The position numbers and the translations under genes are program-made. Shown one piece after another: positions 1 to 64,000 of a DNA stretch of 64,000 bases. Source of the stretch: Deferrisoma camini S3R1 (lineage in GTDB: Bacteria > Desulfobacterota > Deferrisomatia > Deferrisomatales > Deferrisomataceae); NCBI RefSeq assembly GCF_000526155.1, contig NZ_JAFN01000001.1:3598264-3662263 (forward strand), written 5' to 3'. The first letter of the stretch is position 1. Each line of letters begins with the position of its first letter. Below the pieces are notes generated by a model. That model did not search any database and was not told where the DNA came from. It worked only from the letters and a program-made list of their open reading frames with translations.

Positions 1-430
1 CCAGGACGCCCAGGCCTCCCGTGTCCAGGGAGGACGGGGGTTTCGGGCTCAATCCCGTCTCGGACAGGACCCGGCCGTACTGGATGCCCCGGGTGTCTTG
101 CGAAGCCCCGTTGAACCCGAGGAAGAAGTTCTCCCCTTCCTCCAGGGCGCCGAACGCCACCGCCCGGGCCGCGTCGTCGAGGAGGCCGTCCGAGTTCTTG
201 TTCAGGGGAAAGAACGACGCCAGCCGATCCCCCACGAGCGCCGCCACCCCCGTGTCGGCCGCGAACCAGACCCGGTTCGCCCCGTCCACCCCGATGGCGT
301 GGATCCGGGAGGCGCTGCCGAGCTTGAGCGTGGAGAAACTGAGAAAGACCGATCGTTCGCACCGCCCCGTCCGGGGGGCCACGGCGCCGGCCACACAGAC
401 GGCCATGAGGAAGGACAAGACGCGCTTCAT
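1..430 (-). CDS. Exported beta-propeller-like protein, N-terminal part (cut by window edge)
   Basis: The reading frame opens at an ATG whose complement is at 428-430 and stays open to base 1, so about 143 N-terminal residues are visible and the C-terminus is outside the window. The start follows a GGAGG ribosome site 6-7 bases upstream. The first 24 or so residues look like a signal peptide (MKRVLSFLMAVCVAG then APRTGRC). After it comes VDGANRVWFAADTGVAAL, which resembles one blade of the periplasmic two-component-regulator propeller repeat. A later FFLGFNGASQDTRGIQYG stretch also has a propeller flavour. The family assignment is weak. Export and the start are well supported. No partner is visible downstream. 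Confidence 0.6.
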   Translation of the reverse strand, partial: MKRVLSFLMAVCVAGAVAPRTGRCERSVFLSFSTLKLGSASRIHAIGVDGANRVWFAADTGVAALVGDRLASFFPLNKNSDGLLDDAARAVAFGALEEGENFFLGFNGASQDTRGIQYGRVLSETGLSPKPPSSLDTGGLGVL

Positions 431-448
431 CAGGGTTCCTCCGTGGGA

Positions 449-485
449 AAAGAGCCTTATAGCACGCCCTTTTCCGGGCCTTCAA
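449..485 (-). promoter_or_regulatory. Probable sigma-70 promoter of the leftmost reverse gene
   Basis: On the reverse strand TTGAAG (485-480) is followed after 18 bases by TATAAG (461-456). This gives a predicted start near 449 and a leader of about 20 bases before the ATG at 430. The ribosome site GGAGGA lies inside that leader. Confidence 0.6.
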
Positions 486-524
486 GGAAGCCCCCTTCGG
501 CCGCTGCGCGACCCTACAACGGAG

Positions 525-803
525 AAGGGTAACGTGCGTTGGTCGGGGGCCGTTGCCGGCGGCGGGGCATGGGTTTCAGGAACCGGAGTTCAGCGGACAG
601 GAGACAGGAAATCCTGAAAAGCAGTCTGGGTTCCCGGGGGATCCTCTCGGGGCACCGAAGAGCTTTCTCCCTGTCCACCGATTCTGAATTCTGGCCCCTG
701 GACCCCATGCCCCCCGAGACCGTGAGGTGGCGCCAAAGAGGCGGGGCCATACTTGGAACACTCGGGAATCAAGTAGGTTTTCATGCATCCTAGCGTCCTA
801 GCG
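525..803 (+). repeat. Palindromic intergenic element, copy A (diverged)
   Basis: The 433-base space between the leftmost gene and prmA has no gene. It holds a diverged copy of the intergenic element found elsewhere in the window. A GGGTAAC left module lies near 527. The left arm GCGGGGCATGGG (from 562) is complementary to the right arm CCCATGCCCC (from 704). The middle is unlike the better copies. After the right arm, TCCTAGCGTCCTAGCGG (787-803) resembles the CTAGCCTT tandem module that accompanies copies D, E and F. Confidence 0.5.
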
Positions 804-827
804 GAAGTTACAAGGAAAGCCCGGCCG

Positions 828-857
828 CTGGCATCCCCAGAGGGGCGGCTCTATACT
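828..857 (+). promoter_or_regulatory. Possible promoter giving a nearly leaderless prmA
   Basis: CTGGCA (828-833) and TATACT (852-857) are 18 bases apart. The start codon at 864 is only 7 bases past the -10 box and has no purine-rich ribosome site. The transcript would therefore begin at or next to the start codon. The -35 box is a weak match. Confidence 0.4.
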
Positions 858-863
858 GCGGCC

Positions 864-1688
864 ATGCTGACGAGAACCCGATGGCGCGTGCAGGAGGTGC
901 CGGCCGGCCCCGGGGAGGCCCGTGCCTGCTGGGAGGCCGCGGCCCGGGCCGGTGCGGTCGGTGCCGTGACCTCGTGGGGAGCGGGGATCCCCGGCCGGAC
1001 CTTTCTGCGCATCTACTGGGAGGTGACGCCGGGCGCCCCGGCTCCCCCCGAAGGGGAGGACCTGGAGGAGGAGAACTGGACCCCCTACTGGCGAGGGGCG
1101 CTGGAGCCGGTGGCCGTGAGCGCCCGCGTGTGGCTGGTGCCGGCCTGGGCGAGCCCCCCGCCGGAGGCCCGGGGGACCGTGTTGCGGATCGACCCCGGCA
1201 TGGCCTTCGGCGCCGGGGATCACCCCACCACCCGGCTTTGTCTGCGGGTCGTGGAGGCCATGGCCGCCGGGGCCGGCGTGCCCACCCCGGTGCTGGACGT
1301 GGGAACCGGCACGGGCGTGTTGGCCCTGGCCGCCGCCGCCCTGGGGGCGGGGCGGGTGGACGCGCTGGACATCGATCCGTTCGGGTTCGCGGCCTGCCGC
1401 CGGAACGCCCGGAGAAATGGGCTGGACGGCCGGGTGCGGCCGCTGCTCCTCTCGCTGGACCTCGTGGACGGGGCGTATCCCTTGATCCTGGCCAATGTGG
1501 TCGCCGGGCAGCTGGAAGCCCTTGCCGGCCACCTGCGGCGTCTCCTCCGGCCGGGGGGGCGGCTCGTGGTCAGCGGGTTCCAGGCGGACGAGGAGCATCG
1601 GGTGGTGGAGGCGCTGGGTCTCGCCGTGGAGGAGAGGGCGGTGGAGGACGGGTGGCCCGCGCTCACCCTGGCGAAGGAGGCACCCTGA
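864..1688 (+). CDS. prmA: Ribosomal protein L11 methyltransferase
   Basis: A 274-residue SAM-dependent methyltransferase of the PrmA family, which trimethylates ribosomal protein L11 in the cytoplasm. Visible family features are the substrate-side block DPGMAFGAGDHPTTRL, the SAM-binding glycine loop LDVGTGTGVLALAA, the acidic strand DALDIDP and the catalytic-site NVVAGQLEAL segment that replaces the usual NPPY-type motif. An in-frame ATG at 783 would add 27 residues, but they are encoded by intergenic repeat sequence and align with nothing in PrmA, so I chose 864. The stop overlaps the next gene's ATG by one base, so the two are probably coupled. Confidence 0.88.
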   Translation: MLTRTRWRVQEVPAGPGEARACWEAAARAGAVGAVTSWGAGIPGRTFLRIYWEVTPGAPAPPEGEDLEEENWTPYWRGALEPVAVSARVWLVPAWASPPPEARGTVLRIDPGMAFGAGDHPTTRLCLRVVEAMAAGAGVPTPVLDVGTGTGVLALAAAALGAGRVDALDIDPFGFAACRRNARRNGLDGRVRPLLLSLDLVDGAYPLILANVVAGQLEALAGHLRRLLRPGGRLVVSGFQADEEHRVVEALGLAVEERAVEDGWPALTLAKEAP

Positions 1689-2158
1689 TGGGACGGGTGA
1701 TCCCGCTTCTGCCCCGGCGGCGGGTCGAGGCCGAGATGCTGCTGCGGGTGTACCGGGTGCTCTGCCCCCAGGTGGGCCCCGACCGGGCCCTCGCCGTGGT
1801 GGCCGCGGCGGTGGAGGGGGCGGCCGAGGCGGCCGGCAGGGAGTTCGCCCGGCAGGCTCCGGGGGGACCGTCGCTCGAGCACTTCGCCACCGTGCTCGAT
1901 CGGTGGCGGGAGGGGGATGCCCTGGACGTCCGGGAGGTGCGGCTCGAGGAGGGGGTTCTGGCGTTCACCGTGACCCGGTGCCGGTACGCCGACCTCTACC
2001 GGTCGATGGGGTTGTCGGTGCCGCTGGCCCGGACCCTGTCGTGCGGCCGGGACGCGGCCTTCGCCCGGGGCTACCATGCGGGGCTCACCCTGGAGCGCCG
2101 GGGGACCATCGTGGAGGGCGCGGCCGCGTGCCGGTTCCGGTTCGTCTGGGAGGGGTGA
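1688..2158 (+). CDS. L-2-amino-thiazoline-4-carboxylate hydrolase-like protein
   Basis: A 156-residue soluble protein. Its C-terminal half carries the signature of the ATC-hydrolase family: FTVTRCRYADLYRSMG, then LSCGRDAAFARGYH, then a terminal ACRFRF. Members whose activity is known open the thiazoline ring on the way to cysteine. Most members, including those in anaerobes, have no proven role. The ATG overlaps the prmA stop (TGATG). Substrate and pathway are unknown here, and nothing nearby points to thiazoline metabolism. Confidence 0.65.
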   Translation: MGRVIPLLPRRRVEAEMLLRVYRVLCPQVGPDRALAVVAAAVEGAAEAAGREFARQAPGGPSLEHFATVLDRWREGDALDVREVRLEEGVLAFTVTRCRYADLYRSMGLSVPLARTLSCGRDAAFARGYHAGLTLERRGTIVEGAAACRFRFVWEG

Positions 2159-2212
2159 TCCCGCCTGCCGCCCCCCCCGTTTTTCCGAGGACCCGAGCCT
2201 GAGGAGGCAACC

Positions 2213-2989
2213 ATGCAGTACGAGACCATCCTGTTCGAACGCCGCGACCGGGTCGGGGTGCTGACCCTGAACCGGCCCAAACAGATCAACGCGCTGAGCC
2301 TTCGGCTCATGAACGAGGTGCTCGATCTCCTGGCTCGGCTGGAGCAGGATCGGGACCTGGGCGCGGTCGTGATCCGGGGGGCGGGCAAGCACTTCTGCGC
2401 CGGCCATGACCTCTCCGAGATGACCGGGCGCGACGTGAAGGCCTACCGTGAGATCTTCGACACCTGCACCCGCATGATGAACGCGATCCAGGCCTTGCCC
2501 CAGCCGGTGATCGCCCAGGTCCAGGGCGTGGCCACGGCGGCCGGCTGCCAGTTGGTGGCCACCTGCGACCTGGCCGTGGCCGCCGAGGGGGCCCGCTTCG
2601 CCACCCCGGGGGTGAAGATCGGGCTGTTCTGCTCGACCCCGATGGTGGCGCTGAGCCGGGCCGTGGGCCGGAAGAAGGCGCTGGAGATGCTCCTGACCGG
2701 TGAGTTTCTGGACGCCGAGGAGGCCCGGCTGTTCGGCTTGGTGAACCGGGTGGTTCCGGCGGACCGTTTGGCCGACGAGACCCTGGCTCTGGCCCGCAAG
2801 GTGACGCAGGCCAGCCCCCTGACCCTGGGCATCGGCAAGCAGGCTTTCTACAACCAGATCGACCTGCCCCAGCCCCAGGCCTACGCCTACGCCAAGGAGG
2901 TGATGAGCCTGAACGCCTTGGCCGCCGACGCCCAGGAAGGGATGTGCGCGTTCCTGGAGAAACGGGATCCCCGGTGGACGGGACGGTGA
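2213..2989 (+). CDS. Enoyl-CoA hydratase/isomerase family protein, ECHDC3-like
   Basis: A 258-residue crotonase-fold protein starting 7 bases after a GAGGAGG ribosome site. The CoA-binding and oxyanion-hole segment GKHFCAGHDLSEM is intact, as is the second oxyanion element AAGCQLVATCDLA. The two glutamates that catalyse hydration in classical enoyl-CoA hydratases appear replaced: Gln in AAGCQL, and Gly in the ATPGVKIGLFCS stretch. This pattern resembles the ECHDC3 subgroup, whose reaction is not established to my knowledge. A simple hydratase role is therefore doubtful. It is translationally coupled to the membrane protein that follows. Confidence 0.75.
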   Translation: MQYETILFERRDRVGVLTLNRPKQINALSLRLMNEVLDLLARLEQDRDLGAVVIRGAGKHFCAGHDLSEMTGRDVKAYREIFDTCTRMMNAIQALPQPVIAQVQGVATAAGCQLVATCDLAVAAEGARFATPGVKIGLFCSTPMVALSRAVGRKKALEMLLTGEFLDAEEARLFGLVNRVVPADRLADETLALARKVTQASPLTLGIGKQAFYNQIDLPQPQAYAYAKEVMSLNALAADAQEGMCAFLEKRDPRWTGR

Positions 2990-3459
2990 GGACTCCGGCC
3001 TGGGAGCGGTGGAAACCCGCGGCCCCGGCCCGGGTCCACCTGCTCGCGGCGGCGCTGCTGTGGACCGGGGTCGGGGTGGGGCTCGGCACGGCAGGGGCCG
3101 TGTGGACCTTCGGCGTCGCGGGTGCATGGGGGTGGGCGCTGCTGCCGGCAGCCCTGGCGGTGGGGCTGCTCAAGGCCCGGGTGGCCCTGGAGCCGACGGC
3201 CCGTCGGAGCGCGGCTCGGATCCGGGCGCGGGGCGACGGCCGGTGCTTGGGAGGGTTCCTGTCGTGGCGGACCTGGCTGTTCGTCACGGCCATGATGGCC
3301 CTGGGGGCCGGGCTCCGGCGCAGCCCCCTGCCCCGGGGGGTGCTGGGGTTCGTGTACGTGGCCGTGGGGGCCGCCCTTCTCAGGGGCAGCCGGGTGTTTT
3401 GGGCCGAGGTGTCCCGGGGGGGCGGGTTCGTGAACCGGAGGGCGGACCGGGTTCTTTGA
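2986..3459 (+). CDS. Small integral membrane protein of unknown function
   Basis: The GTG at 2986 overlaps the crotonase stop as GTGA and gives 157 residues. An upstream in-frame ATG at 2944 would only add residues inside the previous gene. Four hydrophobic stretches are visible: VHLLAAALLWTGVGVG, WALLPAALAVGLL, WLFVTAMMALGAG and VLGFVYVAVGAALL. Basic loops lie between them. I do not recognise the family. Coupling to a crotonase-like gene is the only functional hint. Confidence 0.6.
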   Translation: MRTPAWERWKPAAPARVHLLAAALLWTGVGVGLGTAGAVWTFGVAGAWGWALLPAALAVGLLKARVALEPTARRSAARIRARGDGRCLGGFLSWRTWLFVTAMMALGAGLRRSPLPRGVLGFVYVAVGAALLRGSRVFWAEVSRGGGFVNRRADRVL

Positions 3460-3483
3460 CAGGCCTCCGGCGCCGGGTAGGCT
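3456..3483 (+). promoter_or_regulatory. Promoter of the citrate synthase-isocitrate dehydrogenase operon
   Basis: TTGACA (3456-3461) is followed after 16 bases by TAGGCT (3478-3483). It lies in the 64-base gap ahead of citrate synthase and leaves a leader of about 35 bases with a GGAGGA ribosome site. The -35 box is perfect and the -10 box is weak. Confidence 0.5.
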
Positions 3484-3523
3484 GGGGAGGGACCTTCCCC
3501 CCTGCCGACCTGGAGGAACCCCC

Positions 3524-4722
3524 ATGGCGCCGGAACCGGTCTGTTACCCAAGGGTGAAGAACGTGGGGCTGCGGGGCATCACCGTGGCCGACACCAAGGT
3601 CAGCTTCATCGACGGAACCCAGGGCATCCTGATCTACCGGGGGTACCGGATCGAGGATCTGGCCCGGCACAGCACCTACGAGGAGGTGGCCCACCTGCTG
3701 ATCCACGGCCACCTGCCCACCGCGGCCGAGCTGGAGGCCTTCGAGCGCCGGCTGCGTACGGCCCGGGCCGTGCCGGCCGAGGTGTTGGAGAGCCTTCGGC
3801 TCCGGCCGGCCACGGCCACGGCCATGGACGTGCTCCAGGGGGCGGTGGCGTTCCTGGCCGACCACGACCCGGATCTGGGGGGTTCCGATCCGCAGGAGGT
3901 GCGGGCCCAGGCCGAACGCCTCACGGCGCGGCTGCCCGGGGTGGTGGCGGCCTGGGCACGGATCCGCGCCGGCGAGCCGGTGCCCGAGCCGCGGGACGAC
4001 CTGGGGCACGCGGCCCACTTCCTCCACCAGCTCACCGGACGGGTGCCCGACCCGGAGGCGGCCCGTCTGTTCGACGTGTGCCTGCTGCTGCACGCGGACC
4101 ACACCTTCAACGCCAGCACCTTCGCCGCCCGCGAGGTGGCCAGCACCCGGGCCCACCTCTACGCTGCGGTGGGGGCGGCGATCGGGGCCCTGTCCGGTGA
4201 GCTCCACGGCGGGGCGAACACCCGGGTGATGGCCATGCTCCGGGAGATCGGAACGGTGGACCGGGTGGAGGCCTACGTCACGGCCCGGCTCAACGCGGGG
4301 GACCGGGTCATGGGCATGGGTCACGCCGTGTACAAGACCCTGGACCCCCGGGCCCGGATCCTGAAGGAGATGGCCCTCGGCCTGGCCGAGCGCACGAGCG
4401 ACCGCCACTGGCTCGACATCGCGGAGCGGGTCTGCGAGGTCACCCAGCGGGAGTTCCGGGCCCGCAAGGGGGCCGAGATCTACCCCAACGTGGATTTCTA
4501 CTCCGCCCCGGTGTACCACCAGCTGGGAATCGACCCCGACCTGTTCACCCCCGTGTTCGCGCTGGGGCGGGTGGCGGGGTGGTGCGCCCACGTGATCGAG
4601 GAGAAGTTCGCCGAGGCCCAGGACAAACCGGCCCTGTACCGGCCCAAGGCCGAGTACGTGGGCGAGTACTGCGGCCCCCAGGGGTGCGTGTACGAGCCCA
4701 TCGAGGCCCGGGGGAGGGGGGC

Positions 4723-4726
<4 letters not shown>
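3524..4726 (+). CDS. gltA: Citrate synthase
   Basis: A 400-residue citrate synthase, condensing acetyl-CoA with oxaloacetate in the TCA cycle. The three catalytic residues can be placed: His228 in ALSGELHGGAN, His267 in MGMGHAVYK and Asp324 in PNVDFYS. The N-terminal SFIDGTQGILIYRGYRIEDL block is typical of the bacterial enzyme, but the extended N-terminal domain of the E. coli hexameric type is absent. The ATG follows a GGAGGAA site by 6 bases. The stop overlaps the isocitrate dehydrogenase start (ATGA), so flux-linked enzymes are made together. A 2-methylcitrate synthase cannot be excluded by sequence alone, but the coupling to icd argues against it. Confidence 0.9.
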
Positions 4727-5919
<1,193 letters not shown>

Positions 5920-5930
5920 CCCGGGCCCGC

Positions 5931-5959
5931 TTGACTTCCGTAGCCCCCTGTACTATGGT
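5931..5959 (+). promoter_or_regulatory. Promoter of the tolB-pal-cpoB operon
   Basis: TTGACT (5931-5936) and TATGGT (5954-5959) have a 17-base spacer in the 98-base gap before tolB. The sequence after the -10 box is AT-rich by local standards (a T-run near 5992-5998). The leader would be about 50 bases. Confidence 0.55.
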
Positions 5960-6017
5960 GCCGACGCGTAAAATTGTCTGATTTCGCTAGGTTTTTTTAT
6001 CCCCCTCGAAAGGACCG

Positions 6018-7349
6018 GTGTTCACGGTGCCGGCGTTTTCCCGACTGCGGCAGGGGTCCGTCTGGGGGGTGCTGGGGCTCGTCGTGGCCTTGGCCCTCCC
6101 GGCTCGGGCCAAGGTGTACATCGACATCAACGCGCCCGCCCTGCGGCCGATCCCCGTGGCGATCCCGGTTTTGCGGAAGGAAGCGGGGGTGTCCGGCGAG
6201 CCCCACCGGGTCGTGGCGGAAGTCCTGCGTTGGGATCTGGGGTTCGCGGGCCTGTTCGACGTGGTGGATCCGCGGGCCTACCTGGAGGACCCCCAGCGGG
6301 CCCCCCTTCAGCCCGACGCGGCCGGGTTCGCCGACTGGATGGCGGTGGGCGCCGAGCTTCTGGTGAAGGGACGGGTGGCGGCCGCGGAGACCGGGGTCGC
6401 GGTGGACCTGTGGGCGTACGACGTGCTGCGCCGCCGGTTTCTGCTGGGCCGCCACTACGAGGGGCCGTCCGAGGCCGTTCGGTCCATGGCCCATCGGTTC
6501 GCCAACACCCTGCTGGAGGAGTTCACCGGCACCCCCGGTCCGTTCGGCACCCGGATCGCCTACGTGGCGGGGGCCGGACGGGCCAAGGAACTGGCCCTGG
6601 TGGACATGGACGGGGCCGGGCCGGTGCGGCTCACCCGAACCGGGTCCCTGAACCTCAACCCCTCGTGGGCCCGGGACGGCAAGTACCTGTACTACACCTC
6701 CTACGTCCTGGGGGGGCCGGACCTGTACCTGCTGGACCTCTCCCTGGGACGCTCCTGGGTGGTCTCCCGGCGGGAGGGAATCGATCTGGGGGGAAAGGAC
6801 TCCCCGGACGGCAAGGAGATCCTCGTCACCCTGTCGGACAAGGGAAACCCCGAGATCTATCGTATGGACAAGGCCTCCCACCGGCTGGTGCGGCTGACCC
6901 GGAGCCGGGCCATCGACGTGGCGCCGGCGTGGTCTCCCGACGGAAGGCAGATCGCGTTCGTGTCGGACCGCATGGGGAACCCCCATATCTTCGTCATGAA
7001 CCGGGACGGGGGCGACGTGCGGCGCCTCACCTTCGCGGGCACCCACAACGGCGACCCCGACTGGTCCCCCCGGGGGGATTGGATCGCGTACACGGGCAAG
7101 GACGAGCGGGGGGTGTTCCAGGTGTTCCTGGTGGACCCCCAGGGTCGGGAAACCCGGCAGTTGACGTTTGGGCCCCGGGACACCTACGATCCCTCCTGGT
7201 CCCCCGACGGCCGGTTTCTGGCGGTGACCTCGAACCGGGAAGGCGAAAAGGCGGTGTACGTGTTCCGGGTGGGCGGCCAGGAGTTCCGCCGGATCACCCC
7301 TCGAGGCGAGGTGGCCGAGCAGCCGGCTTGGGGGCCGGTGCTGCCGTAG
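6018..7349 (+). CDS. tolB: Tol-Pal system periplasmic protein TolB
   Basis: A 443-residue periplasmic protein. The GTG start follows GAAAGGA. The first 32 residues form a signal peptide ending near ALPARA. An N-terminal domain (to about residue 170) binds the Tol complex. It is followed by a six-bladed propeller, visible as repeated W(S/A)PDG units (SWSPDGRFLAV, AWSPDGRQIAFVSD, DWSPRGDWIAY) and DxxG turns. TolB docks onto Pal, and pal is the next gene. The system keeps the outer membrane attached during division. tolQRA are not in this window. Confidence 0.92.
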   Translation: MFTVPAFSRLRQGSVWGVLGLVVALALPARAKVYIDINAPALRPIPVAIPVLRKEAGVSGEPHRVVAEVLRWDLGFAGLFDVVDPRAYLEDPQRAPLQPDAAGFADWMAVGAELLVKGRVAAAETGVAVDLWAYDVLRRRFLLGRHYEGPSEAVRSMAHRFANTLLEEFTGTPGPFGTRIAYVAGAGRAKELALVDMDGAGPVRLTRTGSLNLNPSWARDGKYLYYTSYVLGGPDLYLLDLSLGRSWVVSRREGIDLGGKDSPDGKEILVTLSDKGNPEIYRMDKASHRLVRLTRSRAIDVAPAWSPDGRQIAFVSDRMGNPHIFVMNRDGGDVRRLTFAGTHNGDPDWSPRGDWIAYTGKDERGVFQVFLVDPQGRETRQLTFGPRDTYDPSWSPDGRFLAVTSNREGEKAVYVFRVGGQEFRRITPRGEVAEQPAWGPVLP

Positions 7350-7439
7350 GCCGCTGCCGACCGTTTCTCTCCGGGTCCGCCCCGGGCGGGCGAGGAGAGC
7401 GTTTCGTGTTTCGATGGAGACGAAAAGGAGGTTCGCGAC

Positions 7440-8054
7440 ATGAGGCCGAAAACGTTACGCTGGGCTGTGGTGGGGATGCTCCTGGCCGCGTTGGTCGTGG
7501 GAGGATGCGCCAAGAAACAGGTGCGCCAAGGAGGGGAGGAGACCCCCAAGGTCACGGTCACCCCCGAGAAGCCCACCCCGCCCCCGGCGGCCAAGGTGGT
7601 CGAGAAGCCCCAGGAGGCGCCGCCGCAGCCCTCGGAGCCCCCCCCGGGTGAGACGGGCGCGGTGGAGCCGGCTCCCAAGGAGCCGGTGAAGGGGGCCGGC
7701 CTGGCCCGGGAGACCACCCCCGGCCTGGAGCGGATCCACTTCGACTTCGACAAGGCGGTGATCCGCCCAGACGCCCAGGAGATCCTCCGGAGGAACGCCG
7801 AGTTCCTCAAGGCGAACCCGGGGGTGCGCATCCGCATCGAGGGGCACTGCGACGAGCGGGGCACCACCGAGTACAACCTGGCCCTGGGCGAGCGCCGGGC
7901 CAAGGCCGCGTTCCAGTACCTGATGGACCTGGGGGTGGATCCCAATCGGATGAGCGTGGTGAGCTACGGCGAGGCGGTGCCCCTGGACCCCGGCCACAAC
8001 GAGGAGGCCTGGGCCAAGAACCGCCGCGCCGAGTTCGTGGAAGTGGAACAGTAG
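7440..8054 (+). CDS. pal: Peptidoglycan-associated lipoprotein Pal
   Basis: A 204-residue outer-membrane lipoprotein. The start follows AAAGGAGG. The lipobox LVVGGC places the lipidated cysteine at residue 23. Residues 24-95 form a proline- and charge-rich linker that is longer than in enteric Pal. The C-terminal OmpA-like domain carries the peptidoglycan-binding signature HFDFDKAVIRPDA, IEGHCDERGTTEYNLALGERRA and NRRAEF. It anchors the outer membrane to the cell wall and is moved by TolB. The downstream gene starts at the very next base. Confidence 0.93.
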   Translation: MRPKTLRWAVVGMLLAALVVGGCAKKQVRQGGEETPKVTVTPEKPTPPPAAKVVEKPQEAPPQPSEPPPGETGAVEPAPKEPVKGAGLARETTPGLERIHFDFDKAVIRPDAQEILRRNAEFLKANPGVRIRIEGHCDERGTTEYNLALGERRAKAAFQYLMDLGVDPNRMSVVSYGEAVPLDPGHNEEAWAKNRRAEFVEVEQ

Positions 8055-8924
8055 ATGCGCCACGGCTTTCTTTGGCGAAACCGAGTGGGCAGGACCGCGG
8101 CCGCGGTCCTGCCCGCGTTGATTCTCGCGGGGGGCTGCGCCCAGCTGCCCACCCGGGCCGATCAGGTTCGGCAGGAGCAGCGGATCGCGTCGCTGGAGGA
8201 GCGGCTGCTCCGGCTCGAGCGGGCCGTGGACGAGGCTCGGGCCGCGCCGGCCCAGAGCTCCGTGCCCGACTACGGCCCCCGGCTCGCCCAGCTGGGTCAG
8301 CAGGTGGAGGCCCTGGACGAGCAGGTCCGCCAGCTGCTGGGGCGGGTGGACGCCCTGGAGCGCCGGCCGCAGCCCAAGGGAGACACCTCCCGGGTCGAGG
8401 CGTTGGAACGCCGGGTCCAGGAGATCGCCACCCGGCTGGCTGCCGTTGAGGCGAGGCCGGCCGCGCCGGCGCCCCCGGCGGGGAAGCAGGCCGAGCCCCC
8501 TTCCCCGCGGCCCGCGGCGACCCCGGCCCCCCCCGCCGCTCCCAAGGCCACGGCCCAGGACCTCTACGACCGCGCCTACGCCCTGTACAAGCAGGGAAAG
8601 CATGCCGAGGCCCGGGAGGCGTTCCAGCGGTTCATCTCGCTCTACCCCAAGACGGATCTGACGGACAACGCCTACTTCTGGATCGGTGAGAGCTACTACG
8701 ACCAGCGGCAGTACGAGAAGGCGATCCTGGCCTACGACAAGGTGGTGCAGGAGTTCCCGCGGGGCGACAAGGTCCCCAGCGCCCTCTTGAAGCAGGCGTT
8801 CGCCTTCGACGCCATCGGCGACCCGGTGGACGCCCGGATCCTGCTCAAGAAGCTCCTCCGGGAACACCCGTCCTCGGAGCAGGCCGCGATCGCCCGGCGG
8901 AAACTGGAGATGTTGGGGGAGTAG
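8055..8924 (+). CDS. cpoB: Cell division coordinator CpoB/YbgF-like protein
   Basis: A 289-residue exported protein in the usual third position after pal. The N-terminus has a lipobox-like LILAGGC (Cys28), so this version may be a lipoprotein rather than a soluble periplasmic protein. A coiled coil spans about residues 35-135 (IASLEERLLRLERAVDEA and later heptads), then a Pro/Ala linker. C-terminal TPR units follow (DLYDRAYALYKQGKHAEAREAF and two more). CpoB couples outer-membrane constriction to septal peptidoglycan synthesis by contacting TolA and PBP1B. Confidence 0.85.
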   Translation: MRHGFLWRNRVGRTAAAVLPALILAGGCAQLPTRADQVRQEQRIASLEERLLRLERAVDEARAAPAQSSVPDYGPRLAQLGQQVEALDEQVRQLLGRVDALERRPQPKGDTSRVEALERRVQEIATRLAAVEARPAAPAPPAGKQAEPPSPRPAATPAPPAAPKATAQDLYDRAYALYKQGKHAEAREAFQRFISLYPKTDLTDNAYFWIGESYYDQRQYEKAILAYDKVVQEFPRGDKVPSALLKQAFAFDAIGDPVDARILLKKLLREHPSSEQAAIARRKLEMLGE

Positions 8925-8925
8925 G

Positions 8926-9519
8926 GTGACCTCCCGACGTCGGGCTCTCCTGGCGCTGCTCCGGGACGACGACGCCGACGTGCGCCGGACCGCTGCCGAG
9001 GCGTTGGATCGGCTGGATCTGCTGGAGGGCCTGCCCCAGGCGCTCCGGGCGATGGCTTCTGCCGAGCCTGGGGAATGGGTGGGGCTCCTGCGGGGGCTGG
9101 AGGGGGTTCGGGACGAGGCGGCCCTTCGGTTTTCCGTGCGGGCCCTGGGCCACGACGACGAGGGGGTCCGGCTGGCGGCCCTGGGGGTCCTGGAGGCCCA
9201 CCGGGACTGGCGGATCACCCCGCGGGTGGTGGAGCGGCTGTCCGATCCCAGCCCGCTGGTCCGAGCCCGGGCGGCCGAGGTGCTGGGATCCCTGGGTGAC
9301 CGCCGGGGAGGGCCGGCCCTCGAGCACCTGCTGGACGACCCGGATCCCGAGGTGCGGCGGGCGGCGGTTCAGGCCCTGGGGCTGCTGGGGCATCGGCCGG
9401 CCGAGCCTCGGGTGGTGGCCATGGCCCGGGATCCGGCCGCGCCGGTGCGGGCCGCGGCAGCCGACGCCCTGGGCCGGCTGGGGGTCACGGCCGACGCGAC
9501 AGGACCTCGTGGGGGTTGA
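8926..9519 (+). CDS. HEAT-repeat protein
   Basis: A 197-residue protein made almost entirely of HEAT-like helical repeats (VRRTAAEALDRLDLL, VRLAALGVLEAHRDW, VRARAAEVLGSLGD, VRRAAVQALGLLGH, VRAAAADALGRLG). The GTG start lies one base after the cpoB stop, so it is likely the last gene of the tol operon. Repeats of this type act as protein-protein scaffolds, and no enzyme motif is seen. Its last 35 bases overlap the convergent HD-GYP gene. Confidence 0.72.
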   Translation: MTSRRRALLALLRDDDADVRRTAAEALDRLDLLEGLPQALRAMASAEPGEWVGLLRGLEGVRDEAALRFSVRALGHDDEGVRLAALGVLEAHRDWRITPRVVERLSDPSPLVRARAAEVLGSLGDRRGGPALEHLLDDPDPEVRRAAVQALGLLGHRPAEPRVVAMARDPAAPVRAAAADALGRLGVTADATGPRGG

Positions 9520-10804
9520 TGCCGTGGACCAGGGGATCCACCCACCGGAGCACCTCCCGGCCCGTGACCACCCGTAGGGGCTGCTCCTCCGGCGGCAGGC
9601 GCCGCCCCGTCGGATCCACGACCACCCGCACCTCCCCGATCTCCCCGTCACCTGCCAAGCGGGTCACCACCCCCACCTCCCCGGACGCCAACCGCACGGC
9701 CGACCCCACGGGCACGGTGCCCACCACCTGGCGGAACACCTCGGCGGCCTGCGGGTCGAACGACTTGCCGGCCTGCCACAGGACCTGGGCCACGGCCTCG
9801 GGCAGTGACAGGGGCCGGCTGTAGGGACGGTGGGTGGTCATGGCGTCGAAGGCATCCACCACGGTCACCAGCGAGCTGAGCTCGGCCGGTCGGTACCCGG
9901 CCGGCCGCTCCGGATACCCCCCCCCGTCGTAGAGCATGTGGTGTTCGTAGACGAGACGGTCGGCCGTGGTGGGGATCCCGGCCATGGCCTCCAGGATCTC
10001 CCGTCCCAGCGTCGGGTGGCGGCGCATGGCGGCCCACTCCCCCTCGTTGAGACGGCCGGGCTTGCGGACGATCTCCGGAGGGGTGCGGGTCTTGCCGATG
10101 TCGTGGAGCAGGGCGCCCACCCCGAGGACCTCCAGGGTGTCGGGGGGCAGCTCGAGGTGCTGCCCCAACGACAGGGCCAGGAGGCACACGTTCACGCTGT
10201 GGTGGAACGTGTACCGGTCGTAGCTCTTGAGCAGGGCGAGGCCCTTGGCGACCCCGGGGTCCTCGTCGAGGATCTCGAGGAACGACCGCACGCACCGGCA
10301 CGCCCGGTCCGGGTCGGGAATGCGGCCCTCCTGGGCCTCGCGGTACGCTACCTCCAGGGCGTCGAGGGTCTCCTGGTAGGTCCGGAAGCCCCGCTGCCAG
10401 GCCGTCCCCTGGTCGACCCGCCTCGTGCGCACGTGGGTGCTGCGCCACGGCTGCGGCCCGGTGGACGTCAGCCACGCCAGGAACCGTCCCACCTCGGCCG
10501 CGGTGGCGCCCGGTCCGATCTCCACGGCCTCCACCTCCCGGGAGTCGAACCACCGCACCATGTCCGCCGCGAACCCGTCGTCGGGGAGCAGGGGAACCCC
10601 CCCCACCAGGAAGTGGGACGCCGTCTTGGCCAGCAGCAGCGGGGCCCCGCGTTCGAGGGCCGGCCCGAGCGCCCGTTCCAGCGCCTGGAGGGCCCGGGTC
10701 ACCGCGACGTGGCCCGGGGGGTACAGCAGCTGGACCTTGGCGAGACCCACCAGGGACCTCAGGAGGCCCTCGGCCGCGGGCTGGGGAAGGGGAGGGGGGG
10801 TCAC
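9485..10804 (-). CDS. HD-GYP domain phosphodiesterase-like protein
   Basis: A 439-residue protein starting at a GTG that overlaps the upstream HEAT gene's stop (GTGA). The N-terminal 180 residues match nothing I recognise. From about residue 230 it has an HD-GYP core: YTFHHSVNVC, LLHDIGK, an HPTLGREILEA segment, the EHHMLYDGGGYP signature and VTVVDAFDAMTTHRPY. HD-GYP enzymes hydrolyse cyclic di-GMP. The signature reads HHMLYDGGGYP rather than the commoner HHERWDGSGYP, so activity should not be assumed. The C-terminal about 90 residues form a small beta-rich tail (RLASGEVGVVTRL). Confidence 0.82.
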   Translation of the reverse strand: MTPPPLPQPAAEGLLRSLVGLAKVQLLYPPGHVAVTRALQALERALGPALERGAPLLLAKTASHFLVGGVPLLPDDGFAADMVRWFDSREVEAVEIGPGATAAEVGRFLAWLTSTGPQPWRSTHVRTRRVDQGTAWQRGFRTYQETLDALEVAYREAQEGRIPDPDRACRCVRSFLEILDEDPGVAKGLALLKSYDRYTFHHSVNVCLLALSLGQHLELPPDTLEVLGVGALLHDIGKTRTPPEIVRKPGRLNEGEWAAMRRHPTLGREILEAMAGIPTTADRLVYEHHMLYDGGGYPERPAGYRPAELSSLVTVVDAFDAMTTHRPYSRPLSLPEAVAQVLWQAGKSFDPQAAEVFRQVVGTVPVGSAVRLASGEVGVVTRLAGDGEIGEVRVVVDPTGRRLPPEEQPLRVVTGREVLRWVDPLVHGINPHEVLSRRP

Positions 10805-12435
10805 GGCTCCGAGCCTCCGTCCCGGGCCGCGGCCAGGGCCCGCCGGGCCACGGCTCGCAGTTCGGGTTCCGGCCCGTCGACGAAGGCCGACAGGACCTCG
10901 AGGGCCTCCTCGCCGCCCATGTCGCCCAGCGCCTGCAGGGCGGCCGCCCGCAGGGCGTTGCGGCGCCGTCTGCACAGCCACGGCCTCTTGCGAGCGATGC
11001 GCACGAGCCGGGGCAGGGAGTCGCGGTGGCCGATCCGGCCCAGCGCCCGGAGCACGGCGGGTTTCAGGTCCCAGTGGGGGGAGCGCAGCGAGATCCGGTC
11101 GTAGAGCCGCCACAGGGCCTCGACCATGGCCTCGGAGCCCCGAGCCGCGGCCGCCGAGATGGCCATGAGCCGCACCGAGGGATCGGGGTCGTCCAGGAGC
11201 TCCCGGATCCGCTCCTCGGTCTCAGCCAGGTCGGCCCGGCCGAGCATGCGGGCGGCCTCCCGCCGCACCCGCGGATCCGGATCCGCGCTCGCCCGAACCA
11301 CTCCCCGCAGGGCCTCGGGCGACCCGATGCCCCCCAGGATCGTCACCATGTTGCGCACCACGTACCACCGTTGATCCTCGAGCATCCGCAGGGCCGTCGG
11401 CACGACAGGGTCTCCCACGGCCACCAGGATCTCGATCAGCCGCCGCCGGCCCGGGCGGCGTTTCTCGGCCACCAGGGCGTTGATCAAGGGGATCACGGCC
11501 GACTCCCCGAGGGTTCGGAGCACGTAGGCTCCGGCCTCGGCGTCGGCCTCGGACGCCTCGCCCGTGACCCGGCCGATGAGCCAGGACAGGAACTCCCCCC
11601 GCACCAGCATGCGGATCGTTTCCAGCAGGTAGTCCCGCCGGATCTCCTCTCCCAGGGCTTCCAGGCCCTGCGCCTCCCGGAACAGGAACAGGACCACGTC
11701 GTAGGCCTCCCGGAACCGTTGCACCTCCGCGTAATCCACCACGAACCGGGCGATCTCCTGGAGGAGCTCCAGGAACCGGGGCACGTCAGTCTCGTGGGAC
11801 AGCCGCATCAGCAGGTCCAGGATCCGCCGTTCCCTCGGGCCCCGTTTGCCCAGGGCTCCCCATCGGGCCTCGAGCAGGGGGTCGGCCAGGGCCTGGGGGA
11901 TCCGCTCCGGAGGCAGGGCCTGGCCCCACGCCCGGGCCTGCTGCCGGGACCTGGGTCGGTCGGGGCCGGCCACGGCGTGGGCCGCCACGATCTCCAGCTG
12001 GGCCGCGTAAGGGCTCCGGGACCACAGATTGGCGAGGCCGCCTTGGGGCCGCAGGGTGTCCGGGCTGGCGGCCAACAGGTCCACGAGGTGCTCGTAAGCG
12101 TCGCGGGAGCAGGATTTGTGCACCCGCAGGCGCTGGAGGCCGTGGCGCCCCCAGAGGCGGGCCAACCCGAGCACCGCGGGGTTGCGGGCGCCCAGGGGGG
12201 TCTCCCCGAACCAAAAGCCCCCGCTCCGGTACTCCAGGCCGGGGTCCTCCCAGCGGTAGTCCTCCTCGGCGTCCCGCCACGCCCGGTACCCCTGGGTCAG
12301 GATCCCCGCCAGTTGGGGGTGGCCGGCCGGGTAGAACTGACGGCCGGCCACCGCCCGGTGGAGGCCGGCCAGGGCGGCCTCGATCCGGACCTCGGGGAGG
12401 ATCAGACGGTTTTCTGCCGACGCAACGGGTTCCAT
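10801..12435 (-). CDS. Large HEAT-repeat protein coupled to the HD-GYP gene
   Basis: I start this 544-residue protein at the ATG complementary to 12433-12435. The open frame extends further, but that part runs through the divergent PBP gene. The N-terminal 200 residues are alpha-rich without a known signature. The middle has acidic helices (YAEVQRFREAYDVVLFLFRE). Residues from about 330 are HEAT units such as VVRNMVTILGGIGSPEALRG and VRREAARMLGRADLAETEER. It is translationally coupled to the HD-GYP gene, which suggests the HEAT scaffold positions or regulates it. The start has no strong ribosome site and could lie elsewhere within 50 bases. Confidence 0.7.
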   Translation of the reverse strand: MEPVASAENRLILPEVRIEAALAGLHRAVAGRQFYPAGHPQLAGILTQGYRAWRDAEEDYRWEDPGLEYRSGGFWFGETPLGARNPAVLGLARLWGRHGLQRLRVHKSCSRDAYEHLVDLLAASPDTLRPQGGLANLWSRSPYAAQLEIVAAHAVAGPDRPRSRQQARAWGQALPPERIPQALADPLLEARWGALGKRGPRERRILDLLMRLSHETDVPRFLELLQEIARFVVDYAEVQRFREAYDVVLFLFREAQGLEALGEEIRRDYLLETIRMLVRGEFLSWLIGRVTGEASEADAEAGAYVLRTLGESAVIPLINALVAEKRRPGRRRLIEILVAVGDPVVPTALRMLEDQRWYVVRNMVTILGGIGSPEALRGVVRASADPDPRVRREAARMLGRADLAETEERIRELLDDPDPSVRLMAISAAAARGSEAMVEALWRLYDRISLRSPHWDLKPAVLRALGRIGHRDSLPRLVRIARKRPWLCRRRRNALRAAALQALGDMGGEEALEVLSAFVDGPEPELRAVARRALAAARDGGSEP

Positions 12436-12449
12436 GGGAAAGGGCTTTC

Positions 12450-12479
12450 TTGTTCGGGTTTTCGGGCTTGTGCTAGAGT
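12450..12479 (+). promoter_or_regulatory. Possible promoter of the PBP-moaA pair
   Basis: TTGTTC (12450-12455) and TAGAGT (12474-12479) are 18 bases apart, and a TG lies one base before the -10 box (extended -10). It sits in the divergent gap just past the start of the reverse-strand HEAT gene. Confidence 0.4.
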
Positions 12480-12556
12480 CGATCGGTCTGGGTTTCCCGC
12501 TCCCCGGCGGCCCGGCCGAGGCCCCGGGGGCTTGTGCGTCTTGGGGTGCGAGAGCC

Positions 12557-14869
12557 ATGGGTAGAGCGGCCCGCTGGGGCCTTTTCGCCGTGTTGTTCGC
12601 CGCGGCCGCGGCCGGCGGCGCCGCGTGGGTCCTCCGGGGCGTCCTGGCCGACCTGCCCGACGCCACCGCCCTGCGCCGATACCGGCCGGCCCTGACCACC
12701 ACGGTCTGGAGCCGGGACGGGGTGCTCCTGGCCGAGCTGTACCAGGAGCGGCGCAAGCCGGTCCAGGTGGACACCCTCCCCTCCCACGTGATCCGCGCCT
12801 TTCTCGCGGCTGAGGACAGCGGGTTCTTCTCCCACGAGGGCGTGGACCCCGCCGGGATCCTCCGGGCCGCCTGGACCAACCTGCGTGCCGGCCGGGTCGT
12901 CCAGGGGGGAAGCACCATCACCCAGCAGGTGGCCAAGTCGCTGCTGCTCAGCCCCGAACGGAGCCTGCGCCGGAAGATCCGGGAGGCGGTGCTGGCGATC
13001 CGGATCGAGCGGGACCTCTCCAAGGAAGAGATTCTGCACCTGTATCTGAACCAGATCTACCTCGGGCACGGGGCCTACGGGGTGGAGTCCGCCTCTGAGG
13101 TCTATTTCGGCATTTCCGCGCAAGAGTTGAGCCTGGCCCAGGCGGCCCTGCTGGCGGGCCTGCCCCAGGCCCCCAGCCGGTACGACCCCTACCGGCACCC
13201 CGAGCGCGCCCTGGAGCGGCGCCGGTACGTGCTGGGGCGCATGGCCGAGGAGGGGTGGATCGGCCGGGACGAGGCCGAGGCGGCCGCCGCAGAGCCCCTC
13301 GAGCTGGCAGGGTACGAGAATCCGTTTCCCCGGGTGGCGCCCTACTACGCGGAGCACGTCCGCAGGATCCTGCAGGCCCGCTACGGCGAGAAGGCACTTC
13401 TGCGGGGGGGGCTGCGGGTGGTGGTGGCCATGGACTCCCGGCTCCAGGCCGCGGCCCAGAAGGCCCTTCGGCAAGGGTTGGAGGCCGTGGACCGGCGGGC
13501 CGGGTTTCGGGGCCCCCTCGGCCACCGGCCCCCGGCCGATCCCGGCCCGTTCGGCCGGGGGCCGGCCCCCTCCGCCGGGGACCGGGTCCGGTGCCTGGTG
13601 AAGGAGATCGGGAAAGACGGGGCGACCGTGCTGGCCGGGGGCGCCGAGATCCCCCTGCCACTCGACGGCATGGCCTGGGCCCTCCGGCGGGGGCGCAGTC
13701 CGGCCGACCTGCTGGCCCCCGGCGACGTGGTCCTGTGCGAGATCGAAGGGGATCCCGAGGGGGGGCTGAGGGCGGCCCTGGTCCAGGAGCCGGAGGTGGA
13801 GGGGGCCCTGGTGTGCCTCGACCCCCACACCGGTGAGGTGCTGGCGTTGGTGGGGGGGTATGAGTTCGGCCGCAGTCAGTTCAACCGGGCGGTTCAGGCC
13901 CGGCGCCAGCCCGGCTCGGCCCTGAAGCCGCTGATCTACGCGGCGGCCCTGGCCAAGGGGTACACCCCGGCCACCCTGATCTACGACACGCCGGTGGTGT
14001 ACGAGTCACCCGATCTGCCCGAGAAGTGGAAACCCCACAACTACTCGGAGCGGTTCTACGGGGCCACCACCCTGCGGGAGGCCCTGGTGCGGTCGCGCAA
14101 CGTCGTCACGGTGAAGGTGCTCCAGGACATCGGGGTGAGGTATGCCGTGGGGTTCCTGAAGGGGCTGGGGCTTCGGGCCGAGATCGCTCCCGACCTGTCG
14201 CTGGCCCTGGGGTCTCCGGCCGTGAGCCCCCTGGATCTCGCCGCGGTGTACACGGCGCTGCCGGCGGCGGGGGTGCGCCACGACCCCGTGTTCGTGCTGC
14301 GGGTGGAGGACCGGGACGGTCGGGTGCTCGATGCGTTCGAGCCGGCCGAGGGGGAGCGGGTCCTGAGCCCCCAGTTGGCCTACGTGGTCACCGACATGAT
14401 GAAGGGGGTCGTGCGCGAGGGCACCGGCCGGGCCGTGCGGGCCCTGGGCCGGCCCGCCGCCGGCAAGACCGGCACCACCAACGACTACCGCGACGCCTGG
14501 TTCGTGGGGTTCACGCCCGAGCGGCTGGCCGTGGTCTGGGTCGGGTACGACGACAACCGGAGCCTAGGCCGCAGGGAGACCGGGGGGCGGGCCGCGGCCC
14601 CGGTGTGGCTGGCGTTCATGAAGGAGGCCCTGGCGGGCCGGCCGGTCTCGGACTTTCCCGTGCCCCCGGGGGTCGAGTTCGCCCGGGTGGATGCCCGTAC
14701 CGGCCGGCTGGCCGGACCGGACGCCCGCAAGACCTTTACCGCGGCCTTCGTCCAGGGCACGGCTCCGTCGGCCGCGGCCGAACCCGCCCCGACCGAGGCC
14801 GCGGCCCCGGCCTCCATGGGACGGGCCCTCGATCCCAAGGACCCGGCCGCCCTGGAGCTGCTGCGATGA
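12557..14869 (+). CDS. mrcA: Penicillin-binding protein 1A, bifunctional class A
   Basis: A 770-residue inner-membrane enzyme that polymerises and crosslinks peptidoglycan. One N-terminal membrane helix (GLFAVLFAAAAAGGAAWVL) precedes a GT51 glycosyltransferase domain with EDSGFFSHEGVD, GGSTITQQVAK and RKIREAVLAIRIE. An OB-like insert follows. The transpeptidase domain has the SxxK serine at Ser454 (QPGSALKPLIYA), a VRSRNVVTVK motif (SxN box) and KTGTTNDY (Lys637). I chose the ATG at 12557 because it directly precedes the membrane anchor. An upstream in-frame ATG at 12434 adds 41 residues unlike the family. The stop overlaps the moaA start. Confidence 0.88.
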   Translation: MGRAARWGLFAVLFAAAAAGGAAWVLRGVLADLPDATALRRYRPALTTTVWSRDGVLLAELYQERRKPVQVDTLPSHVIRAFLAAEDSGFFSHEGVDPAGILRAAWTNLRAGRVVQGGSTITQQVAKSLLLSPERSLRRKIREAVLAIRIERDLSKEEILHLYLNQIYLGHGAYGVESASEVYFGISAQELSLAQAALLAGLPQAPSRYDPYRHPERALERRRYVLGRMAEEGWIGRDEAEAAAAEPLELAGYENPFPRVAPYYAEHVRRILQARYGEKALLRGGLRVVVAMDSRLQAAAQKALRQGLEAVDRRAGFRGPLGHRPPADPGPFGRGPAPSAGDRVRCLVKEIGKDGATVLAGGAEIPLPLDGMAWALRRGRSPADLLAPGDVVLCEIEGDPEGGLRAALVQEPEVEGALVCLDPHTGEVLALVGGYEFGRSQFNRAVQARRQPGSALKPLIYAAALAKGYTPATLIYDTPVVYESPDLPEKWKPHNYSERFYGATTLREALVRSRNVVTVKVLQDIGVRYAVGFLKGLGLRAEIAPDLSLALGSPAVSPLDLAAVYTALPAAGVRHDPVFVLRVEDRDGRVLDAFEPAEGERVLSPQLAYVVTDMMKGVVREGTGRAVRALGRPAAGKTGTTNDYRDAWFVGFTPERLAVVWVGYDDNRSLGRRETGGRAAAPVWLAFMKEALAGRPVSDFPVPPGVEFARVDARTGRLAGPDARKTFTAAFVQGTAPSAAAEPAPTEAAAPASMGRALDPKDPAALELLR

Positions 14870-15861
14870 TCGACGCCCGCCCCCTCACCGACCGCCATCA
14901 GCGCCGCATCAACTACCTGCGCGTCTCGGTCACGGACCGGTGCAACCTGCGGTGCCGCTACTGTATGCCCGAGGAGGGGGTGCCGTCCCTGGGCCACGGC
15001 GCGATCCTGTCCTACGAGGAGTTCCTCCGGGTGGGGCGGGTGGCGGTGGCCCTGGGGATCGAGAAGATCCGGGTGACCGGGGGCGAACCCCTGGTGCGCA
15101 AGGGGATCGAAGATTTCCTCGGCCGTCTCGCCCGGCTCGGCGGGTTGCGGGACCTGGCCCTCACCACCAACGGTCTGCTCCTGGCCGAACGGGTCCAGGC
15201 CCTCCGGGACGCCGGGCTCCGGCGGGTCAATGTGAGCCTCGACACCCTCCGGCCCGACCGGTTCGAACGCATCACCCGCCGGCCGGGGCTCGACCGGGTC
15301 CTGGCGGGGATCCGCGCCGCCCGGGATGCGGGGCTTCGGCCGGTCAAGGTGAACGTGGTGGCCATGCGGGGGGTGAACCACGACGAGATCCTGGACTTCG
15401 CCGCCTTCGCCCGGGAGGAGGGCGTTCAGGTCCGGTTCATCGAGTTCATGCCGGCCGGCGCCGCCTGGGAGGAGGCCCGGGTGGTGCCCGCCCGGGAGAT
15501 CCTGGAGACCCTGGCCGCCGCCCTGGGCCCCCTCCGGACCCTGCCCAACGGCCCGGCCGGGGGCCCGAGCCGGGTGTTCGAGCTGCCCGGCGGGGGCACG
15601 GTGGGGGTGATCAGCCCCCTGAGCGACCATTTCTGCGGCACCTGCAACCGGCTCCGGCTCACGGCCGACGGCCGGCTGCGCACCTGCCTGTTCTCCCGCA
15701 ACGAGATCGACCTTCGGGCCGTGCTGCGCTCCGGGGCGGACGACCGGGAGCTGGCCCGGGTGCTGCGGGAGGCCGTGTCGGCCAAGCCCGCCGGCCACGG
15801 CCTGTCCGCGGCCCCCGACGGTCCCCGGGATCGGCCTTCGATGCACCGCGTGGGGGGCTGA
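14866..15861 (+). CDS. moaA: GTP 3',8-cyclase (molybdenum cofactor biosynthesis protein A)
   Basis: A 331-residue radical-SAM enzyme that rearranges GTP in the first step of molybdopterin synthesis. The N-terminal cluster site CNLRCRYC gives Cys26, Cys30 and Cys33. The C-terminal second cluster site reads FCGTCNRLRL with a third cysteine in LRTCLFS. The chain ends in the conserved GG tail needed for catalysis (HRVGG). The ATG overlaps the PBP stop. No other mo-cofactor gene is in view, so the operon link with a PBP is positional rather than functional. Confidence 0.93.
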   Translation: MIDARPLTDRHQRRINYLRVSVTDRCNLRCRYCMPEEGVPSLGHGAILSYEEFLRVGRVAVALGIEKIRVTGGEPLVRKGIEDFLGRLARLGGLRDLALTTNGLLLAERVQALRDAGLRRVNVSLDTLRPDRFERITRRPGLDRVLAGIRAARDAGLRPVKVNVVAMRGVNHDEILDFAAFAREEGVQVRFIEFMPAGAAWEEARVVPAREILETLAAALGPLRTLPNGPAGGPSRVFELPGGGTVGVISPLSDHFCGTCNRLRLTADGRLRTCLFSRNEIDLRAVLRSGADDRELARVLREAVSAKPAGHGLSAAPDGPRDRPSMHRVGG

Positions 15862-15925
15862 AGGGGAGGGGACAGCCGGTCCCCCCCGTTCCGGCCGCGG
15901 CTGTTTCCGAGAAGGTGTTTGGTTC

Positions 15926-15955
15926 TTGCAGGGTACGGCCGAGGGCGGCTAAAGT
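15926..15955 (+). promoter_or_regulatory. Possible promoter giving a nearly leaderless kinase transcript
   Basis: TTGCAG (15926-15931) and TAAAGT (15950-15955) have an 18-base spacer. The ATG of the histidine kinase begins 7 bases after the -10 box, the same geometry as at prmA. Confidence 0.4.
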
Positions 15956-15961
15956 AGGGTC

Positions 15962-17686
15962 ATGGAGTCTGCTGCCCAGAGCTCATCAAGCGACGTTCTG
16001 ACCCTGCACCGCCGGGCCCTTCTCGCCCTCAACGACATGAACATCGCCTTGCACGAGGCTCGGAGCCTGGACGAACTCCTCCACGTGCTCGTGGTCAAGG
16101 CGTTCGAGGGGCTCGGGTTCGACCGGGGCCTGATCTACATGGTCGAGGGCGAGTACCTGCGGGTGGCGGCCGCGATCGACCTCATCCGCATGGAGCACGG
16201 GGGGGTGATCCGCCGACGGATCGGGTACGACATGACCCGGGAGAACTCGGTGGAGATCGAGGCCCTGCGGACCCGCCGCCTGATCCACGTGCGCGACGCC
16301 CGTCGCGATCCCCGCGTATCCCCCAAGTTTCGGTACGCCACCAGCAACACCCCCGAGTACTGCGCCGTGCCGATCCTCGGTCGCACGGAGCCGATCGGGG
16401 TGCTCACGATCGACAAGTTCTACTCCCGCGAGCCGATCCGCGACACCGAGGAGTTCTTCCTGGAGATCTTCGCCCGGCAGATCGGGGTGGCGATCGAGAG
16501 CCTGCGCTGGAGCCGGGAGCTGGAGACCCTGGTGGAGGAGAAGAGCCGGGAGGTGCTTCGGCTCCAGATGTTCCTGGAGACCGTGTTCCGGAACCTGCCC
16601 GCCGCGATCGTCACGATGGACGCCCAGGGCCGGCTCACGGCCGCCAACCCTGCGGCGCGGGCCCTTCTGGACCTTCCGGAGATCACGGGGCCCCGCTCCG
16701 TGTCGAGCCTGCCCGAGCCGGCACGGTCCCGCGCCTCCCCGGTCCTCGACCTGCTGGAGCAGTGTTTGCGGGGGCGTCCGGTGCGGGAGCGCTCCGTGCG
16801 CCTGCCGGGTGCCCCCCTGCGGCTCCTGAGCGTGTCCACAGCCCCCCTGCAGGGAGGGGCCGGGGACCCCGTGGGGGCCGTGGCCATCGGCGCCGACGTG
16901 ACCGAGAAGGTGAAGATCGACGAGACGCTGCAGCGGATGGACCGGCTGTCCGCCCTGGGCACCCTGGCCGCCGGCGTGGCCCACGAGATCCGAAACCCCC
17001 TGGCCGGGGTGAGCGGCCTGGTGCAGATCCTGCAGGGGCGTCTCGCAGACGTGGACCCCCGGGGCCGGCTGGTGGAGAAGATCATCGAGGAGATCGGCCG
17101 GCTCAACCACATCGTGCGGGACCTGCTCCAGTTCTCGCGGCAGGGCCGGTCGGGGCTGGAGGTGTTCGACCCCGCCGGCCTGATCGACCGGGTGCTGCTC
17201 CTGTGCAGGCGGGACCTGGAGTCCCGCAAGATCTGGGTCCGGCGCGAGGTGCCCACGGCCGTGCCCCCCATCCGGGGCGAGGTCCCTCGGATCCAGCAGG
17301 CCCTGTTGAATCTCGTGCTCAACGCGGCCCATGCGATGCGCGGCGGCGGCGAGCTCACCTTGTCGATCCAGCCGGTTCCGGTGTCTCCGGAGGACCTGGA
17401 GGGGCTGTGGCGGTGGATCCGGGGCGGCGAGGTCTCGGACGGGGCTCCGAGGGCGGTGGTGCTGTCGGTCCGGGACACGGGGGAGGGCATGCCCGAGGAG
17501 GTGCTGAACCGGGTGTTCCACCCCTTCTTCACCACCAAGCGGGACGGCACGGGGCTCGGTCTGTACATCGTCCATCGGATCGTCGAGGAGCACTCGGGGG
17601 TGGTCCTGGCGGAGAGTCAGGTGGGGCAGGGGAGCGTGTTCCACCTGGTGCTGCCCGTGGCGGAGCGCGACGGAGGCGCCCCATGA
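15962..17686 (+). CDS. GAF-PAS sensor histidine kinase
   Basis: A 574-residue soluble kinase with no membrane helix. A GAF domain covers about residues 20-185 (LDELLHVLVVKAFEGLGFDRG and the terminal IFARQIGVAIESL). A short coiled coil leads to a PAS domain (VFRNLPAAIVTMDAQGRLTAANPAARALL style sequence). HisKA carries the phospho-accepting His341 in GVAHEIRNPLAG, and a HATPase domain shows NLVLNAAHAM, DTGEGMPEE and GTGLGLYIV. It is coupled by ATGA to the sigma-54 response regulator, its likely partner. The ligand is unknown. A cytoplasmic GAF/PAS sensor suggests a redox or metabolite signal. Confidence 0.87.
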   Translation: MESAAQSSSSDVLTLHRRALLALNDMNIALHEARSLDELLHVLVVKAFEGLGFDRGLIYMVEGEYLRVAAAIDLIRMEHGGVIRRRIGYDMTRENSVEIEALRTRRLIHVRDARRDPRVSPKFRYATSNTPEYCAVPILGRTEPIGVLTIDKFYSREPIRDTEEFFLEIFARQIGVAIESLRWSRELETLVEEKSREVLRLQMFLETVFRNLPAAIVTMDAQGRLTAANPAARALLDLPEITGPRSVSSLPEPARSRASPVLDLLEQCLRGRPVRERSVRLPGAPLRLLSVSTAPLQGGAGDPVGAVAIGADVTEKVKIDETLQRMDRLSALGTLAAGVAHEIRNPLAGVSGLVQILQGRLADVDPRGRLVEKIIEEIGRLNHIVRDLLQFSRQGRSGLEVFDPAGLIDRVLLLCRRDLESRKIWVRREVPTAVPPIRGEVPRIQQALLNLVLNAAHAMRGGGELTLSIQPVPVSPEDLEGLWRWIRGGEVSDGAPRAVVLSVRDTGEGMPEEVLNRVFHPFFTTKRDGTGLGLYIVHRIVEEHSGVVLAESQVGQGSVFHLVLPVAERDGGAP

Positions 17687-19110
17687 CGCGAATCCTGGTG
17701 ATCGACGACGAGGAGTCCATCCGCATGACCCTGGAGGAGGGGCTCGGGGCCGAGGGGCACGAGGTCCTCTCCGCTCCGGACGCCACCCGGGGGCAACGGG
17801 TCCTGAAGCGGGAACCGGTGGACCTGGTGATCCAGGACCTGATGCTCCCCGACGCCGCGGGCCTCGACCTGTTGGCCTGGATCCGGCGGGAGGTCCCCGA
17901 GGTGCCGGTGGTGGTGATCACCGCGTTCGGCTCCGTGGAGACGGCCGTGCAGGCCGTGAAGATGGGGGCGTACGACTTCCTGGAGAAGCCCTTCGACCTG
18001 GACCACGTGCGTCTGGTGGCCTCTCGGGCCCTGGAGAGCGGGGCCTTGGCCCGTCGCGTGGGCCAGTTCGAACGGTGCCACCTGGCGAGCTTCAACCCCG
18101 ACGAGGTCATCCGGGAGAGCCCGGCGATGAGGGAGGTGATGGGCCGGGCTCGCCGGGCGGCGCGGAGCCCGTCGGCCACCGTGCTGATCACCGGCGAGAC
18201 CGGCACGGGCAAGGAGGTGGTGGCCCGCACGATCCACTTCCTGAGCCCCCGGGCCGCAAACCCCCTGTTCGAGGTCAACTGTGCCGCCATCCCGGCCACG
18301 CTCCTGGAGTCGGAGTTCTTCGGGCACGAAAAGGGGGCGTTCACCGGGGCCCGCACGGGTCGGAAGGGCCTGCTGGAGGAGGCGGACGGAAGCACCTTGC
18401 TCCTGGACGAGGTGGGGGAGATGCCCCTGGACCTCCAGGCGAAGCTCCTACGGTTCCTGGAGGACGGCACCGTGCGCCGGGTGGGGAGTGCCCGGCCCCG
18501 GCGGGTGGACGTGCGGATCGTGGCCATGACGAACCGGGACCTCGAGGCCCGGGTCGCCGACGGGTCGTTCCGGGCCGACCTGTTCTACCGGCTCAACGTG
18601 GTCCCGATCCACGTGCCCCCCCTGCGGGAGCGGGCCGAGGACGTGGGCCCGCTGCTTCGGTTCTTCGTGCGGCGCACCTCGGTGACCATCGGCCGCCGGC
18701 CCCCCGAGGTGCACGACGACGTGGTCCGGGCCCTGCAGCGCTACCCCTGGCCCGGCAACGTGCGCGAGCTGCGAAACCTAGTGGAGCGGATCCTGCTCCT
18801 GGAGGACGTAGGGGACGAGCTGCTTCCGGCCCACCTGCCGGCCGAGTTTCGGGGCAGGGGCGGGCCCGAGGGCCCCCCGGCGGAGGCCCCGGACGAGCTC
18901 CCCGCCTTTTCCGAGGCCCACGACGCCCTCACCCGTCGGCTGCTCACCCGAGCCCTGGGGCAGGCGGAGGGAAACATCACCCGGGCCTCCCAGCTGCTCA
19001 GGATCGATCGGGCCACGTTCCGGTACCATGCCCGCCGCCTGGGTGTGCCGTTGGCCCCGCGCGCCCCGGCGCGGGGAGATTCCCCGGGTGGGGAGATTTC
19101 CCCGGCCTGA
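17683..19110 (+). CDS. NtrC-family sigma-54 response regulator
   Basis: A 475-residue transcription activator. The receiver domain has its phospho-acceptor Asp52 (VIQDLMLPDA) and the conserved Lys in FLEKPFD. The AAA+ domain contains GETGTGKE (Walker A), GAFTGA (sigma-54 contact), LLLDEVGEMP (Walker B) and [12 protein letters not shown]. The C-terminal DNA-binding helix-turn-helix resembles Fis (GNITRASQLLRIDRATFRYH). It should act with the upstream kinase. Its last dozen residues are encoded by a GGGGAGATTCCCC-type repeat that also occurs near 22.9 kb. The corrinoid gene 400 bases downstream has a candidate sigma-54 promoter. Confidence 0.88.
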   Translation: MTRILVIDDEESIRMTLEEGLGAEGHEVLSAPDATRGQRVLKREPVDLVIQDLMLPDAAGLDLLAWIRREVPEVPVVVITAFGSVETAVQAVKMGAYDFLEKPFDLDHVRLVASRALESGALARRVGQFERCHLASFNPDEVIRESPAMREVMGRARRAARSPSATVLITGETGTGKEVVARTIHFLSPRAANPLFEVNCAAIPATLLESEFFGHEKGAFTGARTGRKGLLEEADGSTLLLDEVGEMPLDLQAKLLRFLEDGTVRRVGSARPRRVDVRIVAMTNRDLEARVADGSFRADLFYRLNVVPIHVPPLRERAEDVGPLLRFFVRRTSVTIGRRPPEVHDDVVRALQRYPWPGNVRELRNLVERILLLEDVGDELLPAHLPAEFRGRGGPEGPPAEAPDELPAFSEAHDALTRRLLTRALGQAEGNITRASQLLRIDRATFRYHARRLGVPLAPRAPARGDSPGGEISPA

Positions 19111-19170
19111 ACCCTCCTCTGCCCCCGTTCCCCCCTGACCAGGGGGGTGGAGATCTCCCGTTCCTCCCCA
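19066..19170 (+). repeat. GGGGAGATT(T)CCCC inverted-repeat tract
   Basis: Two adjacent units, GGGGAGATTCCCC and GGGGAGATTTCCCC, each self-complementary, straddle the end of the response regulator gene. A looser GGAGATCTCC follows near 19152. A similar tract lies at 22855-22920 upstream of the CoA ligase. It could serve as a bidirectional terminator-like hairpin or be a mobile short repeat. The regulator's final residues are encoded by it. Confidence 0.45.
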
Positions 19171-19180
19171 CGTCATTAAC

Positions 19181-19290
19181 CCGGCGACAAAGCAGACTCG
19201 CTTCTCCAGAGGGCGGGGCAAGGGACCTGCCGTTCCGTGGCCAGACGTCAGAGCTCAGAGGCCAGAGGGCCAGGGCACCCAAGAAGATGG
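19181..19290 (+). repeat. Palindromic intergenic element, copy B (left half only)
   Basis: The 405-base gap between the regulator and the corrinoid gene has no gene. From 19181 it carries ATTAACCCGGCGACAAAG and then GGCGGGGCAAGGGACCTGCC, nearly matching the left end of copy G (59585-59639). The right arm is missing. A run of short repeats (CAGAGCTCAGAGGCCAGAGG) follows, so this looks like a truncated copy. The rest of the gap holds a candidate sigma-54 promoter. Confidence 0.6.
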
Positions 19291-19431
19291 GAACCATCAC
19301 CGAAAACAAGTGGGTTTCGCTCTGTCCACTGTCCTCGGGACCCTGACCACTGATGCAGCCGCGCCCGTTTCGCTGCCGGATTGATCCCAACCCGACATCC
19401 GAACGGGCGTGGGTGGGGGCAAAGGAACGAT

Positions 19432-19447
19432 CGGTACGGAACTTGCT
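19432..19447 (+). promoter_or_regulatory. Candidate sigma-54 promoter of the corrinoid methyltransferase genes
   Basis: CGGTACGGAACTTGCT has GG and GC 12 bases apart, as the -24/-12 elements require, and a perfect TTGCT half. The -24 half (CGGTAC for TGGCAC) is weaker. It sits 69 bases before the start codon and directly downstream of a sigma-54 activator gene. Confidence 0.4.
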
Positions 19448-19515
19448 GTGCCCTCCGGCGTCTCCCCCCGCGGGGTGGAGCGTGGACGAGGCCCCTTTCG
19501 GTCAGGAGGGTAGAG

Positions 19516-20142
19516 ATGGCGGTTCAGGACGTGTTTCAGGCGGTGGTGGACTTCGAGGACGAGAAGGTGCCCGAGCTGGTGAGGGCGGAACTGGACGGCG
19601 GCACCCCGGTCGAGACGGTCTTGAACGAGGGCTTGATCGCGGCCATGGACTTCGTGGGCAAGAAGTTCAGCGAAGGGGAGATGTTCGTGCCCGAGATGCT
19701 CATGGCGGCCCAGGCCATGAAGGCCGGGCTCGAGGTGCTGCGGCCGCTGCTGGCCCAGGCCGAGGCCCAGCCCAAGGGGACCGTGGTGATCGGAACCGTG
19801 CAGGGGGACCTCCACGACATCGGGAAGAACCTGGTGGCCATGATGCTCGAAGGCGCCGGCTTTCGCGTGGTCGACCTGGGCGTGGACGTGGCCCCAAGCC
19901 GGTTCCTGGAGGCGGCCCAGGAGAGCGGGGCCCAGATCGTGTGCATGTCGGCTCTGCTGACCACCACGATGCCCCGCATGGGGGAGACCGTGTCCGCCAT
20001 CCGGGAGCAGGGGCTGCCCCTGAAGACCATGGTGGGAGGAGCCCCGGTGACCGAGGAGTTCGCCCACAGGATCGGCGCGGACGGGTACAGCGACGACGCG
20101 CCGGGCGCGGTGGAGCTGGCCCGACGGCTCGTGGCCGCGTGA
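19516..20142 (+). CDS. Methyltransferase corrinoid protein, MttC/MtaC type
   Basis: A 208-residue cobalamin-carrying protein that shuttles a methyl group between two methyltransferases. Residues 1-85 form the four-helix cap domain. Residues 86-208 are the B12-binding Rossmann-like domain with the lower-ligand motif D98-x-H100-x-x-G103 (QGDLHDIGKN), then VDLGVDV and the late SALLTTTMPRM and VGGAP loops. The ATG follows AGGAGG. The pterin methyltransferase begins 54 bases later. A large stretch of plausible in-frame sequence upstream (from 19381) lies in the intergenic region and is not counted. Partners could include the MtaA-like protein at 25.96 kb. Confidence 0.87.
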   Translation: MAVQDVFQAVVDFEDEKVPELVRAELDGGTPVETVLNEGLIAAMDFVGKKFSEGEMFVPEMLMAAQAMKAGLEVLRPLLAQAEAQPKGTVVIGTVQGDLHDIGKNLVAMMLEGAGFRVVDLGVDVAPSRFLEAAQESGAQIVCMSALLTTTMPRMGETVSAIREQGLPLKTMVGGAPVTEEFAHRIGADGYSDDAPGAVELARRLVAA

Positions 20143-20196
20143 GCGCCCCCCAGCCCCGGTTTCGACCCACCCTTCGCACGCGACACGGAGGCATCC

Positions 20197-20994
20197 ATGA
20201 TCGTCGTTGGAGAGCTCATCAACGCCAGCCGCAAGCAGATCGCCGCGGCCATCGAGGCCCGCGACGCGGCCGCCATCGCCCGGGTGGCCCGCGAGCAGCG
20301 GGAGGCCGGTGCCGACTACATCGACGTGAACGCCGGAACGTTCGTGGGCCAGGAGGCCGAGCTCCTGCGGTGGCTGGTCGCCACGGTGCAGGAGGCCGTG
20401 GATGCGCCCTGCTGCATCGACAGCCCCGATCCCAGGGCGATCGAGGCGGCCCTGGAGGTGCATCGGGGCACGGCCATGATCAACTCGATCAGCTGGGAAA
20501 GGAGCCGGTTCGACGCCCTGGCGCCGCTCCTGGCCGGCACGGACCTCAAGGTGGTGGCCCTGTGCATGGGCGACGAGGGCATGCCCGAGACCGCCGACCA
20601 GCGCTTGGGCATCGCGGACCGGCTGGTCGACGGGCTGTTGCGCAACAACGTGTCGGCCGAGAACGTCTATGTCGACCCCTTGGTCCAGCCGATCTCCACC
20701 CGCTCGGAGTTCGGGGCGGAGTTCCTGCGGGCCGTGGGGGAGATCATGGGCCGGTTCGACGGCGTGCACACCATCTGCGGGCTTTCCAACGTGTCCTACG
20801 GGTTGCCCGAGCGGAAGCTGTTGAACCAGACTTTCGCGGTGATGGCCGTGGCCCGCGGCCTCGACGCCGTGATCGTGAACCCGTTGGACACCCGGCTCAT
20901 GGCCCAGCTGGTGGCGGCCGAGGCCCTGGCCGGCAGGGACCCGTTCTGCATGAACTACCTCAAGGCCTACCGGGCCGGCCGTCTAGAGGCCTGA
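20197..20994 (+). CDS. Methyltetrahydrofolate:corrinoid methyltransferase (pterin-binding, AcsE/MtgA type)
   Basis: A 265-residue TIM-barrel protein of the pterin-binding family that moves methyl groups between tetrahydrofolate and a corrinoid protein. Typical blocks are VGELINASRK at the N-terminus, GADYIDVNAGTF, CIDSPDPRAIEAAL, MINSISWE, VYVDPLVQPIST and CGLSNVSYGLPERK (the strongly conserved GLSNxSxGxP pterin loop). The start follows GGAGG. With the corrinoid protein upstream it makes half of a two-component methyl-transfer module. The methyl donor or acceptor on the other side is not identified. The stop codon lies inside a 13-bp direct repeat that borders a mobile-like element. Confidence 0.88.
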   Translation: MIVVGELINASRKQIAAAIEARDAAAIARVAREQREAGADYIDVNAGTFVGQEAELLRWLVATVQEAVDAPCCIDSPDPRAIEAALEVHRGTAMINSISWERSRFDALAPLLAGTDLKVVALCMGDEGMPETADQRLGIADRLVDGLLRNNVSAENVYVDPLVQPISTRSEFGAEFLRAVGEIMGRFDGVHTICGLSNVSYGLPERKLLNQTFAVMAVARGLDAVIVNPLDTRLMAQLVAAEALAGRDPFCMNYLKAYRAGRLEA

Positions 20995-21295
20995 CCGTTT
21001 CATGCTGAGTTGCGTTCAAACCGAGATCCCTCGGGGGGCGGGGCAAGGGACCTGCCTCCGGCCGGGCGCGAAGCCGAGCATGGGGACTCGCCGCGCAGGC
21101 ACGGGACCGAAGAGCTGGTTTCATGACAACTGGGTGGAATCCAAGCCATTTCGCGATCCGAGCGTCAGAGGCGCTGCCCGGCGAGCGAAGGGGCCGCGCC
21201 CGGCTCTCCGGCAGGTCCCTTGCCCCGCCGAGCAGGGAGCGATAGCGCCTGTTTATCCGCCCGGGTGATAATGCGGGCGAACAGAGGCCTGACCG
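20985..21295 (+). mobile_element. Palindromic element, copy C, bordered by 13-bp direct repeats
   Basis: AGAGGCCTGACCG occurs at 20985-20997 and again at 21283-21295. Between them lies a 285-base element. Its inner arms GGCGGGGCAAGGGACCTGCC (21037-21056) and GGCAGGTCCCTTGCCCCGCC (21210-21229) are perfectly complementary over 20 bases. More pairing lies inside (CCGGGCGCGAAGCC with GGGGCCGCGCCCGG, and CGCCGCGC with GCGCTGCCCGGCG). It has no coding potential. The direct repeat includes the stop codon of the upstream gene, as expected if insertion duplicated its target. This accounts for the 329-base gap before the aldehyde dehydrogenase. Confidence 0.7.
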
Positions 21296-21323
21296 CTTTC
21301 CTGGCACACACGGGAGGAGCTCC

Positions 21324-22754
21324 ATGCTGTACATCGACGGCACGTGGCGCAAGACCGGGGCGAACGGCACCTTCCCGGTGCACGATCCCGCCACCGGCGA
21401 GGCGATCGGCGAGGCCGCGGACGCGGGCCGCCGCGAGGCGGGCGAGGCGGTGGCCGCGGCCCTTCGGGCGTTCGAGGGGTGGTCGGCCCGCACGGCCTAC
21501 GAGCGCTCCGCATACCTCTACCGGGCGTACCGGATCATGAAGGAGCGGTCCGAGGACCTGGCCCGCCTCATGACCCGGGAGCAGGGCAAACCGATCCGGG
21601 CGGCCCGAAACGAGGTGCGGTACGCGGCCGACTTCCTCCTGTGGTTCGCGGAGGAGGCGAAGCGCAACTACGGCGAGACCATCCCCGCTCCGCGGGCCGA
21701 CCAGCGGTTCCTGGTGCTTCGGCAGCCCGTGGGCGTGGTGGGGGCGATCACGCCGTGGAACTACCCCGTGTCCATGATCACCCGGAAGGTGGCGCCGGCC
21801 CTTGCCGCGGGGTGCACGGTGGTGGTGAAGCCCGCCGAGCAGACCCCTCTGTGCGCCGTGGAGGTGTTTCGGGTTCTGGAGGAGGCCGGGGTGCCGCCGG
21901 GCGTGGCGAACCTGGTGACGGCCCGGGACCCCGAGCCCGTGGCGGCCGAGTTCCTGGAGAACCCGGCGGTGGCCAAGCTCACGTTCACGGGCAGCACCGA
22001 GGTGGGCAAGCTGCTGGCCCGTGCGGCCGCCGACCGGATCCAGCGGGTGTCCCTCGAGCTGGGGGGGCACGCGCCGTTCATCGTGTTCGACGACGCGGAC
22101 CCGAACCACGCGGCCAAGGGCGCGGCCCTGGTGAAGTTCCTCAACACCGGCCAGGCGTGCATCTGTCCGAACCGGATCTTCGTCCAGCGCACCGTGGCCG
22201 AGCCGTTCCTGGAGACCCTGGTGCAGCGGGTGAGCCGGCTGCGCGCCGGGTGCGGGCTGGAGGAGGGGGTGAGCATCGGGCCCCTGGTGGACCGCGCCGC
22301 CCTGGAGAAGGTGGACCGGCAGGTGCGGGACGCCGTGGCCCGGGGGGCCCGGGTGGTGTGCGGGGGCCGGCGGTTGACCGACGATGGGCTGGACCGGGGA
22401 TGGTTCTACGCGCCCACGGTGCTCACGGGGGTGACCCCGGACATGTTGATCTACCGGGAGGAGACGTTCGGACCCGTCGCCCCGGTGTTGGTGTTCGACG
22501 ACGAGGAGCAGGTGGTCGAGATGGCCAACGACACCACCTACGGCCTGGCGGCCTACGTGTACACCCGGGACCTCTCCAGGGCCCTGCGGACGGTCGAGCG
22601 GCTGAGGTTCGGGATCGTGGGCGTCAACGACATCAACCCCACCGCTGCCGCAGCCCCGTTCGGGGGGTGGAAGGAGAGCGGCCTGGGCCGGGAGGGCGGC
22701 CGGGAGGGGCTCCTCGAGTACCTGGAGACCAAGCTGGTGGGGTTCTCGATCTGA
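21324..22754 (+). CDS. NAD(P)-dependent aldehyde dehydrogenase, succinate-semialdehyde-type
   Basis: A 476-residue member of the aldehyde dehydrogenase superfamily. The cofactor region has ITPWNYP and FTGSTEVGKLL. The general base is in LELGGHAPFI, and the nucleophile is Cys279 in NTGQACICPNR. EETFGPVAPVL and the C-terminal GREGGREGLLEYLETK also fit the GabD/SSADH group. The ribosome site is GGGAGGAG. A strong terminator follows. Succinate semialdehyde is a natural guess because a 4-hydroxybutyryl-CoA dehydratase relative lies nearby, but the substrate is not fixed by sequence. Confidence 0.85.
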   Translation: MLYIDGTWRKTGANGTFPVHDPATGEAIGEAADAGRREAGEAVAAALRAFEGWSARTAYERSAYLYRAYRIMKERSEDLARLMTREQGKPIRAARNEVRYAADFLLWFAEEAKRNYGETIPAPRADQRFLVLRQPVGVVGAITPWNYPVSMITRKVAPALAAGCTVVVKPAEQTPLCAVEVFRVLEEAGVPPGVANLVTARDPEPVAAEFLENPAVAKLTFTGSTEVGKLLARAAADRIQRVSLELGGHAPFIVFDDADPNHAAKGAALVKFLNTGQACICPNRIFVQRTVAEPFLETLVQRVSRLRAGCGLEEGVSIGPLVDRAALEKVDRQVRDAVARGARVVCGGRRLTDDGLDRGWFYAPTVLTGVTPDMLIYREETFGPVAPVLVFDDEEQVVEMANDTTYGLAAYVYTRDLSRALRTVERLRFGIVGVNDINPTAAAAPFGGWKESGLGREGGREGLLEYLETKLVGFSI

Positions 22755-22765
22755 TCCGCCGACCC

Positions 22766-22796
22766 ACCGGCGGCCCGCGCGGGCCGCCGGTTTTTG
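22766..22796 (+). terminator. Intrinsic terminator after the aldehyde dehydrogenase
   Basis: ACCGGCGGCCCG pairs with CGGGCCGCCGGT in a near-perfect GC stem (22766-22791), followed by TTTTT at 22791-22795. It separates the corrinoid/aldehyde-dehydrogenase unit from the CoA-ligase operon. Confidence 0.85.
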
Positions 22797-22854
22797 GTAC
22801 GCCCCGCCTCCCCTCCTCCGCAAGGCGCAAATCCCCCCCCGCTCGCCCCCCTCC

Positions 22855-22920
22855 CCCGCCGGGGATTCTTCTCCCCTTTGGGTGGGGAAACCTCCCCTGC
22901 CGGGGAATGTTCCCCTGGTG
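22855..22920 (+). repeat. Second copy of the GGGGA..TCCCC inverted-repeat tract
   Basis: Alternating GGGGATTCTTCTCCCC, GGGGAAACCTCCCC and GGGGAATGTTCCCC units resemble the tract at 19066-19170. Together with the terminator and the sigma-54 promoter it fills the 337-base gap before the CoA ligase. No small gene is evident. Confidence 0.4.
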
Positions 22921-23026
22921 CCGGGCTTCCCAAAAGCGGCCGTCCGGGGCCCGCCGGGGTTCGGCCGTGCCGCGGAGCCCCCGCCGGGGGCCGGTTTCCG
23001 CCCCACCCGGGAGTGCGTCCTTCCCC

Positions 23027-23042
23027 TGGCACACCCCTTGCT
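23027..23042 (+). promoter_or_regulatory. Sigma-54 promoter of the CoA-ligase catabolic operon
   Basis: TGGCACACCCCTTGCT matches the TGGCACG-N4-TTGCW consensus at all but one informative position. The -24 GG and -12 GC have exact spacing. Transcription should begin near 23053, about 40 bases before the start codon, which has a GGAGGAG ribosome site. An activator bound upstream is required. Two sigma-54 activator genes are in the window (17683 and 62832). Confidence 0.8.
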
Positions 23043-23091
23043 ATTCCCTCCGGCGCACGCAAACACGGTTTATGAACGCCGGAGGAGCCCC

Positions 23092-24414
23092 ATGGAGGAG
23101 AAGCGCTACTGGAACGAAGAGATCGAGACCCTGTCGCGGGAGTCGCTGGAGGCCTACCAGCTCGAGCAGCTCAAACAGCATCTCGACTTCGCCTACTCCA
23201 ACGCCCCCTACTACCGGGAGGCGTTCGACGACGCCGGGGTGAAACCCTCCGATCTTCGCCACCTGGAGGACCTCACCCGGTTCCCGTTCACGAACAAGAA
23301 GATCGAGCGCGACCGCCAGGTGGCCTACCCCGATCTGGGCGACATGGTGGCGGTGCCCGAGCGGGAGATCGTGTTCGTGGCCGCCTCGAGCGGCTCCACC
23401 GGCGTGCCCACCCTGAGCCCCTTCACCCGGCGGGACTTCGAGGAGTTCCAGGACGTGCAGGCGCGGCTCTTCTGGGCCACGGGCATGCGGCCCACGGACC
23501 GGTACGTGCACGCCCTGAACTTCACCCTGTTCGTGGGCGGCCCCGACGTGATCGGGGCCCAGAGGCTCGGGGCCCTGTGCATCTGGGCCGGCGCCATTCC
23601 CTCCGACCGGTTGCTGTTCATCCTGAAGGAGTTCAAGCCCACCACCACCTGGACCACCCCCTCGTACGCCTGGTACCTGGGCGAGACCGCCCGCAAGCAG
23701 GGGATCGATCCGGCCCGGGACCTGGCGATCCGGCGGATCATCGTGGCCGGCGAGCCCGGGGGCTCGATCCCGGCCACCCGCCGGGCCATCGAGGAGCTGT
23801 GGGACGCCGAGGTGTACGACTTCTACGGCCTCTCCGACATCTTCGGCGCCAACGCGGGCATGTGCGAGGCCAAGGACGGCCTCCACGTGGCCGAGGACCA
23901 CACCCTGGTGGAGGTGCTCGATCCGGAGAGCCTCGAGCCCGTGGCCGAGGGCGAGCCGGGGGAGCTGGTGCTGACCACGCTTCGAAAGCGGGCCCGGCCC
24001 ATGATCCGGTTCCGCACCGGCGACATCGTCAAGTGCGTGCGGGAGCGGTGCTCGTGCGGCCGCACCCACGCGCGCATCTACATCCACGGCCGCATCGACG
24101 ACATGTTCATCGTGTCGGGCGTGAACGTGTTCCCCAGCGACATCGAGTACGTGGTCCGGAACATCGAGGGCCTGACCGGCGAGTACCGCATCGTGGTGTA
24201 CACCGAGCAGCACCTGACCAAGTTCGACGTGGAGGTGGAGAAGGAGCGGTCCTGCTCCAAACCCGACGGGGAGCTGGCCCGCGAGGTGTCGGAGCGGGTC
24301 AAGGTGCGGTCGGGGGTGCGGCCGAAGAACGTGAAGATCCTCGAGGACGGGGCGCTGCCCCGGGCCACCCACAAGGCCAAGCGGCTCGTGGACCTGAGGA
24401 AGAACGCGCAGTGA
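23092..24414 (+). CDS. Phenylacetate-CoA ligase family protein (AMP-forming)
   Basis: A 440-residue adenylate-forming ligase of the PaaK group, which activates a carboxylic acid to its CoA thioester. The start is set by GGAGGAG. Motifs are the P-loop ASSGSTGVP, the ATP/aryl pocket DFYGLSDIFG, RFRTGDIVK with the downstream GRIDDMFIVSGVNVFPSD hinge, and the C-terminal PRATHKAKRLVD lysine region. A CSCGRTHAR segment, also seen in PaaK relatives, carries cysteines. It is the first gene of a sigma-54-controlled operon. The acid activated is unknown and may be aliphatic, because the next enzyme acts on 4-hydroxyacyl-CoA in known relatives. Confidence 0.83.
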   Translation: MEEKRYWNEEIETLSRESLEAYQLEQLKQHLDFAYSNAPYYREAFDDAGVKPSDLRHLEDLTRFPFTNKKIERDRQVAYPDLGDMVAVPEREIVFVAASSGSTGVPTLSPFTRRDFEEFQDVQARLFWATGMRPTDRYVHALNFTLFVGGPDVIGAQRLGALCIWAGAIPSDRLLFILKEFKPTTTWTTPSYAWYLGETARKQGIDPARDLAIRRIIVAGEPGGSIPATRRAIEELWDAEVYDFYGLSDIFGANAGMCEAKDGLHVAEDHTLVEVLDPESLEPVAEGEPGELVLTTLRKRARPMIRFRTGDIVKCVRERCSCGRTHARIYIHGRIDDMFIVSGVNVFPSDIEYVVRNIEGLTGEYRIVVYTEQHLTKFDVEVEKERSCSKPDGELAREVSERVKVRSGVRPKNVKILEDGALPRATHKAKRLVDLRKNAQ

Positions 24415-24481
24415 GGTGTCGGGGGGGCCGGCCCGCGTCCCCGACTCTTTCGACCCCCTTCCACAACAGAGGAGATCCGCC

Positions 24482-25963
24482 ATGGCAGTCAAGAGCCCGG
24501 AGCACTACCTCAAACGCGCCAAGGCCATGCGGCCCCGCGTGTTCATGGACGGCAAGCCGGTGGAGGACATCACCGAGCACCCCGTGACCCGCACGGTGGT
24601 GGAGGCCAACCTGGCCAGCTACGAGTGGGCCCTGGATCCGGAGGGGGGCAAGGTCCTCACCCGGCCCAGCCATCTCACGGGCGAGCCGTGCAACATCTAC
24701 AACACCCTGAACCGGAGCACCGACGACCTGATCCAGAGGGCCGCGGCCGGCCTGTACGCGGCCGAGCACCTGGGCACCTGCATCTACCGCTGCGTGGGCT
24801 GCGACGCGTTCAACTCGCTGGCCGCCACGACCTATGAGATGGATCAGGCCCTGGACACGTCCTACCACGGCCGGCTCATGGAGTTCCTCCGGTACGTGCA
24901 GGACGAGGACCTGACCGTGGCCGGGGCCATGACCGAGCCCCGGGGCCGGCGGGACCAGAAGCTCCAGCAGTGGACCGACCCGGACCTGTCGCTCCACGTG
25001 GTGGACCGCAACGACAAGGGCATCGTGGTGCGGGGGGCCAAGATCAACATCTCGGGAGCCTATGCCTGCGACTGGACCATCGTGATGCCCTCGGGGGCCC
25101 GCCGGCCGGGCGAGGAGGACTACGCCGTGTCGTTCGCCGTGCCCAACGGCGAGAAGGGCGTGACCTACATCTGCCAGTACACCCCCTACTCGGCGGAGCG
25201 GGAGCTGGCCGAGGACCCCTGGGAGCTGGGCAACCCCCGGTTCGGCCAGCGGGAGACCTCGATGATCGTGTTCGAGGACGTGTTCGTGCCGTGGGAACGG
25301 GTGTTCCTGTGCGGCGAGACCCGCTACGCCGGCCGGATCGTCACCCGGTTCGCCCAGATCCACCGCATGGTATGCGGCGGGTCGTGCAAGGTGGGGTTCG
25401 GAAAGATCCTGATCGGGGCGGCCCGCCTGATCCAGGAGTACAAGGGCCTGGAGAAGGTGCCCCACATCAACGACCAGATGACCGAGATGATCACCCTGCT
25501 CGAGACCGTGAGGGCCTGCTCCAAGGCGGCCGCCATCGAGGGCAAGGAGGTGGTGCCCGGCTCCGGGGTGTACGTGCCGGACGACCTGCTCGGCAACGTG
25601 TCCAAGCTCAACATCTGCAACGCGTTCTGGAGGATGATGGCCCTGGCCGGGGACATCGGGGGGGGGCTGCTGGTGACCATGCCCAGCCTGAAGGAGCTGA
25701 AGAACCCCGAGACCCGCCGGTACCTGGAGAAGTTCTACAGCTTCGGCGCCGACGTGCCCGCCGAGAACATCCTGAAGATCACCAAGCTCCTCCAGAACTG
25801 GACCGCGGGGCTCCACGGGGTGGGCACCTGGCACGGGGCCGGCCCCGTCCAGGCGCAGAAGATCATGGTGCAGCGCCTGGCCGACTACGAAGAGATGAAG
25901 GAGCTGGCCATGAAGATGGCCGGAGTCCCCGAGCCGGCGCCGAGCCAGGAGGAAGCGTCATGA
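24482..25963 (+). CDS. 4-hydroxybutyryl-CoA dehydratase / HpaB-family protein
   Basis: A 493-residue protein of the family that contains 4-hydroxybutyryl-CoA dehydratase (AbfD, FAD plus a [4Fe-4S] cluster) and flavin-dependent HpaB monooxygenases. Cys100 and Cys104 (GTCIYRCVGC) match the spacing of two AbfD cluster ligands, and His294 (AQIHRMVCGGSCK) matches the histidine ligand. The remaining candidate cysteines are Cys298 and Cys302, at +4 and +8 rather than the +7 I recall for AbfD, so the site is similar but not identical. Keeping cluster cysteines favours dehydratase chemistry over oxygenation, which suits an anaerobe. It lies 67 bases after the ligase and overlaps the next gene by 4 bases. 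Confidence 0.75.
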   Translation: MAVKSPEHYLKRAKAMRPRVFMDGKPVEDITEHPVTRTVVEANLASYEWALDPEGGKVLTRPSHLTGEPCNIYNTLNRSTDDLIQRAAAGLYAAEHLGTCIYRCVGCDAFNSLAATTYEMDQALDTSYHGRLMEFLRYVQDEDLTVAGAMTEPRGRRDQKLQQWTDPDLSLHVVDRNDKGIVVRGAKINISGAYACDWTIVMPSGARRPGEEDYAVSFAVPNGEKGVTYICQYTPYSAERELAEDPWELGNPRFGQRETSMIVFEDVFVPWERVFLCGETRYAGRIVTRFAQIHRMVCGGSCKVGFGKILIGAARLIQEYKGLEKVPHINDQMTEMITLLETVRACSKAAAIEGKEVVPGSGVYVPDDLLGNVSKLNICNAFWRMMALAGDIGGGLLVTMPSLKELKNPETRRYLEKFYSFGADVPAENILKITKLLQNWTAGLHGVGTWHGAGPVQAQKIMVQRLADYEEMKELAMKMAGVPEPAPSQEEAS

Positions 25964-27021
25964 GCACGTACCGGCCGAAAGATCGGGTCAAGGCGGCGTT
26001 CCGCCGCACCTTTGCCGACCGGGTCCCGAGCTACCCCATCCTGGGGGCGTACACGGTGAACCTCACGGGAGCCGACCTGAGGGAGTTCTACACCCAGGCC
26101 AAGCCCCTGGCCGACGGGCAGCTCGCGGCCCTCGACGCCTACGAGCCCGACATCCTGGTGCTGATGCGCGATCTGCTCACCGAGGCCGAGGCCATGGGCA
26201 GCGAGGTGGAGTTCCCCGAGGGCCAGATGTGCCAGATCCGACGCTACGCCCTGGCCGACGAGCCCGAGAGGCTGGCCCGGCTGTCCCCGCCCGACGTGCG
26301 CAACGACGGCCGGTTCCCCTCCTACTGGGAGGCCTGCCAGACGGTGGCGAGCCAGGTCCGGGACGTGCCCGTGGGAAGCCTGCTGGTGGGGCCCTGGACC
26401 ATCGCCGCCAACCTGCGGGGCGCCGAGAACCTGATCTTCGACGCCATGAAGCGGCCCGAGTACGTCCGCGACCTGCTGGAGCTCACCACCCAGGTGGCCG
26501 TGGACGCGGCCGTGGCCGCCCAGGAGGCGGGCGTGGGGGTGAGCTACTCCGAGGCCGCCGCCTCGTGCAGCCTGATCTCCCCCAAGATCTATCGGGAGTT
26601 CGTCAAGCCGGTGCACCGCCGGCTCACCGAGGAGCTCAAGAAACGAAAGATCGCGGTCACCCTGCACATCTGCGGGTACATCGACCCCATGATGGAGGAC
26701 GTGGTGGACACGGGCATCGTGGCGCTTTCGATCGACAGCGCCACGAGCCTGGAGAAGATGATCGAGGTGAACCAGAAGCGGGTGGTGATCATCGGCAACG
26801 TGCCGGTGACCACCTTCGAGCAGGGCACCCCCGCGGACATCGAGGCGGAGGTCCGGCGGTGCGTGGACACGGCCGCGCCCCACAGCGCGTTCATCCTGTC
26901 GTCGGCCTGTGAGCTGTCCCCCGCGGCCAAGCCGGAGAACGTGGCCCACTTCGCCCGGTTCGCCAAGGAGTACGGACGCTACGAGCACCTGGGCCTTGCG
27001 GCCGGAGGGGGAGATGGCTGA
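25960..27021 (+). CDS. MtaA/CmuA-type zinc methyltransferase (uroporphyrinogen decarboxylase family)
   Basis: A 353-residue TIM-barrel protein of the uroporphyrinogen decarboxylase superfamily. The zinc site of the methyltransferase branch is complete: His236-x-Cys238 (TLHICGY) and Cys317 (SSACELSP). True decarboxylases lack it. Related proteins move a methyl group from a methylated corrinoid protein to coenzyme M or another thiol, or demethylate a substrate onto the corrinoid. The start overlaps the dehydratase-like gene (ATGA). The corrinoid protein at 19.5 kb is the obvious local partner. The acceptor is unlikely to be coenzyme M in a bacterium, so the direction of transfer is open. Confidence 0.8.
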   Translation: MSTYRPKDRVKAAFRRTFADRVPSYPILGAYTVNLTGADLREFYTQAKPLADGQLAALDAYEPDILVLMRDLLTEAEAMGSEVEFPEGQMCQIRRYALADEPERLARLSPPDVRNDGRFPSYWEACQTVASQVRDVPVGSLLVGPWTIAANLRGAENLIFDAMKRPEYVRDLLELTTQVAVDAAVAAQEAGVGVSYSEAAASCSLISPKIYREFVKPVHRRLTEELKKRKIAVTLHICGYIDPMMEDVVDTGIVALSIDSATSLEKMIEVNQKRVVIIGNVPVTTFEQGTPADIEAEVRRCVDTAAPHSAFILSSACELSPAAKPENVAHFARFAKEYGRYEHLGLAAGGGDG

Positions 27022-28360
27022 GCCCCGGGTGGTGATCGTGGGGGCCGGCGGAGCGGCCCATGCCCTGACCGGCCTGCTGCGGGCGCTGGGCAACGACGCC
27101 CAGGTCGACATCTTCACCGACCGCCCCTACGCGGGATACGTGGTGTGCGAGCAGCCCTACTTCCTGCGGGGCCGGGTGGGGTTCGACGACATGTTCTACG
27201 CCCGAAAGGGCTGGTACGAGAAGGTGGGGGCCCGGATCCACTACGAGACCCCGGTGCAGGCGGTGGACCGGGAGCGGAAGGTGGTGGAGACCTCTGCCGG
27301 GGCGTTCCCCTACGACGTGCTGGTGCTGAACACCGGGGCCGAGCCGGCGGCCCCTCCCATCCCGGGGCTCGACGGGGTGCGGGAGTACCACCTGACCTCG
27401 GACGTACGGCGGTGCCTTTCGTTTGCGGAGGCCGTGGACGGGGCCCGGCGGGCCGTGGTGATCGGGGCCGGCGCTATCGGGCTGGAGGTGGCCGAGGGCC
27501 TGGTGGAGCGGGGGTTCGAGCGGGTCACCGTGGTCGAGGGGGAGGGCCACGTCCTGCCCCGAGCCCTGGACCCGGACCTGGCCGAGGGGCTGGAGCAGCG
27601 GATCCGGAACCGGGGGGTGGATCTGCGCACGGGCGTGCGGGTGCGGTCGGTCCGCACCGAGGGCCCGGACAAGGTGCTCGAGCTGCCCGACGGGGAGATC
27701 CGGGCCGACTTCGTGCTGCTGGCCACGGGGGTGCGGCCCCGGGTCGACCTGGCCCGGGCGGCCGGGCTGGAGATCGGCCCCACCGGAGGGATCGCGGTGG
27801 ACCCGTTCCTGCGCACCCGCGACCCCTCGGTGTACGCGGTGGGCGACTGCATGGAGACCTGGGAGCGGGTCACGGGTCACCGCCGGCCGGTGCTGCCCAT
27901 GCTCGCCTCCCACACCAACCGCTCGGGCCGGCTGGTGGCCCGGAACATCCACCACGGCCCCCGGTTCGAGTACCCGGGCACCTGCCTGCCGTTCGGCATC
28001 GAGCTGTTCGGGGTCACCGTGGCCACCTGCGGGCTCACCGGCGCCCTGGCCGAGCGGTGGGGCCTCGACACCGTGGTGGTGCGGTCCCGGGGGGTGCTGG
28101 CCAAGCCCCAGCTCGGGGGGGAGCGCGTCGAGATCAAGGTGCGCGCGCTGCGGACGAACGGGCGCATCGTGGGGGTCCAGGCGGTGGGCGGCCCGGGAAC
28201 CGCCCGGATGATCGACCGGGCCGTCCTGGCCGTGGGCGAAGGGGTCCCGCCGCACCGGCTGTCCCTGTACGAGACCGTCTACAGCCCGACTCTCAACGTG
28301 GCCTATGACGCCTTCACCCAGGCGGTGGACCGTCTTCTGGTCGAGGGGGGCTGGTCCTGA
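27014..28360 (+). CDS. CoA-disulfide reductase / NADH oxidase-like flavoprotein
   Basis: A 448-residue pyridine nucleotide-disulfide oxidoreductase overlapping the previous gene by 8 bases. Two Rossmann motifs (VVIVGAGGAA and VVIGAGAIGLEVAEG) bind FAD and NAD(P)H. VYAVGDCMET is the second FAD motif. A single redox cysteine, Cys45 in GYVVCEQPYF, sits where NADH oxidases and CoA-disulfide reductases carry theirs. The paired CxxxxC of glutathione-reductase-like enzymes is absent. In this operon it could reduce a mixed CoA or thiol disulfide, or pass electrons to keep the corrinoid or dehydratase reduced. The assignment to a particular reaction is inferred. Confidence 0.78.
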   Translation: MAEPRVVIVGAGGAAHALTGLLRALGNDAQVDIFTDRPYAGYVVCEQPYFLRGRVGFDDMFYARKGWYEKVGARIHYETPVQAVDRERKVVETSAGAFPYDVLVLNTGAEPAAPPIPGLDGVREYHLTSDVRRCLSFAEAVDGARRAVVIGAGAIGLEVAEGLVERGFERVTVVEGEGHVLPRALDPDLAEGLEQRIRNRGVDLRTGVRVRSVRTEGPDKVLELPDGEIRADFVLLATGVRPRVDLARAAGLEIGPTGGIAVDPFLRTRDPSVYAVGDCMETWERVTGHRRPVLPMLASHTNRSGRLVARNIHHGPRFEYPGTCLPFGIELFGVTVATCGLTGALAERWGLDTVVVRSRGVLAKPQLGGERVEIKVRALRTNGRIVGVQAVGGPGTARMIDRAVLAVGEGVPPHRLSLYETVYSPTLNVAYDAFTQAVDRLLVEGGWS

Positions 28361-28429
28361 CCGGAGGCATCGGCCGTTTCCTCCCTCTCCTGTCGATCGA
28401 CGCGGGAATGCGTCGGAAAGGAGGTCGCT

Positions 28430-29731
28430 ATGCGTCGGAACCAACCCACGAGGCCACAGGGGGTCACCCGGCGGGAGTTCCTGACCCGCACCGCTGCCGG
28501 GGCCGGGGTGCTCACCGCGTCGAGCCTGGGGCTCACGCGGTTCGCCTGGGGAAGCCCGAAGCCCATCGTGCTGGGGCTGCACGCGGACATCACCGGCGTG
28601 GCCGCCACCTACGGCTACTGGTTCCAGAGGGTGGTGAAGGCCGCGGTGGACAAGGTCAACGCCGAGGGGGGCATCGCCGGCCGGGAGGTCAAGCTGGTGG
28701 TGGCCGACACGGCCAGCTCCGCGGAGACCGGACCCCGCAACCTGCGCCAGCTGATCTACGAGGACGAGGCCGACTTCGTGATCGGGTCGGTCCACTCGGG
28801 GGTCGTGCTCGCGTCGGCCCCGGTGGCCCAGGAGACGAACACGTTCTACTTCTCCGGCGGCGCCATGTCGGCCTCGATCACGGGTGAGAAGGCCAGCCCG
28901 TACCTCGGGCGATGCCACACCCACGCCCGCATGCAGGCGCAGGTGGGGTGGAAGTGGGCGTTCGACAACCTGGGGAAGAAGTGGACGTTCGTCGTGGCCG
29001 ACTACTCCTGGGGCCGGAGCCTGGCCCAGGAGTTCGGGGCGCGGATCCGAAAGGCCGGCGGCGAGGTGCAGGTGATCAAGGCCCCTCCGAGGACGAGCGA
29101 CTTCATCCCCTACCTGCAGAAGGTGCACGGCGACTCCGAGGTGCTGTTCACGGCGTTCCTGGGATCGGCCGCGCTGGGGGTGATGCGCCAGTCCGTGGAG
29201 ATCGGGCTGCACGAGCGCATGAAGCGGTTCTCGGTGATCTGCACGGCGGACGGCATCGGCATGGACCAGATCGGCAAGGAGGCCGTGGGCATGCACTTCC
29301 TGTCGTACCACCCCCGGTACCTGGACCAGCTGCCCGAGGCCCAGCGCCCCTACGAGGCCGCGTTCCGCAAGGCCGTGGGGGTCACGCCCGAAGGCCGGGA
29401 CGTCTCGAACCCCAAGAAGGTGATCGTGGGCTCCCACTACTGGTCGGGCTGGGAGTACGTGGGGCTGATCAAGAGGGCCGTGGAGGCCTCGGGTTGGAGG
29501 TCCAGGAAGGACAACAAGGAGTTCCACAAGGCGTTCTTCACCCTCAAGGTCCAGGCCGGCCCGTGGTTCCCCCAGGGGGACCTGATGCTGCGCGAGGAGG
29601 ACCAGCAGGGGTTCCACAACCACTACCTGGTGCGGGTGGAGAAGGACCTCAGGCTCCACCGCATCGCCGTGCTCCCCAAGGAGAAGGCGGTGTACGAGCC
29701 CCCGGTGGACCTGAAGAAGTACTGGACCTGA
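28430..29731 (+). CDS. livK: ABC transporter substrate-binding protein, branched-chain amino acid/amide type
   Basis: A 433-residue exported binding protein. The leader has a twin-arginine-like TRREFLT followed by a hydrophobic stretch and FAWGS. The mature part is a type-I periplasmic binding fold (VLGLHADITGVAATYG, GGIAGREVKLVVADTASS, LIYEDEADFVIGSVHSG). In length and sequence it leans toward the urea/amide- or aromatic-acid-binding branch rather than LivJ/K proper. AAAGGAGG lies 7 bases before the ATG. It heads a five-gene transporter set that follows the catabolic enzymes and probably imports their substrate. Confidence 0.83.
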   Translation: MRRNQPTRPQGVTRREFLTRTAAGAGVLTASSLGLTRFAWGSPKPIVLGLHADITGVAATYGYWFQRVVKAAVDKVNAEGGIAGREVKLVVADTASSAETGPRNLRQLIYEDEADFVIGSVHSGVVLASAPVAQETNTFYFSGGAMSASITGEKASPYLGRCHTHARMQAQVGWKWAFDNLGKKWTFVVADYSWGRSLAQEFGARIRKAGGEVQVIKAPPRTSDFIPYLQKVHGDSEVLFTAFLGSAALGVMRQSVEIGLHERMKRFSVICTADGIGMDQIGKEAVGMHFLSYHPRYLDQLPEAQRPYEAAFRKAVGVTPEGRDVSNPKKVIVGSHYWSGWEYVGLIKRAVEASGWRSRKDNKEFHKAFFTLKVQAGPWFPQGDLMLREEDQQGFHNHYLVRVEKDLRLHRIAVLPKEKAVYEPPVDLKKYWT

Positions 29732-29784
29732 TCCCAGGGCCGGGGGCGGGGCTTCCGCCCGCCCCCGGCGAGGAGGACCCTCTG

Positions 29785-30639
29785 TTGGCACAGTTGGCCC
29801 TCGTGATCGTGAACGGGTTCGTCTGGGGGTGGATCGTGGCCCTGATCGCCCTGGGGCTGAACCTGATCTTCGGGCTCACCCACGTCATCAACATCGCCCA
29901 CGGGGCGTTCTACATGCTGGGCGCGGTGGTGGCCTGGTACGTGGTGGAGGCCACCGGCCATTTCTGGCTGGCGCTGGCCGTGGCGCCCCTGGCCGTGGGC
30001 CTGCTGGGGCTGGGGGTGGAGAGGTGGGTGCTCAGGCGGGTCGAGGGCAACCCCGTGATCACCATCGTGGCCACGTTCGGGGTGATGCTGATCCTGGAGC
30101 ACTCGGTGCTGCTCACCTTCGGGGGCGCCTCCCAACGGATCGCGCCGCCGGTCACGGCCCGGTTCCCCCTGCTGGGCATCCAGTACCCCGCGTTTCGCCT
30201 GGTGGTCATGGGGTTCAGCGTGCTGGCCGTGGCCGGGGTGGCGCTGCTGCTCCGGCGCACCGCGGTGGGGCTGTGGATGCGAGCGGCCAGCCAGAACCCC
30301 GAGGCGGCCCTGGCCCTGGGGGTGCCGGTGGACCGGGTGTACTTCATCACCTTCGGTCTGGGATCGGCCCTGGCGGGTCTGGGGGGGGTGCTGGCCGCTC
30401 CCATCGTGAGCGTGAACTTCCTGATGGGCCTCGACGTTCTGATCCTCGCCTTCATCGTGGTGATCGTGGGGGGGCTCGGCAACCTCCCCGGGTCGGTGTT
30501 CGCCGCGGTGTTGATCACCGAGGTGGAAGGGGTGGCCAGCCTGTACGTGGACCCCACCTCGGCCCGGGTGCTGAGCCTTCTCATCATGGTAGGGGTGATC
30601 CTGTGGAGACCGCACGGCCTGTTGCAAAAGGCGGCCTGA
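29785..30639 (+). CDS. livH: ABC transporter permease LivH-type
   Basis: A 284-residue inner-membrane permease. I place the start at TTG 29785 because AGGAGG (29771-29776) lies 8 bases upstream and the first helix (VIVNGFVWGWIVALIALGLNLIFG) begins directly after. Family blocks are VINIAHGAFYMLGAVVAW, GNPVITIVATFGVML, MRAASQNPEAALALGVPVDR and IVVIVGGLGNLPGS. The last is the EAA-like loop that contacts the ATPases. It is paired with the LivM-type permease that overlaps its 3' end. Confidence 0.85.
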   Translation: MAQLALVIVNGFVWGWIVALIALGLNLIFGLTHVINIAHGAFYMLGAVVAWYVVEATGHFWLALAVAPLAVGLLGLGVERWVLRRVEGNPVITIVATFGVMLILEHSVLLTFGGASQRIAPPVTARFPLLGIQYPAFRLVVMGFSVLAVAGVALLLRRTAVGLWMRAASQNPEAALALGVPVDRVYFITFGLGSALAGLGGVLAAPIVSVNFLMGLDVLILAFIVVIVGGLGNLPGSVFAAVLITEVEGVASLYVDPTSARVLSLLIMVGVILWRPHGLLQKAA

Positions 30640-31619
30640 CGGCCCGAGATGCCTGGGGCGCCCAGCGGGTGCTCGTGTGGGCCCCGCGGGTCGGAGCGGC
30701 CGCGGTGCTCGCCGCCCTGGTGACGTTGCCGCCCCACCTCGGGTACTTCAACCAGATCTTCCTGAGCGAGATCCTGGTGTGGGCCCTGTTCGCCATGTCG
30801 TTCGACCTGGTGTACGGCTACACGGGGCTGCTGAGCTTCGGCCAGAGCCTGTTCTTCGGGGCGGGGGGGTATGCCGTGGCCATGGGGGTGAGCCGGATGG
30901 ACCTCTCGGCCCTGCCGTGCCTCGGGCTGGCCGTGGCCGTGGGGGCTGCGCTTGCCCTGGTGGTGGGGTTCGTGGCGGTACGGGTGTCGGGCATCCATTT
31001 CGTGCTCATCACCATCATCTTCGCCCTGATCGGGTTCCTGGTGGCCCAGCGGTGGGTGTGGCTCACCGGCGGGGACGACGGCATGACCTTCGCCTGCCCG
31101 CCCCTGGTCCTGGGGGGCTGGGAGGTGTCGATCGCCAAGCCGATCCGCGGGTACTACTTCACGCTGGCGGTGGTCTGCGCCGGTGCCCTGGCCCTGGCCC
31201 GGCTGGTCACGAGCCCCCTGGGCCGGGTGCTCCGGGGGGTGCGGGAGAACGAGCTGCGCATGGGGCTCCTGGGCTACGACGAGCGGCTGTACAAGCTGTG
31301 CGCGTTCGTGGTGGCCGGGGCCACGGCCGGGCTGGCCGGGGGGCTGTTCGCCATCCTGAGCCGGTTCTCCAACCCGGCGTTCCTCCACTGGACCACCTCG
31401 GGCAAGGCCGTGGTGTGGACCATCGTGGGCGGCCCCGGCACCCTGGCCGGCCCGGCCCTGGGCACCGCCCTGCTCATGATGATCGAACACCTGGCCCGGC
31501 GGGTGATGCAGGGAAGCGAGCTGGTGGTGGGGGCGATCCTGATCGTGTCGGTGCTCGTGGCGCCCCAGGGCATCGTGGGCATGTGGCGGAAGTGGGTCCG
31601 GGCCCGGGAGCGAAAGTGA
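30603..31619 (+). CDS. livM: ABC transporter permease LivM-type
   Basis: About 338 residues if the GTG at 30603 is used. That start has AGGGGTGAT upstream and lies inside livH. A GTG at 30669 would give 316 residues with a poorer site. Helices are continuous from VGAAAVLAALVTLPP. Conserved pieces are FDLVYGYTGLLSFGQSLFFG, GIHFVLITIIFALI, GRVLRGVRENELRMGLLGY and WTIVGGPGTLAGPALG. With LivH it forms the channel. A palindromic repeat of about 300 bases separates it from the ATPase genes, so the ATPases may be expressed at a different level. Confidence 0.84.
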   Translation: METARPVAKGGLTARDAWGAQRVLVWAPRVGAAAVLAALVTLPPHLGYFNQIFLSEILVWALFAMSFDLVYGYTGLLSFGQSLFFGAGGYAVAMGVSRMDLSALPCLGLAVAVGAALALVVGFVAVRVSGIHFVLITIIFALIGFLVAQRWVWLTGGDDGMTFACPPLVLGGWEVSIAKPIRGYYFTLAVVCAGALALARLVTSPLGRVLRGVRENELRMGLLGYDERLYKLCAFVVAGATAGLAGGLFAILSRFSNPAFLHWTTSGKAVVWTIVGGPGTLAGPALGTALLMMIEHLARRVMQGSELVVGAILIVSVLVAPQGIVGMWRKWVRARERK

Positions 31620-31627
31620 GCGACTTG

Positions 31628-31935
31628 GAAGCTCCATCAGGCCCCTGCGGGGTCGGGCACCGGGGAAGGGTAACTCTCGTTGGTCCGGGGCCATTGCCGG
31701 CGGCGGGGCAAGGGGCCTGCTTCCGGCCGGGCGCGAGTGCAACCTCCGATCGCCGCGCCTTCGCGTGCCGTTGCCGAAGCAGCCCCTTCGGGCGGAGACA
31801 GCGGATGGCGGGGGAGTTCGACAAGACTACAAACGTTCGGTGGGCGCGGCGAGCCAAGGAGCCGCGCCCGGCGCTCCAGCAGGCCCCTTGCCCCCCAGAC
31901 CGTGATGCTGTGACGCAGGCCTGCTTGAACCGCTA
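31628..31935 (+). repeat. Palindromic intergenic element, copy D
   Basis: This fills most of the 412-base gap inside the liv operon. A left module (from ATCAGGCCCCTGCGG to GGGGAAGGGTAACTC, 31636-31676) is nearly identical to the left module of copy E. The arms GGGGCAAGGGGCCTGC (31705-31720) and GCAGGCCCCTTGCCCC (31879-31894) pair perfectly over 16 bases. The interior shares CCGGCCGGGCGCGA and GGAGCCGCGCCCGGCGCTCC with copies C, F and G. No coding region is seen. Confidence 0.65.
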
Positions 31936-31959
31936 GGAGAGGAAAGAGGTTTTCGGCTT

Positions 31960-32047
31960 TCTAGCTTTTGAGCTCTCTAGCCTCAGAGCCGCCCAGCGGG
32001 CCGAAGGCCCCATACCGACGACCGTAGACCGATGACCGAAGACCGAA
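31960..32047 (+). repeat. CTAGC / GGGCCGAAGGCCC / GACCGA module
   Basis: Three parts run in order: short tandem CTAGC-containing units (TTTCTAGCTTTTGAGC), the hairpin motif CAGCGGGCCGAAGGCCCC near 31994, and a tract of 7-base units (GACCGTA GACCGAT GACCGAA GACCGAA) at about 32018-32046. The ATG used by livG lies inside the last tract. Confidence 0.6.
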
Positions 32048-32783
32048 GTTACTTGGAAGTCCAAGAGGTCCAGAAGTCCTTCGGCGGGCTCATGGCCCTT
32101 CAGGAGGTGACGCTGCGGGTGCCGCCGGGGGAGCTGCGGGCCCTGATCGGGCCCAACGGCGCCGGAAAGACCACCCTCATGAACGTGATCACGGGCCGCT
32201 ACGCCCCGGACCGGGGCAGCGTCCGGCTGGGCGGACGGGAGATCGCGGGCCTGCCTCCCCACCGGATCGCCCGACTCGGCGTGGCCCGCACCATGCAGAT
32301 CACCTCGGTGTTCCCCGGCCTCACGGCCTACGAGAACCTCTGGCTGGCCGTGGCGGCCAGGCGCCGGATCAAGAGCGCGTGGGTCTCGGCCCGGCGGTGG
32401 GGGCCGGAGCATCGCCGGGCCCGGGAGCTCCTGGAGTTCCTGGACCTGGGGGCCAAGGCCGACTGGCCGGCGGCCGAGCTCGCCTACGGGGAGCAGCGGC
32501 TCCTGGAGATCGGCCTGGCCCTGGCCCGGGAGCCCCGGGTCCTGCTGCTGGACGAGCCCGCGGCCGGGCTCTCGGCGCGGGAGGTGGCGGTGGTGGTCGA
32601 GAAGATCCGCGAGCTGGCGCCGGGCCGCACCATCCTCCTGATCGAGCACGACATGGACCTGGTGATGAACCTGGCGGAACGGGTCACGGTGCTCCACTAC
32701 GGCAAGGTGCTGGCCGAGGGGACCCCCGAGGAGATCCGGGCCAACGCCGAGGTGCAAAGGGTGTACCTGGGAGGGTGGCAGCC

Positions 32784-32790
<7 letters not shown>
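32032..32790 (+). CDS. livG: ABC transporter ATPase LivG-type
   Basis: A 252-residue ATPase with GPNGAGKTTLMN (Walker A), a Q-loop in the RTMQITSVFPGLTAYENL region, LAYGEQRLLEIGLALA (signature variant), LLLDEPAAGLS and IEHDMDLVMNLAERVTVLHYGK. The ATG lies inside a GACCGAN tandem repeat and has no recognisable ribosome site. A TTG 21 bases later (before EVQEVQKSFGG) could instead be the start. The N-terminal few residues may therefore be repeat-derived. The stop overlaps livF. Confidence 0.84.
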
Positions 32791-33476
<686 letters not shown>

Positions 33477-33502
33477 CCCCCCTCCAGAGGAGAGGCGATC
33501 GA

Positions 33503-33958
33503 ATGGTACACACCCTGCGGCGCACCGTCACGATCTTGGGTCTCGCGGTCTGGTTCCTCACGGCAACGGCCGTGGCCGCCGAGGGCGGCCGATGCGCCAA
33601 GTGCGGCATGGCCCTGGCGGGGCACGGCCACACGAGGTTCGAGCTCGTTCTGGCCGACGGCACCCGGGCGGTGACCTGCGGCGTCCAGTGTGGGCTGATG
33701 CTCGCGCGATCCCGGGGCGTGCAGCGGGCCTGGGCCACGGACTTCATCTCCGGCAAACGCATCGACGCCACCCGGGCCTGGTACGTGGTGGGGTCGGCCG
33801 CGGTTCCCGACATGGCTCCCGGCTTGATCGCCTTTGCCAGCCGGGAGGACGCGGAGAGGTTCCGGCAGGGGTTCGGCGGGCGGGTGCTGGACTGGGAGGC
33901 CGCCCGGAAGGCCTCGGAAGGCCCGATGGGCGCTGGGCTGGGGCACCGGTCGAGGTGA
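33503..33958 (+). CDS. NosL-like copper/metal lipoprotein-family periplasmic protein
   Basis: A 151-residue exported protein with a signal peptide ending near TAVAA. The NosL mark is the Cys31-x-x-Cys34-Gly-Met36 motif (GGRCAKCGMAL), with a second pair Cys59/Cys63 (VTCGVQCG) and FISGKRIDATRAWYVVGS. NosL proteins bind Cu(I) and assist nitrous-oxide reductase. Stand-alone relatives sit with FtsX/ABC pairs in many anaerobes and have no assigned cargo. There is no lipobox cysteine at the cleavage site. Its stop overlaps the next gene, so it heads a six-gene unit ending with a second protein of the same cysteine layout. Confidence 0.72.
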   Translation: MVHTLRRTVTILGLAVWFLTATAVAAEGGRCAKCGMALAGHGHTRFELVLADGTRAVTCGVQCGLMLARSRGVQRAWATDFISGKRIDATRAWYVVGSAAVPDMAPGLIAFASREDAERFRQGFGGRVLDWEAARKASEGPMGAGLGHRSR

Positions 33959-34263
33959 GGCGCCAGGCCCCCGAGCCCCCCCTGCCCGGACGGGGCCTCC
34001 TGGTCCTGGCCGCGATCCTGGTGGGGGCGGCCCTTGCGGCGGTGCTGGGACCGGGCGCGACGGCGCCGGCGGGCGGATCGTTCCAGCGGGCGGTGGGAGG
34101 CCTGGGCCTCGGGGGCGTGGCCGCCCCCCGGTGGAGCTTCCACTCCCTCGACCCCCGGCTGGCCCCGTCCGACGAGACCCTGTGCGCCCCCCTTCCCGGA
34201 CGGATCTTCCCCAACCCGGACGCATCCTCGGGGGTGGGTCGGTTCCCGGAGGCCCGGCGGTGA
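33955..34263 (+). CDS. Small membrane-anchored protein of unknown function
   Basis: A 102-residue protein starting at a GTG overlapping the NosL-like stop. One N-terminal helix (GLLVLAAILVGAALAAVLG) is followed by a periplasmic-looking tail with FHSLDPRLAPSDETLCAPLPG. I do not recognise it. It is squeezed between genes by 4-base overlaps on both sides, which argues that it is real. Confidence 0.5.
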   Translation: MRRQAPEPPLPGRGLLVLAAILVGAALAAVLGPGATAPAGGSFQRAVGGLGLGGVAAPRWSFHSLDPRLAPSDETLCAPLPGRIFPNPDASSGVGRFPEARR

Positions 34264-35408
34264 GCCCGCGGATCCGGGAGCTGGCCCTCATGGCCCTGGC
34301 CGACCTGGCCCGGCACCCCTTCCGCACGGCCGTGGTGGGCGCGTGCCTGGCGGCCGCCCTGGTGCCCTATCTGGCCGGGCTGGCCATGGTGCGAGGGTTG
34401 GAGCGGGAGGCCCGGGTCTCCCTGGCCGCGGGCGCGGACCTGTACGTCACGGGTGAGGCGTTCGGCCGAACGAGGCCCCTCGATGCGGCGATGGCCGAGG
34501 CGATCCGGGCGGTGCCCGGGGTGGAGCGGGTGGCGGCCCGGATCACCGGGCGCGCGTACGTCGGCGGGGCCCTCGCCCTGGTGCTCGGGGTGGAGGGGCC
34601 CGCCGCCTGGCCGGCGGTGCCCCGGGCGGGCCGGGGGATCGAGGGGCCGGGGGAGGTGCTGGTGGGCGCCGAGATCGCCCGGGCCTTGAGCCTGTCTCCG
34701 CGGGATCTCCTCACCTTTCCCCGGGATCCCGCCGAGGTGTTCACCGTGGCCGGGGTCTTCCCCCCGGCCGCGGGCCTGTGGAGCCGGGATGCGGTGGTGA
34801 TGGGCCTGGGCGATGCCCAGGACCTGTTCGGTCGCCCGGGTCAGGTGACGGAGTTCCTGGTGTGGGTGCGGCCGGGGTTCGCCGACACGGTGGCCTCCCG
34901 CATCCGGGCCCTGAACGGCATCGGTTCGGTGCGCATCCAGGACCGGGCCCTGGTCGGGGCCCTGGTGGAGGCGGGGTACGGCACCAGCGGCGGGCTGTTC
35001 ACGGCCCTGTTCTGGGCCGCCTTCGCCTGCTCGGTCCTGGCCATGTGGGTGGTGCTGGGGTTCTCGGCCGGGGAGAGGGGACGGGAGGTCGGCCTGCTCA
35101 AGGCACTGGGATGGTACACCGAGGAGGTGCTGGCCCTGGTGGCCCTGGAGAACGGGCTTTCCGCCCTGCTGGCGGCATCGGGTTCCGTGGTTCTCGCCTG
35201 GCTGTGGGTGGGGCCGGGAAGGGGGGCGTTCCTGGCGCCCTACTTCGTCCGGGGGCTGCCGCCGGTTCCCCTGGCGGGCCTTCCCTACCGGTTCGGCCCG
35301 GCCCTGCTCCTGGCCGCGGTGGTCCTGTCGGAGACGCTCGTGCTCACGGCCGCGCTCGTGCCCACGTGGCGCCTGGCCCGGCGGCCGCCCCTGGAGGCGG
35401 GCACGTGA
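34260..35408 (+). CDS. FtsX/MacB-type ABC transporter permease
   Basis: A 382-residue permease with the layout of the MacB/LolC group: one N-terminal helix (AVVGACLAAALVPYLAGLAMV), a periplasmic domain of about 210 residues, then three helices near the C-terminus (FWAAFACSVLAMWVVLGFSAG, LLAASGSVVLAWLWVG, LLLAAVVLSETLVLTAAL). The conserved GREVGLLKALGW coupling helix is present. Such pumps work on the periplasmic side by mechanotransmission. It is coupled on both sides. The ATPase is the next gene. Confidence 0.8.
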   Translation: MSPRIRELALMALADLARHPFRTAVVGACLAAALVPYLAGLAMVRGLEREARVSLAAGADLYVTGEAFGRTRPLDAAMAEAIRAVPGVERVAARITGRAYVGGALALVLGVEGPAAWPAVPRAGRGIEGPGEVLVGAEIARALSLSPRDLLTFPRDPAEVFTVAGVFPPAAGLWSRDAVVMGLGDAQDLFGRPGQVTEFLVWVRPGFADTVASRIRALNGIGSVRIQDRALVGALVEAGYGTSGGLFTALFWAAFACSVLAMWVVLGFSAGERGREVGLLKALGWYTEEVLALVALENGLSALLAASGSVVLAWLWVGPGRGAFLAPYFVRGLPPVPLAGLPYRFGPALLLAAVVLSETLVLTAALVPTWRLARRPPLEAGT

Positions 35409-36100
35409 TCCCGGTGCGGGCGGAAGGGGTGGAGAAGGTGTTCCGGTCCCGGGGCGGCCACCGGGTGACGGCCCTGGCGGGGGTGGACGTGGAGGTGCCT
35501 GCCGGCGGGTTCCTGTTCGTGACCGGCCCGTCCGGGTCGGGGAAGACCACCCTCCTGCACGTGCTCGCGGGACTCCTCCGGCCCGACCGGGGGGAGGTGT
35601 GGTGGGGGGAGGACCGGATCACCGGGCTGCCGGAGCCCCGGGTGACCCGGCTGCGCCGGCGGCTCGCGGGGTTCGCCTTCCAGCGCGATCGGTACCTGGA
35701 ACGGGCCCGGGTGTGGGAGAACGTGACCGTCCTGCTGGCGGCGCAGGGGGTCGGCCGCCGGCAGCGGAGGGCCCGGGCCCTGGAGCAGCTCGGCCGCCTG
35801 GGGCTGGCGGACTGGGCGGACCACTACCCGTGGGAGCTGTCAGGGGGGCAGCGACAGCGGGTGGCCCTGGCCCGGGCCCTGGTCCACGGGCCCGGCGTCC
35901 TGTTCGCGGACGAGCCGGCGGCCCAGGTGGACCCGGACACGGCCGGCCTCGTCGAGGCGGTCCTGCGCGAGGAGAACGCCCGGGGGGTGACGGTGGTGGT
36001 GGCGAGCCACGAGGCCCTGGGGGCAAAGCCGGGGGATCGGATGATCCGTCTCGAGCCCTCCGGCCGGCGAGGTGGTGCGGCGTGGCGTTCGTCCAGTTGA
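35405..36100 (+). CDS. ABC transporter ATPase, LolD/MacB type
   Basis: A 231-residue ATPase with GPSGSGKTTLLHVLAGL, a Q-loop in GFAFQRDRYLERARVWENV, LSGGQRQRVALARAL and LFADEPAAQVDPDT. The usual LolD Q-loop ends FQ-x-F-x-L. Here it is altered, and the H-loop reads ASHEALG. It pairs with the FtsX-like permease. The C-terminus overlaps the next gene by 19 bases. Confidence 0.82.
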   Translation: MIPVRAEGVEKVFRSRGGHRVTALAGVDVEVPAGGFLFVTGPSGSGKTTLLHVLAGLLRPDRGEVWWGEDRITGLPEPRVTRLRRRLAGFAFQRDRYLERARVWENVTVLLAAQGVGRRQRRARALEQLGRLGLADWADHYPWELSGGQRQRVALARALVHGPGVLFADEPAAQVDPDTAGLVEAVLREENARGVTVVVASHEALGAKPGDRMIRLEPSGRRGGAAWRSSS

Positions 36101-37053
36101 GCCGGTTCCTGTTCCTGCTCCAGGCCGTGGTGGCGGCGGCCCTGGTGGCGGCCGGGGCCGTGCGGGGCAGGGATCCGGCCCGGGGCGGGTCGTTGCTGCT
36201 GCTCGGCGGGATCGGGGCGATCGCGGTGCTGGCGGTGTCGGGGGGCGTGCTGTACTATCTCGGGCTGGCGGCCCGGGTCGGGTTCACCCCGGGGGCCATG
36301 TGTGTGTTCGGCGTGCTCCGCGCCGGCCCCCCGGCGCTCCGGTGGGTGGAGGCCGGATTTCCGGCGGTCCTGGTGCTGGCCGGGGCCGGCGCTGCCACCT
36401 ACCTCTTGGAGCACCGGGCGGGGGACCCCACGAGCCGGACGGTGCGCGCCGTGCTCGCCGTCGGGGCCCTCGTGGCGTTGGCCCACGCCGGCACGGGGCT
36501 GTGGGCGTGGCAGCGCCTCCTGAACCCGCCCCCGGGGCAGGCGCTTTCGGTGTCGTGCTGTACGACCGTGTTCGACGTGGCCGAGGCGGGGTCGGCCGCC
36601 GTGGCCGGGGGAGGGCTCGCTGCGTGGTGGCTGTGGGGGAGCCTGGCCGCCACCCTGGGGTGCCTGGCGGGTCTGGGCCGGGGCCGGGGGGGCGCGGGGC
36701 GCGGGCTCCTGTGGGGGGGAGCCGTGCTGTCGGCAGGGACGCTCGCCGTTGCGGCGCCGGCCGTGGTGCTGGCGCGGTGGGCGCCGAGAATGATGGGGCT
36801 GATCGACCACCACTGCCCGTACTGCCTGCTCCAACGGGTCCCGGCCGCGCCGCCGGCGGTGGTGCTGGCCGGTTTGGGCCTGGCCTGCGTGGCCTGGGGG
36901 GCCTGGGTGGCACTCGTGGGCTTGGTTCGCCCGGACCTGCGGGCCGAGGCCGTGCGGATGGAGACGGGGCTGGCCCGGGCGGGGCTGTGGCTGGTTCTCT
37001 CGGCCGCCGGGCTGCTGGCGGCGTACGCCCTGGGTCGGGGGAGCGGGCCGTGA
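36082..37053 (+). CDS. Multi-helix membrane protein with CPYC motif, DsbB/VKOR-like
   Basis: A 323-residue protein with about eight hydrophobic segments starting at GTG 36082. Two cysteine sites stand out: adjacent Cys159-Cys160 (VSCCTTVFD) and Cys245-x-x-Cys248 in HHCPYCLLQRVP. The latter recalls the C-x-x-C-LLQR context of DsbB-like thiol oxidases. This suggests electron or disulfide exchange with the two flanking NosL-like proteins, which carry CxxC pairs. The overall fold match is unproven. Confidence 0.55.
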   Translation: MAFVQLSRFLFLLQAVVAAALVAAGAVRGRDPARGGSLLLLGGIGAIAVLAVSGGVLYYLGLAARVGFTPGAMCVFGVLRAGPPALRWVEAGFPAVLVLAGAGAATYLLEHRAGDPTSRTVRAVLAVGALVALAHAGTGLWAWQRLLNPPPGQALSVSCCTTVFDVAEAGSAAVAGGGLAAWWLWGSLAATLGCLAGLGRGRGGAGRGLLWGGAVLSAGTLAVAAPAVVLARWAPRMMGLIDHHCPYCLLQRVPAAPPAVVLAGLGLACVAWGAWVALVGLVRPDLRAEAVRMETGLARAGLWLVLSAAGLLAAYALGRGSGP

Positions 37054-37451
37054 GGGGCTGGGCCTGGCCGCTGGTGTTCCTGGCGGCGGTCGCCTTCGGG
37101 TTCGGCACCGGTCTTCGGGACCGGCCGGCAGGGCCGCGGTGCCTGCGGTGCGGCGCTCCTTCGGACACGATCGGCCGGGTGCGGTTCCTGCTGCCCGACG
37201 GAACGGAGCGGGTGTTCTGCTCGATCCCGTGCGCACGGGCGGCCGGGATCCCCGAGGGAGCCCGGATCCGGGTCACCGACGAGGCCACCGGCCAGGAGGT
37301 GGACGCGGACGCCGCCTTCTTCGTGGAGAGCGAGGCGGTGAGCGTGGCCCACAACCGCACCCGGATCCACGCATTCGCCCGCACGACCGATGCCGCGGCT
37401 CACCTCGAGCAGCACCGGGGACGGTGGGTGCCCAACCCGTTCCGCAGGTGA
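37050..37451 (+). CDS. Second NosL-like CxxC protein
   Basis: A 133-residue protein starting at a GTG overlapping the previous stop. An N-terminal helix (WPLVFLAAVAFGFGTGL) anchors or exports it. Cys31/Cys34 (PRCLRCGAP) and Cys57/Cys61 (VFCSIPCAR) reproduce the spacing of the first NosL-like protein (31/34 and 59/63), including the FLLPDGTERVFC core parallel to VLADGTRAVTC. The Met of CxxCGM is replaced by Ala. It probably binds the same metal or partner as its paralogue. Confidence 0.6.
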   Translation: MRGWAWPLVFLAAVAFGFGTGLRDRPAGPRCLRCGAPSDTIGRVRFLLPDGTERVFCSIPCARAAGIPEGARIRVTDEATGQEVDADAAFFVESEAVSVAHNRTRIHAFARTTDAAAHLEQHRGRWVPNPFRR

Positions 37452-37486
37452 GCCGGTCGGCATCCGGGGTGCAGAGGAGGTTCTGT

Positions 37487-38233
37487 GTGACGTCCGAGCC
37501 TGAAGAACCGGTCCTGTCGGCCGAGCCGGACCGCACGGAGGTGCTGCGTCTGCTCGGAATGCACCGCCGCCGCGGAGCGCCCGGGGAGGTCCTGCGGCGG
37601 CTGGACGAGCTGTGGGGCGAGGGGGTCTCGTCGCTCCGGCCCCGGGTGTGGGAGGTCGAGGTCCCCATCCGCGAGGTGGGACGCACAGGGGTGACCGTGG
37701 GGGACGGCGTGTTCCTCCGCAGCCGCCGGCTGGCCCGGGCCCTGGGAGAGGCGGTGCGCGCGAGGGTGTTCGTGGTCACGGTGGGGCACGGCCCCGATCG
37801 CCTCATCCAGCGCTGGACCACGCAAGGCCGCGTTGCCGACGCGTTCTTCCTGGACGCGTTCGCGTCCGCTGCCGTGGAGTCCCTGGTGGAGCGGTACTAC
37901 CGCTCGACCGCGGAGCTCGCCGCCGGGCAGGGGCTGGGGGTCACGCTCCGGTTCAGCCCGGGGTACTGCGACTGGCCCGTGCAGGACCAGCGCAGCCTCT
38001 TCTCGTTGTTTCGGGACGAGGACCTGGGGGTCTCTCTGACCGAGTCCTGCTTCATGACCCCGCGCAAGTCGGTGAGCGGGGTGTTCGGCCTGGCTCCGGC
38101 CCGCCCGGGCCGGGTCGGCCCACCCCCGGCCTACAACCCGTGCGCGGACTGCGGCAAGCACGACTGCACCGCACGCCGGGCCGCCACGGCTACTCCGGAC
38201 CCTCCTGCCCCCCTCGAAGGCGCAGGCCCGTGA
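37487..38233 (+). CDS. Stand-alone methionine-synthase activation-domain protein
   Basis: A 248-residue protein starting at GTG after AGAGGAGG. It matches the C-terminal reactivation domain of MetH: RFSPGYCDWPVQDQRSLF and LTESCFMTPRKSVSGVFGL, the SAM-binding and cobalamin-facing segments, with no other MetH domain. A cysteine pair near the end (CADCGKHDC) is additional. Such proteins reductively remethylate oxidised cobalamin on short MetH forms or possibly on other corrinoid proteins. It lies between the corrinoid catabolic island and the B12 uptake operon, and its end overlaps the convergent BtuF-CbiZ gene by 44 bases. Confidence 0.75.
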   Translation: MTSEPEEPVLSAEPDRTEVLRLLGMHRRRGAPGEVLRRLDELWGEGVSSLRPRVWEVEVPIREVGRTGVTVGDGVFLRSRRLARALGEAVRARVFVVTVGHGPDRLIQRWTTQGRVADAFFLDAFASAAVESLVERYYRSTAELAAGQGLGVTLRFSPGYCDWPVQDQRSLFSLFRDEDLGVSLTESCFMTPRKSVSGVFGLAPARPGRVGPPPAYNPCADCGKHDCTARRAATATPDPPAPLEGAGP

Positions 38234-40193
38234 GCAGGGCGTCCAGGGCCGAACGGAGCACCGGGGGCAGGTCCGGATCGCCGGCCAGGGGCTCGAGCCG
38301 GGGCACGGGCCGGCCGGCGATCTCCGCGGCCACGGCCCGGCACTGGTCCTCGAACCAGGCCGTGTCCGTCACCTGGCCCCGCTCGACCCCGTCGGCAAGC
38401 GCCATGGCCCCCTCCAGGAACCCCGCGTACCGCGGGTCGAGGAGGAGCCCCTCCAGCTCCCCGAGCCGCTCGCGGCGCCCGGACGGGTCCGGAGCGAGGG
38501 CCTGCACGAGGCGGTACGGCGGGATCCGGCGCTCGTGAAGGCGCACGAGCACGCTGCGGCCCGCCGCGATGCCGTTCTGCCGGAGCACGGCCTCGCGCAC
38601 CCCGGCGTACACCGCCCCGGCGATGAGCTGGCCCATGCGGGTGTGTCCCCCGGCGTTGTCGATGGGCACCCCCCGCCCCTCCACCACGATCACGTTGTCC
38701 GTGCCCGTGCCGGTGGCCTGCCACCGCCGGGGGCGGTAGGCGCTACGCACGTCCAGGTCCTGGAGGGCGGCGGTCTTGGCCTCGGTGGCCGTGACCACGG
38801 CCCGGGCCATGGCCCGGGGCGACAGCCGGGCGTTGGCCAGGAGCACCACGTTGATGGTGCCGGGCTCGTAGTAGCGGCCCTCGTCCCGGGAGGTGCGCAC
38901 GGCGTTGGAGCGCACCCCGGCGGTCACCAGGGCCACCACGGCCAGGTCCCGGAACGACCGGCGCTGCACCGAGAGGTTCGCCAGGTCCGCGCCGGTGAAC
39001 AGCAGGCTCGTGGTCCCGGGGTCGAGCCCCAGCACCCCGAAGGCGAGCCTGCGCATCTCCCCGAGGTCCAGGTGCCACGAGGGCGGGGGCAGGCCGTGGT
39101 TGCCCACGGTGGTCACCCCGGTCCGGGGTCCCTCCAGGGTGGAGAGCACGGCCATGGGCTCGGCCAGGTCCACCACCAGGGTCCGGTGGACCTGGTCCAG
39201 GATCCGGCTCTCCACCACCCGGGCCCGGGCCACGTATTCGAGCCCCAGGTCCAGGGGGCGCTCGGAGACCACGGCGTCCGGGGCGAGCCCCGGCGCCCCC
39301 GGCGAGAACCGGTCGGGGTACAGGGCCGACGCGAGCCACGCCGTGAAGTAGCCCGTGTTGGTGGCGGCCCGGCAGGTGAGCACGCACGGGAAGAACCGGA
39401 GGCGCCCCTCCCGCACCGCCTCCACGTCCCGCCACCCGGGCCGGTGGAGCAGCCGCTCCAGGGGCTCCCGGTCCGTGCCGCACCCGTACACCACCTGGGG
39501 GTCGAAGGCCTGCCACTCCTCCAGGGTGACCGGCACCACGGCGCCGGTCTTGCCGAGCCGGGGCGGGAGGCCCCCGGCCCGCCGGATGATCTCGTTCTGG
39601 AACGAGTCGTCCCCCGGGGTCATCACCGCGTCCCGGCCCATGAACCGCATCACCCGGAGCCGCCGCTCCGGGGGGATGCCCCCCACCCGGGCCTCCACCG
39701 CACGGAAGTACCCGTCGTTCTCGGCGATCAGCTCCTCGGCCTCGGCCTCCCGGCCGAACACCCGGCCGAGGAGCTCCAGGGTCTGCCGGGCCTCGGCCAG
39801 GGTCCGGGGCCCCAGCTCCGCCAGGGGGCAGCCCAGGTCCGCCAGGGCCTCCCGCAGGCCGCGGTGCAGGGGCGACAGGATCACCAGGTCGGGCCGGGCC
39901 GCGCGCACGGCCGCGGCCGAAGGGGAGGAGAACCCGCCCACCACGGGTTTCCTGGCCGCCCCGGGGGGGTAGGTGTCGTGCCACGTGACCGCCCGGAGCC
40001 GGTCGGCCGCGCCGAGCCGCACGATCATCTCGGTGACCGCGGGCACCACGCACACCACCCGCTCGGGCGGGGCCCGGAGCACCACCTCCCGGCCCGAGGC
40101 GTCCTCGAACCGTACCGGGTACGCCGCCAGGGCGGAGGTCGCGAGCAAGAGGGCGGCAGCCGCCCACGCGAGGGGTCGTGGAAAGCGAACCAT
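38190..40193 (-). CDS. Exported BtuF-like binding protein fused to CbiZ adenosylcobinamide amidohydrolase
   Basis: A 667-residue fusion. The ATG follows AGGAGG. A signal peptide (FPRPLAWAAAALLLATSALA) leads into a cobalamin/siderophore-type binding domain (residues about 25-310: ERVVCVVPAVTEMIVRLGAA, PDLVILSPLHRG, LEEWQAFDPQVVYG). A CbiZ domain follows (about 330-545), with LVTAGVRSNAVR, EPGTINVVLLANARL, TATEAKTAALQDLDVRS, ATGTGTDNVIVVEG and GGHTRMGQLIAGAVY. CbiZ cleaves the lower-ligand side chain of corrinoids for remodelling. The signal peptide would place this in the periplasm. About 120 further residues are unassigned. BtuC and BtuD are not in the window. Confidence 0.85.
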   Translation of the reverse strand: MVRFPRPLAWAAAALLLATSALAAYPVRFEDASGREVVLRAPPERVVCVVPAVTEMIVRLGAADRLRAVTWHDTYPPGAARKPVVGGFSSPSAAAVRAARPDLVILSPLHRGLREALADLGCPLAELGPRTLAEARQTLELLGRVFGREAEAEELIAENDGYFRAVEARVGGIPPERRLRVMRFMGRDAVMTPGDDSFQNEIIRRAGGLPPRLGKTGAVVPVTLEEWQAFDPQVVYGCGTDREPLERLLHRPGWRDVEAVREGRLRFFPCVLTCRAATNTGYFTAWLASALYPDRFSPGAPGLAPDAVVSERPLDLGLEYVARARVVESRILDQVHRTLVVDLAEPMAVLSTLEGPRTGVTTVGNHGLPPPSWHLDLGEMRRLAFGVLGLDPGTTSLLFTGADLANLSVQRRSFRDLAVVALVTAGVRSNAVRTSRDEGRYYEPGTINVVLLANARLSPRAMARAVVTATEAKTAALQDLDVRSAYRPRRWQATGTGTDNVIVVEGRGVPIDNAGGHTRMGQLIAGAVYAGVREAVLRQNGIAAGRSVLVRLHERRIPPYRLVQALAPDPSGRRERLGELEGLLLDPRYAGFLEGAMALADGVERGQVTDTAWFEDQCRAVAAEIAGRPVPRLEPLAGDPDLPPVLRSALDALLTGLRLRGGQEGPE

Positions 40194-40204
40194 GGGGTCC
40201 TCCT

Positions 40205-40470
40205 GGAAAGCCTCGTCAGGCCCCTGTGGGTTGGGGCACTGGGGAAGGGTAACTCCGGTCTCCGGTCGACGGTCATCGGTCCCCGGTATATCTGCGCTCG
40301 TGACGGCACCGACCTGCGGCAACGTCAAGGCCGAAGTTGCTGTTTCGCAAACAGGCCGCTTCGCGGCCTACCGGAGCTGAATCCTGTCCACGGGTAGGGC
40401 CGCACGCGGCGTTCCAGTAAACCCCATGCTCCCCGGACCATGAGGAAAGGCATGGTGATGCCTAGGACGT
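40205..40470 (+). repeat. Palindromic intergenic element, copy E (rearranged)
   Basis: The 373-base gap between the CobN-like gene and BtuF-CbiZ has no gene. It contains the left module shared with copy D (TCAGGCCCCTGTGG to GGGGAAGGGTAACTC), a GACCGA-type tract in inverse orientation (40253-40287), and a GCAAACAGGCCGCTTCGCGG hairpin also found at 56.54 kb. Its right end (CGGCGTTCCAGTAAACCCC) resembles that of D. The central core of C, F and G is missing. Confidence 0.55.
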
Positions 40471-40479
40471 GTGGGAATC

Positions 40480-40545
40480 CGGGAGGCTTTCAAGCCTTCT
40501 AGCCTTCCAGCCTTCCAGCGTCCCAGCGGGCCGAAGGCCCCGAGT
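40480..40545 (+). repeat. CTAGCCTT / GGGCCGAAGGCCC module
   Basis: Tandem units TTCTAGCC TTCCAGCC TTCCAGCG are followed by CCCAGCGGGCCGAAGGCCCC. The order matches the module at 31960. It lies just past the end of the CobN-like gene and could act as a processing or termination hairpin. Confidence 0.55.
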
Positions 40546-40566
40546 TCCCGGGAAAGGGGTTCGATC

Positions 40567-43500
40567 TCACCGTCGCCGGGTTCCAAGCCCGAAGAAGGCG
40601 AGCAGGACCAGCACGAACACGGCGGCGAGCCACTGGACCCCGCTGGAGCTCAGCCGGGTGGTGTCGGCCGGGTCCTTGACCTCCTCCATGCGGTAGCCCT
40701 CGACCCGCTCCCGGCCCTCGCCGGGCCGGTCGGCGGGTTTGCGGGCCTCCGGGCCGGCCTCGGGCTCCGGGGGCCGTTCGGGAGCCGCGTCGGCCCGGAA
40801 CCCGGCCTCCACCCGGGCCACGGCCTTTTTCACGGCCTCGGCCCGGAGCTCCAGGGTCTGGCCGGTGGCCCGCTCCACCGCCAGCTTGAACTCCCGCACG
40901 AGCTCGGGGGCCATGACCCCGGGCACCGAGAGCACGTTGACGATCATCTGGTTGAGCAGGGGATTGTTGCAGGTGTGGTCGCAGCACGCCACCCCGTGCT
41001 GGAGCAGGTTGGTGGCGTGCTCCACGGCGAGCCGGCGCACCACGGCCGGGTCGGCGTCCCAGTACCCCTTGCGCACCGCCTCGAGCATCCGGGCCGTGAT
41101 GGACTGGTAGGCCCAGGGGTTGGCCTTCTCGAAGAACGCCTTGAGGCCCAGGCCCCGGTCGTCCTCCACGTACACCCGGTAGGTCTCCTCCCACCGGTCC
41201 TCCCCCACGGCCGCCGGCGTCGTGACCTGCCACCCCCACAGGTACTCCACGAACTTCTCGATCTCCCGGGCCCCGGCGTAGCCCTCGGCCTCCATGCCCT
41301 CGATCCACCGGGGGTTCCAGTACCGGGCCCGCAGCTCCGTGCCCAGGGTCCGGGCCAGGTCCTCGACGCGGCCCCGGCCCCGGACCCGCTGCATCGAGAC
41401 GAACACGTCCGGGTCTTTCCCCGACACACGGCGCACGGCCATGCTCAGGGCGCCCAGGAACTGGAACATGTCGTCGTTGTCCAGGGTGCCGTACAGGTTG
41501 CTTGAAATGGAGTGCACGGTGGCGTCCACCCCGGCGAGCTGGTCCCGGTACACCCCGGTGAGCCTGCGGCCCCAGAACTCCGACGAGTAGGCGAACGAGA
41601 CCCGCTCGATGAACGCGTCCGCGATGGTGTCGGGGTCCTCCCACTGGCCGCTCGCCGCGGTCATCTGGGAGACCTGGGTGCCGTAGGCCCCGGGCTCGGC
41701 CGAGAACAGGCGCACGGTGGAGAGCCTGCGGGCCTCCTCCGGGTCCACCCCCCGGCGGACCAGGGCCTCCCGGAGCCGCTCGGTGTTGCGGCGCACGTAG
41801 TTCTCCACGTCGGTGAGCGCCGCGGCCTGCTTCACGGCCCGGTCCAGCAGCAGGGCCACGGCGGGGAAGGTGTCCCGGAACAGGCCCGACATCTGGAGGA
41901 GCACGTCCACCCGGGGCCGGCCCAGGGCGGCGCCGGGGATCGGCTCGACCCCGGTCACCTTGTCCCGGTGGTCCCACACCGGGCGCATGCCCATGAGGTG
42001 CAGGGCCTGGGCCACGTCGATCCCCTCGTCCCGGATCGTCTCCACGGACCACAGCACGATCCCCACCCGGTCCGGGAACGCGCCGTCGTGCTTCGCCCGG
42101 TAGCTCCGGATCAGGTCCTCGGCCGCCTTGCGGCCCGCGGCATAGGCCTCCCGGGAGGGGACCTTGTCCGGGTCGAACCCGTAGAAGTTCCGGCCGGTGG
42201 GCAGACTCTCCGGGTTGCGCACCGGGTCGTTGCCCGGCCCGGGCGGCACGTAGCCCCCCCGCAGGGCCCGCACCAGCCGGTCGAGCTCGGCCGGGCCGCA
42301 GGCCTCGAGGCGCTCGGCCACCGCCCGGGCCGGCTCGCCCCCGTGCTCGGCGACGGCCTCGGCCGTCTCCCGGAGGGCCTCGCCCGAGGGGGACTCGCCG
42401 AAGGTGTGGAGCCCGTAGGGCACGAGCTCGGTGCGAAGGGCCATCAGGTGGTGCTCCAGGGTCTCGAGGCCGTCGGCGTCGAGCTCGGCGATGCCGAGCT
42501 CCTTCATGAGCCCGGTCTGCCGGGCCAGGCGGCGGATGCGCTCCAGGCGCTCGTCGCGCACCCGGTCGGAGGAGGCCGCCCGGTACTCGCTGATCAGGCC
42601 CGCCAGGGTGGCGGTCTCCCGGTACAGCCCCGCCCGCCGGAACGGCGGGGTGGCGTGGTCCACCACCGCGGCCCGGCCCCGGCGCTTGGCCTGGATCCCC
42701 TCGCCCACGTCGTCCACGATGTAGGGGTACACGCTGGGGATGTCCCCCAGGAGCACCTCGGGGGGGCACGAGGGGGAGAGCCCCGCCTGCTTGCCCGGGA
42801 GCCACTCGTGGGTGCCGTGGGTCCCCAGGCTGATCAGGGCGTCGGGCCGGAGCTCGTGCTGGAGCCACAGGTAGAACGCCACGTACTGGTGGTGGGGGTA
42901 GAGCGTGGTGCTGTGGAACAGCTTCTCCGGGTCGTCGGCCCAGCCCCGGGAGGGCTGGGGCCCGAGCCACAGGTTGCCCAGGCGCACCACGGGCAGGACG
43001 AACGCCCCGTCCTTGACCATGATGGTGGAGCCCTCGGGCGGGCCCCAGTCCCTCTCCACCCCGGCCACGAACGCGGGGGGCAGGTCCCGGAGCCACTCCC
43101 GGTACCGGGCGACGGGCACGGTGACCACGTCGCCCCGGGCCATCAGCCGGTCCAGCTCCCCCGGGGCCCAGGACCCGATGTTCCGGGCCCCCTTCATCAG
43201 GAGGTCCTGGACCAGGTCCTCGGAGATCCGGCCGTCCCCCACGTCGTAGCCTTCCCGGCGCAGCCGCTCCAGGATGCGGGTGATGCTTCGGAACACGTTG
43301 AGGTAGCTGGCGCCGATGTTCTGCTTGCCCGCCCCGTGGTTGTAGAACATCAGGAACAGTCGCTTGTCCCGGTTCGGGGTGGTGCGGAGGGCGTGCCACC
43401 GGGCCGCGCGCCGGGCCAGGCGCTCCACCTGGGCGGCCACCGGCACGTAGGCGTACCCGATCTCCCGGCCCGCCTGGTCGGTCACCGGCTCCTTGACCCC

Positions 43501-44502
43501 CACCACCGTGGGCTCGATCAGGCCGGTGAGTTCCGGTGTGGAGAACTGGAGGGCGATCTCCGCCGGGGACATCCCCCGGGGAGAGGCAGCCCACGCGTCC
43601 CCGGGGGTGAAGAACAGGTACTGGGCGTTCAGAACGGGCACGTCGGTGCGGTCGAGCACCGACAGGAGGTCGCTCGAGAGGATCGAGCTGAAGGTCAGGT
43701 TGAACGCCGTGACCGACCCCAGGCGCGCGTCCAGGGGGGAGCGGGAAACGAGCCGGGCGAAGTGTTCCGTGCCCGCGGTGGTGAACGAGCCCGCCAGCAC
43801 GGCCACGTTGATCCCACGGCGCTCGTAGGCGCGCACCAGGGCGTCCAGGGGCGCCCGCTTGCCCTCGATCACGTAGGTGGGAAACGCCGTCACCAGGCTC
43901 CACAGGGCCCCTTCCCTCAGGTGGCCGGAGGACCGGTACCATGCCAGGTATCCGTCCATGTCCGGGAACGGGCCGGGGGCGTCGGGGTGGTACAGGAAGG
44001 TGTCGGGGGGCAGGTCCGGGGGCTCGTGGTCCGCGGTCACCCCCAGGTCCCGGGCTGCGACGAGCCGCACCAGGTTGCGGACGTTGGCCTCGGAGGGGAA
44101 CGCGTAGTAGGCCCGCACCCCGGGGTCGAACCGGAACCCCGCGTCCACGAACGGCTGGTTGGCCGAGGCGGTGCGCACCGCATAGAGCCGGGCGCCGGGT
44201 TTCACCCGGTCGGCGTGCTCCAGGAGCCATTGGGCGGGCTGGCGGTGCATGATGTCCACCACGGCCGCGTCCATGCGGCCCACGAACGCCTCGAACGACG
44301 GGGTGCCCGCGTCCCGGCCGGTGAACACCCGCACCTCCAGGCCCGGGAGGTCCAGGTCCTCCACGGCCCGGTGGCAGGTGAGGGCGTCCGAGTCGCCCAC
44401 GAACAGGCCCAGGCGCCGGGGCCCGGCCCCGGCGGCCACGGTCGCCAGGGCGAGAGACCCCAGAAGCCCCGGCATGACGAACGGAATCCAGCGGGTTCTC
44501 AT
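40567..44502 (-). CDS. Exported, membrane-anchored CobN-like chelatase (HmuS-like)
   Basis: A 1311-residue protein of the CobN/BchH large-subunit family. The core has LFLMFYNHGAGKQNIGASYL, GTHGTHEWLPGKQAGL, VLWSVETIRDEGI, SAEPGAYGTQV and TLDNDDMFQFLGALS. Unlike cytoplasmic CobN it begins with a signal-like helix (WIPFVMPGLLGSLALATVAAG) and ends with a membrane helix (WLAAVFVLVLLAFFGLG) plus a basic tail. It is therefore predicted to sit in the periplasm, tethered at its C-terminus. This is the architecture I recall for HmuS, reported as a haem dechelatase. No CobS/CobT-type ATPase is nearby. The neighbours (ExbB-like, DUF2149, DUF2162) are the HmuTUV set. Control by a B12 riboswitch points to a cobalt corrinoid substrate. 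Confidence 0.85.
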   Translation of the reverse strand: MRTRWIPFVMPGLLGSLALATVAAGAGPRRLGLFVGDSDALTCHRAVEDLDLPGLEVRVFTGRDAGTPSFEAFVGRMDAAVVDIMHRQPAQWLLEHADRVKPGARLYAVRTASANQPFVDAGFRFDPGVRAYYAFPSEANVRNLVRLVAARDLGVTADHEPPDLPPDTFLYHPDAPGPFPDMDGYLAWYRSSGHLREGALWSLVTAFPTYVIEGKRAPLDALVRAYERRGINVAVLAGSFTTAGTEHFARLVSRSPLDARLGSVTAFNLTFSSILSSDLLSVLDRTDVPVLNAQYLFFTPGDAWAASPRGMSPAEIALQFSTPELTGLIEPTVVGVKEPVTDQAGREIGYAYVPVAAQVERLARRAARWHALRTTPNRDKRLFLMFYNHGAGKQNIGASYLNVFRSITRILERLRREGYDVGDGRISEDLVQDLLMKGARNIGSWAPGELDRLMARGDVVTVPVARYREWLRDLPPAFVAGVERDWGPPEGSTIMVKDGAFVLPVVRLGNLWLGPQPSRGWADDPEKLFHSTTLYPHHQYVAFYLWLQHELRPDALISLGTHGTHEWLPGKQAGLSPSCPPEVLLGDIPSVYPYIVDDVGEGIQAKRRGRAAVVDHATPPFRRAGLYRETATLAGLISEYRAASSDRVRDERLERIRRLARQTGLMKELGIAELDADGLETLEHHLMALRTELVPYGLHTFGESPSGEALRETAEAVAEHGGEPARAVAERLEACGPAELDRLVRALRGGYVPPGPGNDPVRNPESLPTGRNFYGFDPDKVPSREAYAAGRKAAEDLIRSYRAKHDGAFPDRVGIVLWSVETIRDEGIDVAQALHLMGMRPVWDHRDKVTGVEPIPGAALGRPRVDVLLQMSGLFRDTFPAVALLLDRAVKQAAALTDVENYVRRNTERLREALVRRGVDPEEARRLSTVRLFSAEPGAYGTQVSQMTAASGQWEDPDTIADAFIERVSFAYSSEFWGRRLTGVYRDQLAGVDATVHSISSNLYGTLDNDDMFQFLGALSMAVRRVSGKDPDVFVSMQRVRGRGRVEDLARTLGTELRARYWNPRWIEGMEAEGYAGAREIEKFVEYLWGWQVTTPAAVGEDRWEETYRVYVEDDRGLGLKAFFEKANPWAYQSITARMLEAVRKGYWDADPAVVRRLAVEHATNLLQHGVACCDHTCNNPLLNQMIVNVLSVPGVMAPELVREFKLAVERATGQTLELRAEAVKKAVARVEAGFRADAAPERPPEPEAGPEARKPADRPGEGRERVEGYRMEEVKDPADTTRLSSSGVQWLAAVFVLVLLAFFGLGTRRR

Positions 44503-44629
44503 CGAGCCGCCTTTGGGTCGGGACTTCGACAAAGGTCCGGACGCCGGCCCCTTCCCGGGTGTGTCACGGTGAAGGAATGGGGGGCCAAAAGCCCGGGGAA
44601 GGAGGCCGGCTTCCGGATTCGGTCTGCGG

Positions 44630-46528
44630 TCAGAACGCCACCTCGTAGCCCACCCGCAGCAGGCGGGGCAGGCCGTAGTACACGTACCGGTTCGTGGTGT
44701 CGGAGGTCTTGTCCCCGGACACCTCCACCTCCTGGTCGAACAGGTTGTCCACGGCCACCGTTAGGTAACCTTTGTACAGGCGCACCTTGACCGAGGCGTT
44801 CACCGTGGTGACGTCGTCCAGGTCCCGCTCGCGGCTCGTCTGGAGCACGGTGGACACGTCGGCCCGGCACCGCTCGCCGTCGTAGGACAGGGTGACGGAG
44901 CTCTGGTGCTTGGGGCCCGACTGGTACGGGTTGTCGTTGGTGTCCTCGGCCACGGGGTTGGCCCAGTACCCCGCCCAGGCCAGGGAGAAGCGCCCGAGCA
45001 GGTCGCCCCGGCCGGCAAAGGGCGCGAGCAGCAGGTTCCACTCGATCCCCGTGGACTCGAAGGTGCCGGCGTTGAAGTAGGTGAGGGGGTAGCCCTGGGA
45101 CCGGTCGATCTCGATCTTGTCGGTGTAGTCCATGCGGAACGCGGCCAGCCGCAGGGAGGCCCGGTCGGTGTCGAGCTTGGCCCCCACCTCGTAGGTCCAC
45201 CCCTCCTCGGGGTCGAGCCCGGGGTTCCCCACGAGGAAGCTGCTCTCGTAGTAGAGGTTGTTGAACGTGGGGGCCCGGAAGGCCTTGCCCGCGTTGGCAA
45301 AGAGGTTCAGGGCCCGGCTCACGCGGAGGGTGACGCCGGCGCTCGGCAGGAGCTCGGCGTAGTCGTCGCCGGCGGCGTCGGAGTAGATCCACTGCTGCCG
45401 GGCGCCCAGCACGAGGGTCAGGCGGTCCGCCAGGCTGGCCTTGGCCTGGAGGAACAAGGCGTAGTCGTTGCGCTGGTGGACGCCGTACTTGTTCAGGTAG
45501 TCCACCCGCCGGTGTACCGCCTCGCCGCCCACGGTGATCTCGGCCGGGCCGGCGGCGAACCGGTAGTCCGCCGTCACCCCCGAGTTGGCGTGCTTGTCCT
45601 TGTCGGTGGGCTTGCTGGGTTTCGTGTACTCGTCCCGCAGGAGGTAGCCCCAGTTGAAGAAGCCCTTGGCCCGCAGGGACTCGCGCTCCCACCGCACGTC
45701 ACCGGTGAACCGGTAGTACTCCTGGTCGGTTCCCTTGGACAGCTCGCCGCCGTCCTTGATCTTGTTGAACCCGGTGGTGTCGTAGCTCCCCAGCAGGTCC
45801 ACGATCAGCCCCTCCAGCGGGGTCAGCGTCAGGTTGCCCGAGTACCGGTTGGTGGTGCCCTGATCGTACCGGTACCCCTTGGTGAAGCTCCGGGAGATCG
45901 CCTTGAGCCGGCCCATGTGGCGGTACTGGACCCCGGCGGCCACCAGGCGGTTCGAGAACGAGGCGCTGTGGCTCTGGTACGCGTAGTCCCCGAGCTCCGC
46001 CGAGACCCGGGCCCGGGGCTTGCGGGTCGTCGTCTTCGTGATGATGTTGATCACCCCGGTCATGGCGTCGGAACCGTACAGGGTGGAGGCGGCGCCCTTG
46101 AGGATCTCGACCCGCTCCACCTGGTCCAGGGGGAGGGTGTCGAGGTCGTAGGAGCGGCTCGCGGCGTTCTGGATGGGCACGCCGTTGACGAGGACGAGTT
46201 CCCCGCCGTAGATCCCCCGGACTACCACCTCGCTGTTCATGCCCCCGTGGGTGACGCCGATGGGGCTGAACGCCTTGTACCCGAGCCCCCCGATGCGGCG
46301 CAGGGCCTCGGCCACGTTGTCCGCTCCGGTGCGGCGGAGCTCCTCGGCCGTGACCACCGTCACGAACCGGGGGCTCTCCCGCTCCTCCACCGGGAACTTC
46401 TCGGCGGTGACCGTGACCGGCGCGAGCAGGACGGGGGCGGCCGGGGCCTCGGCGGCCGCGGCCGGGGGGCCTGCGGCCCAGCCCAGGCCGCAGGCGAGGA
46501 GCAGGGTCCAAGCGATCCTTCGGTTCAT
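44630..46528 (-). CDS. btuB: TonB-dependent outer-membrane receptor, BtuB-like
   Basis: A 632-residue receptor. The ATG follows GGAGGAAAC. A signal peptide ends near PAAAAE. A TonB-box-like VTVTAEKF precedes the plug domain (VVRGIYGGELVLVNGVPIQ, QVERVEILKGAASTLYGSDAMTGVINIITK). The rest is a 22-strand barrel ending in aromatic Phe (GYEVAF), as needed for outer-membrane assembly. Its place under a cobalamin riboswitch and beside CobN- and BtuF-like genes supports a corrinoid ligand. A haem or cobalt-chelate ligand is the alternative. Confidence 0.85.
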   Translation of the reverse strand: MNRRIAWTLLLACGLGWAAGPPAAAAEAPAAPVLLAPVTVTAEKFPVEERESPRFVTVVTAEELRRTGADNVAEALRRIGGLGYKAFSPIGVTHGGMNSEVVVRGIYGGELVLVNGVPIQNAASRSYDLDTLPLDQVERVEILKGAASTLYGSDAMTGVINIITKTTTRKPRARVSAELGDYAYQSHSASFSNRLVAAGVQYRHMGRLKAISRSFTKGYRYDQGTTNRYSGNLTLTPLEGLIVDLLGSYDTTGFNKIKDGGELSKGTDQEYYRFTGDVRWERESLRAKGFFNWGYLLRDEYTKPSKPTDKDKHANSGVTADYRFAAGPAEITVGGEAVHRRVDYLNKYGVHQRNDYALFLQAKASLADRLTLVLGARQQWIYSDAAGDDYAELLPSAGVTLRVSRALNLFANAGKAFRAPTFNNLYYESSFLVGNPGLDPEEGWTYEVGAKLDTDRASLRLAAFRMDYTDKIEIDRSQGYPLTYFNAGTFESTGIEWNLLLAPFAGRGDLLGRFSLAWAGYWANPVAEDTNDNPYQSGPKHQSSVTLSYDGERCRADVSTVLQTSRERDLDDVTTVNASVKVRLYKGYLTVAVDNLFDQEVEVSGDKTSDTTNRYVYYGLPRLLRVGYEVAF

Positions 46529-46597
46529 GGCGTTTCCTCCTTCCTCCCCCAAGACAATGGCAAGACGATCAAACTCACCGGCGGGCTTCGGTCGCCG

Positions 46598-46936
46598 TCA
46601 CTCCGGCACGTACACCACGGTGCCGTTCTCCAGGCGGTAGGCCGTGCCGAGCCGCTCCCCCCGGCCCTCGACCCGGTCGCGGGTGGCCCGCAGGGCCTTC
46701 ACCCGTGTGCCCTTTTTCGTGATGATCTCCAGCTCCCCCTCCGGCCCTTTCTTCAGGATGGTGACCTCCGAGCGCTGGTCGAACAGGTCCTGCATCCGGT
46801 ACACGGCAAACAGGGTCATCAGGAGCCCCACGATGAACACGAGCCCGATGTCGAACAGGTTGGCGAGCCCTGTCAGGGGATCCGCATCCCCGGTCTCAGA
46901 CAGAAACCGCCTTCGGTTTCTCGACAGGTAGCGCAT
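46598..46936 (-). CDS. DUF2149 membrane protein (HmuU-like, ExbD-like position)
   Basis: A 112-residue protein with one N-terminal membrane helix (LFDIGLVFIVGLLMTLFAVY) and a small periplasmic domain (SEVTILKKGPEGELEIITKK). I start at the ATG at 46936, which follows GAGGAGG. A GTG four codons upstream is less likely. Topology and position beside an ExbB/MotA-like protein mirror ExbD. DUF2149 proteins are found with CobN-like genes and DUF2162. It overlaps the upstream gene by 41 bases. Confidence 0.72.
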   Translation of the reverse strand: MRYLSRNRRRFLSETGDADPLTGLANLFDIGLVFIVGLLMTLFAVYRMQDLFDQRSEVTILKKGPEGELEIITKKGTRVKALRATRDRVEGRGERLGTAYRLENGTVVYVPE

Positions 46937-47537
46937 CGGCCTCCTCACGGGCTCCGGGGCTGTGGGTCAGGATCTCGGTGGCCAGCTCCATCTCCTTTGC
47001 GTCCTCCTCGGCCCACCGGGCCCGCACGGTGTAGATGCAGTAGGCCAGGGTGCCCTGGGCCAGCCCCACCACGGTGGTGGTGAACGCGATGACCAGGTCG
47101 GTGGAGAGCCTCGCCATGTCCCCCTGGCCCAGGGCGGCGAGCCCGGTGCCCATGGGGATCAGGGTGCCCATGAGCCCCAGGCTCGGACCCACCCGGATCA
47201 CCAGCCGGACCCGGTCCAGGGAGGGCCGGAGGCTCAGGATGTGATCCTGGAGCAGACTCTCCACCCGGACCTCCCGCAGGTCCTCCTCGGCCTGCAGGAG
47301 CTCCCGCAGCCGGCTCACGTAGGCGCGCACGGCAGGGGACTCCTCAGCGAACGAGGTTCCTCCCTGGGGCCCGGGGCGCGTCCGGCGCCGCCGGGCACGG
47401 TCCAGCCCCTCGGCCAGGAACGAGCCGGCGCAGGTGAGCATGTACAGGGTCAGGAGGACGAGGAGCGCGAGCACGGGGTAGAGGAGGGAGCTCGAGACCA
47501 CGTAGATGAAGCTCTTGAGCACGGCGCCTAGATTCAT
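46896..47537 (-). CDS. MotA/TolQ/ExbB family proton channel (HmuT-like)
   Basis: A 213-residue protein with an N-terminal helix (YPVLALLVLLTLYMLTCAGSFL), a cytoplasmic loop, and the family's paired helices VGPSLGLMGTLIPMGTGLAAL and LVIAFTTTVVGLAQGTLAY. These match ExbB/TolQ transmembrane helices 2 and 3. The ATG overlaps the DUF2162 stop (ATGA). It likely forms, with the DUF2149 protein, a proton-driven motor that energises either the TonB receptor or the periplasmic chelatase. Confidence 0.82.
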   Translation of the reverse strand: MNLGAVLKSFIYVVSSSLLYPVLALLVLLTLYMLTCAGSFLAEGLDRARRRRTRPGPQGGTSFAEESPAVRAYVSRLRELLQAEEDLREVRVESLLQDHILSLRPSLDRVRLVIRVGPSLGLMGTLIPMGTGLAALGQGDMARLSTDLVIAFTTTVVGLAQGTLAYCIYTVRARWAEEDAKEMELATEILTHSPGAREEADALPVEKPKAVSV

Positions 47538-48283
47538 GGGGATCTCCTCCGCAGCCGAGCGGCCCAGCGGGCCCAGCCCACGAGAAACGCGACGGTCAAG
47601 GCGGTCCAGGTGGTCCGGGCGTGGGACGGGGGTATCGGAGCCGCCCTGCCGGTGTGGGAGGCGAGACGGTAGACCCCCTCGATGTCCCCGAACTGGGGCA
47701 TGATCACCACGGCCGCGAGAAAGTAGGCCCCGATCCCGACCATGGCCCACCCCAGGGTGCGCTCGGGGGCCGAGCGTGCGCGCCGTCGACTTGTCAGAAT
47801 CACGGCGGCCGTGGCTCCGGCCACCCCAACGAAGGTCCCGTACGCCCCTGCCACCGCCCAGGCCGCGGTCCCGGGAAGAAGGGCCACCAGGAAGCCGGTG
47901 ATCAGCAGGACCACGGTGAGGCACACCGGGCACGGGACCACCAGGAGCCAGTGGGCCCGGGTGGGCCGGGCCGCGGCGGCGGGCTGGCGCAGGAGTCGCA
48001 CGCCCCAGACGAGAAGCCCGGCGGCGAGCACCAGATGCACCGTCATACCCGAGGCCACGAGCCTTTGGATCCGGGGCAGGTGCGTCGCCGGGTCCAGGCG
48101 TGGGGCAACGGCCAGGGCTCCTGCGAACAGGGCGGCGTAGGCGGCCGCGAAGCCGGCGGCCACGAGGACGCGACGGCCGGCCCCCTGCGCCCCTTCCAGG
48201 CCGTAGGCCAGGCCGACTCCCCCTTTTGCGGCGAAGGCGCCGGTGGCGAACAGGATGCCGAGGACGAGGCTCTTGATCTCCAT
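47534..48283 (-). CDS. DUF2162 family predicted transporter (HmuV-like)
   Basis: A 249-residue protein with about seven membrane helices (LVLGILFATGAFAAKGGVGL, VLVAAGFAAAYAALFAGALA, VLLITGFLVALLPGTAAW, VGIGAYFLAAVVIMP). Its cysteine-containing LLVVPCPVCLTVVLL segment is typical of this group. The family is annotated as a predicted transporter and co-occurs with CobN-like and DUF2149 genes. In this operon cobalt or tetrapyrrole movement is plausible. No metal site is proven. Confidence 0.75.
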   Translation of the reverse strand: MEIKSLVLGILFATGAFAAKGGVGLAYGLEGAQGAGRRVLVAAGFAAAYAALFAGALAVAPRLDPATHLPRIQRLVASGMTVHLVLAAGLLVWGVRLLRQPAAAARPTRAHWLLVVPCPVCLTVVLLITGFLVALLPGTAAWAVAGAYGTFVGVAGATAAVILTSRRRARSAPERTLGWAMVGIGAYFLAAVVIMPQFGDIEGVYRLASHTGRAAPIPPSHARTTWTALTVAFLVGWARWAARLRRRSP

Positions 48284-48301
48284 GGGCTGGGATCTCCGGA
48301 C

Positions 48302-49183
48302 CTACAGGCGGTCCATGGCCGTTTGGATCTCGTCGACGAACACGGCCACCGCCTCGGGCACGAAGCCGAGCCCTCGGTACAGCTCGGAGTCACCGAACCG
48401 GACGGTGGGCACGTCCACCCGCTTGCCGGCCGCCTCCAGCTCGGAGCGCCAGCTCCCCTTGCCGTTCTCTCCCATCACGTCGTTCATGACGTGGTCGCCG
48501 GCCACGACCATGAGCGGGATGAACCGCACCCGTTCTCCGGGGTGGACCAGGGCAGCGGTCAGCGTGTCGTCGGGGGGCACCACGCCCTCCACCATTCCCA
48601 GATAGGTGTTGGGGTGGTGACGCGCCAGCGTCCGTTCTAGGCCCAGATAGACGGCGTTGGCACCGGAGGCCGTGGAGGGGGTGCCGTGGGCCACCAACAC
48701 GTTGCATCCCTCGTCCGGGGGCAGGAAGTCGTGGGACAGGGCGCCGAGGAGACGGTGGAGGCTCTTCCAACGGTGGAGCAAGGTGCCCCCCACCTCCGTA
48801 CGGAGCCCGGGAAAGCCGGCCACCGTGGCCAGGAGCCGGTCGTACATCTCGCCGGGGACCACGTAGAGGGGCTGGACCACGGCCCGGGTGAACCCGTCGG
48901 CCTGCAGCTCGGCCAGGGCCTCGGGTACGCTGCGAAGCCGGGTTTCCGGGGAGCGGCCGGTGTTGAGCTTCTTTCGGATCCGGTCGGAGGCGTAGGCCCA
49001 CCGGATCTCGTGGCCGGGAAGCCTTCGGCAGAGCTCGCGGTCGAGGAAGGAGAAGGTGAGGGAGGCCCGGGTAGTGGTCCCAAAGGCCACGATCAGGACG
49101 GCGGGAGCGGTCGGCTCCCGGCCGTCGGGGCGGGCTCCCCGAACCGGACAGACGGGTCCACGAACTGTCGTTCTCGGGCTCAC
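48302..49183 (-). CDS. cbiK: Sirohydrochlorin cobaltochelatase CbiK
   Basis: A 293-residue class II chelatase that inserts Co(II) into sirohydrochlorin in the anaerobic B12 pathway. The metal-site residues His166 (VLVAHGTPS), Glu199 (LGMVEGVVP) and His231 (VAGDHVMND) keep the spacing of the Salmonella enzyme (33 and 32 residues). It has about 28 extra N-terminal residues without a clear signal peptide, so I take it as cytoplasmic, although periplasmic CbiK forms exist. GTG start after GGGAGGA. It is the first gene after the B12 riboswitch and so is repressed when cobalamin is plentiful. Confidence 0.88.
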   Translation of the reverse strand: MSPRTTVRGPVCPVRGARPDGREPTAPAVLIVAFGTTTRASLTFSFLDRELCRRLPGHEIRWAYASDRIRKKLNTGRSPETRLRSVPEALAELQADGFTRAVVQPLYVVPGEMYDRLLATVAGFPGLRTEVGGTLLHRWKSLHRLLGALSHDFLPPDEGCNVLVAHGTPSTASGANAVYLGLERTLARHHPNTYLGMVEGVVPPDDTLTAALVHPGERVRFIPLMVVAGDHVMNDVMGENGKGSWRSELEAAGKRVDVPTVRFGDSELYRGLGFVPEAVAVFVDEIQTAMDRL

Positions 49184-49233
49184 GGCGCGTCCTCCCGGGT
49201 CCCGGAGACAGGGGAGGGGCAGCCGCGGCCACG

Positions 49234-49263
49234 AAAAAAGCCCGCACGACGAAGTGCGGGCTT
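49234..49263 (-). terminator. Intrinsic terminator between the riboswitch and cbiK
   Basis: On the reverse strand AAGCCCGCAC pairs with GTGCGGGCTT around a 6-base loop, followed by a T6 run. It lies about 60 bases after the aptamer and about 50 before the cbiK start, so B12 binding probably decides termination here. Confidence 0.85.
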
Positions 49264-49321
49264 TCCGTATTCAAAGCGCCATCGGATTCCCCACCCTCCC
49301 ATGCCCCGGGGAGTTGCGGTG

Positions 49322-49488
49322 GGCTGCTACGCCGGCAGGTCTTCTGGCTCGCGATTCGTCCTCAGGACCGCCTTCCCAGCCGCATCCGGCCAGTGGCGTC
49401 GTGGTCCTTCGTCCTCGCTCACAGCGGCGGGTCCGCGGGGGATTCTCACCCCTCTTCCCTTTTCAGCCCTCTCGGGCACCGGCGCGCG
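49322..49488 (-). promoter_or_regulatory. Cobalamin riboswitch controlling the CbiK-BtuB-CobN operon
   Basis: Reverse-strand sequence contains the diagnostic parts in order: GGTGCCCGAGAGGGCTGAAA at the 5' side, GTGAGAATCCCCCGCGG, the B12 box GACGCCACTGG (complement at 49389-49399), GCTGGGAAGGCGG, and the closing GAGCCAGAAGACCTGCC (complement near 49334-49350). This order and spacing is that of the adenosylcobalamin-class aptamer. It begins some 15 bases after the predicted transcription start and is followed by an intrinsic terminator. Confidence 0.93.
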
Positions 49489-49502
49489 TCCTATGAAATT
49501 GT

Positions 49503-49538
49503 TCGCCGGTTTATAGGGGAAACCGGGCGCCGTGTCAA
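49503..49538 (-). promoter_or_regulatory. Near-consensus promoter for the B12-controlled operon
   Basis: TTGACA (49538-49533) and TATAAA (49515-49510) on the reverse strand are separated by 17 bases, the best sigma-70 match in the window. The predicted start is near 49503. Together with the riboswitch and terminator this fills the 490-base divergent gap upstream of the HD-GYP gene. Confidence 0.88.
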
Positions 49539-49673
49539 GCGGGACTGCAGGGGGGGCCGGTTCAAGTTCTCCCGTGCCGGAACCGAAACGTTTCCCAGCG
49601 GCACCGGGCAGAGGAGGATGGCCGGGGTCTCACCATAGGTCCCACCCAGGAAGGGGGGGCAGGAAAAGAGAGA

Positions 49674-50960
49674 ATGATCAAAGAACCCCGCGTCCAACTG
49701 TTCGACCTGATCGAGTGCCTCTCGAAGGCCATGGATCTGGTCTGCCCATCGCTGGTCAACCACCACGAGCGGGTGGCCTACATTGCGTTCAGCATCGGCG
49801 CGGAGATCGGCCTTCCGCCCGAGCGGCTGAGGGAGCTGGTGATGGCCGGCTCGCTCCACGACAGCGGGGCCCTGTCCCTGCGGGAGCGGCTCGACGCGCT
49901 GCGGTTCGACGTGGAGGATCCGTTCGAGCATGCCGAGCTCGGGTACCTGCTCCTCCGGAGCTTCGAGCCCCTGGGGGCGGTGGCCCGGCTCGTGCGTCAC
50001 CACCACGTGCACTGGGACACCCGTGGGGAGGTTTCGGACGCCGTGGGGGAGGACGTCCCGCTGGAGAGCCATATCCTGCACCTGGCGGACCGGGTGGCCG
50101 TGCTGATCCGGGACGGGGAGGAGACCCTGGGTCAGGTCAGGGGGATCTGCGAGAAGATCGAAGAACGTTCGGGCACCCTGTTCTCCCCCGAGCTGGTGGA
50201 GGTGTTTCGCTCCTTGGCCGTGAAGGAGTACTTCTGGCTCGACGCGGCCTCCAACTCGCCGGGCGGTGTGCTGCGGAGCATGGTGGGGCTCGAGACCACC
50301 GAGCTTGGGCTCCGGGGACTTCTGGGCCTGTCGAACCTGTTCCGGCAGATCATCGACTTCCGGAGCCGGTTCACGGCCACCCATTCCGTTGGGGTGGCCG
50401 TGAGCGCCGAGGCCCTGGCCCGGGAGGCCGGCTTCTCCGACCGGGAGTGTCTCATGATGCGGGTGGCGGGCCACCTGCACGACCTGGGCAAGCTGGCCGT
50501 GCCCGTGGAGGTGTTGGAGAAGCCGGGTCCGCTCACCGGGGGAGAGCTGGGGATCATCCGCAGCCACACCTTCCACACCTACCGCATCCTGGAGCCGATC
50601 CGCGACCTGGAGACCATCAACGCCTGGGGCGCGTTCCACCACGAGCGGATCGACGGCACGGGGTACCCGTTCCACCACCGGGGCGAGGACCTGTCGCTGG
50701 GCTCACGGATCATGGCCGTTGCCGACGTGTTCACGGCCGTCACCGAGGACCGGCCCTACCGGGCGGGCATGGCCAAAGGGGAGGCCCTTCGGGTCCTTCA
50801 AAGGATGGCCGAGAGAAGAAGTCTGGATCGGTCGGTGGTGGTGATGCTCGAACGCCGGTACGACGAGATCAACGCCGCCCGCATCGCCGCCCAGACGGCG
50901 GCCGACGAAGAGTACCGAAGGTTCCTGCCGCCCGACGAACCCAAGCGGCACGTCGGGTGA
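49674..50960 (+). CDS. Two-domain HD / HD-GYP signalling protein
   Basis: A 428-residue protein with two HD-fold domains. The first (about 25-200) has NHHERVAYIAF and GSLHDSG but a loose remainder (LVRHHHVHWDTRG). The second (about 235-400) is a full HD-GYP: THSVGVAVSAEAL, GHLHDLGK, HTFHTYRIL, FHHERIDGTGYP and VADVFTAVTEDRPY. The complete signature supports cyclic di-GMP hydrolysis. It reads divergently from the B12 operon and ends 12 bases before a convergent peptidase gene. The start follows a purine-rich GGAAAAGAGAGA. Confidence 0.85.
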   Translation: MIKEPRVQLFDLIECLSKAMDLVCPSLVNHHERVAYIAFSIGAEIGLPPERLRELVMAGSLHDSGALSLRERLDALRFDVEDPFEHAELGYLLLRSFEPLGAVARLVRHHHVHWDTRGEVSDAVGEDVPLESHILHLADRVAVLIRDGEETLGQVRGICEKIEERSGTLFSPELVEVFRSLAVKEYFWLDAASNSPGGVLRSMVGLETTELGLRGLLGLSNLFRQIIDFRSRFTATHSVGVAVSAEALAREAGFSDRECLMMRVAGHLHDLGKLAVPVEVLEKPGPLTGGELGIIRSHTFHTYRILEPIRDLETINAWGAFHHERIDGTGYPFHHRGEDLSLGSRIMAVADVFTAVTEDRPYRAGMAKGEALRVLQRMAERRSLDRSVVVMLERRYDEINAARIAAQTAADEEYRRFLPPDEPKRHVG

Positions 50961-50972
50961 GGGGGGGCGTCC

Positions 50973-51977
50973 TCAGCGGCGAGCCCCCTTGGCCACGGTG
51001 TAGGGCGGACGGTTCCGGTCCAACATGTAGTGCCGGGGGTTCACGTACTTGCCGTCCACCTTGACGGAGTAGTGCAGATGGGGGCCGGTGGAGCGGCGGC
51101 CGGTGGAGCCCATGAGCCCGATCCGGTCGCCCCGGCGGACCCGCTGACCCCGTTTGACCAGCACCTTGGCCATGTGGCCGAAGATCGTGCGGATGCCGTT
51201 TCCGTGGTCGATGGTGACGCCCCGGCCCAGGTTGACGTCCCGCACCACCCGCACCACCCGGCCGTCGGCCGGCGCCACGATGGGGGTGCCCTCCCGCCCG
51301 GCCATGTCCACGCCGTTGTGAAACTCGCGCTTGCCGGTGAACGGGCTCCGCCGCCAGCCGAACCCCGAGCTGATCCAGTGCTCCCCGGCCACGGGGGTGA
51401 TGGCCGGGATCGCGTCCCACGAGCGCTTCTGGGCCTCCACGGCCCGGGCCAGGTCGGTCAGATCGTCGGCCAGGGCCTCCACCTGGGAGGTCAGGCCCGC
51501 GGGGGACGGGCCCTCCTCGGCCCCCTCGTCGGCCTGGGCGGTCCGGTCGGCCGGGGCCACGGCGTCCAGATCCACGTCTCCCAGGCTGCCCTGCCCGCCG
51601 GCCGGGCTGCTTTGGTCCTGCGATTTCCCTTCTTCCTCCCCCTCGCCCTGAAGCCCGAGCCAGGAGCGGATCTTCGCCTCCTCCGCCCGGACCCGGGCCA
51701 TGCCCTCCCTCACGCTCTCCAGCTCCTCCTCGGCCGTGGCGAGCCGCTGGGTCAGGTCGTCGCGCTGGCGGGTGAGCTCGGCCAGCTGAGCCCTGAGGGT
51801 GGCGGTCTCGCTGTGGAGCCGCACCGCCGTGGCCGTGCCCACCACGGCCGCCAAGCCGGCTGCCAGAAGACCCCCGAGCCCCAGCAGGAGGATCCGTCGA
51901 GACAGGGTCAAGCGGTTGGTCTCTCCCGAGACCCCCGAGGTCCACTCGATGGTTACGAAACCGGAATCCCTCTTCAT
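50973..51977 (-). CDS. M23-family peptidase (LytM/NlpD type) with membrane anchor and coiled coil
   Basis: A 334-residue protein starting at the ATG after AGGGGACG. An N-terminal membrane helix (ILLLGLGGLLAAGLAAVVG) is followed by a coiled coil (about 55-110, LRAQLAELTRQRDDLTQRLA) and an acidic linker. The C-terminal M23 domain shows FGWRRSPFTG, HNGVDMAG (zinc His and Asp) and GPHLHYSV (H-x-H). With all zinc ligands present it may cleave peptidoglycan crosslinks, most likely outside the cytoplasmic membrane. Confidence 0.87.
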   Translation of the reverse strand: MKRDSGFVTIEWTSGVSGETNRLTLSRRILLLGLGGLLAAGLAAVVGTATAVRLHSETATLRAQLAELTRQRDDLTQRLATAEEELESVREGMARVRAEEAKIRSWLGLQGEGEEEGKSQDQSSPAGGQGSLGDVDLDAVAPADRTAQADEGAEEGPSPAGLTSQVEALADDLTDLARAVEAQKRSWDAIPAITPVAGEHWISSGFGWRRSPFTGKREFHNGVDMAGREGTPIVAPADGRVVRVVRDVNLGRGVTIDHGNGIRTIFGHMAKVLVKRGQRVRRGDRIGLMGSTGRRSTGPHLHYSVKVDGKYVNPRHYMLDRNRPPYTVAKGARR

Positions 51978-52074
51978 GAACGTCCCCTGGAAACGGCCCG
52001 CCGCGGCGATCTTCCGCGGGGGGCGGAGGCGGAAAAAAACGTCTGCACCGTGTACCACAGGGCGTGATCGGGTC

Positions 52075-52893
52075 TCAACCCGGTCGCCCGTGCCCGGCCG
52101 GGTCTCTTGCAATCTCTGCAATCTCCGGACCGGTAGCCCCCGGCACGGGGGACCCGGCCGTGGGGGTTCGGGCCAGCACCAGAACGTCGACCCGGTCGGC
52201 GCCGGCCTCCCGGCAGGCCCGGGCGCACGCCCGGGCCGTGGCCGTGGTCGTGGCCACGTCGTCCACGAGGAGCACGGGCCCCGTGAGCGGCTCGGCCGGC
52301 CGGTAGGCCCGGGCCGCGATCCGGAGCCGGGCGGCCGCGCCGCGCCCCAGCAGCTCGGGGGCCCCGGGATCCTTGCTCAGGGCGTGGGGCCGCCACGGGG
52401 CCCGAAGATGCCGGGCGAGCCCCCGGGAGAGGATGCCGGGGAGATCGAACCCCCGCCTCCTGAGCGCGGCCGGGGCGGGAGGGACCGGCACCACCGCGGC
52501 GTAGGGGGCGTCGGCGTAGTGCTCCAGGGCGGCCTGAACCGCCAGGTCCACCAGCGCGGATCGAACCTCCAATCGGCCCGAGAACTTCATCGCCTGGATC
52601 AGGTCGGCCGCGGCTCCCTCGTACAGGGCCCGGGCGCGCAAGCGGTGAAAGGGGGGAGGGTCCTCGCGGCACCGGGGGCAAGGATGGGACGGGCCGGTCC
52701 CCGGAAAAGGCACCGCGCACACCGGGCACCAAGGCTCTGCCGGAGGCCGGAGGCGGCCCGCGCACGCCGGGCACAGGGGACGGGAGCCCGTCTCGGGCCG
52801 CCTCCGGCCGCACAGGGGACACAGGGACGGGAGGAACAGGTCCACCAGCCCCCGGGCCGCCTCCGCGACCGCGCGGGCCCACCGGAGGCTCAC
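52075..52893 (-). CDS. comF: ComF/GntX family phosphoribosyltransferase-like protein
   Basis: A 272-residue protein whose GTG overlaps the gpmI stop. The N-terminus has a zinc-ribbon array ([32 protein letters not shown]). A type-I phosphoribosyltransferase domain ends with the PRPP loop [18 protein letters not shown]. ComF helps transformation DNA uptake in naturally competent bacteria, but the family is also widespread in non-competent ones, so its role here is open. It is the last gene of the lapAB-gpmI-comF operon. Confidence 0.85.
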
Positions 52894-54431
52894 CCCTCCA
52901 CGAGGTCCTCGCCGGTCATGGGGTCGGGCTTGGCAAGCCCCAGGATCCGCAGGAGGGTGGGGGCCACGTCGGCCAGCCGACCGTCCCGCCGGAGCCGCAG
53001 GCCCGGGCGGTCGGGGTCCACCAGCACGCAGGGCACCCGGTTGCAGGTGTGGGCCGTGTGGGGCTGGCCGGTGGCGGGGTCCCACATCTCCTCGGCGTTG
53101 CCGTGGTCGCCGGTGATCAGGAACGCGTAGCCGTTGGCCCGCAGGGCCGCGGCCACGTCGCCCACGCAGGAGTCCACCGCCTCCACGGCGCGGACCGCGG
53201 CCTCGTACACGCCGGTGTGCCCCACCATGTCGAGGTTGGCGAAGTTCACCACGATCAGGTCGTAGGCGCGGCGCCCGATCTCCTGGACCAGCCGGTCCCG
53301 CACGGCAAAGGCGCTCATCTCGGGTTTCTGGTCGTAGGTGGCCACCTCGCGAGGGCTGGGGATCAAGACCCGGTCCTCCCCGGGGAAGGGGGTCTCCTCG
53401 CCGCCGTTGAAGAAGTAGGTCACGTGGGCGTACTTCTCGGTCTCGGCGATGCGAAGCTGTTTCAGGCCCGCGTCCGACACCACCTGCCCGAAGATCTCGC
53501 TTAGGTGCTCCGGCGGGAACGCCACCGGCAGGTCGAAGGTCTCGTCGTACAGGGTGAAGGTGGCGAACCCCGCGAGTCGGGGCCGGTCCGAGACGTCGAA
53601 CGCCTCGAACCCCGGCTCGGTGAAGGCCCGGGTGAGCTCCCGGGCGCGGTCGGCGCGGAAGTTGAAGAACACCACCGCGTCGCCGTCGGCCACCCGGCCC
53701 ACCGGCTCTCCGGCCCCGTCCACGATCACCCGGGGCTCGACGAACTCGTCGGTCTGGCCCAGGGCATAGGCCGCTCTCACGGCCTCGGTGGCCGAGGGCG
53801 CCGGGGCCCCTCGGCCGCGCACCAGGGCGTCCCACGCCTTCTCCACCCGGTCCCACCGGTTGTCCCGGTCCATGGCGTAGTACCGCCCGGTGACCGTGGC
53901 GATTCGGCCCACCCCCTTGTCCGCGAGCTGGGCCTCCAGGTGCTCCAGGTACCCGATGCCGCTCTGGGGAGGGGTGTCCCGGCCGTCGAGGAAGGCGTGG
54001 ACGAACACCCTGTCGAGCCCCTGCCGTTTCGCCAGCTCCACGAGGGCGTAGAGGTGCTCCTGGTGGCTGTGCACCCCGCCGTCGGAGAGGAGGCCCAACA
54101 GGTGCAGGGCCCCACCCGTCTCCTTGACCCGGCGGCACGAGTCCACCAGGACCGGGTTGTCGAAGAAGCTCCCGTCGCGAATGGCCAGGTTGATGCGGGT
54201 GTAGTCCTGATAGACGATGCGGCCTGCCCCCAGGTTCAGATGACCCACCTCGGAGTTGCCCATCTGCCCGTCGGGCAGCCCCACGTCCATGCCCGAGGCG
54301 CCCAGGGTGGTCCAGGCCGCCTCGGCGAACAGGCGGTCCAGGTGGGGGGTGCGGGCGCCGGCCACGGCGTTGTGGGCACGCTCGGACCGGAAGCCCCAGC
54401 CGTCCAGGATGATCAGGGCCACGGGTCTCAT
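52890..54431 (-). CDS. gpmI: 2,3-bisphosphoglycerate-independent phosphoglycerate mutase
   Basis: A 513-residue glycolytic/gluconeogenic enzyme interconverting 3- and 2-phosphoglycerate, with two manganese ions. Features are [10 protein letters not shown] (metal Asp), [16 protein letters not shown] (catalytic Ser), [46 protein letters not shown] and [13 protein letters not shown]. The ATG gives the family's normal length. An upstream in-frame extension of 46 residues is not family-like. It is coupled by ATGA to the gene upstream. Confidence 0.92.
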
Positions 54432-55765
54432 GGGACGCTCCCGGCCGCCGCAAGGGCCGTCTCGGTGCGGGGAGGGAACGCCTCCAGGTCGAGCACCAGG
54501 GTGTCCAGGGCCGAGCACCCCGGGCATGCCGCGTTCCACACGCCCGTCCGGCGTCCGCAGGCCGAGCACGCGAACGCGAATCCGGGGGCGGCCGGCCCCT
54601 CGCCGGTCACGGCCGCCCGGAACTCCCGGGCCGCCAGATCGAAGGACCGGGCCCGGTACAGGGCCTCGGCCCGCAGCGCCCGGGCGATCCGGGTCCCCGC
54701 CACCGGCGCTGGGAGGCGGTCCAGCAGCGCCAGCGCCTCCTCGTTCTCCTCCAGGTCCAGCAGGAGCCGGGCGAGGAACAGGGGGGCGGAGGCGCCCTTG
54801 CGGCTCAGTTTCTTGAGGGGTTTGATCAGATCCTTGGCCCGCCCCTGGGCTTTGCGCTCTTCCAGGGCGCGCAGCAGGAGCCCTGCCTGGCCGGTGGCCT
54901 GATAGCCCCGGAGCCAGGTCTCGACGGCGGCGTCCGGGTTCCCCCCGGCCTGGAGGGCCTCTCCCAGCGCCTGGTAGGCGGGGGCGAACTCGCGCTCGGA
55001 CCGGACGAGCTCCTGGAGCTGCTCCTTGTCGGGGCCGGCGGGGCCCGACGTGGCCCGGCGGAACCGGAGCTCCACGAGCTCCTTGCGGGCGCGCTCCTTC
55101 TCGGCCCGGTCCCGGGCCTTTGCGGCCAGCCGCTCCTGGACCCTCACGGCCTCGCCCCAGTTGGCCCGGTCCCGGTACAGGTCGCGGAGCCTGGCAAGGG
55201 CCTCGGGGTGGTCGGGGTCCTTTTCGAGCCAGCGCCGCAGGGCCGCGATCTGGCCCTCGTAGTCGCCGCGCCTGCGGTAGACCTCGACCATCAGAACCAG
55301 CGCCTCGGCACTGCCGGGGTCGTGGGCCAGCAGGTCCCTGAGGATCCGTTCCGCCTGGTCGGTTCGGCCCTCGGCCAGCTCCACCCGGGCCATCTCCAGG
55401 GCCACCAGGGCCTCGTCCCGGGCCTTCCGCCAGGCCCTGCGCAGAAACCGGCGGGCTTTGCGGGTACGCCCCAGGGCCGCCTCGGCCCGGCCGGCCAAGA
55501 GCAGGGCCCGGGCCTCGGCCCGGCGCTCGTCCGCCTTGCGGTGGCGCCAGAACCCGAGGGAGCGCATCGCCTCACGGAACGCGCTCAACAGCATGGCCGT
55601 TCCGAACCCGGCCAGGAAGAACAGAAAGAGCACCAGGGCGACGCTGGTTGTCACCCGGGTGCCGGGGTAGATCTGAAACTCCACCGGCCCCGGGTTCAGG
55701 GTGAACACGTACCCGAAGGCCAGCAAGGCCAGGACGACCGCGACTACCGCCAGTTTGTTCTTCAC
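54428..55765 (-). CDS. lapB: LapA-LapB fusion: membrane TPR protein with C-terminal rubredoxin domain
   Basis: A 445-residue protein. Residues 1-75 hold two membrane helices with the DUF1049/LapA pattern ([18 protein letters not shown], then [20 protein letters not shown]). Nine or so TPR-like units follow. The end is a LapB-type rubredoxin knuckle ([24 protein letters not shown]). In E. coli LapA and LapB are separate coupled genes. LapB limits lipopolysaccharide synthesis by directing LpxC to FtsH. Here they appear fused. GTG start. It heads the operon with gpmI and comF. Confidence 0.82.
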
Positions 55766-55829
55766 GCCGCCATCCCTTCCGGGGCCAGCCGCCCCTCGGT
55801 GTGGTGACGAGGCCGGACCGAGGGGAGGA

Positions 55830-56192
55830 TCAACCCGAGGCCTCCCCTTCCCGTTCCCGCAGGGACTTGCACTCGACGCACAACGTGGCCCAGGGGACCG
55901 CCTCCAACCGCGCCCGCGGGATGGGTTCGCCGCAGTCCTCGCACACCCCGAAGCTGCCCTGCTCTATGCGCTCCAGGGCCTCCTCGATCATGCGCAGTTG
56001 CTCCCTCTCCCGTTCGCTCAGGTTCAGGAGCACCTGCCGGTTGTACGTGACGGCCGCATCGTCGGCCACGTCCTGAACCGCGTCGGTCCCCAGGGAGAAG
56101 CTCTCCTGCTTGAGCTCCTCCACCTCTCCGGCCAGCTCGTCCCGGAGCGCCAGGAGCCGCTCCTTCCAGGTCTGCAGTTCCTTCGGATCCAT
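55830..56192 (-). CDS. DksA/TraR-type zinc-finger protein
   Basis: A 120-residue protein. The N-terminal 80 residues form a helical coiled coil (ELQTWKERLLALRDELAGEVE and later LNLSEREREQLRMIEEALERI). The C-terminus has the four-cysteine zinc finger VCEDCGEPI and LCVECKSL. DksA relatives insert the coiled coil into the RNA polymerase secondary channel. This shorter type usually carries fewer of the catalytic tip acids, and here the tip region is AVTYNRQVL. The start follows GGGGAGGAG. An inverse copy of a repeat module begins just upstream. Confidence 0.83.
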   Translation of the reverse strand: MDPKELQTWKERLLALRDELAGEVEELKQESFSLGTDAVQDVADDAAVTYNRQVLLNLSEREREQLRMIEEALERIEQGSFGVCEDCGEPIPRARLEAVPWATLCVECKSLREREGEASG

Positions 56193-56204
56193 CGCGATCT
56201 CCTC

Positions 56205-56280
56205 CCCGGTAACTTTGGGCCTTTGGCCCGCTGGAAGGCTAGGAGGCTAGAAGGCTAACCACCTCATTTCTCCTAGCGTT
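56205..56280 (-). repeat. CTAGCCTT / GGGCC hairpin module, inverse orientation
   Basis: Read on the reverse strand: TTAGCC TTCTAGCC TCCTAGCC TTCCAGCGGGCCAAAGGCCC. The order matches the modules at 31960 and 40480, with one substitution in the hairpin loop. Confidence 0.6.
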
Positions 56281-56284
56281 TCGA

Positions 56285-56580
56285 GCAGGCCCAAGTCACA
56301 GGCCCGGCGGGCATGGGGTCTGCCGGAGAGCCGGGCGCGGCTCCTATGCTCGCCGCGCAGTGCCTCCAGCGTCTGGACCGCGAAATGGTACCCCTTGCAC
56401 GCAGCTGTGATGAAACCAGCTCCCGTGTCTTGTGCCTGCGCGGCGAATCTCAACGCTCGGCTTCGCGCCCGGCCGGAGGTAGACCCCATGCCCCACACGC
56501 AACGCTCGGGCCGACACTTACGCGAAGTTTGTACCCCGCAAACAGGCCGCCTCGCGGCCTGCCGGAGTTCCACGGTAACC
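56285..56580 (-). repeat. Palindromic intergenic element, copy F
   Basis: This and the adjoining module fill the 402-base gap before selB, with no gene. Arms GGGCATGGGGTCT (56309-56321) and AGACCCCATGCCC (56481-56493) pair perfectly. Read on the reverse strand the interior aligns along its length with copies C and G (CCGGCCGGGCGCGAAGCCGA, CGCCGCGCAGGCAC, GAGCTGGTTTCAT, GGAGCCGCGCCCGGCTCTCC). A GCAAACAGGCCGCCTCGCGG hairpin at 56538 also occurs in copy E. Confidence 0.7.
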
Positions 56581-56594
56581 TCGGGCCTCCGACA

Positions 56595-58532
56595 CTACGC
56601 CCCCCCTTCCCGGGCCCGCGGCCCGGGCACCCGCACGTCGCCGCGGCGCACGGTGACCCTTCGGCCGTCCAGGTACTCGAGCAGCGGAATCGTGTACTTG
56701 CGGGTGGTTCCCGTGAAGGCCTTGATGTCGGCCACCCCGATCTCCGGCTGCCGGCGAAACAGCTCCACCACGTGGGCGGCCAGGGCGTCTAGGTCCTCGA
56801 CCCGGAACAGATACCCCTCCTTGGTGCGGTGAACGGCGCCCTGCTCCACCAGGTATTCCACCACCGGCCGGATCGTCCGTTCGTCCAGGCCGAGCTCCGA
56901 GGCGAGTTCGGCCTGGGTCGGTCCTTCGAACCGCCGCCTGCCAAGCATCCCCAGGATGCGGGAGCGGGCCTCCTCGTCCCCGGCGTCGAGCTGGGGCACG
57001 AACTCGGCCAGCCGCACGATGTTGCCCTCGGCCGCGATGCGGCCCTGGGCGTTCAGGTCCCCCAGCACGTACTCCACCAGCTTCGGGTCGGCGTGGCGGG
57101 GCAGCCTTCCCCGTAGCTCCTCCCGACCCAGCCCCCGGCGCAAGGGGTTCTCGGCGTGGAACCTCGCCAGGAGGCCCAACGCCTTTTCGGCCAGCTCGTC
57201 CACCACGGCCCGGTGGTGGTGGCGCTGGGTCTTGCGGTCGGTCACCCGGGCCACCCCCGACCGAACCACCGCCTGGAGCTGGTTCCGAGCTTCCTCCAGG
57301 GTGGTCCCCAGGGCCACCTGGGCCTCCTGCGGGGTCAGCCCCCGGTACCCCCGGGCCGCGAGGAACGCTCCGAGCCGTTCCCCGGGCTCCCCCCTGTGGA
57401 GCACCTCGAGGGACCGGACCGTGTCGGGCCGCTTGCCCCGGTGCCGGCGGGGCTGGTGGTCCAGCACCACCCCGCCCCCCAGTGTGCGGGGCGGGGAGAA
57501 GGACCGCAGGACGAAACGGTCCCCGGGGCAGGTGACGATCCACTCGGCGCTGCGCAGTTGGGCGTAGGCCGCCTCCCCCGGCGCCAGCTGGTCGCCTTCG
57601 AGGAGAGCCACCACCACCGGCACCTCCTGGGTGCCCACGTGGAGCCGGACCCGGGCCCGGTCCGCCAGCGGCCGGGGCTCCCCCGGCAGGAGCTCCAGAT
57701 GCACGTCCACCATGCGGGTGGGGGCAAGGGTGCCGGGGTGGGCCACGGTGACCCCCCTCTCCAGGTCCCCCACGTCCAGGCCCGCCAGGTTGAGGGCCGC
57801 CCGTTGACCGGCCACCGCCTTGGAGGCGTCGCGGCCGTGCACCTGGATGTTCCGGATCTTGGTCCCCCGGTCGGCCGGCAGGACCACGGCCTCGTCGTCG
57901 CGCCGGGCCGAGCCGGAGATCACGGTGCCCGTGACCACCGTGCCGAACCCCCGAATCGTGAACACCCGGTCCACCGGCAGGCGGAACACGCCCCGGCTGC
58001 CCCGCGGGGGCACCCGGGACGCCAGGGAGTCGAGCTCGCGCAGCAGCACGTCGAGCCCCTCACCGGTCACCGAGCTCACCGGCACGATCGGCGCACCTTC
58101 CAGGAACGTGCCCTGCACGGCCTGCTCCACGTCGTCCCGGGCCAGCTCCAGAAAGTCTGGGTCCACCGTATCGGCCTTGGTCAGGGCCACGAGACCGTGC
58201 TGCACCCCGAGGAGCCGGCAGATGTCCAGGTGCTCTCGGGTCTGGGGCATCACCCCCTCGTCGGCCGCCACCACCAGCAGCACCAGGTCGATCCCGGCCG
58301 CGCCGGCCACCATGTTCTTGACGAACCGCTCGTGACCCGGCACGTCCACCACCGACAAGCCGGTGCCGCCGGGGAGCTCGAGGTGGGCGAACCCGAGCTC
58401 GATCGTGATGCCCCGCTCCTTCTCCTCCTTGAGACGATCCGTGTCGGTGCCGGTGAGGGCCCGGACCAGGGAGGTCTTCCCGTGGTCGATGTGCCCTGCC
58501 GTGCCGAGGGTGAGACGAGGTGCGTCGCGCAT
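56595..58532 (-). CDS. selB: Selenocysteine-specific elongation factor SelB
   Basis: A 645-residue GTPase that delivers Sec-tRNA to in-frame UGA codons. The G domain has [13 protein letters not shown] (G1), [11 protein letters not shown] (G2), [13 protein letters not shown] (G3, preceding the SelB-specific continuation) and LTKAD (G4). Domains II and III follow. The C-terminal third consists of winged-helix units ([47 protein letters not shown]) that bind the SECIS hairpin in mRNA. Its presence shows that the organism makes selenoproteins. selA, selC and selD are not in the window. Confidence 0.93.
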
Positions 58533-58582
58533 GGAACCCCATCGAACACTGGGGAACGGATCCCCCGGAAAAAGATCGTAGG

Positions 58583-58611
58583 ATGCTAGCAGAGGGCCCC
58601 CGGCCCTTCAA
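58583..58611 (-). promoter_or_regulatory. Possible selB promoter
   Basis: Reverse-strand TTGAAG (58611-58606) and TAGCAT (58588-58583) have a 17-base spacer. The -35 box overlaps the last codon of the upstream exporter gene. Confidence 0.4.
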
Positions 58612-59522
58612 GCAAGCCGGGATCGCCGGGACGGTCGGGTCCGGTCGGATCCGACCGCGGCGAGGAGGCACCCGCCCACGACCAGGACCCCGCCGGCCCA
58701 CTGGGCCGGTCCCGGGAGCTCCCCCAGGGCGACCGCGGCCACGAGGCCGGCGTAGAGGGGTAGGGTGTTGTAGAAGGCCATGGCTCCGGAAGGGCCCAGG
58801 CGGCGCACGCCCTCGTTCCATGCCAGGAAGGCCAGGAACGAGGGCCCGGCTCCGATGTAGAGCAGCGCCGCCACCACGCCGGGCGACCATGCCGGGGGCG
58901 TGCGGGTCCACTCCCACCCGGCCGGCCCCACGAGGACCAGGGCCCCGAGCACCGTGGAGGTGGCCGTGACCCAGACCGTGGGGTGGCGTTCCAGGAGCTT
59001 GCGGCCGGCGATGGAGTAGAGGGCCCAGCAGATCACGGCGCCGAGCACCAGCACGTCGCCGGGGTTGAACCGCAGCCGGGCCAGGGTCTGCCAGGACCCC
59101 TGGGAGAGGATCACGGCCACCCCCACCAGGCTCACCACGGCTCCCACCACGTGCCGCCGGGCCAAGGGCGTGCCCACGAGCATCCGGGCCAGCAGCACCG
59201 TGGCCAGGGGGCCTGCCGCGTTCACCAGGCCCGCGTTCACCGCGGTGGTGCTCCGCAGGCCCGCGTACAGGAGCACCTGGAACCCCACCACCCCGCTCAG
59301 TGCCATGGCGGCCACGAGCCAGCGGTCCGCCGGCCGGAGGGGTTGGTGGGTGCCCCCCCTGCGCCACAGCAGCGCCGCGAACAGGACCGACGCAATGACT
59401 CCCCGCGCCGCCGCCAGGGTCCACGGGCCCACCGCCTCCCGAAGGGCCCGCCCCAGAACCACGTTGCCCGCCCAGAGGAGGGTGGCCGCGTTCACGAAAA
59501 GGTAGTCCGTCCATCTGCCCAA
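58608..59522 (-). CDS. EamA/DMT-family transporter
   Basis: A 304-residue membrane protein with ten predicted helices in two EamA halves (LFVNAATLLWAGNVVLGRAL and VLVLGAVICWALYSIAG open each half). Conserved pieces are VALGELPGPAQWAGGVLVVGG and RSTTAVNAGLVNAAGPLATVL. The TTG start follows GGAGG. No in-frame ATG or GTG lies nearby. Substrates of this family range from amino acids to sugars and drugs. None can be assigned here. Confidence 0.83.
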   Translation of the reverse strand: MGRWTDYLFVNAATLLWAGNVVLGRALREAVGPWTLAAARGVIASVLFAALLWRRGGTHQPLRPADRWLVAAMALSGVVGFQVLLYAGLRSTTAVNAGLVNAAGPLATVLLARMLVGTPLARRHVVGAVVSLVGVAVILSQGSWQTLARLRFNPGDVLVLGAVICWALYSIAGRKLLERHPTVWVTATSTVLGALVLVGPAGWEWTRTPPAWSPGVVAALLYIGAGPSFLAFLAWNEGVRRLGPSGAMAFYNTLPLYAGLVAAVALGELPGPAQWAGGVLVVGGCLLAAVGSDRTRPSRRSRLA

Positions 59523-59577
59523 GGGAGCCTCCGTCGTGGGGGGAAGCGCTTGCCGGCGCGGCGCGGCTGTCGGATCG

Positions 59578-59850
59578 ATGCTGTTAACTCGGCGACAAAA
59601 TAGACGCGCCTCCTCGAGGGGCGGGGCAAGGGACCTGCCTCCGGCCGGGCGCGAAGCCAGGCATTGAGATCCGCCGCGCAGGCACAGGACCGAAGAGCTG
59701 ATTTCATGACAACTCGGTGGGATCCAAACCGTCTCGCGGTCCGAGCGTCAGAGGCGCTGCGCGGCGAGCTAAGGGGCCGCGCCCGGCAGGTCCCTTGTCC
59801 CCGAGCAGGGAGCGGTAGCGCCTGTTTGTCAGCCGGGTTGATAATATAGC
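59578..59850 (+). repeat. Palindromic intergenic element, copy G (most complete)
   Basis: This lies within the 410-base gap between divergent genes. Outer ends TTAACTCGGCGACAAAATAG (59584-) and the complement of GTTTGTCAGCCGGGTTGAT (59824-) form imperfect terminal inverted repeats of about 55-60 bases. They continue into CAAGGGACCTGCC (59627-59639) and GGCAGGTCCCTTG (59785-59797), which pair perfectly. The interior matches copy C closely. Flanking CGGATCG and CGATCCG extend the palindrome. No coding potential. No target duplication was recognised at this copy. Confidence 0.7.
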
Positions 59851-59932
59851 CGATCCGGACACGGCCCGCTCGGCAGGGGCGGAGCCCGAGGGGTTCAAGC
59901 CGGCGGGACGGCCGGCCGAAAGGAGGAGCCAG

Positions 59933-60691
59933 ATGCCCCAGTTCCGGGTGAATGCACAGGACGTGGACGAGGAGGCCGGGCGGGCCGTCGTGCGGGGTGC
60001 CGAGGCCCGGCACATGAGCCGGGTGCTCCGGCTGCGGCCGGGCCAGAGGGTCCAGGTGTTCGACGGGGTCGGCGGCCGGTGGTCGGGCGTCGTGGAGCGG
60101 GCGGAGGCAGAGACAGAGGTGTGGGTGGCCGGGCTGTCGAGGTTGCCCGGCAACGAGCCGACCCTCGACCTGGAGCTCCTGGTGGCCCTTCCCAAGGGGG
60201 AGCGCTGGGAGGGAGTGCTGGAGAAGGGCACCGAGCTCGGAGTGGCCCGGTTCCTTCCCGTGTACACGGGCCGTACGGTACCTCGGCTGCGGGAGGACCG
60301 CCGGGCCGCCAAGGTGGACCGGTGGAGCCGGATCGTTGCCGCGGCCGCCAAGCAGTGCGAACGGGGGCGGGTGCCGGTGGTGAAGCCTCCCGTGGACCTG
60401 GCCGAGGCCCTGGAGACTCTGGGGCCGCCTCGTCCGGGTGAGGTCCGGATCGTGTGGGCGGAACGCCGGGGCCGCGATCCGTGGCCGTCGCTCCGGCCGG
60501 CCCGGGTGGTGCTGGCGTCGGGCCCGGAGGGAGGGTGGGCCCCCGAGGACCTCGAGCGTCTGACGGCGGCCGGGTTCGTGACGATGGGGCTGGGGCCGAG
60601 GATCCTCAGGGCCGACACCGCGGCCGTGGTGGGTGCGGCGTTGGCCCAGGCCCGATGGGGCGATCTTGTGGGCCGGGCCCCGGGGTGGTAG
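59933..60691 (+). CDS. rsmE: 16S rRNA (uracil1498-N3)-methyltransferase
   Basis: A 252-residue SPOUT methyltransferase acting on the small ribosomal subunit. The N-terminal PUA-like part has HMSRVLRLRPGQRVQVFDG. The knotted SAM-binding C-terminal part has EKGTELGVARFLPV, KVDRWSRIVAAAAKQCERG, LASGPEGGWAPEDLE and MGLGPRILRADTAAV. The start follows AGGAGG. A promoter and the zinc-ribbon gene follow directly. Confidence 0.9.
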   Translation: MPQFRVNAQDVDEEAGRAVVRGAEARHMSRVLRLRPGQRVQVFDGVGGRWSGVVERAEAETEVWVAGLSRLPGNEPTLDLELLVALPKGERWEGVLEKGTELGVARFLPVYTGRTVPRLREDRRAAKVDRWSRIVAAAAKQCERGRVPVVKPPVDLAEALETLGPPRPGEVRIVWAERRGRDPWPSLRPARVVLASGPEGGWAPEDLERLTAAGFVTMGLGPRILRADTAAVVGAALAQARWGDLVGRAPGW

Positions 60692-60694
60692 GTT
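60666..60694 (+). promoter_or_regulatory. Possible promoter of the zinc-ribbon gene
   Basis: TTGTGG (60666-60671) and TAGGTT (60689-60694) are 17 bases apart within the end of rsmE. The predicted start lies about 30 bases before the ATG at 60731. Confidence 0.35.
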
Positions 60695-60730
60695 GCCCCA
60701 GAGATGCCCGGCGGATCGGAGGACAGCGCC

Positions 60731-61132
60731 ATGAAATGCCCGAAGTGCGGTTACATCAGCTTCGACCACCTGGACGAGTGCCGCCGGTGCGGCACCGACC
60801 TTCGGGACGCCCGGGCCCTTCTGGGGTTGATCGTGGTCCGCCCCGAAGACCGTGTGCGGCTGCCCGCCGGCCCGCCGGCGGAGGAGCCCACGGAGGCCGA
60901 GGGGTTCGTGACCGCCGGCGAGGAGATCGAGGCGGTGGACCTCGCCGCCGAGGGGGAGGCGGAGGGGGGCGAGGATCTCCTGGCAGGCCTGGACTTCGAG
61001 GAGTCGTTCGAAGACGTGGTGGAGCGCACCCAGTACGAGGAGGTGGAACAAGAGGAGGCCGGAGAGGAGGACGACGGGCTCCTGGACCTGGACTTCGGAG
61101 ACCTGTTCGCCGACGAAAAGCAGGACTCCTGA
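60731..61132 (+). CDS. Zinc-ribbon protein with acidic C-terminus
   Basis: A 133-residue protein. The ATG at 60731 follows CGGAGGAC. An in-frame ATG at 60704 would add nine residues with no ribosome site. Residues 1-20 form a zinc ribbon (CPKCGYISF, then ECRRCGTDL). The remainder is strikingly acidic (GEEIEAVDLAAEGEAEGGED and EEVEQEEAGEEDDGLLDLD). I recognise no family beyond the zinc ribbon. It could be a small adaptor. Confidence 0.65.
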   Translation: MKCPKCGYISFDHLDECRRCGTDLRDARALLGLIVVRPEDRVRLPAGPPAEEPTEAEGFVTAGEEIEAVDLAAEGEAEGGEDLLAGLDFEESFEDVVERTQYEEVEQEEAGEEDDGLLDLDFGDLFADEKQDS

Positions 61133-61149
61133 GAAAGGGGGCCCGTCCA

Positions 61150-61465
61150 TCGTCGGTTCGGGCGGGTACCGGGCGAACGATACTCTCTTGGCGAAGGCCT
61201 GATAAGCACCCGGTAAGCCCCAGCGGGCTCTCGTGTCGCGTTTCCGAGATTTCGTTGTTTTCTCAAGGGGTGGGGCTGGAGGCCCCTCCTTTGCTGAACG
61301 GCCTCGCAGGGGCGGCCCGAGCTGGCCCGCCGTCGCGCTTCGTCGGAGCCCCCAGCCCCACCGAAGCAATCCGCATACGGTTTTGCGAAACGGTACACGG
61401 GCAGCCTAGCGGGCCGAAGGCCCCACACCGAGGACCAGCGACTGACGACCAGCGACCGGAATGTT
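61150..61465 (+). repeat. Diverged palindromic element H with GGGCCGAAGGCCC / GACCAGC module
   Basis: In the 518-base gap before the nitronate-monooxygenase-like gene, GGTGGGGCTGGAGGCCCC (from 61268) faces GCCCCCAGCCCC (from about 61350), giving a large hairpin like those of the other copies though the sequence has diverged. TAGCGGGCCGAAGGCCCC (61408-61425) and a GACCAGC/GACGACC tandem tract (61428-61460) follow. No gene is seen. Confidence 0.4.
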
Positions 61466-61573
61466 TCCTTTTCCTTGACCCCGCCCCGGCGGGTGGGGTA
61501 CCGTGCGAGACGAACGTCGTTCCATCGGCGTCGAGCGGCAGGTCGGGTTCCCACAATCCCAAGATCGGGTGTG

Positions 61574-61603
61574 AAGGAGAGGTCGCCGGCCTCTCCTTTT
61601 TTC
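61574..61603 (+). terminator. Intrinsic terminator or attenuator before the nitronate-monooxygenase-like gene
   Basis: GGAGAGG (61576-61582) pairs with CCTCTCC (61590-61596), followed by T6. It is only about 50 bases before the start codon and well after the previous gene, so it could act on a leader transcript. Confidence 0.65.
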
Positions 61604-61650
61604 GTAGGACCCCCCACTGGGGTGAGGGGTCAGCAACACAAGGAGTCTTC

Positions 61651-62781
61651 GTGAGCACGCAGTTTCCCCCGTTTGTCGTCCGTCGAGTCCACTGTGACCG
61701 TCCCATCGTACAGGGAGGAATGGGGGTGGGGGTGTCGTTGGCCCCCCTGGCCGGAGCCGTGGCCCGGGAGGGAGGAATGGGCACGGTGTCGAGCGCCTGT
61801 TTGGACCGCCTGGTGACCCGACGGATCGGCCGGGAGGTGGGGGCCAGGGAGGCCGCTGCCATCGAGGTGGCCGAGGCGAAGCGCCTTTCCGGCGGCCGGG
61901 GGGCGGTGGCGATCAATGTGATGGTGGCGATCCAGGGGGCCTACGCCGACAGCGTGCTGGGGGCGTTGGACGGGGGGGTGGACGCCATCGTGTCCGGAGC
62001 GGGGCTGCCCCTTTCCCTTCCGAACGTGGTGGCCGGCCACCCCCGGGCGGATGAGGTGGCCCTGATCCCGATCGTGTCCTCGGCCCGGGCCCTGCGGGTG
62101 TTGGGGAGGCGTTGGGCCGCGGCGGGCCGCCGGCCCGACGCCGTGGTGGTCGAAGGGCCCCTGGCCGGCGGGCACCTGGGATGGAAGACGGCCCAGGAGG
62201 TGGAGGACCCCGCCCACCGGCTGGAGGTGCTCCTGGACGAGGTGCTGGCCGAGGCCCGGCGCCAGGGGGGCATTCCCGTGATCGCGGCCGGGGGGATCTT
62301 CGACCGGGCCGACGTAGAGGCCATGCTCTCCCGCGGCGCGGCAGCCGTCCAGCTGGGCACCCGGTTCCTCGTCACCGAGGAGAGCAGCGCCTCTCCGGCC
62401 TACAAGCGGGCTGTGGTGGCGAGCACGGCCCAGGACGTGGAGGTGGCGATGGAGCCCGGAAGCCCCTGCGGGCTGCCGTTTCGGGTGCTCCGGTCCTCCA
62501 CCATGTACCGGCTGGCCGCGGGCGGAGCCTTGCGGGTGCGGTGCGACAAGGGGTACCTGCGAGGGCCCCACGGGTGCCTGGCCGTGCGGGAGCAGGGCCG
62601 GTATTTCTGCATCTGCAACGGGCTGCTGAGCTCGGCGGGATACAATACCGGCGAGGAGCCCCCCCTCTACACCGTGGGGGCGAACGCGCCGCGGGTGGAC
62701 CGGATCCTTCCCGTGGCCGAGCTCATGGCCGAGCTGGTCGGGGCGAAGCCCGTCACCCTGCCCCAGGCGGTCAACGCCTGA
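61651..62781 (+). CDS. Nitronate monooxygenase / 2-nitropropane dioxygenase-like flavoprotein
   Basis: A 376-residue FMN-binding TIM barrel starting at GTG after AGGAG. It has the family's [23 protein letters not shown]-terminal pattern in parts, [31 protein letters not shown] (the catalytic-His loop), [19 protein letters not shown] and [19 protein letters not shown]-terminal extension contains cysteines ([13 protein letters not shown]). Members include nitronate monooxygenases, FabK enoyl-ACP reductases and many uncharacterised anaerobe proteins. An oxygenase role is unlikely in an anaerobe. It lies 50 bases before a sigma-54 activator gene. Confidence 0.8.
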
Positions 62782-62831
62782 GGCATCCTCCAGGCACCCG
62801 GCCGGCGAGGCCCCACTCCCGGAACCCCCCC

Positions 62832-64000
62832 ATGGCGGAGCTGAGCGACATCCTCTCGGTGATCGCCGAGGCCCTGGGTCCCTACGACCCCGACGAGGCG
62901 GTGGTGGAGGCCCTGCGCACCCTGCTCGACAACCGCTACGAGGGGCTGATCGTGGTGGATGCCGAGGGCCGGGTCGTGTACATGAACCGGGAGAACGAAA
63001 GGTTCCTCGGCCTGGCCCGCGGGGCCGCCAAGGGCCGGCACATCACCGACCTGATCCCTTCCTCCCGCCTCCACGTGGTGTGTCAGACCGGCCGAGCCGA
63101 GGTGGGTCACCTGCAGGAGATCGAGGGCAAGACCAAGGTGGTGGCCCGGATCCCCCTGCGGCGCGACGGCCGCGTGGTGGGCGCCATGGGCTCGATTATG
63201 TTCCGCGACCTTCGCGAGGTGGACCGCCTCGCCCGCAAGGTTCGGGTGCTCGAGGACCAGGTCGCCAGCTACCAGCGCAAGCTCCGGCAGCTGCCCCAGC
63301 GAAACCGCTATACCTTCGACAACATCCTGGGCCGGGGCCGCAGGCTGCGCGAGGCCGTGGACCTGGCCAAGCGGGTGGCCCGGTCCGACGCGGACGTGCT
63401 CCTGGTGGGGGAGACCGGCACCGGCAAGGAGCTGTTCGCCCACGCCATCCACAACGAGAGCCCCCGGGCCCACGGCCCGTTCGTGCGGCTGAACTGCGCC
63501 GCGATCCCCCGGGACCTGGCCGAGTCGGAGCTGTTCGGGTACGAGCCCGGCTCGTTCTCGGGCGCCGACCGCAAGGGGCGGATCGGCAAGTTCGAGCAGG
63601 CCCACGGGGGCACCATCTTCCTCGACGAGATCGGCGAGCTCCCCTTAGACATCCAGGCCAAGCTCCTCCGGGTGCTGCAGGAACGGGAGGTGGAGAGGCT
63701 GGGGGGCACCGGCCCCCGGTACGTGGACTTCCGGCTCGTGGCGGCCACCAACGTGGACCTGAAGGACCTCGTAGAGGCGGGACGGTTCCGGGCCGACCTG
63801 TACTTTCGCATGAACCGGATGCTGGTGTACCTGCCTCCCCTCCGGGATCACCCGGAGGACATCCCCTTGTACGTCGAGCACTTCCTGGAGACCCACTACG
63901 ACTTCGAGGGGACCGGCAAGCGCCGCATGGCCCCCGAGGCCCTGGCCGCCCTCCAGGCCTACCCCTGGCCCGGGAACGTGCGGGAGCTCCAGAACGTGGT
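62832..64000 (+). CDS. PAS-domain sigma-54 activator (3' end outside the window)
   Basis: The first 389 residues of an activator that lacks a receiver domain. A PAS domain (about 30-130: [34 protein letters not shown]) senses a small ligand or redox state. A short coiled coil follows. The AAA+ domain has [38 protein letters not shown] and [12 protein letters not shown]. The sigma-54-contact loop reads GSFSGA, not GAFTGA. The frame is open to base 64000. It is a candidate activator of the sigma-54 promoter at 23.03 kb, because both ligand-sensing type and catabolic operon fit, though distance makes this tentative. Confidence 0.87.

Follow-up and report, generated by a model that had tools for sequence, protein, structure and literature searches.

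In the 64,000-nt stretch of Deferrisoma camini S3R1 DNA analysed here (the window), a 285-nt palindrome lies downstream of a methyltransferase gene between two copies of a 13-bp sequence. This raises the question of whether the 13-mer is the target-site duplication left by a mobile repeat family, as had been proposed in a sequence-only reading, or a peculiarity of this one locus. Here we observed that the family is mobile, duplicating TA where its ends are of IS630 type and TNA where they are of IS5/IS1031 type, and that the 13-mer is not its target-site duplication. What the earlier reading had observed was partly confirmed, and its interpretation was partly supported.

The two 13-mers are real and exact, and no third copy occurs anywhere in the window by exact search (Table 1). 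As had been noted, the left copy takes in the last codons and stop of the methyltransferase gene (GAG GCC TGA, with TGA at 20992–20994), which encodes a product of 265 aa. The 285 nt in between are repetitive and fold as a long imperfect hairpin with perfect 20-nt arms (−86.5 vs −70.7 kcal/mol for shuffles, z −4.4). The 13-mers do not, as had been stated, flank the element exactly, since its conserved ends stop short of them. The left family end starts as TCA-TGCTGAG (21000–21003), 2 nt past the left 13-mer, with TT intervening, and on the right GAAC stands between the last recognisable repeat tip and the second 13-mer. Beyond the TA of the right end, the bases ATGCGGGC (21271–21278) are the tip of another inverted repeat and complete TAATGCGGGC. 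The focal copy is thus a hybrid, with a B-type left end and an A-type right end (types described below), followed by a third repeat tip that belongs to a second IS630 element. The left end being of B type, the copy does not carry IS630 terminal inverted repeats (TIRs) at both ends; its ends, drawn from different transposase classes, do not pair as inverted repeats. As B end, A end and third tip are mismatched, they offer no pair that one transposase would recognise, and the hybrid is probably unable to transpose as a unit. The best NCBIfam match of the downstream aldehyde dehydrogenase is succinate-semialdehyde dehydrogenase, below that model's cut-off.

Table 1. Features of the focal locus, and a second copy of the family, in window coordinates.
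Feature	Position	Strand	Basis
Upstream gene, methyltetrahydrofolate:corrinoid/iron-sulfur protein methyltransferase	20197..20994	+	ORF; NCBIfam NF005719, E 1e-103, above cut-off
Left copy of 13-bp direct repeat AGAGGCCTGACCG	20985-20997	+	Exact sequence match
TCA, TNA triplet before the B-type end; right end without matching triplet	21000..21002	+	Sequence; B/B copies duplicate TNA
B-type terminal repeat TGCTGAGTTGCGTTCAAACC..., family consensus TACCAAGTTGC / TACCGAGTTGCGTTCAAACC	21003..21033	+	Alignment with other copies
Conserved 197-nt palindromic core	21034..21230	+	nhmmer family, inverted repeat, conservation
Perfect inner arms of the core, 20 nt	21037-21056 / 21210-21229		Inverted repeat
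A-type right end (AGCAGGGAGCGATAGCGCCTGTTTATCCGCC-CGGGTGA), IS630-type terminal repeat	21231..21268	+	Alignment of A/A copies; TIR of intact IS630
TA beside the A-type end	21269..21270	+	Sequence; TA target from empty site and IS630 inside core
GCCCGCATTA, third inverted repeat tip (E family; TIR of second IS630)	21269..21278	-	Overlaps TA
GAAC filler, from last recognisable end to second 13-mer	21279..21282	+	Sequence
Right copy of 13-bp direct repeat AGAGGCCTGACCG	21283-21295	+	Exact; AGAGGCCCGACCG in G001
Downstream gene, aldehyde dehydrogenase family protein	21324..22754	+	ORF; NCBIfam matches
Second window copy, A/A element, same core	59585..59842	+	Family search, end typing

Dozens of full matches to the element, and 325 first-look candidates, were found in the window's own genome (G000; 4.24 Mb, one contig), where the arm motif occurs 149 times and its reversed control 0 times. 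A core profile run with nhmmer against 1.264 Mb (60 stretches of 20 kb picked for containing copies, plus the window) gave 131 matches, including 113 of nearly full length. Within GTDB r220, the only records containing a 27-nt core word were Deferrisomatales-type MAGs, and three of the 38 other genomes searched contained matches, two from the same genus and one from the same family. The core is almost always 195–197 nt long, and the outer ~35 nt sort into end types: A ends (TTAACCCGGCGACAAAATAGGCGCG), B ends (TACCAAGTTGC or TACCGAGTTGCGTTCAAACC), and C and D ends, which are located in longer intergenic repeat arrays. A fuzzy end scan returned 19 A/A copies, 19 B/B copies and nine mixed A and B copies, some of these nine calls resting on weak matches; the rest were truncated or had C or D ends. 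The window also holds a truncated A-type copy (19175–19231; TTAACCCGGCGACAAAGCAGACTCGC...GGCGGGGCAAGGGACCTGCC), consisting of the left end and one arm only and located upstream of the genes for the corrinoid protein and the methyltransferase, and two more diverged cores (31702–31896 and 56308–56497) in C- and D-type surroundings with arrays of, for example, AGCCTTCTAGCC and GACCGACGACC. A structured RNA was considered and rejected: no Rfam family matched at E up to 1, and RNAalifold kept 24 pairs with 98% of cells paired and five compensatory cells, too few for a conserved RNA.

Movement of the family was read from 40 flanks mapped onto sister genomes. An A/A copy at 1643327 (gcagcTA...TAgcccc in G000) corresponds to an empty site, gcagcTAgccc, in G002 (gcagcTAgcccc). 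Two B/B copies, at 1962610 (agcccTCA...TCAgtag) and 562667 (gacctcTGA...TGAaagg), have empty counterparts in the sister species G001 (agcccTCAgtag and gacctcTGAaggc, respectively), the TGA of the latter being a stop codon; in G002 an A element lies close to the 562667 site. Because these sites are filled in G000 and empty in its sisters, the family moves, and its footprints are TA and TNA. The proposal of a mobile family therefore stands, on evidence other than the 13-mer, whereas the proposed 13-bp target-site duplication gives way to these shorter footprints.

An IS630 partner for the A ends is resident in G000. An intact IS630-family element (353 aa transposase; NCBIfam transpos_IS630, E 3.5e-73) with TIRs TTAACCCGGCGATTAAATAGGCGC / TTAACCCGGTGGCTAAATAGGCGC is present in three copies, each between TAs and each starting and finishing TTAACCCGG(C/T)G...TAAATAGGCGCG, and the TIRs of A/A copies match it (TTAACCCGGCGACAAAATAGGCGCG vs TTAACCCGGCGATTAAATAGGCGCG in the IS). 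One IS630 copy (L171) has inserted inside a family core, splitting GGCGAGC^TA^AGGAGCC and leaving TA on both sides. Insertion of A-ended elements at TA, with its duplication, is seen at the 1643327 empty site and at L171; except at empty sites and L171, the TA of an A end is indistinguishable from a conserved base pair. At A sites 1328117 and 2330031 a clear TA is lost, and searches of G001 and G002 gave no DDE_3 match. The third tip at the focal right end is carried by a second IS630 element (346 aa, L165) and shared with 178-bp elements of the form TA-GCCCGCATTATTCATGA...-TA. These make up a separate MITE family, E, with TA flanks (L113, L118, L140, L147, L153, L156). The expectation of a single transposase with the same termini thus held for the A ends and failed for the B left end, for which no transposase was found; the focal right tip matches a second IS630.

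The B ends show a different footprint. TNA stands on both sides of 35 of 49 B-ended elements, and the left and right triplets are identical in 30 of these 35, against a mean of 15.5 and a maximum of 26 in 20,000 shuffles. A 3-bp TNA duplication is likewise found at B/B copies, whose empty sites are TCA and TGA, and B-ended elements of 66–132 bp, which contain hardly any core or none at all, follow the same pattern. A transposase flanked by B ends (TACCAAGTTGCGTTCAAA) was not found among PF01609 and PF13359 proteins: PF01609 loci contained B ends only as interrupted MITEs, PF13359 gave no match, and no resident IS5-family element matched the B/B TIRs. Because these searches returned no matching transposase, we place the B ends in IS5/IS1031 by their duplication. 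Among the B-type copies of G000 (562667, 1962610 and 2737663, for example), the triplet that is duplicated often serves as stop codon for the adjacent gene, and insertion therefore rebuilds the stop. Targeting of stop codons was considered as a rule: 14 of 24 duplications coincide with a stop codon that ends a plausible gene, close to the 11.4 expected from the few nearby non-coding TNA sites of a GC-rich genome, and we therefore claim no special specificity. At ~715377–720009 in G000, nested insertions (an IS630 interrupted by an IS200-like element, plus another IS) appear to have divided a B-ended element, whose outer TGA triplets still match.

Against this background the 13-mer is an outlier. 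Among 66 copies whose flanks were compared, those with C or D ends being left out, the focal copy has 13 nt common to its outer flanks, with the match running on into TTTC through a 1-nt indel, and the next-best copy has 9 nt. Recurrence in other copies had been offered as the test of the proposal, and here the 13-mer fails as a family footprint: no independent copy repeats it, and a 13-bp duplication as the family rule is rejected. Nor do the flanks of the hybrid or mixed copies 1683413, 4059425, 341439 and 2135440 contain a long duplication, or the G002 allele that lacks the 2135440 hybrid. The 13-mer is probably a true duplication, unique to the focal copy, and it appears unrelated to normal transposition.

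The sister genomes bear on the age of the locus. G001 carries the same hybrid at the same place with ~98% identity, its right 13-mer agreeing in 12 of 13 bases, and the insertion thus predates the split of G000 and G001. In G002 the gene end occurs once and continues with TTTCC, as the right copy does; a single CTAGGGGCCTGACCGTTTCC there precedes an A element in the opposite orientation, inside which the contig stops. The G002 contig lacks the downstream gene, G001 is filled and G004 is too distant for comparison, and among these genomes an empty allele of the exact focal site with its downstream side was not found. A second focal-locus allele is found on contig 39 of G001 (L089), with a core deletion and an insert of ~54 nt starting TATAAGGGCCCCAATGG; the TATAAGGGCCCC motif of this insert also borders an interrupted copy at 719786 in G000.

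How, then, did the 13-mer arise? Chance agreement between unrelated spacer sequences seems decidedly unlikely: at least 13 nt were shared in 3 of 4290 pairings of unrelated left and right flanks (0.07% for the focal copy alone), and the repeat begins in the gene end and extends, across one indel, to TTTC, though across all 66 copies such a match is a ~5% event. It is also unlikely, if somewhat less so, that the unit from 20998 to 21282 arrived whole, with a duplication of 13 bp (up to ~18 bp) made by a mechanism of neither IS630 nor IS5 type. Such an arrival would account for the exact, extended and exceptional repeat and for the single gene end before TTTCC in G002, and variable duplications of 3–26 bp are known from the 168-bp YPAL/RU-2 of Yersinia (PMC2229807). 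Yet each end has its own transposase class, the two do not form an inverted repeat, TT and GAAC separate them from the 13-mers, and the four other hybrid or mixed copies and the G002 allele show no long duplication. The 3 in 4290 pairings, and the single copy in G002 upstream of that genome's own element, leave some probability that the duplication is linked to the element's arrival.

Alternatively, the gene end may have undergone a small duplication, in tandem or by template switching, before or after B and A elements inserted into the spacer, a reading to which we give about an even chance. The spacer is a repeated target, the oppositely oriented A element of G002 lying a few bases away, and G000 is rich in nested and mosaic elements; against this, an element-free allele with two 13-mers was not found. 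As for the family itself, spread of REP/REPIN-type palindromes by a RAYT (Y1) transposase was considered and rejected as most improbable. G000 does have 12 Y1_Tnp matches, but the elements are ~265 nt long rather than 20–40 nt tagged hairpins beside a Y1 gene, with TIRs, TA or TNA duplications and ends matching an IS630, and four identical Y1 genes lie in an IS whose shared 616–618 nt lack the family ends.

End types change repeatedly over the core tree. In a tree built from 90 cores, the end label changes at least 14 times on the left and at least 16 times on the right, against means of 28 and 33 for shuffled labels and 3 for one clade per label, these counts being rough because branch support is low (54 of 87 inner branches open). 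The cores nearest to the focal core are those of A/A copies. At the hybrid locus 1683413, the B left end is common to G000 and G002 and the right end differs. We consider it very likely that these repeats are a MITE family with swappable ends, that the focal copy is a hybrid and that its 13-mer is a private local duplication. The elements would be high-copy, non-autonomous MITEs of Deferrisomatales, combining a ~197-nt GC-rich palindromic core with interchangeable TIRs. A/A copies would be moved by the resident IS630-family transposase, which would cut at TA and duplicate it, and B/B copies presumably by an IS5-type (IS1031-like) transposase duplicating TNA, an enzyme not found in G000. We infer that hybrids arise by recombination between core-sharing copies; gene conversion and nested insertion are, like recombination, possible routes to a change of end. 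The focal hybrid would be the product of such a swap, with its B left end, its A right end and a third repeat tip of IS630 type, and the 13-mer would be a single duplication at the methyltransferase gene end rather than a footprint of the family.

In most respects the family belongs to known kinds of element. Like the 107-bp RUP of Streptococcus pneumoniae, mobilised by IS630-Spn1 (PMC2229807), it is a high-copy intergenic non-coding element with TIRs that match a resident IS630 and insertion at TA. It differs in organism and sequence, is larger and GC-rich with a long palindromic core, and this core is also found with non-IS630 ends. The B-ended copies resemble MITEs of the IS1031 group of the IS5 family, which targets TNA with an exclusive 3-bp direct repeat (PMC12016507), in that they duplicate TNA, mostly TGA or TCA, but without a matching transposase found. 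YPAL/RU-2 is likewise a palindromic intergenic repeat and its variable duplication length would fit the 13-mer, whereas duplications in the family described here have a constant length of 2 or 3 bp and its TIRs are conventional. The TIMEs and mosaic elements of the Tn3 family (PMC4133298) are also mosaic non-autonomous elements made from miniature TIR elements, but they join one TIR family to different cores, whereas the family described here joins one core to different TIR families.

What is unusual here is a single core combined with ends from two or more transposase families. The locus also carries a warning that a direct repeat beside a single copy is an unreliable guide to a target-site duplication. 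In bacteria, MITEs are as a rule relics left by deletion, each tied to one transposase. Retention of the core while its ends switch between IS630 and IS5 types shows how such a family can outlast its original enzyme, and the polymorphic sites in sister species make end-switching directly testable. It is possible, though we regard it as doubtful, that the core is itself the unit under selection, a platform that has repeatedly acquired ends of two IS630 types and an IS5 type. If so, one non-coding core would have been spread by several enzymes in turn, outliving each.
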